DNA from: Ceratorhiza oryzae-sativae
Taxonomy: Eukaryota; Basidiomycota; Agaricomycetes; Cantharellales; Ceratobasidiaceae
Length of the DNA stretch: 64,000 nucleotides
Reading direction: 5' to 3'
NCBI GenBank assembly: GCA_030998015.1
Contig: JARWMV010000056.1
Span: forward strand, 35,333 to 99,332
Below the pieces are notes generated by a model. The model ran no database searches. It was not told the origin of the DNA and saw only the letters and a program-made list of their open reading frames with translations. This document shows, piece by piece, positions 1 to 64,000 of this stretch (its first letter is position 1; every line of letters starts with the position of its first letter). The position numbers and the translations under genes were made by a program.

Positions 1-73
1 AGAAGATATCTCAAATCCAGAGAGGGATGAGGTAGAAGATATGACCTGAACCATATATGAACAAGGCACGGCC

Positions 74-622
74 TTGGCGGAAGAGGCAAGGACACAACCC
101 CAGCCAGGTCCTGGAACCATAGCCACTGCCAACCCTATTCACACCATTGCCACTGCCATCAGGGTGGGGCTCAAGGAACTTAGAGACAATAACCATAGGG
201 AACTAGAAAAGGCAATCACAGGTATAAATCAGTGTCAAATATCACTAACCCGACAAGATGGAAATGTCAACTGGATGGTAAGGTCAATGGAAACATCCAA
301 CAAAAATGTCCTCTATGTGGCAAAGAACCAGGACGACCTAAAAGCAGAAATGGGGAACCTGATAAAAGAATTAAAGGACATCTCCATGGAAATAAACTGG
401 GTACTGGGAATGCAAGAGCGAAAGCTTGAAAGCTTAGACAAGAAAACTGAAAACACAGGGGAGATCCTAATTGCACTAGAACAACAGGTAACCAATCTAG
501 GAAATGAGCTCTGGAAAACAACTGAAGAAGGAAGGCCAAGGGAAAGGACAGAAGAGACCAGGGGAAGAACTAGGGTGGTCATAGGAACCCCCTCACAATC
601 CCCCTCAGCCTCCCCAGTATGA
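74..622 (+). pseudogene. gag-like N-terminal coiled-coil segment of the Ty3 element
   Basis: Open frame of 182 codons rich in Glu, Lys, Asn and Leu, with a helical, heptad-like middle (residues ~35-145) and a basic Pro/Ser-rich end. It is in a different frame from the gag segment that follows (from about 725), so a frameshift lies between them. Its position just before a recognisable gag suggests it is the start of the same polyprotein. The real start may lie left of the window. No enzymatic domain is visible. Confidence 0.55.
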
Positions 623-724
623 ACACCCTTTCTGGGAAGAACCTTCCAGGCTGAGTCCACAATAAGACCCAAACAGAACCTCCATCCCAAGCAAACCAAC
701 CTACCCTTGCTGCAAACCACACTC

Positions 725-1581
725 CTAAGGAGGTGCAACTAGGGAGACCCAGCAAATTTAATGGGAAAAAGGGGAAGGAAGCAGAGAACTTCATAGTCAG
801 CATGGAACTTTTCTTTGCTGACTATGACGAATCAGCCTTTGATGACTGAAAAAAGATATCTGCTGTGTTAATGAACATGGAGGATGGGGAAGCAGCAAAC
901 TGGGCACAACCTTACCACTGGAAACTAATAGCAGGCGAACACACAGGTATTCTTGCATCCTGGAAGGATTTCAGGAAGGGATTCCTGGATGCTTTTAATG
1001 ACCCAGTCATAAAGGAAAAGACCATCCAGAAACTAAGGAAATTAACACAGACCAAGAGTGCATTGGATTATGCTACCCAATTCTGGATCCTGATCCAAGA
1101 GGTAGACTGGAACCAGGAAGCCCTCAAGGACCAATTCAGGGAAGGGTTAAAACCCGAAGTACGACAAGAGATCTTAAGGATTGAAGTACTGGCAAATGAG
1201 GCTGAAGGTCCATCATATACCTTAGATCAATTAATTGACTTTGCCTGCAAAATGGACAACATGCAGTTTGCAAACCAGAAAATGAATGCAAGGACCAGCA
1301 ACTCATCAAATTCAACCTGGGCACCAGCGAAATACAAACAAGGGGGGAACAAGCCTTTAGGGACCAGCGGCAAACAGGGGAATACCCAAACCAACAACAT
1401 GGTAAGGATACCAAACAGTGAAAAGGACAGGCGAAGGAAAGAAGGACTCTGTATCAAATGTGGTAAATCAGGGCATGTCCTGAAGGAGTGCCAAGGCCAG
1501 TGGACCTACGACAAAGCTAAGATACAAGGGAAGGCCAGCAGACAAGTTGAGGAAGAGAGCAGCTCTGAGTTGGAAAACTAA
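725..1581 (+). pseudogene. Ty3 gag (capsid and nucleocapsid) with zinc knuckle
   Basis: Structural protein that packages the element's RNA. Coding similarity begins near 725 and runs through an in-frame TGA at 847-849 into the open frame that starts at 865. The helical retrotransposon-gag region covers about 900-1260 and is followed by a polar linker. A CCHC zinc knuckle lies at about 1450-1490 (CIKCGKSGHVLKEC; C-x2-C-x4-H-x4-C). The TGA could come from CGA by CpG decay. The protease follows after a short gap. Confidence 0.85.
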
Positions 1582-1632
1582 TTGGTCCTACCACTTCCAT
1601 GTTGGAGGACCCCAATATAACCCCTACTGCAG

Positions 1633-2175
1633 ATGTATGTTACCTCAAGAAGTCTAGTAATCAATCAATACACTGTGGTAGAGGGAATAATGGAACCAGC
1701 AAAGACGCTGATTGACTCGGGATCTTCAACCAACTTCATCAATAAGGCCTATTCAAGGGAAAAGGGGATTCCAACCACTCCCCTCAAACACAAGAAATCA
1801 ATTGTGGCCATTGATGGAAATGAAATCAAGGATGCCATAGATGAAAGGGCAGAACTAAACATCGAAGTGGAAGGGAAGACACTAAAATGCTCCCTTTATG
1901 TAATGACCCTAGGTGACACAGACATAGTCCTAGGGAAAGAATGGCTTGAAGAAGCAGAACCTATCATAGATTGGAAAGACCTTACCATCTCATACCCAGA
2001 TGAAATCAAGGCAAGGGCAGCAAGTGAAAGCCTACAAATCCCAGAAGAATTTAGGGATTTTGAAGACCTATTTGGGGAAGAAGGTTTCTGAGAACTTCCA
2101 CCCCACCGAGGTAACCTAGACTTCAAAATGGACCTGATCGAGGGAGCAGAGCTGCCAAAGCCTGCAAAGAGGTAC
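1633..2175 (+). pseudogene. Ty3 aspartic protease
   Basis: Retropepsin-type protease that would cut the polyprotein. The active-site signature LIDSGSSTNFI is at about 1711-1743, and a hydrophobic flap-like segment (TDIVLGKEWL) follows. The open frame ends at an in-frame TGA (2089-2091). Related sequence continues past it (ELPPHRG, the usual link into RT) to about 2170, where the frame shifts into the RT frame. Confidence 0.85.
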
Positions 2176-4303
2176 AGTATGTGCCAGCAGAAACAAAGGG
2201 CTCAGGGAGTACCTAGAGGAGGAACTAAGAAACAGGAAAATAAGGCCCAGCCAGTCAGTTGTAGCTGCACCCTGTTTCTATGTGAACAAAGCAGATGGAG
2301 GGCTTAGGTTGGTAGTCGACTACCGTAAGATGAATGACATCACCAAGCCAGACAGGTTTCCACTTCCAATCCAAATAGAATTGATTGAGAGACTGAAGGA
2401 TGCAACCATCTATTCAAAAATGGATGTTCAATGGGGGTTCAACAACATCAGGGTAAAAGAGGGAGACAAATGGAAAACAGCTTTCAGGACAGGAGAAGGC
2501 CAGTTTGAATGCTTGGTCATGCCATTCGGAGTAAAAGATGGACCAAGAACCTTTACAAGGTTCATGATGGAAAAGTTCCGTGATATAATAGACGATTATG
2601 TGGTAATCTACATGGACGATGTACTAGTGTTTTCCAGAAACAGGGAAGAACACATACAACATGTCAGGGAAGTGTTAAGAAGAATGAGGGAAAACCACCT
2701 CTTCCTCAAACCACACAAGTGTCAGTTCTTTGTGAAGGAGGTAAGCTTCATTGGAATTGTCATATCCCCAGAAGGGATATCGATGGAAAAGGAAAAGGTA
2801 AAGGCAGTTCTAGAATGGCCAGAACCTAACACAGTAAAAGAAGTCCAAGCCTTCCTAGGCTTCGTGGGGTTCTATAGAAGGTGGATAGAGAAGTTTAGTA
2901 CCTTAGCCAAACCCCTCACAGATCTCACCCAAAAAGATGTCAAATTCCTGTGGGAAAGAAAACAACAGGAAGCATTTGAAGCTATCAAAGAAGCAGTAGC
3001 AAGAGAACCAGTCCTGATCCACCCAAACCCAAACAGGCCATACATACTGGAAACAGACACCTCAGGAGTGGCCATGGGGGCAGTACTAAGCCAAAAGGGT
3101 GATGACAACCGATTGCATCCAATTGCCTTCCTATCAAAGAGCTTCACCCCACCAGAGAAAAATTATGACACCTACGACAAGGAGTTGCTTGCAATTGTTA
3201 GGTCCTTAGAGCACTGGAGGTTATACTTAGAAGGGACAGAGGAACCTATTGTGATATACACTGACCATAGGAACCTCCAGTACTGGCAAAATGCCCAGAT
3301 GTGGAATAGAAGGCATGCCAGATGGTACCTCACTCTGGCACCCTTCAATTTTCAGATTGTGTATAGACCAGGGAAACTCTCACAGAAGCCAGATGCCCTT
3401 TCCAGAAGGAGCGACCATGGGGATACCCCTATGGAACCACAGATCATGATTCCAGAAGAAAGGTTCATAGGTTTCATGGCAGAAGTACAGGGGAATTTCT
3501 GGGAAGAGCTTAAAGAAGCTCAGGAAGAAGACAAATCTATCAGATCCTTAAGGCTGAGCATGGCAAATAAAGAACAACTACCGCCCTCAGTACAGAAGGA
3601 ATTTAGATGGTACGAAATGAAGGAGGGCCTATTAAGGTATGACGATAGGCTCTACATCCCAGATGACAAGGACTTGAGGCTGAGTCTCCTTGAGGAGTGC
3701 CATGACGCCCCAGTGGCAGGTCATCAGGGACAAGCCCGAACACTAGAATTACTATCAAGGGATTACTATTGGCCAGGAATGAAGGCCCAAGTAAACCGAT
3801 ATGTGGAATCTTGTGAAACATGTCAAAGAAGCAAAGGACACAAACAAGGCACTCCCCTGAAGTCCTTACCAATCCCATGGAAACCATGGGCAGATGTCGC
3901 ATATGATTTCATCGTCAAATTACCCATCTCAAAGGGGTACGACAGTATCTTGACAGTTGTAGGTTGCTTCTCCTGGCAGGCCCATTGTGTACCATGTCTG
4001 GAGAGCACCAATGCAGAAGAACTGGCAGAAATATTCATAAGGGAGGTATGGAGACATCACGGGACCCCAGAAACCACTGTCTCAGACCGAGGGCCAACCT
4101 TTAACAGCCAATTCCTAAGAGCCCTATACAAAGGAATTGGGACAAAGCCCAGATTCTCCACTGCCTTCCATCCAGAAACAGATGGTCTGTCGGAAAGGAC
4201 AAATCAATGGGTAGAAGGGTTCTTAAGAACCTTCTGCAATTATAGACAAGATGATTGGGTAAAATGGTTACCCATTGCCAATTCTGCCATAACAACCATG
4301 TAA
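2176..4303 (+). pseudogene. Ty3 reverse transcriptase, RNase H and integrase core
   Basis: Long open frame (673 codons from the first ATG at 2282; homology starts about 100 bases earlier). RT holds the catalytic YMDDVLVF box at about 2610-2634. The Ty3-type RNase H begins with LETDTSGVAMGAVLSQ near 3050. The integrase HHCC zinc domain (H...H...C-x2-C) lies at about 3700-3835. The D,D-35-E core has first Asp in VAYDFI, second in TVSDRG and Glu in DGLSERTNQ. The frame breaks near 4295, apparently by loss of one base. Domain order defines Ty3/gypsy. Confidence 0.92.
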
Positions 4304-5002
4304 ATGCTACAACAGGACAAACCCCATTTGAAACAGTATATGGAAAAAACCCAAGATGGGTTGTCCAAGAGGGAGAAGAACCATCTGAGGCACCCGCTGC
4401 AGACAACATGCTAATCAAATGGAAAAGGTATGGGATGAGGCAAGAGCCTCAATGGAATTACACCAACAAATGGAAAAGAAAGGGAGGGAATTCAAGGTAG
4501 GAGACAAGGTTTGGCTGCTCCTAACAAACCTCTTGTCCAAGAGACCCTCCAAGAAACTGGACAACCGAAAAGGGGGGCCTTTTGAAATCACAGAAAAGAT
4601 CTCATCCCATGCATATGCCTGGACCTACCTAAAACCATACGTGTACACAATGTATTCCATGTAAATCTCCTCTTGCCATTCACAGAAGATAAAGACTTCC
4701 AAAGAAGGCAGGCCAAACCACCACCAATCATAACGGAAAAAGGAGAGGAGGAATAGAGGTGGACCACATTGCAAATTATGAATGGCAGAATGGGAGCTGT
4801 TTTACCAAATCAGATGGAAGGGGGCTACGACCCAATAGAAGACACAATGGAACGTGCCAGCAAGTTTGCTGACATGAAAGAGGTTCTAAATGACTTGCAA
4901 AGGCACTTACCAGATGCACCAATGCCAGTCAAGACAAGTCAGCACTCAGGTGACTCGAAAGGCAGGCCAAAGAGAACCAAACGAGGATCTGGAAAGCTTT
5001 AA
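4255..5002 (+). pseudogene. Integrase C-terminus and chromodomain of the Ty3 element
   Basis: Continuation of integrase in shifted frames: the TGQTPFETVYGKNP segment, then the GPY/F-like stretch FKVGDKVWLL...KGGPFEI (about 4492-4590) and a VFHVNLL stretch. After about 4755 comes a degraded chromodomain: a VDHIANYEW start, then GYDPIEDTMERASKFADMK and a DLQRHLPDAPMP tail. Chromodomains target integration to particular chromatin. At least three frame changes make this non-functional. The tail ORF (4769-5002) looks like the end of pol. Confidence 0.75.
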
Positions 5003-5049
5003 AAAGAGCCATCCAGGATACCCAAGAAAGGCCAGAGCCTGCTCTACCA

Positions 5050-5780
5050 CCTCACTTGCACCACAAACACCTGCAAAACCCCAAAACATGCCTTTCACAC
5101 TCACCCAGTGCACATCCCAACCGTTACACCACTTGCTGAAAATCAGGTGGCCCCACTTTGGCAGCCACCCACCACCAGGCAGCCAGCACCCTACCCTGGC
5201 AGGGAAAATTGTCCTAAACCAGGGATGTACTGCTCCAGTGTGGAAGACGCCCAGAGGTACGCGAAGACTGTTGCCAGGGGCTAACCTAGTGTACATCCCA
5301 AAGAAGTTAAGGGATGAAAGGAACTGGATTGACAATGACAAGTACCTGGATCCCAGGTTAGGGGTCCTGACATGGCATGGAAGCCGGAAGCCACAACGAG
5401 AAACGCCTTGTTAAGAACACCGATGTATGTCATTGACAATATGTGGGACCAACAGTCGACATGGTGACCAAGGCAGCAAGACAACAGAGGAGGGCCACAG
5501 GCCAAATGGCAGAGAGGGGGGACTGGGAGGTGGAGCGCCAGGCAAAGGCATTGCTGGAAGAATGGAAGTTGACACCCATGCATATGTGGGACTGCTCGAA
5601 GCAACTACCACTGATGAGATGTTTACTGCTATCAGGACAAAGCAGGCAAACATGAGCAACTTCCGAAATTGGGTGAAGGTGCACCCAAACAAAAACACCA
5701 ATTACAACACTGATATGACAAGCCTTACATCAAGCCTAGAATCACTGGTGTGGCTGAGGAAGAAGCCAAGCCAGAAATAA
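5050..5780 (+). pseudogene. Unrecognised degraded ORF in the extra segment of the Ty3 element
   Basis: Coding-like sequence scattered over frames: about 5270-5400 (GANLVYIPKKLRDERNW...), 5461-5560 (charged, Arg/Glu-rich) and 5590-5780 (helical, Asn/Thr-rich). The codon style matches the rest of the element. I cannot assign a family. It begins just after the chromodomain, where most chromoviruses have only a short spacer before the LTR, so it may be an extra ORF of this lineage or captured DNA. Confidence 0.35.
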
Positions 5781-7220
5781 AGGAACCCACCCTGGACCCA
5801 GCTGGAGGAAGCCAAACAGGACTGGGACCGGTGGGAAAAAGCTTGTCAAAGCTCTGGAGGAGGTGCCACTGTTGGAACCAACCCCCATATGACCACTTTG
5901 CCTCCCACAAATTGTCTCCCGAATGTATAAGAGTTTTTTTTTTTTACACACCAAACTTAATACATTTTTTTACTCTCTATTTTTACGTTTGCCCTTGAGG
6001 GGCCGGGTATAGGGCTTCTTGCCCCTTTTATCCTTCTTATTGGTCTGAACTGACTGGGTAGTGGGCTGCAGCCAAGGAGCCTCCCCCCCTGGGAAGTGGC
6101 CATGTAGTTCTGGAAACACCCAGAACCAGACGCTGCAAAGGGCGAAGCCTCATCAAACAAGGGAGCAGAGCCCTCCTCGAAGAATTCGGCAAGAGGGCCT
6201 GGTGAGACTGCTCCTCAAAGGACTTGTAGTCCTGATCAACGAGCGCCCAGACACACTCAAGGGTGGCCTCATGGGCCGACCATCAAGGAGGATGTGCTCT
6301 TCTACAGAACAAGTTAGCTACGTGAGAACAACAAAGAACAACACATACCTGGCACCCCACAGAAGAACCAGTCCCCAACACCTCCATAGAAGTCTTCAAG
6401 GGAGGCGTTGCACACAGCATCACAGTAGGCACAGTACTCCCCCTCAGGGAGAGACCAGCAGGTGCAGTCAAGGGGATTGTAGTTAAGGGAAAAAACGCAT
6501 AGTAAAGGGATGAGGAAGGAAAACAACAAAACCACAAACATTAAAAAATCACAGTGCAACACAATAACTTGCACAAACATCAAAACAAGGTCTGGTCAGG
6601 TGACACCACAGACACATGACCATCTGCCAGAAAACAAACAACAAAGCATGGGAATCACATGACCTAGCCTAGTCACGTGAATATATGCTATCCCCTAACT
6701 ACTGGAGGGGTTGGAGAGGGGGCACCAACCGAAGTGGAGGAGCAGAGGCCCCAAGTGTAGTGAGGAAAAAGGCTGATGCGGGGGAATGCAGGAAGGGCAC
6801 CCCTCGGAGATGCGTCATAACCAGCACAAGCCTACATCAGGAAACCACATGACCACAACAACCAGAAAGGGTATATCTAGGGGATGCCTTTGGGGGTAAA
6901 AGGGGCTATCATTTCATGCCCTCCCCACAAGATGCATCTACCTCAAAAAGCACCAACAATGCTAAGCAAAGATGGCTCAAATGTGGGAACACCCCAGCCA
7001 AACAAATCAAGCACAGGGCAGAGGTCGCCATCGCCATTGCTGGTGCCCTGAGAATCAAGCTGAGCCCCCTCACCTGCTTCTACACAGCTGACACTGATGG
7101 ATCACGGGTCCAAAGAGCTGACTGAAACTGCATGGGCCCCCTGATTCTGTGTCCAGACCAGGGCAGTGCTGCTGACCTGGTTGAAGCTACGTGATCAGCC
7201 CTCAAGTGGGCTTGCTGCCT
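5781..7220. other. Non-coding or decayed stretch inside the Ty3 element
   Basis: No convincing gene. Short poly-T runs occur near 5935-5975. A 69-codon frame at 6916-7125 has no recognisable motif. The stretch precedes the Rep-like gene and may contain its lost 5' end and promoter, but no Rep motif I could be identified. Confidence 0.4.
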
Positions 7221-7222
7221 GA

Positions 7223-8205
7223 TATGAGGCATTCTGCCGCCACCAGCCCAATCACTGGGCAACCTTAGCCATGGTCAAACGGCACAACCTGGAGGAGCCA
7301 AACTACAACCCAACCTGGCCCCTGCACGTCCATGCCCTCTCCATCAGTCAGGAACAGAAGGGCAGGTGGAACACCCAGAACGCAGGGTTCTGGGACTTCA
7401 AGGGGCAACACCCCAACATACAGCCCAAAGACCTCAAGGACCAGCCAGGAGGCAACCCAGCAAGGGATGCCTTCAACTATCTCTGGAAGGATGTTGGAGC
7501 TAATGGCAAGGAGATAGAGGATTTGATGGCAGGAGACCTGACCTTGGAAAGGTTGGAGGAGATCTTGGTGAAGGGAAAGGGTGGAAAACAGTCAAGGATG
7601 GAGGCAGACTTGGAGGACAGGACGGATATTGTCACCTCAGCAACAAAACAGGAGTACTACCAGGTGTTCAAGCACCTCCACCCCCTCCAGATGGTGACGA
7701 TGTGGAACTTGGTATAAGCATATGCCAAGTACACATACAAGGAAGACCAGGGTTGCATGCCTGCAATCCCTGTGGAGTTAGAGCTCCCGGAAGACCAGGA
7801 GCACATTGACCGAGCAGACAGATGGTTTGCTGAGGAGGTCAAGAAGAGGGGAAGAGGGGTGCGCCATCGCATCCTGGTGATAGAAGGAGAAACTGGAACA
7901 GGGAAAACAGCATATGCACAATCCAAGGGCTGCCACAGCCAGATGTGCAATGTGTGGAATGTGGGCAACTTGTCAGAAGATGCTGACATTTGGATCCTGG
8001 ACAACATGGTCCAGTCAAACAGGAAGTACTTGCTCAAGGCCCTAGGCCAGTACAAGGTGGACTTCACAGGCAGGTAAGTGCATGTGAAATTGATGAAGGT
8101 ACAGCCAACAGTTATTCTGGGAAATAGCCAGTTGGCAATCATGAAGTGTTGGTTGGACATAGAGGGGGAAGAAGGGGACTTATGGGTATCAAGAAATGTA
8201 GAATG
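7223..8205 (+). pseudogene. Geminivirus-like Rep (rolling-circle initiator plus SF3 helicase), broken
   Basis: One continuous frame interrupted only by two TAA codons (7715-7717 and 8075-8077). The N-terminal half has a nuclease motif II-like LHVHAL (~7320), a geminivirus-style FWDFKGQHPNIQP segment (~7391) and a motif III-like YLWKD (~7478). The C-terminal half has WFAEEV, a Walker A loop GETGTGKT (~7888), a Walker B-like ADIWILDN (~7984) and a motif C-like QPTVILGN beyond the second stop. This order matches Rep of CRESS-DNA viruses (geminivirus and genomovirus type), which nick and unwind circular ssDNA. Motif I is not found. It lies between Ty3 pol and the 3' LTR in the same orientation and is clearly dead as read here. 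Confidence 0.78.
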
Positions 8206-8363
8206 AGTGTACGCAGGAGGAAAACCATTCTTTGTATTCCCTTAGAATAATTTACTGTATTGTACAACTTCTGCTATGCCCATCCAAACAGTTGGGGCAT
8301 TCTGAGAAGAAGCAGACGAATCCTCACCCCTACATAACCTCCACAACAAAGAAAAGAAAAAAC

Positions 8364-8490
8364 AATCTCATGTAATGAAGAGGTTAAGGGGTCTAGCCTG
8401 ACTCAGCCTGACCTCATCGAACAATACTGAATCAGCCAAAAGGTCATTGGTTCAAGTCCAGCACCCTTAACCTCCTTGGTGCATGAGATT
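8364..8490 (+). other. tRNA-like fold inside nested inverted repeats
   Basis: An 11 bp stem, GAGGTTAAGGG (8380-8390) with CCCTTAACCTC (8464-8474), resembles an acceptor stem. A B-box-like GGTTCAAGTCC (about 8449-8459) sits where a T-arm would be. Outside it, AATCTCATG (8364-8372) pairs with CATGAGATT (8482-8490). The A box is poor and no anticodon arm is clear, so it is not called a tRNA gene. It may be a tRNA-derived fragment. It lies about 60 bases upstream of the polypurine tract. Confidence 0.4.
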
Positions 8491-8541
8491 CCTTTTGCAT
8501 AAGGATCTAAACCATGTCTCAAGGTCCCCCAAGACATGTCC

Positions 8542-8552
8542 GAAGGGGGGGA
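8542..8552 (+). promoter_or_regulatory. Polypurine tract of the Ty3 element
   Basis: GAAGGGGGGGA lies three bases before the LTR start. It is the expected primer for plus-strand DNA synthesis. Confidence 0.8.
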
Positions 8553-8555
8553 TAA

Positions 8556-9224
8556 TGTTATGACCTGTCAAACAGACATAACAGAATAACCAAATATTTT
8601 TACAGATTTATGGCATTTTTCCTAAGCAGAACAAGCCATAAACAAGGTCATGTGACCTTGGCACTTAACTGGCACTTATGGTGGTTACCCTGAACTTGCT
8701 CCAGCATTTCTCTCCATTGTCACTTGGAGTGAGGAGTGAGTTGTCATGTGATCTTGGCACTTACAGCAGCATCACATGACCTCTGCGCTTACAGTGGTTA
8801 CCCTGAACTTGCTCTGGCATTTCTCTCCATTGTTACTTGGAGTGAGGAGTGAGTTGTCATGTGATCTTGGCGCTTACAGCAGGATCATGTGACCTCAGCA
8901 CCTACCCCTTGGACCTCACACAGCTCTATAAGATTCGGACCTGCACAAACTTAAGACAAACAATTACCTAACCCATAGTACTGTACATAACCTGCACCTA
9001 CTGCAGATTGTGCTTAGATAATACATCTGCAGCCACTGCAGCCACAGGTATATATAAGAAGGATAAAGCAAGACTGGACACCTCAGCTTGCTTTGTCTTG
9101 TCAACCACCATAGACCATAGCAAACACTGTAACTAGAACACTCAATACATACCACATAGCACCAAACCATCAACACAGCCACTACTTAAGTGCTTCGCAA
9201 GGAAGCATCCAGAGGGTCACGACA
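8556..9224 (+). repeat. 3' LTR of the Ty3/gypsy element
   Basis: Starts TGTTATGACC and ends GGTCACGACA; the two ends are imperfect inverted copies (8 of 10), as LTR ends should be. It is preceded by a polypurine tract. It contains two tandem copies of a 113 bp unit (8681-8793 and 8794-about 8905) with repeated ATGTGA/TCACATGA-like motifs, and a TATATAAG promoter-like site near 9050. Length is 669 bp. Confidence 0.85.
8681..8905 (+). repeat. Tandem 113 bp duplication in the Ty3 LTR U3
   Basis: Two copies beginning GTGGTTACCCTGAACTTGCT at 8681 and 8794 with only scattered substitutions, each ending in a TCATGTGATCTTGGC block. Such U3 repeats often act as enhancer-like elements; that role is inference. 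Confidence 0.8.
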
Positions 9225-9430
9225 CTCATAACCTGATGAATGTATGCACAGTTAATGTGCTGTAGATAGAATAGATAATATGGATGCCATTCTAACACAG
9301 AGAGAAACATAGTATATATACAGCCAATAGGCGCTGTTCACTCATTGCATGTAATACAATAAAAGCAATGTATGTATGCATTGCATCGTACAATACACAG
9401 TTGTGAAATGTGTTTTGCACATTTCATTAC
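9225..9430 (+). repeat. LTR-like fragment between Ty3 and copia coding sequence
   Basis: About 200 bp with no coding signal. It has TATATATACAG near 9313 and AATAAAA near 9358, the promoter and polyadenylation arrangement of an LTR. Copia integrase sequence resumes immediately after. Probably a further solo LTR (or part of one) inserted in the copia integrase; exact ends could not be set. Confidence 0.35.
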
Positions 9431-9884
9431 TCATTGTCATATTGTATGCACAAACAACACTTTCTATGGCAGGAAGCTGTGTCTTACACCAGTATGATTG
9501 CCAATAACATGCCTCACAAGATCCATGGTGAATGGTGTATTCCCCTAGTTGAAATGTTCAACAAACCAATCGACATGTCCTATTTTCAAATTTTTGGCAC
9601 TACTTGCCAGGTTCTTATACAATTGAAACCCCATTCAAAAATTGAGGCCAAAACACGTTGTGCCATCTTTACCAGCATTGATAGAAACTCTGGAGGCACT
9701 TGGTGCTACCTTGCTTGGCCCAATCAAGTGATTTGCACATCTCAAAACATTTATTTTCCCTGCCACCTCCCTGATCAAACATATTTTGATGCTCCAACCC
9801 CTAAAGCCATTTCTGGCAAACCAGATAGTCTCTCCAAAGACAAATGGGTTCATGTATTCACACCAAGTGAGGGGGAGATGGGAA
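9430..9884 (+). pseudogene. Copia integrase C-terminal part
   Basis: Frame carrying the end of the integrase core (FLWQEAVSYTSMIANNMPHK) and the copia-specific segment after it (FQIFGTTCQVLIQLKPHSK..., then a CAIF...-to-YFPCHLPDQTYFD strand region). It is interrupted by the solo LTR at 9885. The frame resumes after 10027 as a Ser/Pro-rich linker leading to RT. Confidence 0.75.
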
Positions 9885-10022
9885 TGTTGGATGTCACATG
9901 TGGCTGCACATTGGGTCATGTGATTCATATCAGTGTATTTAGGCATTGTAGTAGAAAATTTTACAAGAGAGAGAGATTTCACCTAACCACCATGTAGCCT
10001 GCCCGCTACCTCAAGTTTAACA
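9885..10022 (+). repeat. Short solo LTR (138 bp) with GGGAA target duplication
   Basis: Starts TGTTGG and ends TTTAACA, flanked on both sides by GGGAA (9880-9884 and 10023-10027). A close relative lies at 63749-63879; the two share the ATTTCACCTAACCAC block. The insertion is inside copia pol and keeps the frame readable once removed. LTRs this short are typical of TRIM-like elements. Confidence 0.82.
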
Positions 10023-10302
10023 GGGAACTGGTCCCAACACTCTGAAACACAGGCATACATCCACTCAGCACAAAGACCTGTCCACTCAGGCTCAGGGGGA
10101 GTCTTCTATGCTGTTGCAACCTGCTGCTATGCCTTTAACACCTAGTCCATTGGTAAACACTAGCCCTAGTCATCCTGAACATTCCCATTGACCTGCTCCT
10201 GGTCCTTCTGCACCATCCAAGTCATCTGATCAACTAGTCCCTGGTGACAATTGTTGCATTACTTGTACTCAGGCTTGCACTGGTGCTAAACCAATCAAAC
10301 AC

Positions 10303-11030
10303 ATGTGCCTCAATGAAAAGTCCAAACTTGAACGCATACTATGGCTCCAAGCACTCAATGACTTGCACAATCAAACTAGCTTGTTTATACACAACCCTGA
10401 TGAAGTCTATCTAGTCGACTTGTTGTCCTTTGGCAATTCTCCCTATTGCTTGCAGCTACCTAGTCACATACAGGCCTGCTTTCTTGCTCTCAACACTAGC
10501 TGCAATGACGAACTACCTTGCTACAACACCTGGGCTGCAAAACACTTATCTTCACTCTCTCAGCCCAATCTAGTTGACTCTGACTTGCCTAAATGGTCTG
10601 ATGCCTTGAAGTCCAATTGCTGCAAGGACTGGCTTGCCACTGTTGACACTGAATTCAATCAATTGAAGAAGAACAACATCTATAGAGAAATCGATTGTCT
10701 CAACGTACCTTGTGGTGCCCAAATACTCACATCTGGCCCAGTACTGAAAATTAAGTGTGATGCTGACAGCGAAGAAGTTCAACTCAAAGCTTGTCTAGTC
10801 ATACACAGAAACCGACAGATTGCTGGTCTTACTTATAATGAAACTGTCTCAAACACTCCCGATCTTGTCTATATCTGCATTGTCTTCACTCTTGTTGCTC
10901 ATGCTGACTTGGACTGCCACATGGTCAACGTTACCAGCACATACACTCATGCGCCGATGGATATTCCACAATATGTCAAATTCCCAGAGGGATATGGGAA
11001 AGGTGGCCCAACTATTGTGCTCAGCAAAAA
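10303..11030 (+). pseudogene. Copia reverse transcriptase, first half
   Basis: Begins in the pre-RT linker. The copia RT start is recognisable as WSDALKSNCCKDWLATVDTEF (~10590), followed by a K/R-A-C-L-V segment and the HADLDCHMVNVTSTYTHAPM block, which aligns with the usual D-V-x-x-A-F/Y-L motif. Some conserved residues are changed (VNVTSTY for VDVKTAF), showing decay. It is cut at about 11030 by a MITE-like repeat. Confidence 0.75.
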
Positions 11031-11066
11031 CCTGTGGGGGTAATGGTGTGTAATTAGGCATAAGGA

Positions 11067-11198
11067 GGGGTAATGAAAACAGGGGTGTAGTAATGGTGTC
11101 ATTATGCCAAATTACACTGGTGTAATGGATAATGACAGATAATTATGTGTCATTTCATGGAATTACACCATTACTACACCCCCCTGTTTCATTACACC
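11067..11198. mobile_element. MITE-like repeat in copia RT
   Basis: Terminal inverted repeats of about 37 bp: GGGGTAATGAAAACAGGGGT... (11067-11103) against the reverse complement of 11161-11198 (GGTGTAATGAAACAGGGGGG...). The interior is A/T-rich with repeated TAATGGTGTAATT blocks and no ORF. It separates LSK (ends ~11030) from ALYSLHQAG (from ~11227) of copia RT. Exact insert ends and the target duplication are unclear. Confidence 0.65.
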
Positions 11199-11226
11199 TC
11201 AAGTTTTTCCTGAGTGTTCGTCACTC

Positions 11227-12120
11227 AAGCACTCTACAGCTTGCATCAAGCTGGCTATCTCTGGGAACTATTTCGCAACAGCAAAATCATTGCTATTGGC
11301 TATCGTCCATGTGCAAAGGATGTCTCTATCTTCACTCACACCAAGAACGGTGTTTTCTCCATCATTATCTGCTATGTCGACAACTTTGTTATCTGCTGTA
11401 CAGCTGGTCATATTGAATCTATCAAGCACAAGATCCTTAACCTATACGACTGTAAAGATCTAGGCAAAACTTGTTTATTCCTAGGCATCACTGTCACTCG
11501 CAATTGTGCCTGATGCACTCTGTCACTTACTATGGAATCGTACATCAAATCCACTGTCAAACTCACCAATCTTGACAAGGCTGCTCCTGCTGAAACACCT
11601 ATGTCAAATACTACGCCTATTCTTGAACCTTCGACTGACCAGATTCATTATCTGTATATTACTCAACTCAGCTGCTTGTTCTGGGTTACTTGCTGCATTC
11701 GTCCCAACATCTTGTTCCCTGTCGGTGTTTTAGCTTGCCATGCTGGTGCCTTCGGAAATGTGCACATCAACGTCATGAAGCGTGTTCATTGCTACCTCGC
11801 TACTACTGCTAAACTTGGCATCACTTATGACGGCTATAAACCTTTCTACGAAGTCGCTTACTTGGATTCTGACTATGCCCAACAGCACCTTCAAAAGTTG
11901 ATTTCTGTCTGCATTATTATTCTATCTGGTGCTGCTGTTGCTTGGCTATTGAAGTGTCAGTCCTCTGTCGCTCTTTCAACCATGGAGGCCGAAACGGTTG
12001 CTTGCTATCATACTGCGAAGGAGCTACTAGCTATACGACAATTTCTAGATGATATTGGTATTAAGTACTCGTCTCCCATCACTTCACCCATTCTATGCGA
12101 TAACCAAGCTGCTATTGACT
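11227..12120 (+). pseudogene. Copia RT second half and RNase H first part
   Basis: RT resumes as ALYSLHQAGYLW and contains the catalytic box as ICYVDNFVI (YVDD changed to YVDN). A TGA at 11512-11514 and a frame shift separate it from the 11532 frame. That frame carries the RT end (RPNILFPVGVLACHAG) and RNase H (AYLDSDYAQQ, LSTMEAETVACYHTAKELLAIRQFL, CDNQAAID). It is cut at 12120 by the Harbinger element. Confidence 0.8.
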
Positions 12121-12433
12121 GGATGACTTCCCGTAAGTGCTAAAGCTATTCTAAGCTAAGCTTTCCAGCACTAAAGATTGTCTATTGGCTGAATGACCAT
12201 GGTTTGGACCGGGACCACAAAACCAATCTGGCAGGTACTGTTGGCAAATTTTTGAGCAATTTCTCTTACATGTCATACGTGGCCTCACATCGTGATGACA
12301 CTTTCTGTTTGTATGTTCGGGACGTACCACATGTTTCAGCGACGAAAATGTATATAAATTGAGTAGAAAATACATGATGGTTTCGGCATACCCCCTCGAT
12401 TATACTGTACCACACTATTGCGTACTGCTTCAA

Positions 12434-13531
12434 ATGGCACCCAAGAAGTCTCAGAAAGCGCAAGGTAAAGCTCATGCTTGTTGTACTCCATCCCCATCAC
12501 CACCCCTGAGTCTGCGGTTGGCTGCTCATTGTGGTCGACGCGCTGGTGCTGTGACGTACTCGCCTAGCAAGCTCCGATTGCTTTTGAGGCTTGTCCAGAA
12601 GCATCAACCGCGGACTGCAAGCAACTGGGCAGCTATCGAAGCAGAGTATAACGCTTTGGTACCCACCAGTTGCGAGCGTCGTGCTACAAACCTCCGAACG
12701 CGATTTGACAAGGTTGGTCAGCTTTTATTAAACACTCAGATACCATGCTCACCTAAATTGCTGTAGCTGGTTCATATGCCCAAACCAACTGGCAACCCAG
12801 AAGCGAATGAGCTGCATGAACAGGCTGTCGAAATTGATCAAGACCTGGAGGGAATGGAGTACACACACATGCTCAATGACTCATCACCTACACCAAGTGA
12901 CCAGGGGACAATTCAATTGTCATCATCGGACTCTGAGCCAGAGATATTGGACCCACCTGCACTTCCACCCTCTACGGCAGCCTCTGGTAAACGCAATGCA
13001 CCCTCTTCTCCACCTTTTTGTGCTGTTGCTCGCAAGATCCATCCCAACTCGCAACCCGTCCAGGCTCGTAACTCACTTGATGCAGCCACTGCACATCTTG
13101 CCTTGATTCTTAGTCCTGCCACAGAGCAAGAGTTGATCAATTGCCAGCGAGAGGACGATATTGGGCAACTTACCATTCTGTCTCTGAATGACACTATTTG
13201 GGACCTTCAAGCTGAGCTTTTGCAGGAGCGTCAGAGGAGCCACGCACTAGATAACCAGCTTCGGAACCAGGAGATGCAGCGCCAGATTGAGATTCAGGTG
13301 CAAGAGCAGATTCGTCAGCTTGCTTTGACTCGTGAATCAGGTGTTATACCTTATTGTAACCCAGCTCCATGGCAAGAAGTCCCTCGGTTGTCATCTAGTG
13401 AGCCCCTCGATCCATCCTTCTGGCCTGACACTCCTCCTCAATGCACATCTGGCGAAGCTCACCCAAGCTGGAAGCCTGGACCACCTCCAGAGCGCTCGGA
13501 TGCCTCAGGATCTGGGACTCGTCATTATTAG
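12434..13531 (+). CDS. Myb/SANT-like DNA-binding partner protein of the Harbinger element
   Basis: Two exons, 12434-12712 and 12767-13531 (347 aa); the 54 nt GT-AG intron joins RTRFDK to LVHMPKPTG. The start ATG (MAPKKSQ) was chosen because a TATAAATT lies about 80 bases upstream. Residues ~40-95 form a trihelix/Myb-like domain (YSPSKLRLLLRLV...NWAAIEAEYN). Residues ~200-250 are a Gln/Glu/Arg-rich coiled coil (LQAELLQERQRSHALDNQ). In this superfamily such a protein binds transposon ends and assists the transposase. No internal stop is seen. Confidence 0.8.
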
Positions 13532-14099
13532 GGCTTGCCATTGTGGATTTTCTGGAGTTCTACGTACAGATGGCCAATTACGTTGCAGTTGATATGGACT
13601 GTGGGTGTGTACCGTGGCATAGTTGGCTTTGAGGTATACATGAGAAAATCTGTACTTAGAGCTCATTTTTGTACATACCATGACATTTTGTTGTATACCA
13701 AAGCTGTCGTTTCTTGTATGACTTGAGAAACCATGCTGAATTGTGGTGGCAGAGCGAAGAACATTCTGGCACTCTGCGAAGTGCTGGGATCTACAGATCA
13801 CTTGGGCTGTGCATGCTGAGTCAGGTGGAGCCTCTGATTTTTGCCTAAGTTCCACTTGCACCTTCCCCCCTCCCCTTACATGGATGATTCAAAGTTAGAG
13901 GCGCCGTTCAAGTAAGTTTCTTGGCTGCGTGTAAAGCACGATGAACTGAGATACTCAAAACGACAGATGTATCTACACAATAAAATAAAGATTATTCGTT
14001 GTCTTCTAGGTAGAAGCGTCAGGTGCGATTGTGCGCACGAACATTTGATAACAAAACACGGTGAGCATATTCGCATATTGATGCACCAAGTGTGTCCTC

Positions 14100-15415
14100 T
14101 CAAGGCATATAAACTGACCGAATTTCATTGATTCCGATGCAGCGTGTTCGCAGATTGTGGAGTTGGACACACACCTCCAGCAGCACTTGGCGTCCCTCTG
14201 GATTGTTGATGTCTAGAGGTAACCGAAGTCGAGCAAACACCCCCTGCAAGGAGCGCATTCCCCATTCAGCAGCCTGGCGTGCCTGCGTCAGGTTGTTGCT
14301 CTCTTGGATTACTCTCCTGCGTTCGTGGCGATTAGAAGGAAGCCAGCTCCCCTTCTTGAGTGGGGTGCGTATTTTTCCCTCAAGTACCACCGAGTTGTTA
14401 CGGAATGCGGTGTCAGCGACCAGGAAAAATCCTTCAGGTGTGTCGTTAACCAGCTTCAAGTACACATCCCAAGCAATTCGAGCGTCATGCCAACTACCTG
14501 GTGCGTTGAGTTTGCATGCAATTACACAGCCTACGCAATATCGTTAGGTGAGTTTGATCCACCGCTTGAATTACTCGTATGCTTACCATCAGGCGCAAAA
14601 ACAAATATGTTGCTCACCCGGTGTGAGTGCAACCAGCCGTTGTACGTTGCCTCTTCTTCTTGCGGATCCGAACTTGTTCCGACTGGCAGGTTGAGGCCAT
14701 CCATGAACCCAAATGCTCCACAAATTGAGGGGTGTCGACGCTGGATCAGCTCTGAGAACTCGCCCATCTGGTCTGGAGTAGGCCAAGCGACTCGGCTCTC
14801 AGAGGTGTTTCGAAGGATGTGTAGAAGGATTCGCAGGGCAAACGAGAGGTACCGGGATAAAACCGAAGGCACCAGTGCAAAGGTCTGTCCCAAGGCAGCC
14901 TCGCTTTCGGTTGAAGTTAACCAATACAATGCCAGACCCAGCGCACCGTCAGCTCGAAGCGATCGCCTGCGAAGCCGAGGTCGCCCCTGCTCGCCCACAT
15001 CCCCTCGGACAATGGTATGCGTGTTCCATAGTTCCTCAAATCCCTTTCCGAGTATGTATTTGAACGTTTTGACATCTAATCCCATTGTTGCTAGGTACGC
15101 CCGATCGTCGTGGCTGCGGCGCACCTGTTGCCATGGCGTGTCAAGTCGAGGATTCGACAGTAGATGGGAGCGGAGTAGGTGGCGGTATCGAGCACGGCGC
15201 TCTAGAACCTTGGAGACCTTGGCTAGGCGAGCGAGCAGAACAAGTGCGGCCAGCTTTTTGAATCTGAGTCGGGCAGTCTGTTTGTTTTTACAAAATAAAA
15301 GCGAATATACAGCATGTTTGCGATTTGTCTGCATTTTCGAGCGATACATGGTGGAAGAGAAGGATGTACAGATTGAACACGAAAGTACACGAAAGTACAC
15401 GAAAGTACACGTCAT
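14100..15415 (-). CDS. PIF/Harbinger DDE transposase
   Basis: Two exons, 15415-14587 and 14530-14100, with a 56 nt GT-AG intron (14531-14586). The product is 419 aa, or 397 aa from the internal Met at 15349, the more family-like start. Catalytic residues: first Asp in FGFMDGLNL, second Asp in GFFLVADTAF, Glu in AEWGMRSLQGVF; the SWHD motif lies between. It cuts and pastes the element. No stop or shift is visible, so the coding region may be intact. The end is IRSVYMP. Confidence 0.85.
15365..15415. repeat. Small tandem repeat GAAAGTACAC x3
   Basis: Three adjacent decamers near the right end of the Harbinger element, overlapping the first codons of the longest transposase reading. Confidence 0.7.
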
Positions 15416-15503
15416 TCGATATGACGTATTGCCGCAGGGTTCCTGTCTTTAGCAGCGGAAAGTTTAGCTTAGCTTTAGCTTTAGCGCTTACGGGAAGTCA
15501 TCC

Positions 15504-15540
15504 ACTCTGCGCATAACCCTACGAACAAGATGCGTACCAA
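15504..15540 (+). pseudogene. 37 bp island of copia RNase H between two inserts
   Basis: Encodes SAHNPTNKMRT in frame with both flanking copia pieces once the inserts are removed. It is bounded by the ACT copy (15504-15506) and the CAA copy (15538-15540). Confidence 0.8.
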
Positions 15541-17813
15541 CACCACAGTTCACTCGATTTTTTCCTGGCGCTGTCCAGGCGGGATGGGGCGGGACAGGAC
15601 GGGGCGGGGCGGGACAGAGCGGGATGGCGCAGGGACGCGTCTGGGATAATGCTCGAGGGACAGGGTGGGACAGGTTCAGGAAATTCGGCATCCCGCGCTG
15701 TCCTTCCCTGTCCCGCGATATCCTTCCTTATCTAGCCGTATCATGTAATCTAAAATAATTACTATTATTCGTTTATAGTCAGTACATGGCCAGAACGATA
15801 AGTCTCCACCCAAGCCAGTCGTGGCGGTAGCCAATCCCTCGTTTTTCAGTCTCGAGAACTGGTTCGGCGCCGTGAAAAACAACAAGATGGTAGGTCAACA
15901 CGCGGTCACATAAAGAACAGGCGCATGAACTCACTTCTTGCTTGGTTTCTCCCCCATCACCATACACAAACCAAAGTGGCTCCCCAATCGAGGCCTGAGA
16001 CGACTGCGCGTCAATCCCAGTCCAAATCAAAGCCGACTAAGAATCACTCGTACTTACGGCCCAAGCTTGGTGGTTCGAATATGCGCAAACTGTGGGTTCA
16101 GGCCTCCAGTCACAAAGTAGCTGAAGGTCAGCAATCAAATCAGAATATATGCATATTATTTGCTCACCAGTTCTCTAAATTCCGTGGCAAGGGACAGGCT
16201 AAAGGGAGTTCGAGCGACAAAGACAAGTCTGGATGCGAAGGCGAGGGAAACAAAATTGCTGGAGAGGATGAAAAAGGTGACGATGGTGACAATCGTGATT
16301 CGAGCAGGGGCGGGAACAATCAGGACCTAGACATTGGTGAGGAAGATGAGCTGCAATATTATGGTGAGAGAAAGCGTGCACTTTGTGTCATTATTCTAGA
16401 CCAAAATGACAGCCCTGTTCCTATGGAACAGATTGCAGTAGTGTTGAAACGCCCTTGCCTTTCTGCCGAGCGCAGAAAAGATTCCGCCACCCAAGACCCC
16501 CAAAAAGCGTCAGACCATTGAAGACGAGAGTGACGAAGGAGAGCTTACCCAATCTGTTAAGGCCCCAAAACACCAGCGACGTATCAAGAGCGATGTCGAT
16601 TTCCAGAAGAAGTCTGAGCCGAGTGTCCAACGCGAGTTCCTGGATAGCCTGAGTGATGAACAGATATTCGCACACTTCAAGGCTCTTACCTGGGTTGAGC
16701 ACAAGAAGTACACTACACAAAAAGAGACAAATACATTCGAGGATAGTGTTGGAAGGCACAAGCGCCAGATGTTAATGAACACACAAGCAAATGCCGTAAG
16801 TAATAGGTTGCTTATTTCAGCGCATATAGCTCACCTTTTGCAGCTTTTTACAAAGCGGTGCAGTGCTTGCAAGGGAACGCCTGTTGAAGGCAAGGATTTC
16901 AACCCTGCGTTTGCCAAATCCATGCAATATGTTAATCCAAGTAGTAAAAGGCATATCATTCGGATCGAGCCACAATGGATTGCCGAAGGAGTAACCAGTC
17001 ATGGAGGCACAGGTACAGGTTGTCGTGAACTAGAGCAAGACAAGCCACTAGCATATTCCATTTCCGCATTGTCTGTTTGATTAGGAATTTCAAGTGGAGT
17101 GGGAGAGAGCCGGGGGCGAGGGAGAGAACCAAGCGAGGGAGGAGCGAAGCGCCGAGGAGAGCCACGTGAGCCACACGAGCCATGCACAGAGCCAGGGCCG
17201 AAACGAGAAGGACCAGCATTATTAGCCACCAGCGCGCTCTCGCTGCTGTCGATCGCAGGATGTATTTCTCCATAAATGTTCAAGTGTTTTGCAATGGTGG
17301 CGGGCAGGAAGTCCTTCTCGAGTTTGCAGCAGTTGCAGTCGCACGGCTTTCGATCGAGACCCAGGAGTGTGTTAACGCTAATTTTCCGCTGTGAAATAGT
17401 TAGCGACCGGTCTCTTTACGTCCTCATACCCACTCGTTTCGCTTCCGCCACCGCCAGTTGCATCGTCTCGTCGTCGTCCATGTTTGGTAAAATGATGTAT
17501 TCGGTCTATGTAATCGGTACAATAATTACAGGTAAATTTTTACGCGTTTTCCGAGCGACTGTGGAGTCTGTCGTGGTCGTGGTCGTGGTCAAGAGCAGGT
17601 TATGCGTCGGCGACGAGTTGCCTTAGCAGGATTGGCGGCCAATTGGCAATTCCGTCGATCCTCCTATACGATGTCCTATGACGGACATCCACGCGCTTTC
17701 CCGCCAGGTCCTGTGGCTGCCCACCTCTGTCCCACCCTGTCCCGTCCCGTCCCGTCCTGTCCCGCCCCATCCCGCCTGGACAGCGCCGGGAAAAAATCGA
17801 GTGAACTGTGGTG
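15541..17813. mobile_element. Unclassified G-rich TIR transposon (2.27 kb)
   Basis: Inverted repeats of at least 60 bp with one mismatch begin CACCACAGTTCACTCG and continue into runs of GGGAC/GGGGC. It is flanked by CAA at 15538-15540 and 17814-17816, and removal restores copia RNase H exactly. The interior holds a hypothetical acidic protein and no recognisable transposase, so it is either a non-autonomous element or an unknown family. Confidence 0.8.
15925..17030 (+). CDS. Hypothetical acidic protein inside the G-rich TIR element
   Basis: Fragmented coding signal. One frame (15925-16521) has an Asp/Glu/Gly/Ser-rich segment (EGNKIAGEDEKGDDGDNR). A second frame, about 16472-16795, is basic then helical (EQIFAHFKALTWVEHKKY). 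A third, from about 16840, carries a CSACKG pair of cysteines. GT-AG introns could join them but I could not settle the gene model. No family is recognised. It does not resemble a DDE transposase or helicase. Confidence 0.3.
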
Positions 17814-18093
17814 CAAGCACATCGACACACCGCACAACTTCGTCCGAGACGAAATCCACAAACAGACGATCACGGTGTCGTTCATTCCATCGAAGGAAAA
17901 CCTCGCCGACGCCCTTAAGAAGCCTTTGAACTATAATCAACATTGGTATCTTACCAATTCGTTCCTGGGTATCCACGAACCTCGCCACGCTAATGCGCTA
18001 GGCAAATCTTTTCCTCATGCGCTTTTAGCGCAAGACCTCGAGTCCTCGGCCAAGTCTCTCGAAGACTTACTGCTCGGTTGGGGGGAGTATTGA
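17814..18093 (+). pseudogene. Copia RNase H C-terminus
   Basis: Continues the interrupted RNase H as KHIDTPHNFVRDEI...VSFIPSKENLADALKKPLN, the universal end of copia pol (H-x-D/R-x4-F-V-R-D, then N-x-A-D-x-x-T/K-K-P-L). The stop TGA at 18091-18093 overlaps the first bases of the 3' LTR. The G-rich tract GGTTGGGGGGAG just before it is the polypurine tract. Confidence 0.88.
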
Positions 18094-18420
18094 ACGAGCT
18101 CCGTGCTCATATCGATGTTATATCGATGTTGTTCCTTTTCTCTCCGTCTGTCGTCCGATATTCATGTATTAACTCCATATGTAAATACACTAGCTAGATA
18201 CACCCGTTTATTCTCCGTTGTCTCGTATATATAAATGAATGAACTTGTCGCCTAAATTCATAAGCGACTTTTACCTGTTTACTTGTGTGCCTTATTCCTC
18301 GAGCTTAATCGCTTTTTACACTTCGCTAAGTACACTCGAAGCGTATCCTACTTCGTTCGCTTCAATATTAGGCGACCGAACTCACATCGGTCAGGCCTGC
18401 TCTGCTCCTTCTCGACCACA
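18091..18420 (+). repeat. 3' LTR of the old copia element (right end uncertain)
   Basis: Starts TGAACGAGCTCCG directly after the polypurine tract and has a TATATAAAT promoter-like site near 18227. Without a second copy its right end cannot be fixed. A GAGTATCAGAC stretch near 18440 resembles a copia primer site. Confidence 0.45.
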
Positions 18421-20865
18421 CCATCCGCGTTGGACTTGCCCCGAGTATCAGACTCGCAGCTGCAGGGTGGTCGAACTGGGTCGCAACCCATCGTTGGATC
18501 GCCCTCGACAACGAGGTCCTTGTGGCTAGCCAGGCGAACGGTCAGTCATACCCACAAGGGCGCAACGCCGGTCTGGGCTTACCTCGATTGTGCGGCACCA
18601 GGCGGAGCTCGCCGAGGTCCATCACTTTTGCCCACAGTGACCTGGCGCAAGCGGTGGCCAAGGGCGACACTCGCGTTGGGGTCCGGAGGAGAGGTGGAGG
18701 TTAAACCTAGGCTGGCACCCAATGGCCCTATCCCACTGAGCAAGTCCGACGCGTCCGAAGAGATCCTTGGGTTGTTCGAGCCGATCGATTCGACCGCCGA
18801 GGGCTGATTGCTGCTGCCAGGCACAGCGCGAGAACGAGGGGGAGTGGGGGCACTGCTGCTGGTGCACGACTCTTGGTACAGGAGCAGTCAGTCGTCCTCC
18901 GCGCTGCTGACCCCATATTAGTTACCAAAGGCGTAACATCCAACACCACAACCTACCTCCGCTGCTCACTCACAGTCGCTGAACCCCACCTCGGTATCTC
19001 ACTCTCGGCGAGACTCTTGGCCGATCCTTCACGCATGACACCCGCTTGACCACCGGGGACACCCGTCCTGTTGAGGGCAACGCCCCTGCTGCCACTTGGC
19101 CGAGGTGGATCGGCTCGAGCTTCGGTAGACTGTGTCAACGGCCCGACTATGGCCTCGCCCCGCTCCGACACAGACGACTCGCTTCACCAACGGATCAATC
19201 TCTGCGAACAGACTGCCCTACCGGGATCGACGTACATTTCCGAGCCAGTACCACCAATACGGCCCTTGGAGACCGCTATGCCAATGTCGCTCCTTGCCGA
19301 CAAGCTGGACGGACGAAGCCCGCTGGAACGCCATTCTGGGTCGGGGACTGCGATCGAGCCCTGCTTGGAAGAGGCTGGGGCGCCTATCTTGGAGCGGAGA
19401 ATCTCAAGGAGTGTTACTTGGCCAATCCCACCGGTTGACCCAACATTCTCCAAGACACACCTCGCTAACCATATCCTCGCAACACTTCGGCATTGGAACC
19501 TCCTTTTCCGTTCTACCCACCTCCTGGACCATGGACGTGGGCTCCATTCCCAACTCCATCGCCAGCGAGATGTGCTTCGTAAACGCATCCATCAGCTCTT
19601 GCCCGGGAATCCCTTTAACTGTCCATCCTACTCACCTTGACCGCCTGGAAGATCATCCCAGGTTTCTGACTGTTGTCTTTTGCCTTGGCGCCCTCGCCAA
19701 TGAGGACCCGAATGATGCTCGTCAACGAGGGTTGCGATGTTGCTGGTGGAGTAGGATATCTTGAAACGGCCCAACGGGATGCACGATGCTGGAATCGCAA
19801 CTTTGAATGGCTGTTCATTTTGGATGTTTTTCTGTTATTTGTTTGACTGTATAGACGGAGGGAAGAAACAAAACCAACAGGGGCTATTGCCGAGACGCAT
19901 TCAATGTAGTCGTTGGACCAAGCACCGGCGGCTCGCGACTTGACGATCACCATGGACCCGGAATGACTGGGACGCTTCAAATGGCTCGAATAAAACCCGG
20001 CAATCGCATGTATTAGGGGCCACATGTATTTAGTTAATAATATGCCAGGCGAGTCGCCGATCAATCAGTCAGTCACAGCATGAGGTCCCGAGTTGCCGGC
20101 TGGAACCAGACATCTTTTTGCGACGAATAGATGATTGGGCAGCTCTCATATCATCTGAACTCGGAATAAGCCACCCTCGCAACTCAAACTCCTGGAGGTC
20201 ATGGATCAGCAAGTGCGTACCGATTGAGACGAACTTGTGCTTATATCAAATGAACTCGGATACGATTTGGATGTTCCGTTGAGGGAGTCTCCCGCACTAT
20301 GGGCAATATGGTCTTTTCACATTGGCTACTACCATAGTGCTCGGGTTACGCCCGTTAGCATTTATACTTGCGATGGGATTCAGATTCGATATGGCCACCA
20401 TTGAAATCAGCCCACTGATCGGCATTTGGCCTATACCATCGCACATGAATTGGAGCAGCGTGGTCTCGAATCATCTGGGTACTGCGTCAAGCTTAAAACG
20501 ACAGAAGCTCTTGTCCTTCTCTGTGCGCATCAGTCCGCAGAACGAATCAAACGTTTCAGGAGGCCAAGCATGCAGGACGGGCGTTGAACGTCGGTTTCTC
20601 CCTTGGCTACAGCAATATAATGAGGAGATCGTTCGACTATGACGCAGGATCCTTTTGCTCCGGCTACATTTTCGTTGATGGGGTAGCTCGTCGGGTTAGA
20701 GCGGGTTGGTCAAAAGCATGCCGAGCAAGTTCAAGTCTTACGCCCTGCGGTCAGAATCTTGAAACAGCCAAGGTCAAGCTTAGAGGAACAATAACATTGA
20801 CACGCATGACTTAAAGTAAGCCATACTTGATCCAAACAACATATAAAGCTGAGACAACCTCAACT
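18421..20865. other. No confident gene; decayed coding-like DNA
   Basis: Several overlapping frames on both strands between 18500 and 19640 are Ser/Pro/Gly/Arg-rich, but none has a recognisable motif and reading continuity breaks every 80-150 codons. The minus-strand frames (19588-19184, 19171-18953, 18824-18579) look slightly more coding-like. 19640-20865 shows nothing convincing. Confidence 0.3.
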
Positions 20866-20869
20866 TTGC

Positions 20870-21061
20870 TTAGTGATGCTTCTTCACATTGTGCTGCAGC
20901 ATCGCCCGCCGAACCTCGACATCGGCCAACTCCGAGACGAGTTGGCCAAAGTATTCTTCTGTGGTATCACTCTGGTTGGGCCAGATAACCCTTCGTAGCG
21001 TGCCTTCTAACTGCTTTCCAACGCATACACGAAGGATTCGTCGATAATTGTTTGGCCACAA
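20870..21061 (-). pseudogene. Dynamin GED fragment (last-exon relic)
   Basis: Encodes a stretch (KQLEGTLRRVIWPNQSD..., YFGQLVSELADVE) that matches the last exon of the intact dynamin gene at 30146-32981 (SKLESTLRRGLQLNHSD..., HFGRLTCESEDVE). Only this C-terminal GTPase-effector part is present, ending in a TAA. No GTPase domain exists nearby. A relic of a duplicated dynamin gene. Confidence 0.65.
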
Positions 21062-21591
21062 TTCAGACCCCTGGCTTCAGGATGGGGGGCTGTTTTTTTT
21101 TTTCTGCTTTTTTGCAAAAAGACAGCAAATGACAATGAAATAAAATGCCAAATTTATCATGAAACAAGGAACAGGAGTACCAGTTGATAAAGAACTTGAG
21201 CATAGTGTTGAACGATTCCGTGCATATATTGAGGATATATCAATATTTTACCTTTCCTTTGTCTTGTGTCTGATATTATGTGTTTTGTCCCTGTTTGTAC
21301 TTTCTTTCTCTCGTATACATGCCGATGTACTGCCTGATTTTTCCTGTTGTATTCTATATAAACGAATGTATATGTTGCTTCAACTTCAGTGACGTTCTCC
21401 CCACTCATCTCTAGCAGGCTCAATCTGCTTTGTCTCACTGTGCTTCGTCTCAATTGGAGTGCAGTTATTCTCTGCACTTCAACACATAGTGTATAAAGTT
21501 GCCAGGCAGTCGAGAGATCAGCCTAGGTGTGTATGAATTATAGCAATTAGAAAATATCTTGGCCATAAAGGAAAGTTGCATCTTCTAGATA
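21062..21591. other. Intergenic, no gene seen
   Basis: A/T-rich sequence with poly-T runs near 21092-21116. A CTATATAAACG promoter-like motif near 21355 has no gene behind it. Confidence 0.4.
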
Positions 21592-21626
21592 ACACTTGCT
21601 GACAAAAGTCTTGCAGCATGTGACCT

Positions 21627-22936
21627 TGTTACAGGTCAGGGTACACTTGGATATCTAGAGCTTAAGCAAATGTAGATATGTTAGTATACACTAATTGTAC
21701 TCAATACTTCTTAGACTAGAGTAAGAAGGCTCAAAGTAGTTGCAATGCAATCAACTAACACTCAAGGTAGTCTTAATCTTTCACAGTGTAAACTGACTAA
21801 TTTATAGGTATAAAGAGCAAGACTACTATGGTCAGGTTCCCTTAGATATCTTAAATGTAGTTTGGCCCTAGTCGCTTGGACTAACTGGTACTAATCTTAA
21901 TACTAGACTTAAGCGATTGCTTATAGGATAGATGGTGGGCTGCCTAATGCATGTACTTCCTCAGCTACAGGTACTTAGATTTCCTCTAATAGCTGGTACT
22001 TAATGTCATGCTCAATCAGGCAATATTGTATCCTTATATATCTCTGTATATAAGATACAATGAATCAGACAGTATATAACTAATATGGTACTTTATTCCT
22101 CAGTACTAGTTATATAAGAAATCACACACAGACAAGAGAAATAGAAAGAGAAAAAGGAAACCAATAACCAGTCTGGGTTGAGTAGAGGAGGGAGGTGGTC
22201 TGGAAGGGCCTCAGAGGAGGTCCTTTTATACCCTGAGGAGGGCATTCCAGAGCCAAATAGATGCATGCATGCCAGTGCAATCATCAAAAGAGGGTACTGC
22301 TATACTTGGGGTACACCCTAGCCCAGTATAGGATAAAAGAGTAAAGACAGGGTGTGGATCAAAGGCATTGATGCATCTGAGACCTGCTATTGGCTTGTAG
22401 ATCATATTATCATAGTATATACATGTAATGAATGGAGGCTACATCTCAGTGAGTCATAAAGTGAGTCAGAGAAGCTTCTGGATCAATTTGGGAAGCTCTC
22501 CTGACTCACTGAAGTCATTAGATCTTGATTGATGGTCCAGTAAGATTCTAATGATCTTCGGGCCATTCCGGCGCAAGGATCCGATGGATCGCGACGATCT
22601 TCGGGCAGCAGATACCGCTGAAGATTAGCTATCGATAGAGCACAAGATCGCTTTGATAGCGTAAGCGGTTGCCGAGATATGAGCGATGCGATGTTGTAAT
22701 CAATATCTCCTGATAAGAGGAAATATTGCAACCTCTGTATCTCTCTGAGATCTTATTGTAAAAACTTAATAAAATATGCATTGGAGAGCGGGAAATTTGT
22801 ACTATTTAATGGAATGGAAAATAGTACAATTCAGAGCGCATACAAATTCAAGTATTTCACAAATTAATTACAGAGGCATTGCTTGAGGTTGGCAGAGCAG
22901 ACTAAAATAATAGAAAAATGTTAGTGATCCATAACA
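21627..22936 (+). repeat. Solo LTR, 1310 bp, GACCT target duplication
   Basis: Starts TGTTACAGG and ends CCATAACA (short inverted ends TGTTA/TAACA). It is flanked by GACCT at 21622-21626 and 22937-22941. It has no coding content. The insertion split the Tc1 inverted repeat at a matching position, so the boundaries are certain to the base. It could instead be a small non-autonomous LTR element, but no internal repeat is seen. Strand is arbitrary. Confidence 0.8.
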
Positions 22937-23210
22937 GACCTCAACTCCAATTTTTTGTAGCATTTGCTGTACAATGAACAAACACGGAGGTTTCAGCCTT
23001 CATTCAACTAATATATTATGTAGAGTACCATCTAAACTATCTATGTACGAAAAATGGTGCGCTTTTGACACGTGTGAGATGAGATATGGCCATCTTCACA
23101 CAGTGGGGGCTGCAAGACTTATGTAAGTGGCAAATAGCAACTGCATTTAAGCCTAGCAACTTTCAACAGGCAAGGTATTAACATCCAATTCTTTTCTAAG
23201 TTCATCTGTT

Positions 23211-24233
23211 ATGCCTGGCAAGTACTCTGATCCAGTGACTCAGGCCCTTGCTATGAGTATGCTTGCTCAGGGCATGTCAACTTACAAGATTGGTGCTGAG
23301 CTTCGTATCCACCCCACCACAGTCACTAGGATATGCAAGAGGGTCAAGAAACTTTGCAGCGTATACTCCACAAAGGCCAAGACCGGGCGCCCACACAAAC
23401 TTACCCCCTCCAACATTTGTTTCGCTGCACTTTCCATTGCCTGGACTTGGAACTACACAGCCACTGCGCTCCAGCGCAAGTTCTTTCCTGGTCTTCATCC
23501 CACCACGATCTGCCATGCTCTCTGTGGCATGGGCTTATGTGTGTATATATGACACAAGGTTCCCTTCGTCAACACTCAAAACAAGTGTATCTGTCTTGCC
23601 TGGGTCACAGAGCAGATCACTTGGTCAATGATGGTGTGGCGCCAGTTCACCTTTTCAGATGAGAGCAAGTTCATTATTTTTGGGTTGGACAGAAAGCAGT
23701 ATGTGTGGCGAAGACTGGGCAAAGCCTTAGACCCTCTCAATACCAAGAAACACATCAAGCATGGTGGGGGGAGTGTCATGGTGTGGGGTGTGATTACAGC
23801 TGCAGGTGTGGGGTGCCTCTACTGCATCAACGGAATGCTCACTGGTGTCAGGTACACCAAGATCCTTCAAGATGCATTTCTAGGGATGCTTAGGGATCAA
23901 AAGCTCAAACCATGCAAGATTATATTCCAGCAGGACAACAACCCAAAGCATACTTCACTTGTTGCTTGGGAATGGTTCCAGTCTTGTCATATTTCTGTCA
24001 CTCCTTGGCCTGCTTCTAGCCCTGATCTTAATATTATTGAGCATGTATGGGAGTTCTTGGATCGAAAGGTTTGCTCTTGTGCTGTTCTGCCTCAAAACCA
24101 AGATGAGTTGTGGAAGGCATTGGAGGAGGAGTGGCATTGCATCCCCCTTAGCTTTATTGAGAAGTTGTATGATTCTATTCCATCTAGACTACAGGCTGTG
24201 ATTGATGCGAAGGGTGGTAACACTCAGTACTAA
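23211..24233 (+). pseudogene. Tc1-like transposase with one in-frame TGA
   Basis: A 340-codon frame open except for a TGA at 23550-23552. The N-terminus is a helix-turn-helix pair (QALAMSMLAQGMSTYKIG..., HPTTVTRICKRVKK). The catalytic domain has DD34E-type motifs: FSDESKF, FQQDNNPKHTS and WPASSPDLNIIEHVWEFLD. Both halves are in the same phase, so this single nonsense codon is the only visible lesion. It could derive from CGA by CpG decay. Confidence 0.9.
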
Positions 24234-24531
24234 AGTTCTTTCATCATTAATACATGTGTTTGTGATTCTACTAGCCAAAAATTGTTCATCTGTTCAAGGA
24301 GTGCTTGCCACTTACATAAGTCTTGCAGCCCCACACCATGCGAAGATGGCCATATCTCATCTCACGCGTGTCAAAAGCACACCGTTTTTTGTACATAGAT
24401 AGTTTAGATGGTACTCTACATAATATATTAGTTGAATGAAGGCTGAAACCTCCGCATTCGTTCATTGTACGGCGAACACTACAAAAAATCGGAGTTGAGG
24501 TCACATGCTGCAAGACTTTTGTCAGCAAGTG

Positions 24532-25020
24532 TACATTCCAAGGACAATGTACAACTATGGGAGTGACATGGGGGCTGAATGTTCAACTAGTTCAACACAC
24601 CATCATACTGTGCGATGAAATGGATGTTGACCAACTACAGGTTTTGATAGCAAACATGGAAAAGAAACCATGGTAGCAAAAACAGATTAAATTAAAAATG
24701 AACCTTTTGTATACTGTAAACTTCATGGGGAGTGTGGAGCTGACTGTTCTGTGACAACCCCAAACCACGTTACGTGATCAAGAAGATGGAGTTCAGTTCG
24801 ATTCGTTTGCGGGACGAGACTTAGTCAAATGAAGAGAGGCTGACGTAGAATACAAATATATATATATATACATGATTACATATTGAATATGCCAGAATGA
24901 ACTAGCAATCACATGACTCGTGTAGTACGAATCTTGTACTTACTGTAATGTTCTACAATGTACTAGAATGCCTTCTTCCCATGTATATAAGGAGCACTGT
25001 TTTGCTCTGTAGGTAGCCAT
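24532..25020. other. Intergenic, no gene seen
   Basis: Contains an (TA)n tract near 24858-24872. Nothing else stands out. Confidence 0.5.
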
Positions 25021-25025
25021 CCGCA

Positions 25026-25314
25026 TGTTGAATTTACAATCATATCTGTTCATGTATGCAGTGTGTTTGTACCTGTTTGTCCATTTCTGATGTTATGCGC
25101 GCACCAGTGAAAATTTTCTTTCCTTAGTTCTCTACCTTCGTAGTTGAGCTAAGGTACAGTTTTTTTTCCCTCTTTCTTTTCTTCATTTATTTCTTGTTCT
25201 CACTGTCCCTTGTAGTACATTCGTATCTAGGTACAGTAAATACAAAGTTCTCTACCTTTGTAGTTGAGCTAAGTACATTTGTATCTAGCTTGTGTAAAAC
25301 CTCCCTGCATGAGA
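25026..25314 (+). repeat. 5' LTR of the complete copia element
   Basis: Begins TGTTGAATTTAC and ends TGAGA rather than the usual CA. It contains two copies of CTCTACCTTCGTAGTTGAGCT (one now with TTTG). All seven differences from the 3' LTR are CpG lost here to TpG or CpA. Confidence 0.95.
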
Positions 25315-25330
25315 GGTTATGAGCCCCGCT
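25315..25330 (+). promoter_or_regulatory. Primer-binding-site-like sequence
   Basis: GGTTATGAGCCCCG directly follows the 5' LTR, where a tRNA primer anneals. It resembles the copia GGTATCAGAGC type. The first in-frame ATG of gag (25319) lies within it, so the true start may be a later Met (25388). Confidence 0.6.
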
Positions 25331-26548
25331 GCCTCTACTAGTACGAAACCAGAGAGCCCCGTTGACCTGGTTAAAGTCCTGTTACCTCAGTCCACCATGC
25401 CTTCAAACAGTATGCCAAGTTATCCCAGCAAGAAGACCTTCAACATTCCTGTGCTGAAGAGCGACAGATCAAACTATACAGCATGGAAATTTCGTCATCA
25501 AATGGTCCTACACCTACAAGGCCTAGAGGACATCATTCTTGGAGTCGAGAAACCCCCAGCTGAGCTTACCGACACAGATGCTAAGGATAAAGCTAAGGCT
25601 GACGAATACACAGAGTCATTAGCCAATTGGCTGAGACAAGATCAAGAGGCATTCGCCCAGATCTCATTGGCGATGGAGGACGAAGTGCTAGCCAATGTCG
25701 TTGAAGCAATGTTGTCCCAGGATGCATGGACGCGAGTTGTCGAGTGGTGGGAAGGGAAAGGAGTGCAGTCTATATTGTTCCTGTACCACCAGCTTGTTAA
25801 TACTAAGATCGAGGAGGATCAGGATATTACCGCAGGCATTAACACCCTCCATACAATCTCATTGAAAATGAAGACGCTAGGTGAACCTGTTAGCGACTCT
25901 ATGCTCACTCAAATCTTAATGAACGCCCTACCTCCATCCTATGCTGTTGTCAGCACGGTTCTCCAGACGTCAAATCAGTCCAGCTCAATCACCTCTGATA
26001 TGGTCATAAAGGCTGTGTTAGCCAAGGAGGAACATCGCAAGAAAGGTCTCAGACTTACTGCAATGTTTACAAGCATTGCCAGGGGCAAAGGCATGGCATC
26101 GAAGGCAAAGGATCAGCCCACAAGGCAGAACCAAAAGCCGTGTTCGAACTGTGGCAGAACCAGTCATCAGAAGGCCAGATGTTGGGTGAAAGGAGGAGGT
26201 GCCAAGGGCCAGGGACCGTTCCAGAGGCGACAGCCGCCAAAGGACAAGGGGAAGGACAAGGACAAGGACAAGGAGAAGCCCAAGTCCAACAATTCGAAAC
26301 CAAAGGTTGAGTCAGCACAAATTGCAGCAACGTTTGTAGCAACGGAGGACATACCAGTCATGCCAACACTATATGCGCTACCTGTAGTCGACAAGGAGAC
26401 TGCAGTGCATTACTGGCTGCTCGATTCTGGTGCGTCTCACCATATGACGCCCCAGCGCGAATGGTTCTCAACTTACCGATCCCTTGTGCCACCAGTCCCA
26501 GTTCAAGTGGGCGATGGAACCAAAATCTACGCAATCAGCATTGGCTGA
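25319..26548 (+). pseudogene. Copia gag and protease
   Basis: 409 codons. Residues ~40-230 are copia-type gag (NYTAWKFRHQMVLHLQG..., LTQILMNALPPSY). A zinc knuckle CSNCGRTSHQKARC starts at residue 275, followed by a Lys/Asp repeat. The aspartic protease signature WLLDSGASHHMT has its Asp at residue 369. The TGA at 26546-26548 interrupts the protease-integrase link. Coding resumes in frame, then shifts by one base in a G run near 26690. Confidence 0.93.
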
Positions 26549-29500
26549 ATTCTTGTTATGCTGCAAAATTGCAAAGGCCGTGAGACAAATGCATGCATTG
26601 AAGCTGCGCTGCACGTACCCAATTTGAATGCAAGTCTGATGTCAGTGACTCAGCTCAACAAGAAAAAGGACAAATGTCCTGTTCCAGAGGGGTATTGGCG
26701 CAATCATGATTAGCCAGGATGGCTGAGGCAATGAAATCAGATGGGTGAAACAGTCAGGCCAACTATACAAGGTCCAAGCGAGAGTCACACATACCGATTC
26801 GACTGCGCATACAGCCGTTGTCGAGGCTGACAGCCAGAACGACAAGGGCAACCTTCAAGCCCAGGAATTCGTCACATATACTGCAACCACTGTCGTGCGA
26901 GTGGACCTGCCAACCTGGCATCACCGTTTTGGCCACCTGAACTACGAGTACGTTCTTGATATGGTCAGGAAGGGCACCGTTGAAGGGATGGATATTGTGG
27001 GGAGTCGCTCACCTCCCAAGTCGAAGTGCAGGCCATGCCTACAGGGCAAGCAGACTCACGCGCTGTTCCCGCTGTCCCAATCTCGTACCTCCAAGGTACT
27101 CAAGCTCATACACAGCGACTTGCACAGCCTGCTACCCGTCCAAGCTATCGGAGGATTCCGATATTTTGCCGTTACAATTGATGACAAATCCTGCAAAATT
27201 TTTGTTCATTTATTGCAGAACAAGAGTGATTATTTGGCTCAATTTAAGGAGCTGAAAGCGTCAGTCGAAAATCTTACCGGCAAGAAGATTAAACACTTAT
27301 GGACAGACGGTGGCAGCGAATATGGTTCCAATGCCTTCGAGGCATTCCTACGAGCGGAGGGTATCCAGCACCAGAAGACCAAGGCTGACTTGTCGGCAAG
27401 TAATGGTGTAGCTGAGCGAGCTATTTGAACCCTGAACGACTGTCAGCGTGCGATGTGATTCAATGCGCATTTACCTGAGAAATTTTGGGGTTACGCAATT
27501 CTGCATGCAGCTCACCTATGGAACGTCACGCCGAAGCAACGCCTAGATGGCCGAACGCTGAACGAAGCTTTCAGCAGAAAAATCCCGAATGTGTCAGGCT
27601 TACGTACCTTTGGGTGCAAGGCCTGGGCCCGAGTACCCGATAAGATGCGCACAAAGCTTCAAGTGCGATCTATCAAATGCAATTACCTCGGATTTGCCCC
27701 TAATCGAAAGGCGCATGTACTCGTTCAGCGCTCAACCGGCTGTATCCTCACATCACGTGACGTAGTCTTCGACGAAGGCACTGATAGTCGACAACGCGTA
27801 GTTATCGAGGACCATGACAAGGGTCCAAGTGATGACGAAGAAGGCAAATCAGGAGAAATAACACCAATCAAAATCAAAATCGAATCGTCCAAAGTACCTG
27901 ATAAACTGCCCGAACCATCAGAGTTGATGCATACACCTGAAGTGCCTCAAGACATACCTTCCAAAAGCTTGGACTCAGAACCCGAGATCCAAGAAGTTGT
28001 GGCGCTACAGCCCGATCCGCTGCCACTGCGTCGATCTACATGTGATTGCAGACCACCCGAGCGATACGGAGCGCAAGTGGGCGCTCTAGTGCAGTCAGAC
28101 AAATATCGGAGGGAGGAGGCACTTACCGCGATGATGGAATCGCCGCCTCAAATGTTCGAGGAAGCGATGAGCCACCCAGATGCTAATTTGTGGCTCGAAG
28201 CAATGACCAAGGAGCTCAAGTCGATCAAGCAGCATGAAGTGTGGACACTCGTGAACCGTCCGATCGATAAAAATATCGCTAAATGCCGATGGGTATTCGA
28301 CTATAAGCATGGCCCCAATGGCGAAATCGTTCGCTACAAGGCTAGGTTAGTCGCGAAGGGGTTTTCCCAATGCCCAGGAGTCGATTTTGTTGAAATATTG
28401 TCGCCTGTTGCAGCTGCTGATTCCTTACGGATGCTTTTAAGCATTGTCGCAGCCCTCGATCTCGAATTTCTCCAAATTGATGTTAAAACAGCATTTTTGC
28501 ACAGCAATCTTGATGAGGAGATCTATATGGAGCAGCCACCAGGCTTTGCCAAAGGTTCGCAATCAGTCTGGAAGCTCAACAAGGCCATATACGGGCTTAA
28601 ACAGGCAGCCCGAGCTTTCTATATGCGCCTCAAGAAGATCCTCGAAGATATCGGTTTCCATCGATGCAACACCGATCATTCGGTATTCTGGCTACGCGAA
28701 GGTGATGATTTAGTGATTATATTAAGCCATGTCGACGATATGCTTTTAGCAGGATTGTCTATTACTTTCCTCAATAAAATTAAGGCTAAAATCGCTCAAT
28801 CACTCAAGATCGTCGACCTAGGCGAAGTGAAGATGTTTGTAGGCATCGAAATCAATCGCGATCGGAGCGCCGGCACACTCAAAATCTCCCAACATCGTTA
28901 CATTAACAATATTCTTGCTCGATTCAATATGTCTGATTGCAAATCTTGCTATACACCGATGGCTGAATCCCCAAATCTTCCAAAACTCAAAGCGCTGTCG
29001 ATCGATTGTACTTGCTACCAGCAGCTTATCGGATCACTGATGTATGCTATGATCTGTATGCGACCCGACATTGCCTATGCTACTGGTATTCTTGCACAGC
29101 ACTCTGTAAACCCTGGCGAAGAGCACTGGAACTCTGGAAAACGAGTCCTGCATTATCTCAAAGGCTCAGCCAATCTGGGTATCGTTTACCGTCGATCTAG
29201 CAACTTACGGCTACTTGGTTATGTTGATGCTGACTACACTGGCGACAAGCATACAAGCCGCTCTACCACTGGCTGGGCGTTCCTACATGCTGGCGGAGTT
29301 ATCGCTTATTCGTCTAGGAAACAACCGACAATTTCTCTTTCGAGTACTGAAGCCGAATACGTTGCTGATGCTAGTGCTGGACGTGAACTTCTATGGATTC
29401 GACAATTTTTATCTGAACTTGGTTTTCTGCCCGAGGGCGCGACTCCTTTGCTCTTGGACAATCAATCTGCAATGGCACTCGCCAGGAATCCCATCAACCA

Positions 29501-29672
29501 CCAGACTACGAAACATATTCGCGTCAAATATCATTTTATTCGCAAGGTAATCGCTCTCAATGAACTCGACCTCCAGTACATCCCTACCGAAGAACAGGTT
29601 GCAGATGCGCTTACTAAGCCACTTGGACGCCTCAAGTTTACTCGTTTCGTGTCTGCAATGGGAATGTTTTGA
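26549..29672 (+). pseudogene. Copia integrase, reverse transcriptase and RNase H
   Basis: After the shift near 26690 the frame runs to 29672 with TGA at 26724, 27426 and 27456. Integrase: zinc domain WHHRFGHLNYEYVL...CRPCLQGKQ; core Asp in HSDLHS, Asp in LWTDGGSEY, Glu in SNGVAERAI. RT: IDVKTAFLHSNLDEEIYMEQPPGF split across ~28470-28550, YGLKQA, and catalytic HVDDMLLAG (YVDD type). RNase H: YVDADYTGD, SLSSTEAEYVA, LLDNQSAMALARNP, TKHIRVKYHFIR and VADALTKPLG. The 693-codon frame from 27591 is open and well preserved. Confidence 0.95.
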
Positions 29673-29717
29673 TATTTTCTTTTCACCTTCACATTCACGC
29701 ATAAGATTGAGTGGGCG

Positions 29718-30006
29718 TGTTGAATTTACAATCATATCCGTTCATGTATGCGGTGTGTTTGTACCTGTTTGTCCATTTCTGATGTTATGCGCGCACCAGT
29801 GAAAATTTTCTTTCCTTAGTTCTCTACCTTCGTAGTTGAGCTAAGGTACAGTTTTTTTTCCCTCTTTCTTTTCTTCATTTATTTCTCGTTCTCACTGTCC
29901 CTTGTAGTACATTCGTATCTAGGTACAGTAAATACAAAGTTCTCTACCTTCGTAGTTGAGCTAAGTACATTCGTATCTAGCTCGTGTAAAACCTCCCTGC
30001 GTGAGA
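29718..30006 (+). repeat. 3' LTR of the complete copia element
   Basis: Same length as the 5' LTR. It keeps CpG at all seven variable sites. It is followed by the CCGCA target duplication. A related, more diverged LTR lies on the minus strand at 48819-49080. Confidence 0.95.
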
Positions 30007-30145
30007 CCGCACACTTGAATATAATATACTTTTACTCGTCTTAAGCACACTGCGCTCCGCGCATATAGCGTGATATATATATACATACGTAGTATAGATA
30101 TCAGCAGCTAATTGATACAAATCTCGAAGGTTTTCTCATCACGGG

Positions 30146-32981
30146 TTATCCAAATAATATGGACAACTGAGAGAGTCTCATTTTTGCCTCTTGAAGTTTG
30201 CGTGCCTTGTTCTTCAATGTCGCCCGGTGCGTCTCGACATCTTCACTCTCACACGTGAGCCTCCCAAAGTGCTCATCCGAAATATCGGAATGATTGAGCT
30301 GAAGCCCTCGTCGAAGCGTGCTCTCCAACTTGCTTCCAAACTCATATATAAACGATTGGTTCACCGTATCTTTGACTTTGTCTGAGAAACGTTTAAAAGC
30401 GACTATCGTCGGGGGATCAACCACCATTTAAGCCCATCGAAGGGTAGTGGTGACTCACTCTGATAGTGTGCACGAACGCTCGACATGATCCTAAGGGCAT
30501 TTCTGTCTTTCGAGTCGGTTGGATGAAGAGTACGCCATTCCGAAGGTAGAATCCTTGGGAACCCGAATTTCTGGATGACAGAGATCGCTGCCGATAATTC
30601 TGGATTATCGCCCTTCTCAAGTGAGAGCGCTATGCGATCAAATCCGCTGCTAGAGTTGAAGAAGCTGCGATAATAATCCGCAAACTGGTATTCGTAGCTA
30701 AGGTAGAGTTCTTCGTGGGTTGCTTCCGGGTGGGCTTCTTGGTCTATGCAATCTGCTAACCGCTTTGCAGTGCCCGCAGAGCATTGTCCCATCAGCTCTG
30801 AGGTAATGCGTCTGAGCCAGCGTGAGTTATTATTCAAATTTCCGAAAACATTGACTAACTGAACTTCGTTAAGCAATCCGCCATGGCTATATGTCCCGAA
30901 ATGAAGGTTGACAAGCTCAACCAACTTGGTTTCGAAGCATAGAACAACCTGATCGAAGCACCGTTGGACAGGACTCTTCCATTTTTCGACGAACCTGTTC
31001 GTGTAATCGAGCATAACCTGGAATGGATAATGACCTGTGCTTAGGGTTCAGTTTAACCTTCATTATGTAAACTATTCGCTTACCTGGCCATTCCCGCGTT
31101 CGAGCACTGGTACGAGATATATCAATCGTCGTTCAAGTAATGGCAACCTTTCGCTCACCCTTCGGCGTATTGGAAAACCTGCTCTGTTGTGAATTGGTTG
31201 TTACAAGCCGATCTAATAAGCCATTTTTCGTCCACGGGCAGGAATTCCGGCCTTGGTAGCGGGTCAACTGTGGGACTGTTCGCGTTCGTAGGGGGCAAAA
31301 ACACAGGCTGTGCATCTTGAAGTTCCTCTCGCATCGCTTTCAAGAGCTCACGATGAGTTTGAACTACACCACGCATTCCAGCACTGGGGTCTCCTTTAAT
31401 GAGATGCTTTTCGACGTCCCTCACAAAACTAGAGACGAGATGCTGTATGAGATCACGTGGCCCTTCAGTGTGAGTCTCTGGGAGTTTGCGTAAATCGGCT
31501 TCGGTGAGTCCGATTAGCCTGTTGACCTCGTCGATGATTTGGGGTAGACTTTGAAACGAGAGGTTCAATCCACAAGTGAAATCACCCTGAGTGCCACTCA
31601 CCATTTCTTAACTGCATCAGATAGAGCTCTCCCCAGCTTAATCGCTAAGCGCCGAGATCCAAGTTGGGCTCTATGGCGGCCGGTAACTGCTGACCATCCG
31701 TTCGCAGTGTTGAGATAACGCTCCTCCTGGTCTCTTGCCTCTTGCCAGGTGCAACCCCGCTCGCGTTCGGTTGTTGACGGCTGCTTGGTGCAAAACCAGC
31801 CGTGTACGAGCGGGTGCTTTTGTCCGGTTATGAGAGGTATCCATTGCTGCTCCTGTTGAGCATCGATTCGATCGATCTTAGTAAGCACTCCTGGATTCGG
31901 CTAGATGAGAACCGCGTTTGGGCGATTGTTATAACCACTACTTGCCTATTGTTCGGTGGCCTTTGGGATCATAACTTTTTGCTAGCCTTGCCGCTACCTG
32001 GGTTTCAAAATCGGCTGTGAAACGTCATTAGGATGAAATGAAGCAGACCCGAACTCCATACTCACTTTCGCAAGTAGTGATGACCAAGATAATGGTGGAT
32101 GGTTTTCGTACGTATGAGGTGATGAGTCGCTGCACAAGTTCAATGTCCGCAGTGCGTTCCTCTGAAGTGTTTGCTATAATTCCTATCCAAGTGACAATAG
32201 TTAGCTACCTATATACGTAAATTCATATATATTTTAGATTATTTTACCGGGTAAATCGACAAAACTCAGATCAGCGAGCTGATCTCCAGAGACCTTAACC
32301 ACCACACGACTCTTGGTAAAGGATAGGCCACCGGAGGCGGGCTCAGCACCACCGCTCAAAAAATGCAATGCAGCTACTGTCGGATGGAGGACCGCGAGCT
32401 GAGCCTGCCTGATTCGCTCTTCGAGTAGATCCGGATCATTGATTTCATCTCCTAATGTTTTGGGATATTATTCAGATTCGTTGAGGTGCCGACGTGAACC
32501 ACCAACCAAAAGCGCTTTCCTGACTCCAACGGGATTTGCCCTGGTCACCTCCCTCTGATATCATCAGGAATACACGTGCCATCCATGGGTGCTCCGCGTA
32601 TGACGAACGACATTCAATAGGACATCTGGGATTCGGATGCGGATTACTAGTGCACAATTTCCTCATCGTCAACTACTTACCGGGTGCATGTGCCGGTCCC
32701 CCTTGGTAGTGTCACCTGTCCCATAATTAGCATATAAAGTTATAGCTCAAGTTTGTGAAACTCACCTGACACAGTGACTCTAATAATGATGATTTCCCAG
32801 AGCTTTGTCCGCCAATGACTACGATTTGCGGTAGCTCTAGTACCTGACTTAGCCTAGAAGAATGGATCCTCGCGTCATTCTTCACTTTTGCATATCATCG
32901 CCAAACGTACCCCAAATCACGTATGGAATTCAAGATCTCAAAGATCTCCCTTCGAAACCTTGCGCTCGCATCATTATTCAT
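30146..32981 (-). CDS. Dynamin-family large GTPase
   Basis: Twelve exons: 32981-32911, 32853-32766, 32715-32681, 32625-32507, 32451-32248, 32182-32066, 32014-31946, 31890-31602, 31548-31159, 31106-31084, 31034-30459, 30402-30146; 2238 nt, 745 aa. GTPase motifs: G1 GGQSSGKSS (residues 38-46), switch LPRGTGTCTRCP, G3 FVDLPG, G4 LTKID. The middle/stalk region and a C-terminal GED (LESTLRRGLQ...) follow. No PH or proline-rich domain, as in Vps1/Dnm1/Mx-type members that remodel membranes. One intron (31891-31945) uses GC-AG. Exon 10 is only 23 nt. Which dynamin subfamily it belongs to cannot be told by eye. Confidence 0.9.
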
Positions 32982-33906
32982 GCTCAAATTTGCTTCTTCA
33001 TTTGAACTGGGTGAGTTCGGGGGGGACGGTAGAGCTGACATGACGTGGGACGTGGAGGAGAGGAGAGCCTTGCAGGACTAATTTGAGTCAAACCTCGATT
33101 CTTCTACGGCGGTATAATCGATGTTAAAAGCCATAGCCATGAGGCAAAAGTATGGTGAATGATGGGTTGCCTTTTTGAGCTGGAAGCACGGGCCTTGTCG
33201 CCACGCAGCAGTGGTGAAAATGAGTAACGATCCGCTTTAGCCTATGATTTGGCGAGGTGGTAGACAAGCCCAGACCTGTAAACTCACTCAAACAGGCTGC
33301 CCCCCGCCAGGCATCAGCCAGGTAGAGAAAGTGTACTACATGCGATCAGCATGATAGCCACAAACTTTCACACCATTTCACCAGATTTACGGGCAGCTCG
33401 GTTCAATAGACGCGCGCCGCTCTCTTTCCATCATCACGTCCCCAAATGGTTCCACATCACATTGTCCCACCATGCTAACCCAACGAGGCATGCAAATCCA
33501 CGACCGCAGCACGGTAGCGAAAATTGGCCCATTCATATTGGCCAGTCATATGGCTGTATGCACTGCCCCCTTTCGCGAGCAGATGCTTGGATGCTTCGGC
33601 TGCGCTCTGGGTGGCAATCCCGCCTGGCCATCCTCTTCGAGCACGTAGCCTGGCATACAATAATTTGAATGGGGTTTCATAATATTACTAAATATACTCT
33701 AAGCGCATAAATTCACGATCGAGATCAACCACCCGTATCTCCATCGAAGCAATAATGAACGGAAGCGAAAGGGAGGGGCGGCACAAAGCGAAGTGACAGA
33801 TAAGCACACAAAACAAGTCTGGATGATGTAATGATTTCCATAATATAGAAGGGTGGCACATACGAGATGAATGAAGAAAAAAGGGATTGTACACTTCATG
33901 ACCAGC
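32982..33906. other. Intergenic, no gene seen
   Basis: Upstream of the dynamin gene and downstream of the zinc-finger gene. Short frames here have no motif or splice support. Confidence 0.5.
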
Positions 33907-35257
33907 CTAACGGAAACCCGGCCACAGATTCGAATCCAATGGAGGATGAGGGAAATTATGACTCAGAGGTCGCATGCCGCCTTGACCATTGTGTTTCCAT
34001 CTCGCAGGGCGGGGCGAGTACGGCACATGACGATGCTGTCCCAATATGGGGATCTCGTGACTGGGATCCCGAACGGGCCTCGGTGCCATTACAAGCGTGT
34101 TTGGGCCTGGCGGTGGAGGATAAGCAAAAGGCGATTCGGAGGTCTGGGATAAAACAGGTGAAACTGAGCCCCCGTGTACGATCAAGCTCCGACCTGGAGT
34201 GTTGAGCATCGTCGTCAGAGATCGTTCGTCCTCGCTGAATACAGATGCACAAGAGGGAGTTGGACTGGGAGCTAGAAGCGCGAGGCGAGGACGAGAGGAA
34301 GGAAGACCTCGCTCCTCAAACGGGTTGGTAAATGTCAACTTTGGGCTGACCGCAGAGTTCGGGTGGTTGTCACTGAATCTGGGCCTAGTTTCTCTCGACA
34401 GATTTGGGTAGTCCTGTACCGGCCCTGGATTGAGAGTTTGAGTAGCAACTGTGGTGACTAAAGTAGGCTTTGAAAGAGAGTCTGGGGAGCGGGGCGACCG
34501 GGGGTCGACACGAGCTTTATAGACTCGTGGTCGGGGTGGGGGCGGTGGTCGTTCTCCCTTTCTAACAAGCTCCATATAGCCCGCTTCGTGAATCTTTTGG
34601 GCGTTCTTGTATTCTAGTGGGCCCGGTGCCCCACCTATACACCCCTGCCAGTGCACTTTGAACTGCTCGCGACGTTTAGTGCTAGATTTGCACAAGTGAT
34701 TAGCCCCTGAGAGGATGGGTATTTACAAAGAGGACTAAACTCACTTGAAAGGACACTCTCTGCATTGGTACCCAAACGACGGGTCATGAACCTCTCGCTC
34801 GTGCCGCCCACGAGATGAAGGATCAGCAAAGTCGGCGGCACAGCTCTCGATGCGACACTTATGTGGCCGAGCACCAATACTACGACATATAGTTAGCTTC
34901 CCCGAATATTACAGAGGGTTTGGATACATACTGAGAATTGACATGGGTCTTGAGGGCCGTCTTCTGGTTAAATGACTTGCCGCATCCTTCGTACTGGCAT
35001 ATGTGTCTGCAGGATATTTTCAGCCGACTAATAGGAGTAATACAATAGACAGCGCACTTGGCGTTGGGATCGTGTGTCGCCGAATGTCGCTTAAAGTCGC
35101 TCTGCTTCGTCCAGATTCGCCCGCAACACTCTTGCTCGAACGGTGATCCCTTGGCTCGAGTTTTGTGGTATACGACGGGCTGGGTCCAAATCAGACAGTT
35201 GGCGCGAGCAAATGAAGTCCTAGGTCAACGTACCGAGCTACTTGGGTCCTTTCCCAT
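33907..35257 (-). CDS. C2H2 zinc-finger protein
   Basis: Five exons: 35257-35234, 35179-35058, 35006-34932, 34879-34745, 34681-33907; 1131 nt, 376 aa. Finger 2 is CQYEGCGKSFNQKTALKTH then VNSH; a classic H-x-G-x-R-P-H-K-C linker leads into finger 3 (CRIESC...H-x4-H). Finger 4 is C-x2-C-x12-H-x3-C. Finger 1 (ECCGRIWTKQSDFKRHSATH) lacks a well-placed first cysteine. Introns fall inside fingers. The C-terminal ~230 residues are Pro/Ser/Arg-rich and look disordered. Probably a nuclear DNA-binding regulator; targets unknown. Confidence 0.85.
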
Positions 35258-36300
35258 GATCAATGACTAGTGGCGCTGAGTAAATGGTGGATAATTGCGT
35301 GAAACCGCAGCGAGGAAGGGTAGATGGAACGGTCCACTCAAGAGCATCTTTATAGGCCAACCAAGACTCGACGTAGCCACTCCGCAGATGCCTAATTAGA
35401 TCCGTAGGCCCAAGCGCATGAAGGTCCATTTTTCATCCCAAGCCCGAAAACAAAGGCAGGCCTTGAGTTGGGAAGTAGGTCGAACCTGATCAGCAGTGGG
35501 TAGAGTTCTGATGAACGGCTTGGGCAGCGACAGACTTGTTTTGATAGCATTGTCGGTCGATAATACATGCGTACCGATCGAGCGGTCCATTCGCGTATTG
35601 TGAAAAAAACAATCAAAAGCACAAGTTCACTGGCGCTCCTTGTTTGCTTTGTGGTCAAACTCAGCCTGGGGATGATGTAAGCCCCCAGCGCTATTGTCCT
35701 CGAGACATCGCACTCCGAGAGGAGCGATGTCTCACCCTCAGACCGAGGAGTAAAAAAAATGATAGTGCTCGAATAACAGGATATTGAAGGGACAAGAGCA
35801 ACTCTAGACGCTACGGTGTTGTGAGGAGCATTCGATTTTTTGTGTTCGATTTGTGCCGTGGGGCTGGGGTGAAACGGGTCAGGTCTCATGATACAGAGCA
35901 TATCCACTCTGGGGAGCGCCGCCACCCGTTCTATGCCAATCCGTTCTCTAGAACGGGATGTAGTAGTGCATGGATGCGGCGTTTCAAGATATCCATCCGG
36001 GGGAAGGCCACCAGCAAGTCGCCTTTGGTCGGTTTCACGTGATCCCCCGCTGTAGACATGGTGTGGTCTGCTTAGCCACGGAAGGATACTAGGATTTGAC
36101 AGTCGATCCTCCGATGAAGATAGAATAGCGGGTCTTCGAGACCTACGAATTAGCGCATGTATGCAGTGGGGAACTTTGTATTTGATGGTGTATGTACGTT
36201 TTGCTTATTTATTCAGGGACTGTATCAGTCTAGTTATTGCTGTTCTTTGCACCTAACCAACCAAGTTTGATCGCATTAAGAGAAATCTGAGCTCATGAAA
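35258..36300. other. Intergenic, no gene seen
   Basis: A 177-codon minus frame (35392-35925) has unstructured composition and no splice partner. It overlaps the likely promoter of the zinc-finger gene and is not called. Confidence 0.45.
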
Positions 36301-36409
36301 CACCCTTGTGCCCATCCTTCTTCATTTGTGGCACGCGGGTTGGTTATCGACATCTCGTCGAGTATACCATCTGCAAAGGCGTTGTCCCACCACCCAGAAG
36401 GCGCACATG

Positions 36410-36937
36410 GCATCGCTGTCAGCTCGTTTTATGCAAGGCCTGCCACCAAAGTTGTCTGGTGTCAACATCAAAGCTACGTTCTACCACACGCACCAAACCA
36501 AGTCAATCATCGCCAGTAAGGTCAATGAGAAGAGGCTGAAACGCCAAAAATCCAAAATGTCATCCTCTGGCCCAAGTTCAAAGCACTGAAATCAACCAGC
36601 TTGTATGAGCGTGCCAAAAAACAAGCCAAAAGTCGATCAAGCCGATAAAACCTCGGAATTGTGTCTAGTCAAGTTGGAATCCTTTCGTCGCTGGAGCAAT
36701 TCCCTCATTGATAAAAAGAGCAATGAAATCAAAGCTCTGGGGCGTATACTCAATGCGTTATACCAAGCTGAAAGGGACTTGTCAAAGTGGCTAGCAGAGG
36801 CCAAGATGTTACTAGATGCAACTCATAACACGCTACAGATGGCTCAGAACCACAACCACCAGGCACGGCGTGCCTCGAATACACACGCTTGTGGATCCCC
36901 AAAACCAATCAAAAATCATTCAAGTGAGCCTGAATAG
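36410..36937 (+). CDS. Hypothetical small basic coiled-coil protein
   Basis: Two neighbouring frames: 36410-36589 (Met-Ala-Ser-Leu start, Lys-rich end) and 36605-36937 (110 codons). The second has a helical middle (FRRWSNSLIDKKSNEIKALGRILNALYQAERDLSKWL split over residues ~30-70). They could be joined by a small intron or be one broken gene. No family recognised. Low confidence that it is expressed. Confidence 0.3.
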
Positions 36938-37425
36938 CATAGTATCACGGAGGACACACCGTTGGACTCAAGGCAGCCCACCTGTTCTGGGTCTGGAGAT
37001 TTTACCAAAGTATTTCATGTGGTCAGCATCGATACATCGCGAGGCGAGCTCACTAAATGGCCTCCGAAAGATCACTGCGGTAATATCAAGTACCAAAAAT
37101 ATCTCTAGATATAAGGCTCATGTTGAGCTCGTTTGTTGTATATCACGATTCTTGCTTCGACACGAGTCTGCGACTTATATCCCACTTGTTTGGGCATCGG
37201 ATCTTGGCTGGTGACCGGTTGCACTCTTTCATTGCGCGGAGGAGAAGATATTGTAGTTCTAAACGATATATAAATTTCATTTCATAGCTCACATATACTG
37301 TAGTTCAAGGTAGGGCAAGTGAGAGCAGTCCTTGGGTCTATGCAGCGGGGGGGCGGTGGCGGTGCCCACGTGACCGCCGGAAGCAAAAGGCGAGACCCGG
37401 GCTGACCTGCGGCTAACGTCGACAG
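36938..37425. other. Intergenic, promoter side of the TFIIA gene
   Basis: No ORF of note. GC-rich toward the right end. Confidence 0.5.
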
Positions 37426-37434
37426 TATAAAAAG
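37426..37434 (+). promoter_or_regulatory. TATA box of the TFIIA gene
   Basis: TATAAAAAG begins only 17 bases before the start codon (37443). If this is the true TATA box, the 5' UTR would be unusually short or the real start would be internal. Confidence 0.5.
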
Positions 37435-37442
37435 CCACGACC

Positions 37443-38717
37443 ATGTCGAACAGGATAGTGGTGGGTTCCGGTCGTGTCCGACGCCGTATCCAGCTCACAC
37501 GATGACAGCCGCAAGTATACCGTGCGATCATCGACGATGTGATGGCCAACATCAAGGGCGAGTTTGAGGAGTTTGGCGTCGACGAGGATGTGCTGGCTCA
37601 GCTCCAGAACGTGAGCAGGTGCTGGTGCGGATGGCATTTGTGCTGATTTTACTGGACAGAAATGGGAGACAAAAGTGGTTGCGTCGAACGTGGCCCAGTT
37701 TGAGCCGCCAGCGCAGACATCGCCGCCGTCGCGCCATCCCCCGATCCACCCGACGCATCCACACCCGCCACCCCCGCCTCAGCACCACATGCACCCGGTT
37801 CCCCCGCACGCGCACCCCCCGCACGCCCCACATCCCTCGCTGCTCCAGTACCCGTACCAGCCGTACCCTCCGCCGCCCGGGTATCCGTATGCGTATCCGC
37901 CCCCACCGCAGGGATACCAGCTGCCGCCGCTCGCTGCTCCCCCGCTGCCCCAGCCGCAGCCCCCGCCGCCGGCACAACAACCCCCGCCCGCGCCCGGTCC
38001 GCGCGTCAAGATCGAGGACGACGACGCACCGCCCAGGCACGGCACGTACGCACCAAGCGCGGGGGGTGTCACCCTCTCCCGCGTTCCCCAGGTCGACGGC
38101 CCGGCCGGAGACGAGCTCGACGGTCTGGTTGGCGCCGTCATGCCCCGCTCACAGGCCGATGCCGGAGACGATGGCTGGGACGAGCTCGTCGGCACCGCCT
38201 CGGTTCCGCTTGGCCGTTTGCGCTCGACGACAGCGCCGAGTCCGCTGGAGGCCCACATGCGCACGCTCCCGGTCCCCGCCCACATCCAGCGGAGAATATT
38301 GGCCCAGGTCGACGGGTCGAGCGAAATCGACCCGGCCTCGCCTCCGCTCCAGACGCTCGACGACGGCCGTGGGACCGAGGAGATCGGAAGCGATTTGGAC
38401 GACTCCGACGAGTCGGACGCAGATGAAGTCGAGAGTACGTTTCTCGTTGTTCCTATGTGGCGCGAGCTGACGCTGATACATGTGATAGATGATGGAACTG
38501 GAGCTGAAGCGGGTGACTATGTGTTCTGTACATATGACAAGGTCCAGCGTGTCAAGAACAAGTGGAAATGCGTGCTCAAGGACGGCATGATCCACGTAAA
38601 CGGAAGGGACTATTTATTTATGAAGTGTAATGGGTGCGTTGCCGTTTGTCTGCCGCGCTGTCTGCTCCCTTGATCCGAGGCTGACCCCGTGCTTGCGACA
38701 GTGAATTCGAGTGGTAG
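37443..38717 (+). CDS. TOA1: Transcription initiation factor IIA large subunit
   Basis: Five exons: 37443-37460, 37509-37610, 37660-38434, 38489-38633, 38702-38717; 1056 nt, 351 aa. The N-terminal four-helix-bundle segment is VYRAIIDDVMANIKGEFEE then GVDEDVLAQLQNKWE. The C-terminal barrel is YVFCTYDKVQRVKNKWKCVL, then DGMIHVNGRDYLF, ending in GEFEW. These two ends define TFIIA alpha/beta (TOA1), which stabilises TBP on TATA DNA. The middle is a long His/Pro-rich linker, an acidic run (DLDDSDESDADE) before the C-terminal domain, as usual. The last exon is 16 nt. Tail to tail with RPS26. Confidence 0.93.
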
Positions 38718-38988
38718 CCCCGGCTCGCTCGATGCATCTCGAGGACCGTCCAGCTTTCAGTCTAAAAAGTGTACCATAAAACCGTCGCATCGATGTGATT
38801 TTGGATTTCAATGTAATAGATACATTTCACCCTATTCTTTAATCCCACCATCACCTGACATCCAACGGTGAGCTCAGTCTTTGCGTCCCACACGAAGAAT
38901 TCATGGACAGAAATGAATTGAGCGCATACGGGCGAAATAAACTGGGCAAACATATAGGCGCAAAGTCCCGATCCATCCTACTCCTCTC

Positions 38989-39650
38989 TCAAGCAGCTGC
39001 AGCAGCAGCCGTCTGTGCCTTGGCATCCTCGGCAGCCTGAACAGCAGGATTGATCTTCTTCCCGTCCTTGAACCGCACACGCGGCGGGGGAGCCCGGTTT
39101 CGCCTGCCCTCGCGCGATCGGACACGCACAACGTGCGAGTGGATCGCACAGCTCACGCAGTAGGCGATTTTGATATAGAGTTTGGGGAGGGTGTATTCTG
39201 TTGGAACGATAAGCAATCCGAGAGATAGCACCACGAGAGAGGGACGGAGAAAGAGACCAACCTGCGTAGACGGACGCTTCAGAGATATCTCGAACTGCCG
39301 CCGACTCGACCATGTTTCGGACGGTGAAGCGTTTGATCGCCTTGTCCTTTGGCACGCTGGATGGTGGTCTGGATCAGCTCGTGTCGTCCATGTGTGTCCA
39401 TAAAAACTCACCACCGCGAGCAGTTAGAGCACCTCACAAAGCTCGTGTGGCCACGTCCGTGCTTGTTGCGGCCGCCATTTCTTCTCTTTTTAGTCTGTCC
39501 ATCGGTTGGTTAGTGGTCATTTCGATTGGGTCCATCTGGCGTTTTGTGCGTCATCCATCCCATTTCCACCTATTCTTCCCTTCATCCCACACGTCCCCCA
39601 CAGCGATGACTACGACTTGGATGTGCCACCGAGCAACGAGCACTTACCAT
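38989..39650 (-). CDS. RPS26: 40S ribosomal protein S26 (eS26)
   Basis: Four exons: 39650-39648 (the ATG alone), 39494-39412, 39356-39262, 39197-38989; 390 nt, 129 aa. Family hallmarks: [16 protein letters not shown], the zinc-binding [46 protein letters not shown] and APPPR. The protein sits at the mRNA exit of the 40S subunit. An intron straight after the start codon is common in fungal ribosomal genes. The C-terminus ends in an Ala-rich tail. Confidence 0.95.
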
Positions 39651-39933
39651 GATGGGTCGATGTCGGGTGGGGCGGGAGGTCGTGTGGTTTGTCCTCTCGC
39701 TGGCGGGGGATCGGATGATGGGATTTGATTCCGGTATCACGTGGTCGAGTTTGGCTCGTGAGCACAGCATACTTTTGCAAAGTGTCTCTCTAATTTAGCA
39801 GATGACCGAATATCATATATCAAGTTAAAATGCTCATTTAAATCCTCACCGAGTGCTTCTACATCCGCATCCTTAAACAGTCTAGCTCCTCATTTAGACG
39901 TCGATCGTCCCAGTCATGCCAATCATCCCTGTG

Positions 39934-40430
39934 TCATAGGCCCCAGCAGACGGGGCCGGAACGGCTGTTCGGTAGATCTAAAGTATTCACACTCATCTTG
40001 GGCAGCACCGCCGTATGAATACGCTCGCCAGGTTTGTATTTGGGTTCCTTCTGACGCCTTTTAGCTCGAGTGCGCGTGACGCCCAGGTATGCCGCGCATG
40101 AGATACAGTAAGCAAGATTAGTTGCCTCATTCGAAATACAATAATCTAAAATAAGATGGTGAGCGAAGTTCAATGTTTTGCAACAAATTTGACGGACCCT
40201 GGTGTATACTACGTCACAACGTGAAAGGCCATCCGGACGAGGTGTGGTTTGATTGATTTATCCTTGGGTACACTCCAAGACAGCACGGTATTACATTACG
40301 TGAACCGAGGCAAAGTCCAGGCTTACCAGCACGCGCAGTTGGAACACCCTACCCACTTGAGGTGACCTCGACGGTGCTTCTTCTGTCGTGCATTCCTTCT
40401 CGTTTTCGGTGTTTGAGAAAGATTCACTCG
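39934..40430 (-). pseudogene. Degenerate second copy of RPS26
   Basis: Recognisable in order: RRNARQKKHRRGHLKW then GCSNCAC (about 40410-40326), CVPKDKSIKPHLVRM (about 40274-40225), and NLAYCISCAAYLGV...RRQKEPKYKPGERIHTAV (about 40125-39990). An intron is kept at the same place as in the functional gene (after the SNC-x-C motif). The [10 protein letters not shown] segment is lost, and there are stops and drift. It sits head-on behind the intact RPS26 in the same orientation, so it is an old tandem duplicate. Confidence 0.72.
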
Positions 40431-40704
40431 GATGGGTCGGTGGTTATCAAAGTGGATGATACCGACAGAGTGATAAACCTTGTATGTATGCGCCTCTGGA
40501 CAGCCTTGATGCACGGGCCGCTCAGCCCGATCATTGATCATGGACTATTTGCATATTTGATGACTCGTTTCTCGCCGCGACCACGGCCTTCGAGCGTTTG
40601 TTTCGGTTCCTAACAAGACGTCAAGTCAAGGTACCTTTATCGATGTCCTTCTATGCGTATTTGGGAGACTAAGATGTCTATCCTACCCAAGGCTTTGCTC
40701 CGCG

Positions 40705-43700
40705 ATGCCAGACGGGCCACAACAAGAAGGAACCACTCAATCGACCAATTCCGATCCTGAACAGATTGTTCTTGATTTCAATGGCGCATTGGAATATATT
40801 CGAAATATCTCTGATCCTCAACAAGCCTTGTTAACATTTTCACAGTTCTGGGGACTTATTCCATCAGGAGCTAGAGTGGAGCCAGCGGTATATGAACTCT
40901 ACAAAGAACTTCGCCAGCGACACAAGTCGGACTCTGTAGAACAAAACTGGGGTCAGCAATATCTCTCAATGCGAGTTGGTAATTTTGGTGCTACGATTTT
41001 GGAGCAATTCCAAGTGACTGGGAACCTCTCTGAGCTTGATCTGTCCATCACTTGCCTCCGTGATGCGGTTGATCTCGCTGCTCGTGCTCAAATCGTCCAA
41101 CCAGTGTTTCTATCCAACTTGGCCAATGCGCTTCTGCTTCGTTTCGAATTTAACGGCAGCATGACCGATTTGCAAGAGTCCATCGATTTTCAACAACAGG
41201 CTGTAGCGTTGACAACACCTGAAGATCCATCGCTTTTGCTTCGTCTTCGAAGCCTTGGTCTAGTTCTTAACCATCGGTTCAAGCAACTCGGCTCTCAGCA
41301 AGACCTGGAAAACGCTATAATCCATTTTAGAAAAGCTATCTCCCTCCTTCCCGAGGTCCATTCGAACCGACCGTCGATTCTCAACGACCTAGGAAATGCA
41401 CTTCGTGAACGGTTCACTCAGTTCAATAATTCGGAGGACATTGAAGAAGCAATCTCCAGTCATCGTCGGTCCTTGTCAAGTACCCCAGATGGCGATCCAG
41501 AAATGTCGGAAAGGTTGAATAGCTTGGCGATGTCTCTCGGGGCTCGATATGACCACGCTGGCCACGAGCCAGATCTTGAAGAGGCAAAGTCGTGCTTTGA
41601 GCAGGCGCTGCTTCTGACCCCCGACAGCAGTCCAGATAAGCCTGGCCGCTTCAATAACCTGGCCAATTGTCTCCAAACCCGATTCAACAGGTATCGGATC
41701 CGATCGGATCTGGACGAGGCGCTCTCGCTCCATCATTGCGCAGTCAAAATGGTATCCGAGACACATAGGCAACGGCCCACGATGATAAAATCGATGGCCG
41801 CTTTGTTTCATCTTCGCTTCGAATATTTTGGTGATTTTCAGGACATTCAGGCAGCAATTCAGCATCAGAGGCATGCGTTATCTCTACTCCCAGAAACAAC
41901 TCCATTACGTGCCAGCGTTTTGAATGAGCAAGGAGCATCCCTCATTCTTAGGTATCAACGCACGGAAGCGTCGATGACTTGAGCCAAGCGATCGAATTAC
42001 AAAGTCTTGCCCTGGCCCTCAGGTCCGGCAATGTATCTCAGCGTGCCACGTGTTTAAACAACTTGAGTAGCTCACTTTTACAACGATATGATCGCTTTGG
42101 CTTTAAAGATGATATCGATAAAGCGGTCGACTGTGCTGACCAGGCCGTCCAGTTGACACGAGATAACTCTATGCAGCGACCCTTGTATCTCAACGTCTTG
42201 GCCTCTGCTCTCTCCTTGCGTTTCGAGCGATTAAGGCAAGCAAGTGATATTGAAAAGGCAGTTTCAAGCTGCAAACTTGCCATATCCCTAACCCCTGAAA
42301 ACCACGCAAAGAAATCACAATGGCTAAATAATCTCGGGTCAATTCTCTCGGTCTGGTTTGATTTTACTGGGAAACTCGCATACTTGGACGAGGCGATCAC
42401 GTACCAGGATGAAGCTGTTCCGCTCTCTGGCGATGACCACCCTCAAAAGCCAATGTGGTTGGCGAACTTGGGAAAATCACTAGGGTCTCGGTTTGAGCTA
42501 TTGGGCGACCGGAGAGACATCAACCGATCGATCTCAAGCCATCGCTTGGCCGTCAATTTGGCGCCAAACGACTCCTCAAATGCAGGGCTGCTACTTTCCG
42601 GACTGGGTAATGCGCTTCGTCTTCGGTTCGAGCGCCTTAAACTACACTCGGACCTGGAAGAGGCCATTAGGTTTCAGAGGCAAGCTCTTGATCATACCCC
42701 CTTGGACCACGCTGCACGTCCGCTCCGGCTCAATAATTTAGCCAACTGCTTGATGGAGCAAAGTGCTTTCCTTGACGACGACTCTCGTTTCGAGGAGGCC
42801 ATAGAGCTATACCGAAAAGCCGTCGAACTCTCGAGCAACGATGATCCAAGGACCCCGATCTGGCTGAACAATTTAGGCGTGTCTGTCACGCGCCGCTACG
42901 AGCTGCTAAAGGCGCCTTCTGACCTTGATGAGGGCCTGTGCCTGCTGGAGAAAGCTGTATCAATTTGCCCCGATGATTTTCCAGAAAAGGCTCGCTGGTT
43001 GAGGAACTTGGCATACATAATTCAGTATCGAGTAGCGCAGGACCCAAAAGATATGTCCAATAGATTCTGGTTACTCAATACCCTCTTTCATTCACACCGA
43101 GCGGCAGCAGAGTGGCCAGCCATACGCATGGAGACCGCACAACACTTATCCACTTATACTGTACATTTCGGCATGGGTCCTGCAGCCCTGGCAGCGTATG
43201 GATTAGCCATGGAAACAGTACCCACATATGTTTGGCTCGGAACGACCATCAATCATCGTCGCCAGAACATTGTCCAGCTTAGAAGTCTTGCATCAGAGGC
43301 TGCTGCCGAAGCAATCAAACAAGGTCGATACGACCTCGCACTCGAATGGCTTGAAGAAGGGCGCAGTATTATTTGGAATCAACTACTGAAACTTCGCACT
43401 CCGCTTGACGCACTCCGTCAAGCAAATAATGCCCTTGCAGAACGCCTTGAGACTGTGTCTGCTGCACTGGAACATCTTAGTATGGATCCTCTTCCCGCTA
43501 GCGATTCTGCGACTGTAGAACAGACGACTAAGGCTCTTCATCAGTTCGCAATCGAAAGGGATGACTTGATTCGACGCATACATCAGCTACCAGGTTTCGA
43601 GGATTTCTTAGAACCTCTCAAACAATCAGCTCTTGTCGAAGCCGCTCATTCTAGTACAGTTGTACTGATAAACGTTCACTCTTCTCGATGTGATGCTTTG

Positions 43701-44776
43701 GCAATACCGTTGCATTCTCGAACGGTCATTCACATACCCCTGCCTGCACTTTCATACCACACCGCGGTACTGCACTCCCAGAAATGGGCACAGTCTCTAC
43801 GATTAAAAGGCGTCCAGGAGCGCGGTTTCAAAAGCCAGAGATCAGAGGGCATCGGATCGGATAGACTGTTTTGCGACATTATGGCCAGCTTATGGTCAAC
43901 CGTCGTACATCCTATACTGGATCACTTGAAATTGCTGGTAAGTGATATGAGACGATGCAGCCTCGTACTTGCTGATCTCGCAACCAGGTTGATAACGGGA
44001 AACCCTCAAAATTGCCGAGAGTAACGTGGTGTGCAACGGGACCTTTGTCCTTTCTACCGTTACACGCTGCTGGCATTTACGAATCAGGCTCGAAGGAAAA
44101 GACGTTTGAATGTGTGGTTTCTTCTTACACACCAACACTGTCCGCGTTACTCGCCAAGCCTCTCCCTCCCGCTAATTTTCGTGGTTTGCTCACTGTCAGT
44201 CAATCCACTACCGCGGGGATGTCCGCATTGCCCGGCACACTTGAGGAGCTCGACAAGGTTGAGCGCTATTTTAGTGGAATGCGCTTGACTCGCTTAGAGG
44301 GCTCTCAGGCGACGTTGAAGTCTGTTCTGGATGGGCTACACAATCATAGTTGGGCTCATCTGGCGTGCCACGCCTCGCAAAACCCCCATGATCCTACTCG
44401 TTCGGCTTTCTATTTGCATGATAAGCCACTCGATCTCGCCAATATATCTCGGTCGCCGTTCAAGGATGCTGGTTTTGCATTTCTGTCCGCCTGTCAGACC
44501 GCTACTGGTGTTGAAGAGTTATCTGACGAGGCAAGTCATCTGGCCGCTGGGATGTTGATGAGTGGGTACCCAAGCGTCATTGCGACCATGTGGTCAGTGA
44601 GGGATCAGGATGCACCCATTGTCGCGGATAAGGTATATGCAGGCCTTTTGAGTGGAGGGGTGATATCCGCTCAGAATGCTGCTCAGTCACTTCACAATGC
44701 CGTTGGTGATCTGCGAGAGAAGGTTGGTGAACAAAATTTCAGGGCTTGGGCACCATACATACATATCGGCATTTAG
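40705..44776 (+). CDS. TPR-CHAT protein (putative caspase-like protease), one frameshift
   Basis: About 15 tetratricopeptide-type repeats of ~50 residues (L-N-x-L-A/G-x-x-L-x-x-R-F, then D-L-E-x-A-I) fill residues ~90-800. A helical linker and a C-terminal CHAT domain follow. The CHAT core has WCATGPLSFLPLHAAG, the catalytic His in HLACHAS (codon 44369-44371) and Cys in LSACQTATG (44492-44494), so the active site is intact. A 50 nt intron (43938-43987) precedes the core. Near 41957 the frame slips by one base inside a repeat; adding one base restores the repeat and gives about 1340 aa. CHAT proteins are caspase relatives linked to regulated proteolysis and cell death. The substrate is unknown. 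Confidence 0.88.
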
Positions 44777-45324
44777 TTGCATCAGTTGTAGATACACTAT
44801 TTGTATGAACGAGGCGAGCTATGGTCACCCGTGAGTGTCCCGCATAAATTATGTAAAAATCGAATGTTTTGCAAGTGACATTGGGAGGGACCGCGAATGA
44901 CAGGCTTAAGCCTTAGGTTTCCATGTTTCGCGAAAAAATAGAGGGGCAGTACCGTTCAAGGCCCTCTGGCCACCCACAACACTGCGGAAACGCGGGGCCA
45001 ACGCGTTCGCAATCTGGGGCACACAAGCCCAATCTTACAGAATGTTTGATTAGCACCGAGGCCCACACCGTTGCTGTTCGGTTGCCAACAGGAAAGGATC
45101 GATAATATATAAAAATGCGCATTAACATCGCCCGGTTTAAATGCCTTCCACAGAGGAATCTAAGATCAGAATAAGCTGGGGACGACTCCGTGGGCCCGCT
45201 TCTCTTCATCACTTCCCAAAACGCTGTTCAAGATTGCGGCCAATCTCATTCCCCCGAGCGCGAGCTGCTTTTCTATGATCTTCCTCTCTCTCACTTGGCC
45301 ACCGTACTCTGGCGTCTCGAGTTG
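44777..45324. other. Intergenic, no gene seen
   Basis: Between the TPR-CHAT stop and the nuclease stop. Short frames lack support. Confidence 0.5.
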
Positions 45325-46586
45325 CTATGATTCAAGTTGTCGGCACAACATACGAAATTCGAAAATAAAAACACCCACAAATTCGTATACAGCCTCGGTC
45401 ATGTTCTTGACACCCTTGAACTCTGGTCGCCAGATGAAGTCACACAACATTTGGTGGGTTGGTGCGCTCCAGTGATATGGGCATACAGGTACGTCCAGCG
45501 GGTCGTCAAACGGTAGCCTTTGCATCACCCGCTGCCCCTCGGTTGTTCGAGAGTTCAGTTGGGGACAGGTTGTCCAATCCTTGAGCTCATCTGCCCACCA
45601 TTGGTGAATTCCTTCGACTACAATCCAACGGACGAGAGGATCGTATGTTGATCCGTTCAGCACAGACTCGATGCGTTGGTTTAGGGCAAGGGTTGAAGCA
45701 GGGATAGAGGGTGCAGAGGTGGTGGGAAGAGGGACGGTGTAGTTTGTCATGATACGAATGCGGTGTTGAATGAAAAAGTCGTCCCATGCAAAGTGAAGGC
45801 CTAGAAAATGTGATATGTGAGGATCTCAAACATGACTTTGATGTATTATCGTACTCGTCTTGTTGTTTTCGTATAGCACGGGAACTTGAAGAGCCGCGGG
45901 TCAGTTTGTGGATGAATAATGCCAACATTGTGCTTACCCATATTGCCTCCCACATCTCGCCCGCTGAGGTGAAGTGGTTGATGAACGTCTCCTAGATAAT
46001 GGGTCAAGAAGCGAAGCGCGATATCCTGCTTGTCACTTGAAAGCAAGCGATCAGAGTTTGCACCGTACCCGAGCGGGCATGATATCCACTTACCCAGTCG
46101 TATTTCTAATTGAACGAGTGGTGTTGACAATGGCGTGGAGGATGTTACCGTAAGGAATTACCCAACCAGCCTCTCCAAATGTACATTTTTGGGGCGGAAA
46201 GTCGCCAATCGGATTAACAAAGTGCAACATGCCAGTGTGTCTAGGAAAAGCGGAAGTATGAATATCGTGGAAGCCTCAGATGTGAATTCAAGCCTACTTC
46301 CATTGAGGTTGCTTCTTGACCTCGTCCGGCCACGACGCAACGCCCGCGAGGCTGCAGCTATAGTTTTTCGGAAGAATATCACACACCGCGCGCTGAGCAG
46401 ATGGCAGGAGATGAATCTGAGCAATGGTCGCGGTGATCTTATGACCTGGTTGTGTTTAGGTGAGTTAGAACAATGGACGCTGGGAATTGATAAAAAATCG
46501 ATCGAGAACACACCATGGTCACCCCAGCTCCAGGCTGGGGTCACAAGCAACGCCGTGGAGATAGCGGTAATCGAAAGGCGCATCAT
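45325..46586 (-). CDS. Secreted S1/P1-type nuclease
   Basis: Six exons: 46586-46514, 46445-46298, 46240-46094, 46035-45938, 45884-45855, 45800-45325; 972 nt, 323 aa. A signal peptide (MMRLSITAISTALLVTPAWS) leaves a mature N-terminal Trp, the zinc ligand of this family (WGDHGHKITATIAQ). Other metal-site motifs: FLTHYLGDVHQPLH, GGN and LHFAWDDF. It cleaves single-stranded DNA and RNA in the secretory path or outside the cell using three zinc ions. The exon 1 donor was chosen because it restores the W-G-x-x-G-H motif. Start at 46583 is equally possible. Confidence 0.9.
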
Positions 46587-48818
46587 GGTCGGTTCAGAGC
46601 ATAGACCAAGCGGGCGAGCTTTAAATATGTTGGCCCTTTTCCTCTGACTAACACCGGGAGACATGTGCCGAGCCGGCAATGTGGGGCCGAGAACATGAGA
46701 ATTCTTTCGTAGCGCTCGAGGGAGGAACCAGGAACAGATTGGCCATTGGTCACGTCACCATCGTCTCCGCTGCCGACAACAATGTCGTTTGAGTCGCCAC
46801 CCCGAGAGTTAGTCGGCCGAGCCATATTGACGGATACAATGGCTGGGCGCATGGTCACGTGTTACTTTCATTGAGCTCGTTATATGTATTATAAACAACA
46901 CAAAAACATGAACACGTGTGATTAGATTTTTTTTGAATAGATATTTAATGACCAACACGAATGCTATGGTCGAACCGGTCAGAGACAAAAACACAGCAAC
47001 AAACAGATGAGACGGAGCACAGGAGGCGAAACGAGGCAGCAAACCTGTTCATCGGTTCATCAATTGTGGAGTGGTAAACCAGGTCTAGCGGTGCACGTTG
47101 TCGGAAAAGAGCTTGCGAAACTGCCAAGTGAGACTCTGCACAAAAAATAGGGGAGGTCCTTCTGGGAAGCGTTGGCTGTGGTTATGGTTGGAGCCGTCGC
47201 AGTTGGAAATTACACTGGGGTGCAGGCAGAACCCAATGTTATCGCCCACGGTGCAGACTCAGACATGTTCCATTTTGTCGCGTTGGGAGTAATGTGAATA
47301 TTGGGGGGGGGGGAGGCTTTCGAATGTCCAACTCAATGGAAGAGCCACGAAATGGCCAGGTATAGCGCGCTGTCAACTCATCTACTATGGCGTGTCACGT
47401 AACATCCTCCGCATTCAACCAGTGGTTGTTGTTGGTACAAGCGTCGGGTGCTTCGTGACCCCATTATGCACTGTCTTATTGTTGTATGCCCCCCCTACAT
47501 TCCCCGAGTATGCGCCGATCTTATTGTCTTGATTATGTATATAAGGCGTGTGTTTTGCTACTGAATACATGGCTCTTGTGTCGACTTTCAACAGTGGTGA
47601 TATGCAGAGGGGCCAGCAAAGCAGCCACTAGGCACGAGTAGCGGCTAATTCATTTTAGTTAATGCCTAGAGCTCGGCTCTCTAAGAATTAGTTCCACGCA
47701 GCTTCGTGTAGGTGAAGATCTTGGTCACGTGATTACGCGCCTCACGCGCCGTCCGTACTTCCCATTTCGTAGCCTCACGTCCCGCTTTTTCCTACTCGTT
47801 ACTTTTTCTTCATTCCAGGATCTGCATTTCTATACGTACTTTCACTTTGTTCATGTAACGTGTTTCTATTTTCAATACAATAGAACGAATGTAACCTAAA
47901 ACAAAAAATCTTGGTCACGTGACGGTCTCTGTTTTCAGTACGCCCTCGGGCCGTTTGACCCCTGTCCCCGTCTCACCCCTCGGTACCCCGTTTGCCTGCC
48001 CGTCTGTGTCTGCTTTTTTCTTCTTCTTTTATGACGGGTTCGACCCTTGTGTTCGTGTAGGTCTATAAATATATATGCAAAAAAAAAACTGTGGGACGTG
48101 ATGGCAGTGCGATGATCCCAGAGTCACGTTGTATGCTAAATATAATTTGTGTTGTCTTCGCGCTACGTTTTCGGAATCTAATAACCGTGTTCTGCTGGTT
48201 GAAGAGTAAACCAAATTTGGATGCTGTGTTGTACAGTGCGAGAAACTGTCTGGCGACGGGGCAGTCAGAATCCGGTAGGGGGGTTCTTTGAGATCCAGAT
48301 AGTATCACTCAGGCTCTCATGTACATCTCCTGTCTCTGCGCTACTATCTGCAATATATCTATAACCGACTCACACTTCCATGAATAACTCTACTAGTGAC
48401 TACGTTTGGTCCTACGAATTTGGAAACCACGTGCTAGCTACCCAAATAACACAGGAGGGCACAGCCGGTGCGACCAGCGATATTGAATGCGAACCGATGA
48501 GCGATGAACATACATTCATAGATGGAAACCCACCAGCACCTGGTACACAATGTATGAATGGAAATCGAGGGAGAATCTAACGCCATAGATCAGGCGACTG
48601 GGGCCAGGACCTAAGCGGCGCAAGGTTTAGTTGTTTGTCGATCAAGATGATACTGCAGCTAAATACATGATAATGAGAATAGAGCGCATAGTATGGCTTC
48701 CAATCTTACCCTAGACCGACCAGTTAACCAGCAAAACACAACTCGTTGACTCTGTACCCCAAACATGACTATGCTACATTCTACATACCGCATACCGTGT
48801 CATTTTGCAGGTAAATAC
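46587..48818. other. Intergenic, no gene seen
   Basis: Contains two copies of ATCTTGGTCACGTGA (near 47717 and 47909), an E-box-like CACGTG palindrome, and a G run near 47305. Frames here are short and unsupported. A 66-codon plus frame at 48380 has no recognisable feature. Confidence 0.45.
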
Positions 48819-49080
48819 TCTCACTCAGGGAGGTTTCGGGGGAGCTAAGATACAAATCGTACTTAGCTCAACTACGAAGGTAGAGAACTGTGCATATACT
48901 GTACCTAAGATACAAATCGTACTATGAGGCACAGTGAGAAAAAAAAATACATGAAAAAGAGAAAGAAAAACTATACCTGAGCTCAACTACGAAGGTAGAG
49001 AACTAAGGAAAGAAATTTTTCACAGAGACGCGCATGATATCAGAGATGAGTAAACTGATACAAACATTTTGCTAAGCCCC
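48819..49080 (-). repeat. Diverged copia LTR relic
   Basis: Read on the minus strand it carries CTCTACCTTCGTAGTTGAGCT twice, ATGCGCG and the terminal CCTCCCTGAGTGAGA, the landmarks of the 289 bp copia LTR at 25026/29718. The LTR start is not clean and no target duplication is found, so it is a truncated or old solo LTR. Confidence 0.7.
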
Positions 49081-49470
49081 TTGGGTTTAGGTTATTCCCT
49101 TAATCCATATTTCTATGAATGCCCACTACGACCGGTGATGACAGTGATCGTTCGCGGCTTCCCAACGTAGTATATAACAAGTCGCCTTCGGTGGGGGAGG
49201 TTTAAGATATATGCATATATGCATACCTATTTATCACACAATGAGTACTAGTCAAAGGCCCCTCACCGGGAGGGGGGAAATGTATTGTAAAAGAAATTAT
49301 ACATGAGGATAAAGACGGAATAAGAATCACAAAAATTCAAGGCTGAGCTGCCAGCAGCTCAGCGGGATTGCCGGTCGGCCAGTGTCCAGCTATCCGGCGC
49401 TACACGGTACGACCCCTCGTAAAAATAAACAAATCAAAAACAAATACTACCTCCCGTTACGCTCAGAGGC
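49081..49470. other. Intergenic, no gene seen
   Basis: A/T-rich with a G run near 49270. Nothing else. Confidence 0.5.
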
Positions 49471-49476
49471 GCACTC

Positions 49477-50551
49477 CTAGACCAAGGTCTCCGCGTAATC
49501 TTCCACGCTCCGGAAGACGTCGCCTGGGAAATGTTAGCACATTCACCCCATCGAAAGCAAGAGAGAGAGACTGACCACGGTGTTGGACATCTGTCCGCCT
49601 GGCATCGGCAGCGTCTCCGATCTGGTCCCAGGATGTGACCCTCCGAAGCACCACCGCCATGAGGCGGACCTTCCCCCTATCCTCCAAGCCCATCTCGACC
49701 AGCCTTACCGAGCTTTGGAGGTACGCGAGCCCGCGAGCCTCCATGCGTGCTCGTTGTTCCTCTGGCCCGCCCCTCATTGGGTACTCGCGTACGACCCTGT
49801 AAAAGGCCGGCGAGTGGCGGTCCTGGTAGGCCCGCACCTCCAGCCTGTACGACAGCTTCACGTATCGGCGTGGCTGTCGCTCGTGCGTCGGTTCTGGGGC
49901 GGGGTGGGGCGGGGATGGGGACGGGGGCAGGATCGAGCGCTTCGGGTTCCTCGTTCTGGCCATCACCTTTCGTCCGAGGACGACCAGCGCGCCAGCGAGC
50001 CCGATGGACAATAATGCCCACACGGGCCAGGTAGCCAGCTCGAGCGCGCCGACCGAGCTCCTAAACCTGACGAGCCGCGCATGCTCGGATATCCGAGCAC
50101 ACGGGCGCGTTATCAGGTCATGGAGCCTCGCCTTGTAGCCTAGCAAGGCCTGGAGCAAAGACTCGTATGCGTCTTTGCTTTGGCTGCCCATTGGCTCGGG
50201 CGGGGGCGGGGTCGAGGGCGAGGGCGAAGGCGAGGGGAGGGGAGGGGACGAGGCCGGGGGTGGGGGTCTCCTTGGCTTGACGTGGGCCGGGCGCGGCGGG
50301 AGTGGTCCGTCGTGGGCCGTGCGCTCCGTCCTAGTTGGGACCCGGATCACGCGCGTGCCCGGAGGGGGCAACTGGGGGATGGCGCGAAGGGGTCGTCGAG
50401 GAGGGAGTTTCCAGCGCGGTCGGGGGAGCGAGTCGATTAGCGAGGGGGATGCGCATAATCGGAGCCGGAGGAGGAACAGTCGATGGTAGATTTGTTTCGC
50501 CCTTGGGGTGTGGATGAAGGCTGAATAGGATCTATCGTTAGCTCTGTCCAT
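49477..50551 (-). CDS. Hypothetical single-pass membrane protein
   Basis: Two exons, 50551-49576 and 49523-49477 (340 aa); the 52 nt intron joins RRTDVQHRG to DVFRSVEDYAETLV. The N-terminal ~120 residues are Pro/Arg-rich; an alternative start is the Met at 50191. A transmembrane helix (WPVWALLSIGLAGALVVLG) is followed by a Pro-rich linker. The C-terminal soluble region (YVKLSYRLEVRAYQDRHSP..., VTSWDQIGDAADARR) looks conserved in style but no family is recognised. A possible upstream exon on the same strand (about 50830-50600) could not be joined. Confidence 0.6.
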
Positions 50552-50599
50552 CGCTGCCCACTTGATAGTCTACTCACGCGGCGGGTATGGCACAGGTCA

Positions 50600-52770
50600 T
50601 GTGCCAGCGCAGAACGTGCGTCTTGTACCCACAGTCCAGCCTGTTCGGCACTCCTCGCCCGTCGTGCAAGCACGAGCTTTTGGGTCGAGGGGGGTGGGAC
50701 TGTGGGTGGGCTCGAATGGACGAGCGACCTCAGGGATGTCCAGACCCTCGTGGGTCGGACAGTCGCGAGAGTTGGAGCTCTCGTGCTGCAGGATACACAT
50801 CAATTTGTCAACCATACAATATCTTTGCGCCAAGCTAACTCACATCGCCTGTGGTAAGAGGTGGGTTGGTGCTACGAACCCCAGCAGCAGGCGCAGCGCG
50901 CTCAGGGTGTCGTGCACAGCGAAAAGTGTTGCGAACAAACGCATATCGAATGTATCGATCTGGATGGGTGGGGGGAAAGGCGGAGGGGGAGGGGTTTCAA
51001 ACGTCCGAGCCTAGGTTTATGTACTGGGCGCCTGCAGCGGGGATATTGTAGGCCCGCACCAGTCGAGAGGAGCATCGAAATAGGAGGCGAGCCTTGGCGC
51101 GAACGAAAGTCCACCGTTCATGGCGCGTGCAACGGTATTGCGCATATCATTTTAATAATTTGCAGAGCTCGTTTGTTCTCTGAGATTCAGCGCTTGTCTG
51201 GCATAGCTGCAGGTTCAACGAGACTGGCGCGTTGAGCTGGACGAAGATCTTACCTTGAGTCAAAAACGCCATTGATGATCGAGCCGTCGGTGGAAGATCT
51301 TCCTTACCCCGCAGAAGTTTAACAGAAATCACATGCCTCGCTCGACCCAGAGGTACGGAACAACTCTCAGGAGCTAGGAAGCCAAGGGGGAGGAGGGAGG
51401 ACAATAGGAATTAATTGAGCAGATGGAGGGAATTACAATCGACAGTGACAGCGGGAAAGGGTACATGGAGAATTTTTAAAGCACCGAAAGGGTGTGACCC
51501 GCAAGCGCACGACGGGACATGGCGGAGAGGTGGACCAGAGGGAGAGCGAAGGAGAACCCCCCCCCCTTATTGGAGAAGTAGATGAAGAATCCCTTGCCGA
51601 ATACTGTCGCAGTCAGCATCGTCGCAGAGCGGGAACGGAACGTACTCGTGGCAATCAGTCCCGCATCCTATGTTATATATGCACCCCGACGGTTATTCCA
51701 GAGTGCGGAGCTGGTGTAGCGCAATCTGGCGGAGAAAGATGTCAGCGTCCGTACATATTGACGATACGACGGAGAAGATGTGGTACCCTAGGTGTTGGTA
51801 CCCTAGGTGTTGGTTGGCTGATCGACCATCGCCGCAACATGAAGTAGTGAGCATCTACCTGATGGGAACTCGCAGCTCAAATGAAAAATAAGGAATGGTA
51901 ATCCGCAACAAAACAGGGCTTTGTCGCAACGTTCGGGGCGTGCGTTTGTGGGTTCCCGATACTCTAATACGGGCCGACACGAAGACCTCGGTAGGTAACG
52001 AGTCGCCTGGAGACCAAAGTCATACTCACCTCTTCGGACCACCGATTGACGTCGACGAAGATCCCAGGATACTAGACGTATGCGCAGATTTTCGGTCGAT
52101 AACCCCGCGGCAGCATGGAGACAGCGGTGGGGGTTGAGTATGTGAACGGCCATAGCGGGTGTTATGGCCGAGGGCGGTCTACCGATTAGAATCGCATAGG
52201 TTGTGGCGACCAATTGAGCGGGTTAAAATCAAGAACGGGTCAACGAAAAGATCCTATCGGCTGTTTCATCCACTTGGAATTCATTGGGTAAGCGGGCACA
52301 ACCTACTGGAAACGGGGAGCGACTAGCGAGGCATGGTCGTAGTATGACGCAAGTTGGGACTGGCGGGATATCACGTGATTCCAGATCCGACATCTCACCT
52401 TGGGCCGTGATTAGCCCAGTGATCGAAGACTACCAAGACACCCGCCTCGCATGCACAAGTTCGCCATGCCCTGGCAGCGCTGACCTCTTTTACCATGTAC
52501 CGTGTTCATCTCAGCAATACCACACCTAAATCCATGGTATTCAACACGATTGCGCATGCAAGTGACTGGCCAGTATATAATGGCCATCATGGCTGATTAC
52601 TCCTTTCCATTGACGCTTGATATAACCGCCACGAGCAGTACGCCCAACCGCCCCGCAGTGTCGTGTTTGTTCCGGTGAAACCACTCCGCTATTCTACCAT
52701 CTGCTCTCTCGAATTTTCTTCTCAAAATCTAACTATTGTAGGACGAAAATCTGCGTCTCAAAACCCTTCA
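50600..52770. other. No confident gene
   Basis: GC-rich at the left and featureless elsewhere. GGTACCCTAGGTGTT is repeated twice in tandem at about 51782-51812. Frames at 50562-51014, 51494-51847 and 52213-51803 have no motifs or convincing splice structure. Confidence 0.4.
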
Positions 52771-52835
52771 CTGGAATGAATGCCGTCAAACGGGCCAGTA
52801 TATGCGCACACCAAGACCAGGGCACCAGACAAGCC

Positions 52836-53241
52836 TCAAAACGCACTCTCAAAATCATACCTATTCAACCTCGCGCGAGCCAACGCTTCCCCACTCGGCA
52901 CATGCTCCGATTCCAACCACTCGACAAGCCGAGCACGCACCTCTCCTTCGGGTCCAATTTCCTCGTCGTTCCCTGCACGCTCACATTCCCGCGCATGCGA
53001 GGCCCGTTCGACGAGGGTCTCTTGTGCAAGTACCATGGCCTCCCATCGTACGAGTGCATCGATCAAGGCAGACTGTTCGGGACGGAACATGTGGATATCT
53101 GAAGCGGTGCTATTTGGACATCGCATCGAATCGTCCGCAGCCCTCATCCAACCGAGCGCTTCTGGCAACAATTCAACCGGAGGGAGCGCGAGATGCGCAA
53201 ACCAGGCTCGAGCCGTCGGGTGGGCATTGGGATACCGAGGC
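52836..53241 (-). CDS. Hypothetical protein, C-terminal fragment
   Basis: Coding-like from a CCCCTAG splice acceptor at about 53242 (PRYPNAHPTARAWFAHLALP) to the stop at 52836, with helical, acidic composition (VRWEAMVLAQETLVERASHARE). The same frame continues to 53420 but into an LTR-like repeat, so the 5' exons seem lost or replaced. No family recognised. Confidence 0.4.
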
Positions 53242-53264
53242 CTAGGGGATGGGTGAAGGGATAC

Positions 53265-53470
53265 ATATACATGTACATACTCGAATGATATAGAATGTGT
53301 ATGAGTCAGTAATCGAGTCAAACGTAAACGCGTCACGTATGCGCAGTATATGCGCAGCAGCAGAGCATATGACTCACGTGTATTCGTAGGGTATAAATAA
53401 GGGCTCTGCGAGCCCCTCATACCCCATCGATTTTACTCACGTGCACACATTCCTTTTGTAAACCCTTTCT
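53265..53470 (+). repeat. LTR-like repeat copy 1
   Basis: Shares a layout with 55995-56190: GAGTCAGT...CGAGTCA, GCAGTATATG-GCAGCAG, ATTTGACTCA/TATGACTCAC, GTAGGGTATAAATAA and GGCTC-GAGCC. The GGGTATAAATAA looks like an LTR promoter. Ends and target duplication not resolved. Confidence 0.55.
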
Positions 53471-53640
53471 ATACATTAAACATATACAATTGATTTCTAT
53501 TTAATTGGTCGGATTCCGGGTAAATTGATGCGTATTTGTCCAGCATTTCCAAGGCACGGTTTAGGTTGCCCGCAGCGGCATACGACAAAAGACCAGCGTT
53601 GAATAAAGAAGGTGTAAGTGTGAGATAATTATCTTAAGAT

Positions 53641-54247
53641 TAAGACGCTGTATTGGTCGGCAGGGAGATACCATCCGACGGCGAAACCCTCCGTTTGGCA
53701 TCTTTCCATACCGCCCGCACTCGGATGTATGCTTTACGTTCAACGAAGCCGTCAATTAGCGTGACAATAAACTCCGCATCTGGCTGAATCTGGGAGTCTG
53801 GTAGTCTAAGGTAAAAGTCGTGGATAAGAGAGTGCATGATTGCAAGTAGGAGTCTTGCGGAAATATTTTTAGAGTTGGCAGCGGCGGTTAGGGACGCCAA
53901 GGACGTATGCAACGTGGGCGGTTTATCGTCCTTGAGGTACACCGCCGCGGGGGTAAATGACTTTCACCGATGTTCTCCATCACGCGCTGCATGTGCTCTC
54001 GCTCTGTCGCATCGAGCCCCTCTATCATCCAGATAGGGGTTGGCTGGGTGCCGCAGGGCGGGAACGAATAGACGATGACGTGCTGCAGTTGCGTCACTCT
54101 GGGGAGTCGGAGCATCGCGCATAAATCAAATTGAAACTGCGCCTGGCTTTGTTGGCCCTCTATCACGTGACCCCGCACATCCTCTAAATTTCGCCACCAT
54201 AACCAGCACATGGTGAGTTCCACGGTTGCCCTCGCCACCTCCTTCAT
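53641..54247 (-). CDS. Unrecognised protein, two adjacent frames
   Basis: Frames 54247-53888 (VELTMCWLWWRNLEDVRGH, LDATEREHMQRVMENIG) and 53942-53641 (YLKDDKPPTLHTSLASLTAAANSK..., GFVERKAYIRVRAVWKDAKRR) look like consecutive parts of one helical protein, joined near 53950 by an unseen intron or a frameshift. It ends ISLPTNTAS. I cannot name a family. It lies between the two LTR-like repeats. Confidence 0.4.
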
Positions 54248-54284
54248 CCTGTAGCCGGCTGGAACTCTTCAGCTATCTATTCTA

Positions 54285-55115
54285 GTCCAACACGGCAAAC
54301 AAGTCGACTACTCAATTCATTTCGAGGCTATGAAGGACGGAATGCTGCTCTGCGAAGGTATTTTTATCTTATTTTTCTTCAACCATCCTCATATCCACCT
54401 CTTCCCGCTGCGCCACGATCGAGCTCATAAGCGCCCAATCAGTTCTCACCATCGACGGAACGAGGCATGAAATGACGTCGCTCTTCTTTTCACAGCAACG
54501 AATGCCCAAAACCGAACGCGATATAGCACCTTCATTGTTGACGAAGCTCTCGAACAGGAGAGGAAGAAATCGAGGACGCGTGCAGGAAGTTAAGGGTTGA
54601 GGCGGAGAACTTGGGCTCATATGGAAAAGGTACGCCAACACAATGGCCGCCATTTAACTACGACCAATGCCACGAAACCATAATCAGATGGACTGGGTCC
54701 GCTCATGTCTGCCCCTCTCTAATCTTCACTTCCACCCAACAGAAGCGTATCTTTGATCCCACCACACCTGGTGGCTGTAAAGGTGTCGTGTCAACCGACA
54801 TCGCCAAGACTAGTCTTAACATTGATGGCATCGTTTATGTGGTCGATCCTGGATTCTCTAAGCAAAAGGTTCATAATTCTTGGTGAGTTAAACCATATCA
54901 AACGAGCCAAAGTATTATTATCGATCAAATGTCAATCAATGCATAGCATCCGTGTCAAGTCGTTGCTGGTTTCTCGTCTCCAAGGCGAGCGCCCAACACC
55001 GTGCTGAGCGTGCTGGACGAATCAGACCAGGTATGCTTCCTCCCTAATCAAGTATCCAGCCCTTATCCTAATGATACCGATAGGAAAATGTTTCCGGCTT
55101 TACGCTGAGCAGGAG
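54285..55115 (+). pseudogene. Degenerate DEAH-box RNA helicase (Prp22/DHX8-like)
   Basis: In order: DYSIHFEAMKDGMLLCE (about 54310-54355), a mutated motif II as FIVDEALEQ (about 54530), an EEEIEDACRKLRVEAENLG segment, RIFDPTTPGGCKGVV then DIAKTSLNIDGIVYVVDPGFSK (motifs IV-V, about 54747-54870), and a motif VI relic AQHRAERAGRIRPG then KCFRLYAEQE (to about 55115). Several shifts and deletions separate them. Spliceosomal DEAH helicases have exactly this order. An intron seems still present near 55030-55080, so it is a DNA-level duplicate, not a retrocopy. Confidence 0.72.
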
Positions 55116-55990
55116 CAAACCCACTGTCGTGAGCCACGAGGCCCAGTCTTACCCCTAACTCGTGGTCATTAAGCGAGGGCTCTGTGGCCTAATTTAGTGT
55201 CGCATATATACTACTTTCTTCATTTGTCTCCTATCTAGTTAGTTACGAACCAATGTATTGGATTCCTATGTATTTTTGATGTACAGGACGTGAATATATA
55301 CCAAAGGGGTTCGATCCTACTCTGTAGGTCGAAATACCTTCGCATCCCCCTCTATCACCTCTTGTGTGACCGTACGGCCTCCCTGGCGGGTCGTAGCACC
55401 CACCCGGAGATCCTGCGCTCAAACTTGGTACCCTTGCGCTCTACTATTACTCTATCAACAATCCGCATACTCCAACGTGTTTGCTCGAATTTCCGGCATC
55501 GAATGGGACTCATAGCGCGTTGATACGTGCCCTATGCGCTGTGTAACGATCAAAACATACAATTTTATTTGTTTGACCTGTGAAAAAGTTTGGTCGGCAC
55601 GAACTTTTGCGAAGCGCAGTGAATTCTATTTGGTTATATTCTCTCGTTATGAGCGTGCGAACGCACGTCACGGGGGTCTGGGGGAATATTAAATTCCAAC
55701 AGATAGGATCACGTTTCATTTGAATTAACCGTGGTCTTGCCATGTCGGCCAGCGTCGGCGCCCTTGGACATGCTATGCGTGTGAATAAAGATATCCAACT
55801 AGGCCAAGGACGAAGAGATCAAGACGGCGAGCCCGTGTGCAATTTTTGCTTCAAGACATGAAGCAGCCTAGAATATATGGAGAATATCAACTTAGCCCGC
55901 CCGAATAGATACGAGCCGCTGATCGCTTCGATCTACGCAGCGTTGATGTTGCGTCGTTAATATCATCAATTATTTTATCATATGCACCAC
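55116..55990. other. Intergenic, no gene seen
   Basis: Nothing recognisable on either strand. Confidence 0.5.
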
Positions 55991-55994
55991 CTGT

Positions 55995-56190
55995 AGAAGA
56001 TCTATGTATATAGTAGAATAATCTAGAATGTGAACGAGTCAGTGAACGAGTCATTAAACGATTCAAGTGTGTATCCGCAGTATATGAGCAGCAGTACCGC
56101 ATTTGACTCACTAGATTAGTAGGGTATAAATAAAGGCTCCATGAGCCTAGTCACACCCCACCGTTCTACTCTCACTCACGCTCTTTCTTG
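55995..56190 (+). repeat. LTR-like repeat copy 2
   Basis: Partner of 53265-53470 with the same motif order, including GTAGGGTATAAATAAAGGCTC. More diverged at the right end. Confidence 0.55.
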
Positions 56191-56451
56191 CAGATAGCGA
56201 AACAGCCGATAGTACGGCTTCATTTGTAAGTCAGATCTCCAACTTATATGCGCAGACTTGACTGTTATTTCTTCTAGCACTCGTATCAACACTCGCTGGT
56301 TTAGTGGATTACAGCAATCATTGCGCCTTTCTAACACCACGGTTTGACTTAAATGACATCCCTCAGTAGAAGCGCAGTTAACATAAGACAAATTCCCTTC
56401 GTATTTGTAATGCCTATATTGCTTACACGGTAATTCTTACCATGCACATGC

Positions 56452-59759
<3,308 letters not shown>

Positions 59760-61017
59760 ATGGTTTCCTACAAGATTCTCGTCGGGGGTTACACCTCGGT
59801 TCTGACCACCCTGTCATTTACCTCTGGCAACTCCAACTTGGCGACTGTCTCAACTATCTCGACCAACAACCCGAGCTGGATCACCGCCCACCCGACTAAC
59901 AAGAGCGTTATTTTTGCGACTCAGGACTCATATATTGGGGGTATACAATCATTCTCGATCAACTCGCAAGGTCAATTGTCCAAGGTATAACGTTCGTTTC
60001 ATTCCACTTGGATTTAACTTACCCTGGCATAGATCGCAACTGTGTCCACCGGAGGAGACAGCCCTGCTCATATGATTGTGTCTAATGGCGGCAACGAGAT
60101 TGTGGTCATGAACGTAAGGGATATATGATGCGGCCGGGTTTGCCCACTCACAAGCAGTAATAGTACAACAGCGGAACCGGGACGAACGTGCCTCTCACTG
60201 GTGACAAAAGCCACTTCGGATCAGCTAATCCCACCATCAAATTCACCGGCTCCGGTCCCAACAAAAGCCGCCAGACTAGCTCTCACCCACACGAAATCAT
60301 TCAATACGGCAACGAATTTCTGATTCCAGATCTTGTGAGTGAGACGTGGCTCGTGTTTACTCGATGATAGTATTGAATGCTTCTTCGATAGGGTTCTGAT
60401 AAGATTTGGAGGCTGACCAAGTCTGGCTCTGGCGCCTTGCAAAATAGTGGATACATTCAACAGCCATTGGGCAGTGGGCCACGCCACGGTGTGATAAGCG
60501 GTATGTCTCCAGTACTCTCTCCTTTTTTTCAACCTTATAACCCTTCATCAACCAAGGCAACACTCTCTACACCATCCACGAACTTTCCAACACTGTTATC
60601 CAGCAAACCATCCCGTCCCTCGGATCAACCTCGCAAGCACCTATCATCGCCAACATCTCCATCATCCCCACGGACTCAACAAACCCAAATGCCCATACAG
60701 CCGCAGAACTCATTCTGTCGCCCTCGACGAGCGCGTTTCCAAAGCAGTACCTCTATGCCACGAACCGGGGAGACTCGAGCGATGCGATCACGATTATCGA
60801 CCCGGCCAATAACGGACTCAAGATTGTCAAGCAGTTCCGGACTGGCCTGAGCACGATGCGTGGGGCCGCATTGAGCCCGGATGGTACTTATTTGGTTACT
60901 GGTGGGCAGTACAACGGTTTCGTAGTAGTTTACGAGCGTATCAATGGTGGCGCGGATTTGAGAGAAGTTGCACGGGCGTCTGGTTTCACTCAGCCGTTCA
61001 GCTTCCTCTGGGTGTGA
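59760..61017 (+). CDS. Beta-propeller lactonase (6-phosphogluconolactonase-like family)
   Basis: Five exons: 59760-59984, 60033-60113, 60164-60334, 60392-60500, 60557-61017; 1047 nt, 348 aa. It starts MVSYKILVGGYT, the first strand typical of seven-bladed lactonases. Other landmarks: NPSWITAHPT, SPAHMIVSNGGNEIVV, SSHPHEIIQYG, GPRHGVIS and MRGAALSPDGTYLVTGGQ, one per blade. The family hydrolyses lactone rings. No signal peptide is visible. It is divergent from the sugar-oxidising GMC gene, which makes lactone products. Confidence 0.88.
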
Positions 61018-62060
61018 AACGTGCTACACCGAACAGAGATGAATGGCTACAGTAGTGAATGTTATCCATTGATTAAGCTACTTTTTTTTTTGCTGACTAA
61101 CAGCGCGTGCATAATTTTCAAGACCCATAGTGCTTTCATGGTTCCGCTCCAAACAAACCTGAGGCCACTACAGCCACGCATATAAATGCCAGTTTTCCGT
61201 CAACCCGCTTCAACAGGAGGATTGGTATCGCGTAAAGTGATATCTTTTACGGTGTTGTTGACCACTGCGCCGCGCACGTACATCGGGTCAACCTTTGAGC
61301 CTGAACTTTTCGTGGATCTTTGTCTGGTTGTTAGCGAACAAGTCAGGACTAATCGATTACAACCTAAGGGTTCGAAGACCCCAGGATCGAGGGACAAGCA
61401 TGGTGTTCGGAAGAGCAAAATGGATGCAAGCAAGAGTCTGACTGGCCACGTCGAAATACGCAGCAGGCGGAAGGCCGGACTAACGCCCGCATCAAGCAGA
61501 TTTATAGCATACTATCAACCCACACCAGATAGGCTGCATTATCCACCACCATCTAACATGAAATCTTCGATAAATGCTGTTGTCTGAGACTCCCAGCATG
61601 GATTCTGACAATCCCTTCAGTCATGTCGCCTTTTTGATTAAGGCGAACTGGACTGTGAGCTTCTATTCTCACGTGTGTGGAGAGCAAAAACAGGGCAATT
61701 GGCCGGTTTTATGGCTCGCTCGCTTTATGTTCAAGACCAATTACATGACCCACGCGCCTCGAGGGTATTCGGGGGGTTATGCAGTCCGCTTGAACCATAA
61801 TTATTCCGCTCATTTACATACACAGGAGCAATTTTGGGGGTCTGAACACGGCGTGGAAGCCCTTGGTGTCGCCGATGCTCATTGATCGCCACAGATCATA
61901 TAACCGCGATCGCTCGGTTTATGTGCCCATTTTGAAACAATGAATTCATTGCCTGTCACAAATCTCTACTCCGAACACACTCCAAAGCAATCAAGAGGCG
62001 GCTCCTCCGCTATATCAAGCCCTCACCCCCGATCTCACGGAACCTTGGATTCGTGCTGCA
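61018..62060. other. No confident gene
   Basis: Two plus frames (61186-61587 and 61574-61885) have no recognisable domain. The second (NWTVSFYSHVCGEQKQGNW) is mildly coding-like. Confidence 0.35.
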
Positions 62061-63523
62061 ATGAGCCCCCTGCCTCAAGATGATTACCGATCCCAGGCAA
62101 TCGACGATGAGAACAATTCCATAATTTGGCTTCCCGCTGATATGACGCCCGACCGAACCTCTGACTATGACACTTCTTCGTTCTCCGATTCGGATAGTAG
62201 CAACCATACGATGAGTACAATCCGAAGCACAGAAGTAGCAGGTGAGACTAGGTCCCAAGACGATGAGAATCTGTTGGCTTTTGGCTAGTTTTTCGCTCCA
62301 TCGGCTTAATAACGACCGTTCCTTACACGTGTACTCGTGCCCCTGATGGCGCTAACTGCTTGAACTAGATTATTTCCGCTCTGTTTTCGGATTTACCTTT
62401 CCAGCCGATGATGGCGTTCCGCTTATTTGGCCTGCCGATTCAACCGCGAAACAGCTGGATGTGGTACTGCATGTGATTATGCGTCTCTGTATGGGCGGAC
62501 AGAATGTGCCACCAGGGGTGGGCGAGATGTTACGAACTGGCGGGGTGGACAAAACGGGAGCAAGAGTACTTGATATGGTTACAAACAGTGGAGCCTGGTA
62601 GATCATTTGATTTTTCGCCTTTCTTTCGGCTGAAGACGGAGTTTCTAGGGTAAACGAAATGGCTTCCATCTATTCAACCGCCTCATTTACATCCCTTGAC
62701 ACCAAACCTCTGATTCCTCATACGCCACACCCCAGAATCCAATTCCAGATCTACGACTTCTATGCGGGGATCATGGAGCCTGACGCTAGCTTTGACCTTG
62801 TGCATCTGAGACAAGGAGTGTTTGCGGTAGGTGACCCAACGCAGACCATGCTTCCTGCATAAAACCGATCGCCGTATTTTTTGACCGACGCAGACCAAGA
62901 ATTTCAATTTTCTGCTCTGGGAGCTTCATCGTGTTTTGAAACCCAATGGCTACATCTGGATAAGTGAACTTCCGATTGGACCATACGAGGGTATGTTTTT
63001 GTTTTTACTGCAAGAAGATGAGAAATCTGGCCTTGATAGTCAACGAAATACCTTGTTAGGTACTAGCCCTCAAGTCCCGCTTCATTCGGCCGTGCATGTT
63101 GCCGAAGCTGTCAAGCTTTTGCACGAGAGGTGCAAGGCTGAAGGGGCAGATATCACCGCCTGGCATGACATGTCGAGTCGAGTCGGCCCCGACCACGGAT
63201 TATGGGGAAATCAGTCTGTACAAGATGTCAACCAGAAGCCAGACGTAGCCCAACCAGTCAGAGGTTTTCGCGATATTCATTTGCGCGCGGTGCCAGTCCC
63301 AGCCGGCACTTGGCATCCGGAAGAAAGCCAAAAGGTGCTGGGCAGGTTGGTGAGTTTGTGGGGTTTCCATCATGTACGGTCGCTTTTGCCTGCAGTGATG
63401 ATGAAGGGGGTGGAGGAAGATCAAGCTAGCGAGTTCATTCAAACAGTCCTTCAGGAGATCACCGACGGAGATCGCAACAAGTCCTATCTCGTATGCCACA
63501 TGTGGCTAGCTAGGAAGATATGA
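62061..63523 (+). CDS. SAM-dependent methyltransferase-like protein
   Basis: Five exons: 62061-62241, 62369-62597, 62649-62826, 62894-62990, 63060-63523; 1149 nt, 382 aa. A Ser/Asp-rich N-terminus leads into [16 protein letters not shown]. Motif I appears as [12 protein letters not shown] (normally V-L-D-x-G-x-G-x-G), the acidic strand as FDLVHLRQG, and [17 protein letters not shown] is the classic class I motif III region. The glycine loop is degenerate (D-M-V-T-N-S-G), so cofactor binding is uncertain. Similar fungal proteins include LaeA-like regulators; the substrate is unknown. Confidence 0.75.
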
Positions 63524-63748
63524 GATTCCAAGAGATGACACTTTTCAAGTCTAATTGAGCGGAGTATCCAGATAGACAGTGAATGAATTTCACTTGGGAC
63601 CATGTTTTTCTGGAAATACAGGAGGGCTGAATCGCACTCATGTTAAGTAAATACTCCACAATATAAAAACAGTTTCTGAGGAGTTGACCCTGATACGGGC
63701 CAACTAATGTAGGAATTTCCTGAATTTAGCCAACCTTGATGGAAGATA
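63524..63748. other. Short intergenic region
   Basis: Nothing recognised. Confidence 0.5.
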
Positions 63749-63879
63749 TGTTGGAAGTCACACGTAGGCGTGCGCATGTAGCCATGTGATTGGTGTCCTT
63801 GTTCATCACAGCAGGAGATTTTAGACACAGAGAGATTTCACCTAACCACATCTAGCCTCCCCACTACCCGAGTTCGACA
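63749..63879 (+). repeat. Short solo LTR (131 bp), sibling of 9885-10022
   Basis: Starts TGTTGGAAGTC and ends GTTCGACA. It shares the internal AGAGATTTCACCTAACCAC and TAGCCT-CCC-CTACC blocks with the copy in copia pol. Flanks AGATA and AGGTA agree at 4 of 5 positions, consistent with an aged target duplication. Confidence 0.72.
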
Positions 63880-64000
63880 AGGTAAAAGTGAGCAAATGTC
63901 ATACATGCACATAGACACTCACTTGAAATTTCACTGTAGTGTGCAAGATCCAAGCAATGGTCAGGAAAATTGTTTTTTTCGTAGTGGAGTCGGGAATTTC

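What the first reader, a model, noticed from the sequence alone, without database searches (positions are those of the whole stretch)
7223..8205. Geminivirus-like Rep gene carried inside a Ty3 chromovirus
Between the chromodomain and the 3' LTR of one retrotransposon, in the same orientation, lies a frame with the rolling-circle nuclease motifs II and III and an SF3 helicase with Walker A, Walker B and motif C, in the order of CRESS-DNA virus Rep. Endogenous Rep fragments are known in fungi. A Rep riding as cargo in an LTR element would be a route for spreading it, or a relic of a hybrid element. Two TAA codons break it here, so intact copies elsewhere would decide whether it ever served the retrotransposon.
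Basis: partly seen in the sequence, partly recalled or inferred. Interest (0 to 1): 0.88.

Follow-up and report, generated by a model that had tools for sequence, protein, structure and literature searches.

The report
Retrotransposon carrying a resident viral-type Rep
A large family of LTR retrotransposons in a fungus carries, as a standing extra gene, a DNA-virus-type replication protein that has been kept under selection, so an RNA-copying element and a rolling-circle enzyme have been joined in one mobile element.

Summary
The window copy has a collinear 429-codon Rep-like frame (6956-8242), broken by seven stops, between pol and the 3' LTR. The 48.8 Mb host assembly has 151 matches; 31 of 150 listed rows lie in an uninterrupted frame of at least 429 codons (hand count). 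The family's orphan gene ORF3 is followed by Rep within 5 kb on the same strand in 104 of 125 hits; wrong order once, opposite strand twice. Subfamilies with about 70% identical pol carry it too; Rep dN/dS between subfamilies is about 0.07-0.12 where computable. Rep identity rests on motifs, a remote profile match to phytoplasma gemini-like Reps that beats 60 shuffles, sub-threshold Pfam hits and a low-confidence fold that VIA-align places with CRESS Rep nucleases. One subfamily has an intron-like segment in Rep. TCACGTGA-type palindromes recur upstream of Rep (13 of 14 copies) and in the LTR (14 of 14). Rep's role in the element is inferred. Ten paper searches listed no such case.

The parts
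74..1581 (+). gag region: ORF 865-1581 with Retrotrans_gag and a CCHC knuckle; ORF 74-622 upstream has no significant match
   Evidence: PF03732 E 3.9e-12; zf-CCHC_5 E 0.0011, under its cut-off
1633..2091 (+). aspartyl protease
   Evidence: PF08284 E 7.9e-10
2165..4999 (+). Ty3 pol: RT, RNase H, integrase, chromodomain region (interrupted in this copy)
   Evidence: Pfam hits; 84% match to P0088 residues 18-963; chromodomain found in P0087/P0088 from other copies
4954..5837 (+). ORF3 (about 318 aa in intact copies), unknown protein of this family
   Evidence: tblastn of P0089; no homologue for P0002 at E<=0.01; no Pfam match
5838..6955 (+). spacer and probable internal promoter of Rep; two TCACGTGA-type palindromes at 6655-6662 and 6673-6680
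   Evidence: 2 observed, 0 of 500 shuffles reach this
6956..8242 (+). Rep-like gene, 429 codons, broken here by 7 stop codons, no frameshift; motifs I, II (HUH), GRS, III (YxxK), Walker A, Walker B, motif C
8543..8552 (+). polypurine tract next to the 3' LTR
   Evidence: sequence
8556..9224 (+). 3' LTR; five TCACGTGA-type palindromes (starting 8648, 8744, 8772, 8857, 8885), 113-bp tandem repeat
9085..9094 (+). LTR stretch matching the one that, in the 5' LTR, is complementary to the primer-binding region (Tf1-type self-priming candidate)
   Evidence: 12-base complementarity in the 5' LTR of this element; window position read

Best explanation
This is a decayed copy of an abundant Ty3 chromovirus family in a Ceratobasidium-type fungus. 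Its ancestor captured a gemini/genomovirus-type Rep gene and has kept it as a fourth gene: gag, pol with chromodomain, ORF3, Rep, 3' LTR. Shown: residency, conserved order, divergent subfamilies sharing it, purifying selection, conserved nuclease and ATPase residues. Read from sequence: an intron-like segment in one subfamily. Inferred: Rep is made from its own internal promoter and acts on the element's own DNA, nicking and unwinding extrachromosomal cDNA or circles, or binding the repeats that the LTR and the Rep promoter share. I put the DNA-processing role at about 0.35, a purely regulatory DNA-binding role at about 0.3, and other roles at the rest.
For: 151 genomic matches. 104 of 125 ORF3 hits and 75 of 90 RT hits (within 13 kb) are followed by Rep on the same strand; wrong order in 1 and opposite strand in 2 of 125 ORF3 hits. 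Subfamilies with about 70% pol identity carry it. Rep A-vs-B dN/dS is 0.07-0.12 for the 9 of 12 pairs where it can be computed. Twelve hand-picked catalytic positions are 0.960 identical over 25 copies against a 0.841 mean; 0.4% of random sets are as high. Rep identity: hhalign P 1.1-1.6e-4 over 286-287 columns. Scores 39.1 (whole), 29.0 (nuclease half) and 39.5 (helicase half) against maxima of 22.5, 16.7 and 16.4 in 60 column shuffles each. Gemini_AL1_M in 8 of 25 members, best E 0.001. The six top VIA-align rows are CRESS Rep nucleases; six BFVD matches at E<=0.001, two of them named and both Reps. Intron-like GT-AG segment at the same site in L029, L030, L032. TCACGTGA-type palindromes upstream of Rep in 13 of 14 copies and in the LTR of 14 of 14.
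Confidence: 0.85

Rival explanations
1. Chance insertion of an endogenous Rep fossil into one retrotransposon copy.
For: The window copy is broken by seven stops, as endogenous Reps often are (recalled).
Against: 151 matches, fixed order and spacing in 104 of 125 ORF3 hits, divergent subfamilies share it, purifying selection.
Confidence: 0.01
2. Rep is resident but works only as a DNA-binding regulator of the element's two promoters (LTR and internal), recognising the shared TCACGTGA repeats.
For: The same palindrome recurs upstream of Rep and in the LTR, and is absent from the 5 kb before the spacer in 13 of 14 copies.
Against: Nuclease tyrosine, HUH histidines and Walker residues are kept, which a mere DNA binder would not need. 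One palindrome also lies inside Rep in 6 of 14 copies, so the motif is not confined to the two regions.
Confidence: 0.3
3. The TCACGTGA repeats are sites of a host bHLH factor (E-box of the Cbf1 type, recalled) and have nothing to do with Rep.
For: The motif is a textbook bHLH palindrome (recalled); U3 enhancers with tandem repeats are common in LTR elements (recalled).
Against: Its concentration in the two regions flanking Rep fits Rep binding equally well.
Confidence: 0.6
4. Rep is a passenger that spreads by hitch-hiking and serves Rep itself or the host (for example against ssDNA viruses), not the retrotransposon.
For: Function for the element is not shown.
Against: Selection on Rep is about as strong as on pol in the A-B comparison and, within subfamily A, stronger (ratio 0.24 against 0.47); decay after insertion is like that of pol (34 stops in 10974 codons against 60 in 20395).
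Confidence: 0.15
5. The protein is some other P-loop ATPase with motif look-alikes, not a Rep.
For: No significant curated profile match, competing weak hits to NTPase families, and no signal from the middle part.
Against: The nuclease half alone (29.0) beats its 60 shuffles (max 16.7), and the profile without Walker A (34.1) beats the 60 whole-profile shuffles (max 22.5); VIA-align ranks CRESS Rep nucleases first.
Confidence: 0.05

Closest known systems
Geminivirus-like transposon of Tuber melanosporum (Liu et al. 2011, PMC3198968; abstract and passages seen)
   Same: Fungal, multicopy (42), gemini-type Rep inside a transposable element.
   Different: That is a transposon with 37-bp terminal inverted repeats, transposase ORFs and an interrupted Rep. 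Here the carrier is a Ty3 LTR retrotransposon, and 31 of 150 listed rows keep an open Rep frame.
Gemini-like Reps of phytoplasma plasmids (for example pAYWB-I, EcOYNIM_1998)
   Same: Motifs I, II, GRS, III, Walker A, B, C in the same order.
   Different: About 20% identity in the profile alignment; bacterial plasmid replicons, no retroelement.
Genomoviridae and Geminiviridae Reps
   Same: HUH nuclease and SF3 helicase order, GRS-like FWDFEGQHPNI; neighbours in BFVD and among solved structures.
   Different: No capsid gene recognised, no canonical nonanucleotide found, host is an LTR element; no phylogeny built.
Ty3/Gypsy chromoviruses of the Tf1/sushi type (grouping recalled)
   Same: gag, PR, RT, RH, INT with Tf2-1-like SH3 and chromodomain, self-priming candidate.
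   Different: Two extra genes (ORF3 and Rep) downstream of pol.
Rep capture by poxviruses (PMC10193959; start of abstract in the search listing)
   Same: A CRESS Rep taken over by an unrelated mobile genome.
   Different: A dsDNA virus, not a retrotransposon.

Membership tests
Ty3/Gypsy chromovirus | gag, protease, RT, RNase H, integrase in that order | tested here: met
Ty3/Gypsy chromovirus | chromodomain at the end of pol | tested here: met
   PF00385 E 8.7e-6, 26.0 bits against cut-off 25.1 in P0087; 23.4 bits in P0088; both from other copies
Ty3/Gypsy chromovirus | paired LTRs, TG...CA ends, polypurine tract | tested here: met
   3' LTR 8556-9224 and 5' LTR C56:34289-34958
Ty3/Gypsy chromovirus | target-site duplication in this copy | tested here: not met
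   flanks differ; 5' LTR abuts another Rep copy in antisense; judged a rearranged copy; other copies not tested
Gemini/genomovirus-type (Geplafuvirales) Rep protein | HUH nuclease motifs I, II, III | tested here: met
   LLTW, HVHAL, YLWK; H124 and H126 25/25, Y175 24/25
Gemini/genomovirus-type (Geplafuvirales) Rep protein | GRS between motifs II and III | tested here: met
   FWDFEGQHPNI; this block (17 columns) carries the nuclease-half profile match
Gemini/genomovirus-type (Geplafuvirales) Rep protein | SF3 Walker A, Walker B, motif C | tested here: met
   GETGTGKT, WILDD, ILGN
Gemini/genomovirus-type (Geplafuvirales) Rep protein | score over Pfam cut-off for Gemini_AL1 or Gemini_AL1_M | tested here: not met
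   best 19.5 bits against 24; a remote homologue, not filed as a member of either virus family
Gemini/genomovirus-type (Geplafuvirales) Rep protein | Rep nuclease fold | tested here: inconclusive
Geminiviridae or Genomoviridae (virus) | origin stem-loop with nonanucleotide | tested here: inconclusive
   a loose TANTATTAY scan of both strands near Rep found nothing in 10 of 14 copies and TATTATTAT on the opposite strand, 1.0-1.3 kb upstream, in 4; no hairpin there in the three of those four scanned
Geminiviridae or Genomoviridae (virus) | capsid protein gene | tested here: inconclusive
   ORF3 and the antisense ORF have no Pfam match
Helitron | two-tyrosine Rep with SF1 (Pif1) helicase | tested here: not met
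   single YxxK motif and SF3-type Walker motifs, read by eye; Helitron definition recalled

The most novel reading that the evidence does not exclude
The element is a hybrid replicon: besides reverse transcription, its Rep nicks the LTR or spacer repeats on circular cDNA and amplifies it by rolling circle before integration.
Probability: 0.18. Interest if true: 0.96.

Novelty: new variant of a known kind. Interest (0 to 1): 0.85.

Why it matters
LTR retrotransposons are known to pick up extra genes (recalled), and CRESS Reps are known to enter DNA transposons and poxviruses. A Rep maintained under selection inside an LTR retrotransposon joins two replication strategies in one element. It offers over a hundred natural copies in which to ask what a rolling-circle initiator can do for a retroelement, and a path by which Rep genes spread through fungal genomes.

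Tried and rejected
Chance fossil: rejected by copy structure. An ambisense CRESS genome captured whole: an antisense ORF of about 204 aa lies between ORF3 and Rep, but no match to it was reported in L029, L031 and L032 and it has no family match; not pursued. Nonanucleotide origin: not established. LTR hairpins next to TCACGTGA exist in some copies but are tandem duplicates, so not independent; not claimed as an origin. Viral comparators: IMG/VR gave no relative of the alignment; the GRS-based patterns gave nothing and 23 stretches that I did not examine; the phytoplasma query gave none. Phage records gave none. The plasmid search with a fungal Rep gave one chance hit. PDB sequence searches gave no Rep. 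NCBIfam and PHROGs: nothing relevant. L033 shows pol without Rep in 5 kb, but another Ty3 gag-pol lies there, so it is uninformative. L035 gave dN/dS 0.22-0.48 but its alignment is frameshifted; it is left out of the range quoted, as is L031, whose dS could not be computed. Three L027 pairs were likewise not computable. Within-B pairs gave 0.80 and 0.86, near neutral, as expected for decay after insertion.

Full report
What is in the window. The window is G000:C56:35333-99332 of a 48.84 Mb, 253-contig assembly. The first 9.2 kb is most of one Ty3 element. Gag, protease, RT, RNase H and integrase are recognised by Pfam. In less decayed copies pol ends in a Tf2-1-like SH3 domain and a chromodomain. 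Then come an unknown gene, ORF3 (4954-5837), a spacer, a Rep-like frame (6956-8242) and the 3' LTR (8556-9224). The 5' LTR lies just outside the window and is 91% identical to the 3' LTR. The element is CpG-depleted (observed/expected 0.20 against 0.90 for the rest of the window), as expected from cytosine methylation and deamination (inference).

It is a resident gene. The helicase part of Rep has 151 matches in the genome; 150 were listed, and 31 of those rows show an open frame of at least 429 codons with no stop (counted by hand). ORF3, which has no homologue at E<=0.01 in the large protein collection, has 126 matches. I used 125 of these; the dropped row is a second small fragment of one copy. 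Of the 125, 104 have Rep within 5 kb downstream on the same strand, median 1966 bp. One has Rep in the wrong order and two on the opposite strand. Of 90 RT places (two further fragments of the 92 matches were dropped), 69 have Rep within 8 kb and 75 within 13 kb; nested insertions stretch some. Rep hits with family RT or ORF3 upstream number 115 of 150. These are lower bounds, because the genome searches score only the best candidates.

It is old and selected. RT-integrase relatives at about 70% identity carry ORF3 and Rep at the same place in L029, L031 and L032. L033 has another Ty3 gag-pol in the way and says nothing. Between three subfamily A copies and L029, L030, L032 and L034, Rep residues 90-429 give pN 0.15-0.18 and pS 0.66-0.78. 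dN/dS is 0.07-0.12 for the nine of twelve pairs where it can be computed. Pol gives 0.07-0.09 for four of five pairs with L032 and 0.18-0.20 with L033; with L029 and L031 it could not be computed. dS is at or near saturation, so these ratios are rough, but they are far from neutral. Closely related B copies differ at 0.80-0.86, as expected for decay after insertion. Within A the mean ratio is 0.24 for Rep, 0.32 for ORF3 and 0.47 for gag and for pol. Stops per codon are alike in Rep (34 of 10974) and pol (60 of 20395), so Rep decays like the rest once inserted. The loci read were chosen partly for long Rep frames, which biases that count. Twelve hand-picked catalytic positions are better kept than random ones (0.960 against 0.841 over 25 copies). 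Rep and pol distances correlate over all 22 loci compared (r 0.59, permutation 0.0025), driven by subfamily; within A they do not (r -0.08).

An intron-like segment. In L029, L030 and L032 the Rep frame is interrupted at residue 87/88 by a segment that begins GTAAGC and ends ATAG, after which the reading continues in frame (by eye). Two metagenomic relatives, P0029 and P0051, have a 24-residue insert at the same site, which reads as the unspliced intron (inference). The subfamily A copy shown, L017, lacks it. The simplest reading is an ancestral intron, lost in subfamily A through reverse transcription of spliced RNA (inference).

Regulatory DNA. The palindrome TCACGTGA, or its CpG-decayed forms, was counted in the 14 copies held with Rep and the start of the 3' LTR. 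It occurs 1-8 times in the 1.1 kb upstream of Rep in 13 of 14 (none in L027, where other DNA is inserted) and 1-9 times in the first 670 bases of the LTR in 14 of 14. It is absent from the 5 kb before the spacer in 13 of 14 (two in L027) and occurs once inside Rep in 6 of 14. Nine copies and the window were tested against shuffles for the upstream part, and in each no shuffle reached the count. Hits also lie in both regions in L029 and L032. A TATATA-type box about 90 bases before the Rep start is seen in four of the five copies printed (not in L027). This suggests that the LTR and an internal Rep promoter answer to the same factor. That factor could be Rep itself or a host bHLH protein; the data do not separate them. 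Twelve bases next to the 5' LTR are complementary to an LTR stretch about 35 bases after a TATA box, as in self-primed Tf1-type elements (recalled).

How it probably works. Rep made from the internal promoter would bind, nick and unwind element DNA. The conserved nuclease and ATPase residues favour an enzymatic role; the shared repeats suggest where it could act. A scan for the CRESS nonanucleotide found no match in 10 of 14 copies and a loose form without a hairpin seen in 4. Apart from that scan, this paragraph is inference.

What is known. Liu et al. 2011 (PMC3198968, abstract and passages seen) describe 42 gemini-like Reps in Tuber melanosporum and a transposon with terminal inverted repeats that holds one. 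In 'LTR Retrotransposons in Fungi' (PMC3248453, passages seen) the terms helicase and Rep protein do not occur. Ten searches of an open-access library listed no paper whose title or abstract start tells of a Rep resident in an LTR retrotransposon. Three listings were partial (20 of 496, 20 of 452, 15 of 59), and subscription papers are mostly missing.

Noticed in passing
G000:C56:33481-34293 (L009:482-1294), just before the window: The window element's 5' LTR abuts another Rep copy in antisense, cut at residue 158/159; the other half was not found after the 3' LTR, so the site is nested or rearranged.
   Followed up: partly
window 1-9224: CpG observed/expected 0.20 against 0.90 in the rest of the window; 0.03 in L029.
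   Followed up: partly
window 4954-5837: ORF3 is an orphan protein with dN/dS 0.17-0.24 between subfamilies where computable.
   Followed up: partly
window 9410-12143: Open frames that look by eye like a decayed Ty1/copia polyprotein directly after the Ty3 element.
   Followed up: no
L018, L023, L024 LTRs: LTR subtype with 2-5 units, each a TCACGTGA-type site followed by a GC-rich hairpin with an 8-9 base loop; among the copies printed it goes with one of the two Rep subtypes.
   Followed up: partly
L023, L024, L027 against L010, L017: Pol 3' parts 3-9% apart in the pairs printed are joined to Rep versions about 12% apart, suggesting recombination between copies.
   Followed up: no
P0021 (560 aa, Ceratobasidium sp. 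AG-Ba): Rep sequence joined to an unrelated C-terminal sequence in an annotated protein.
   Followed up: no
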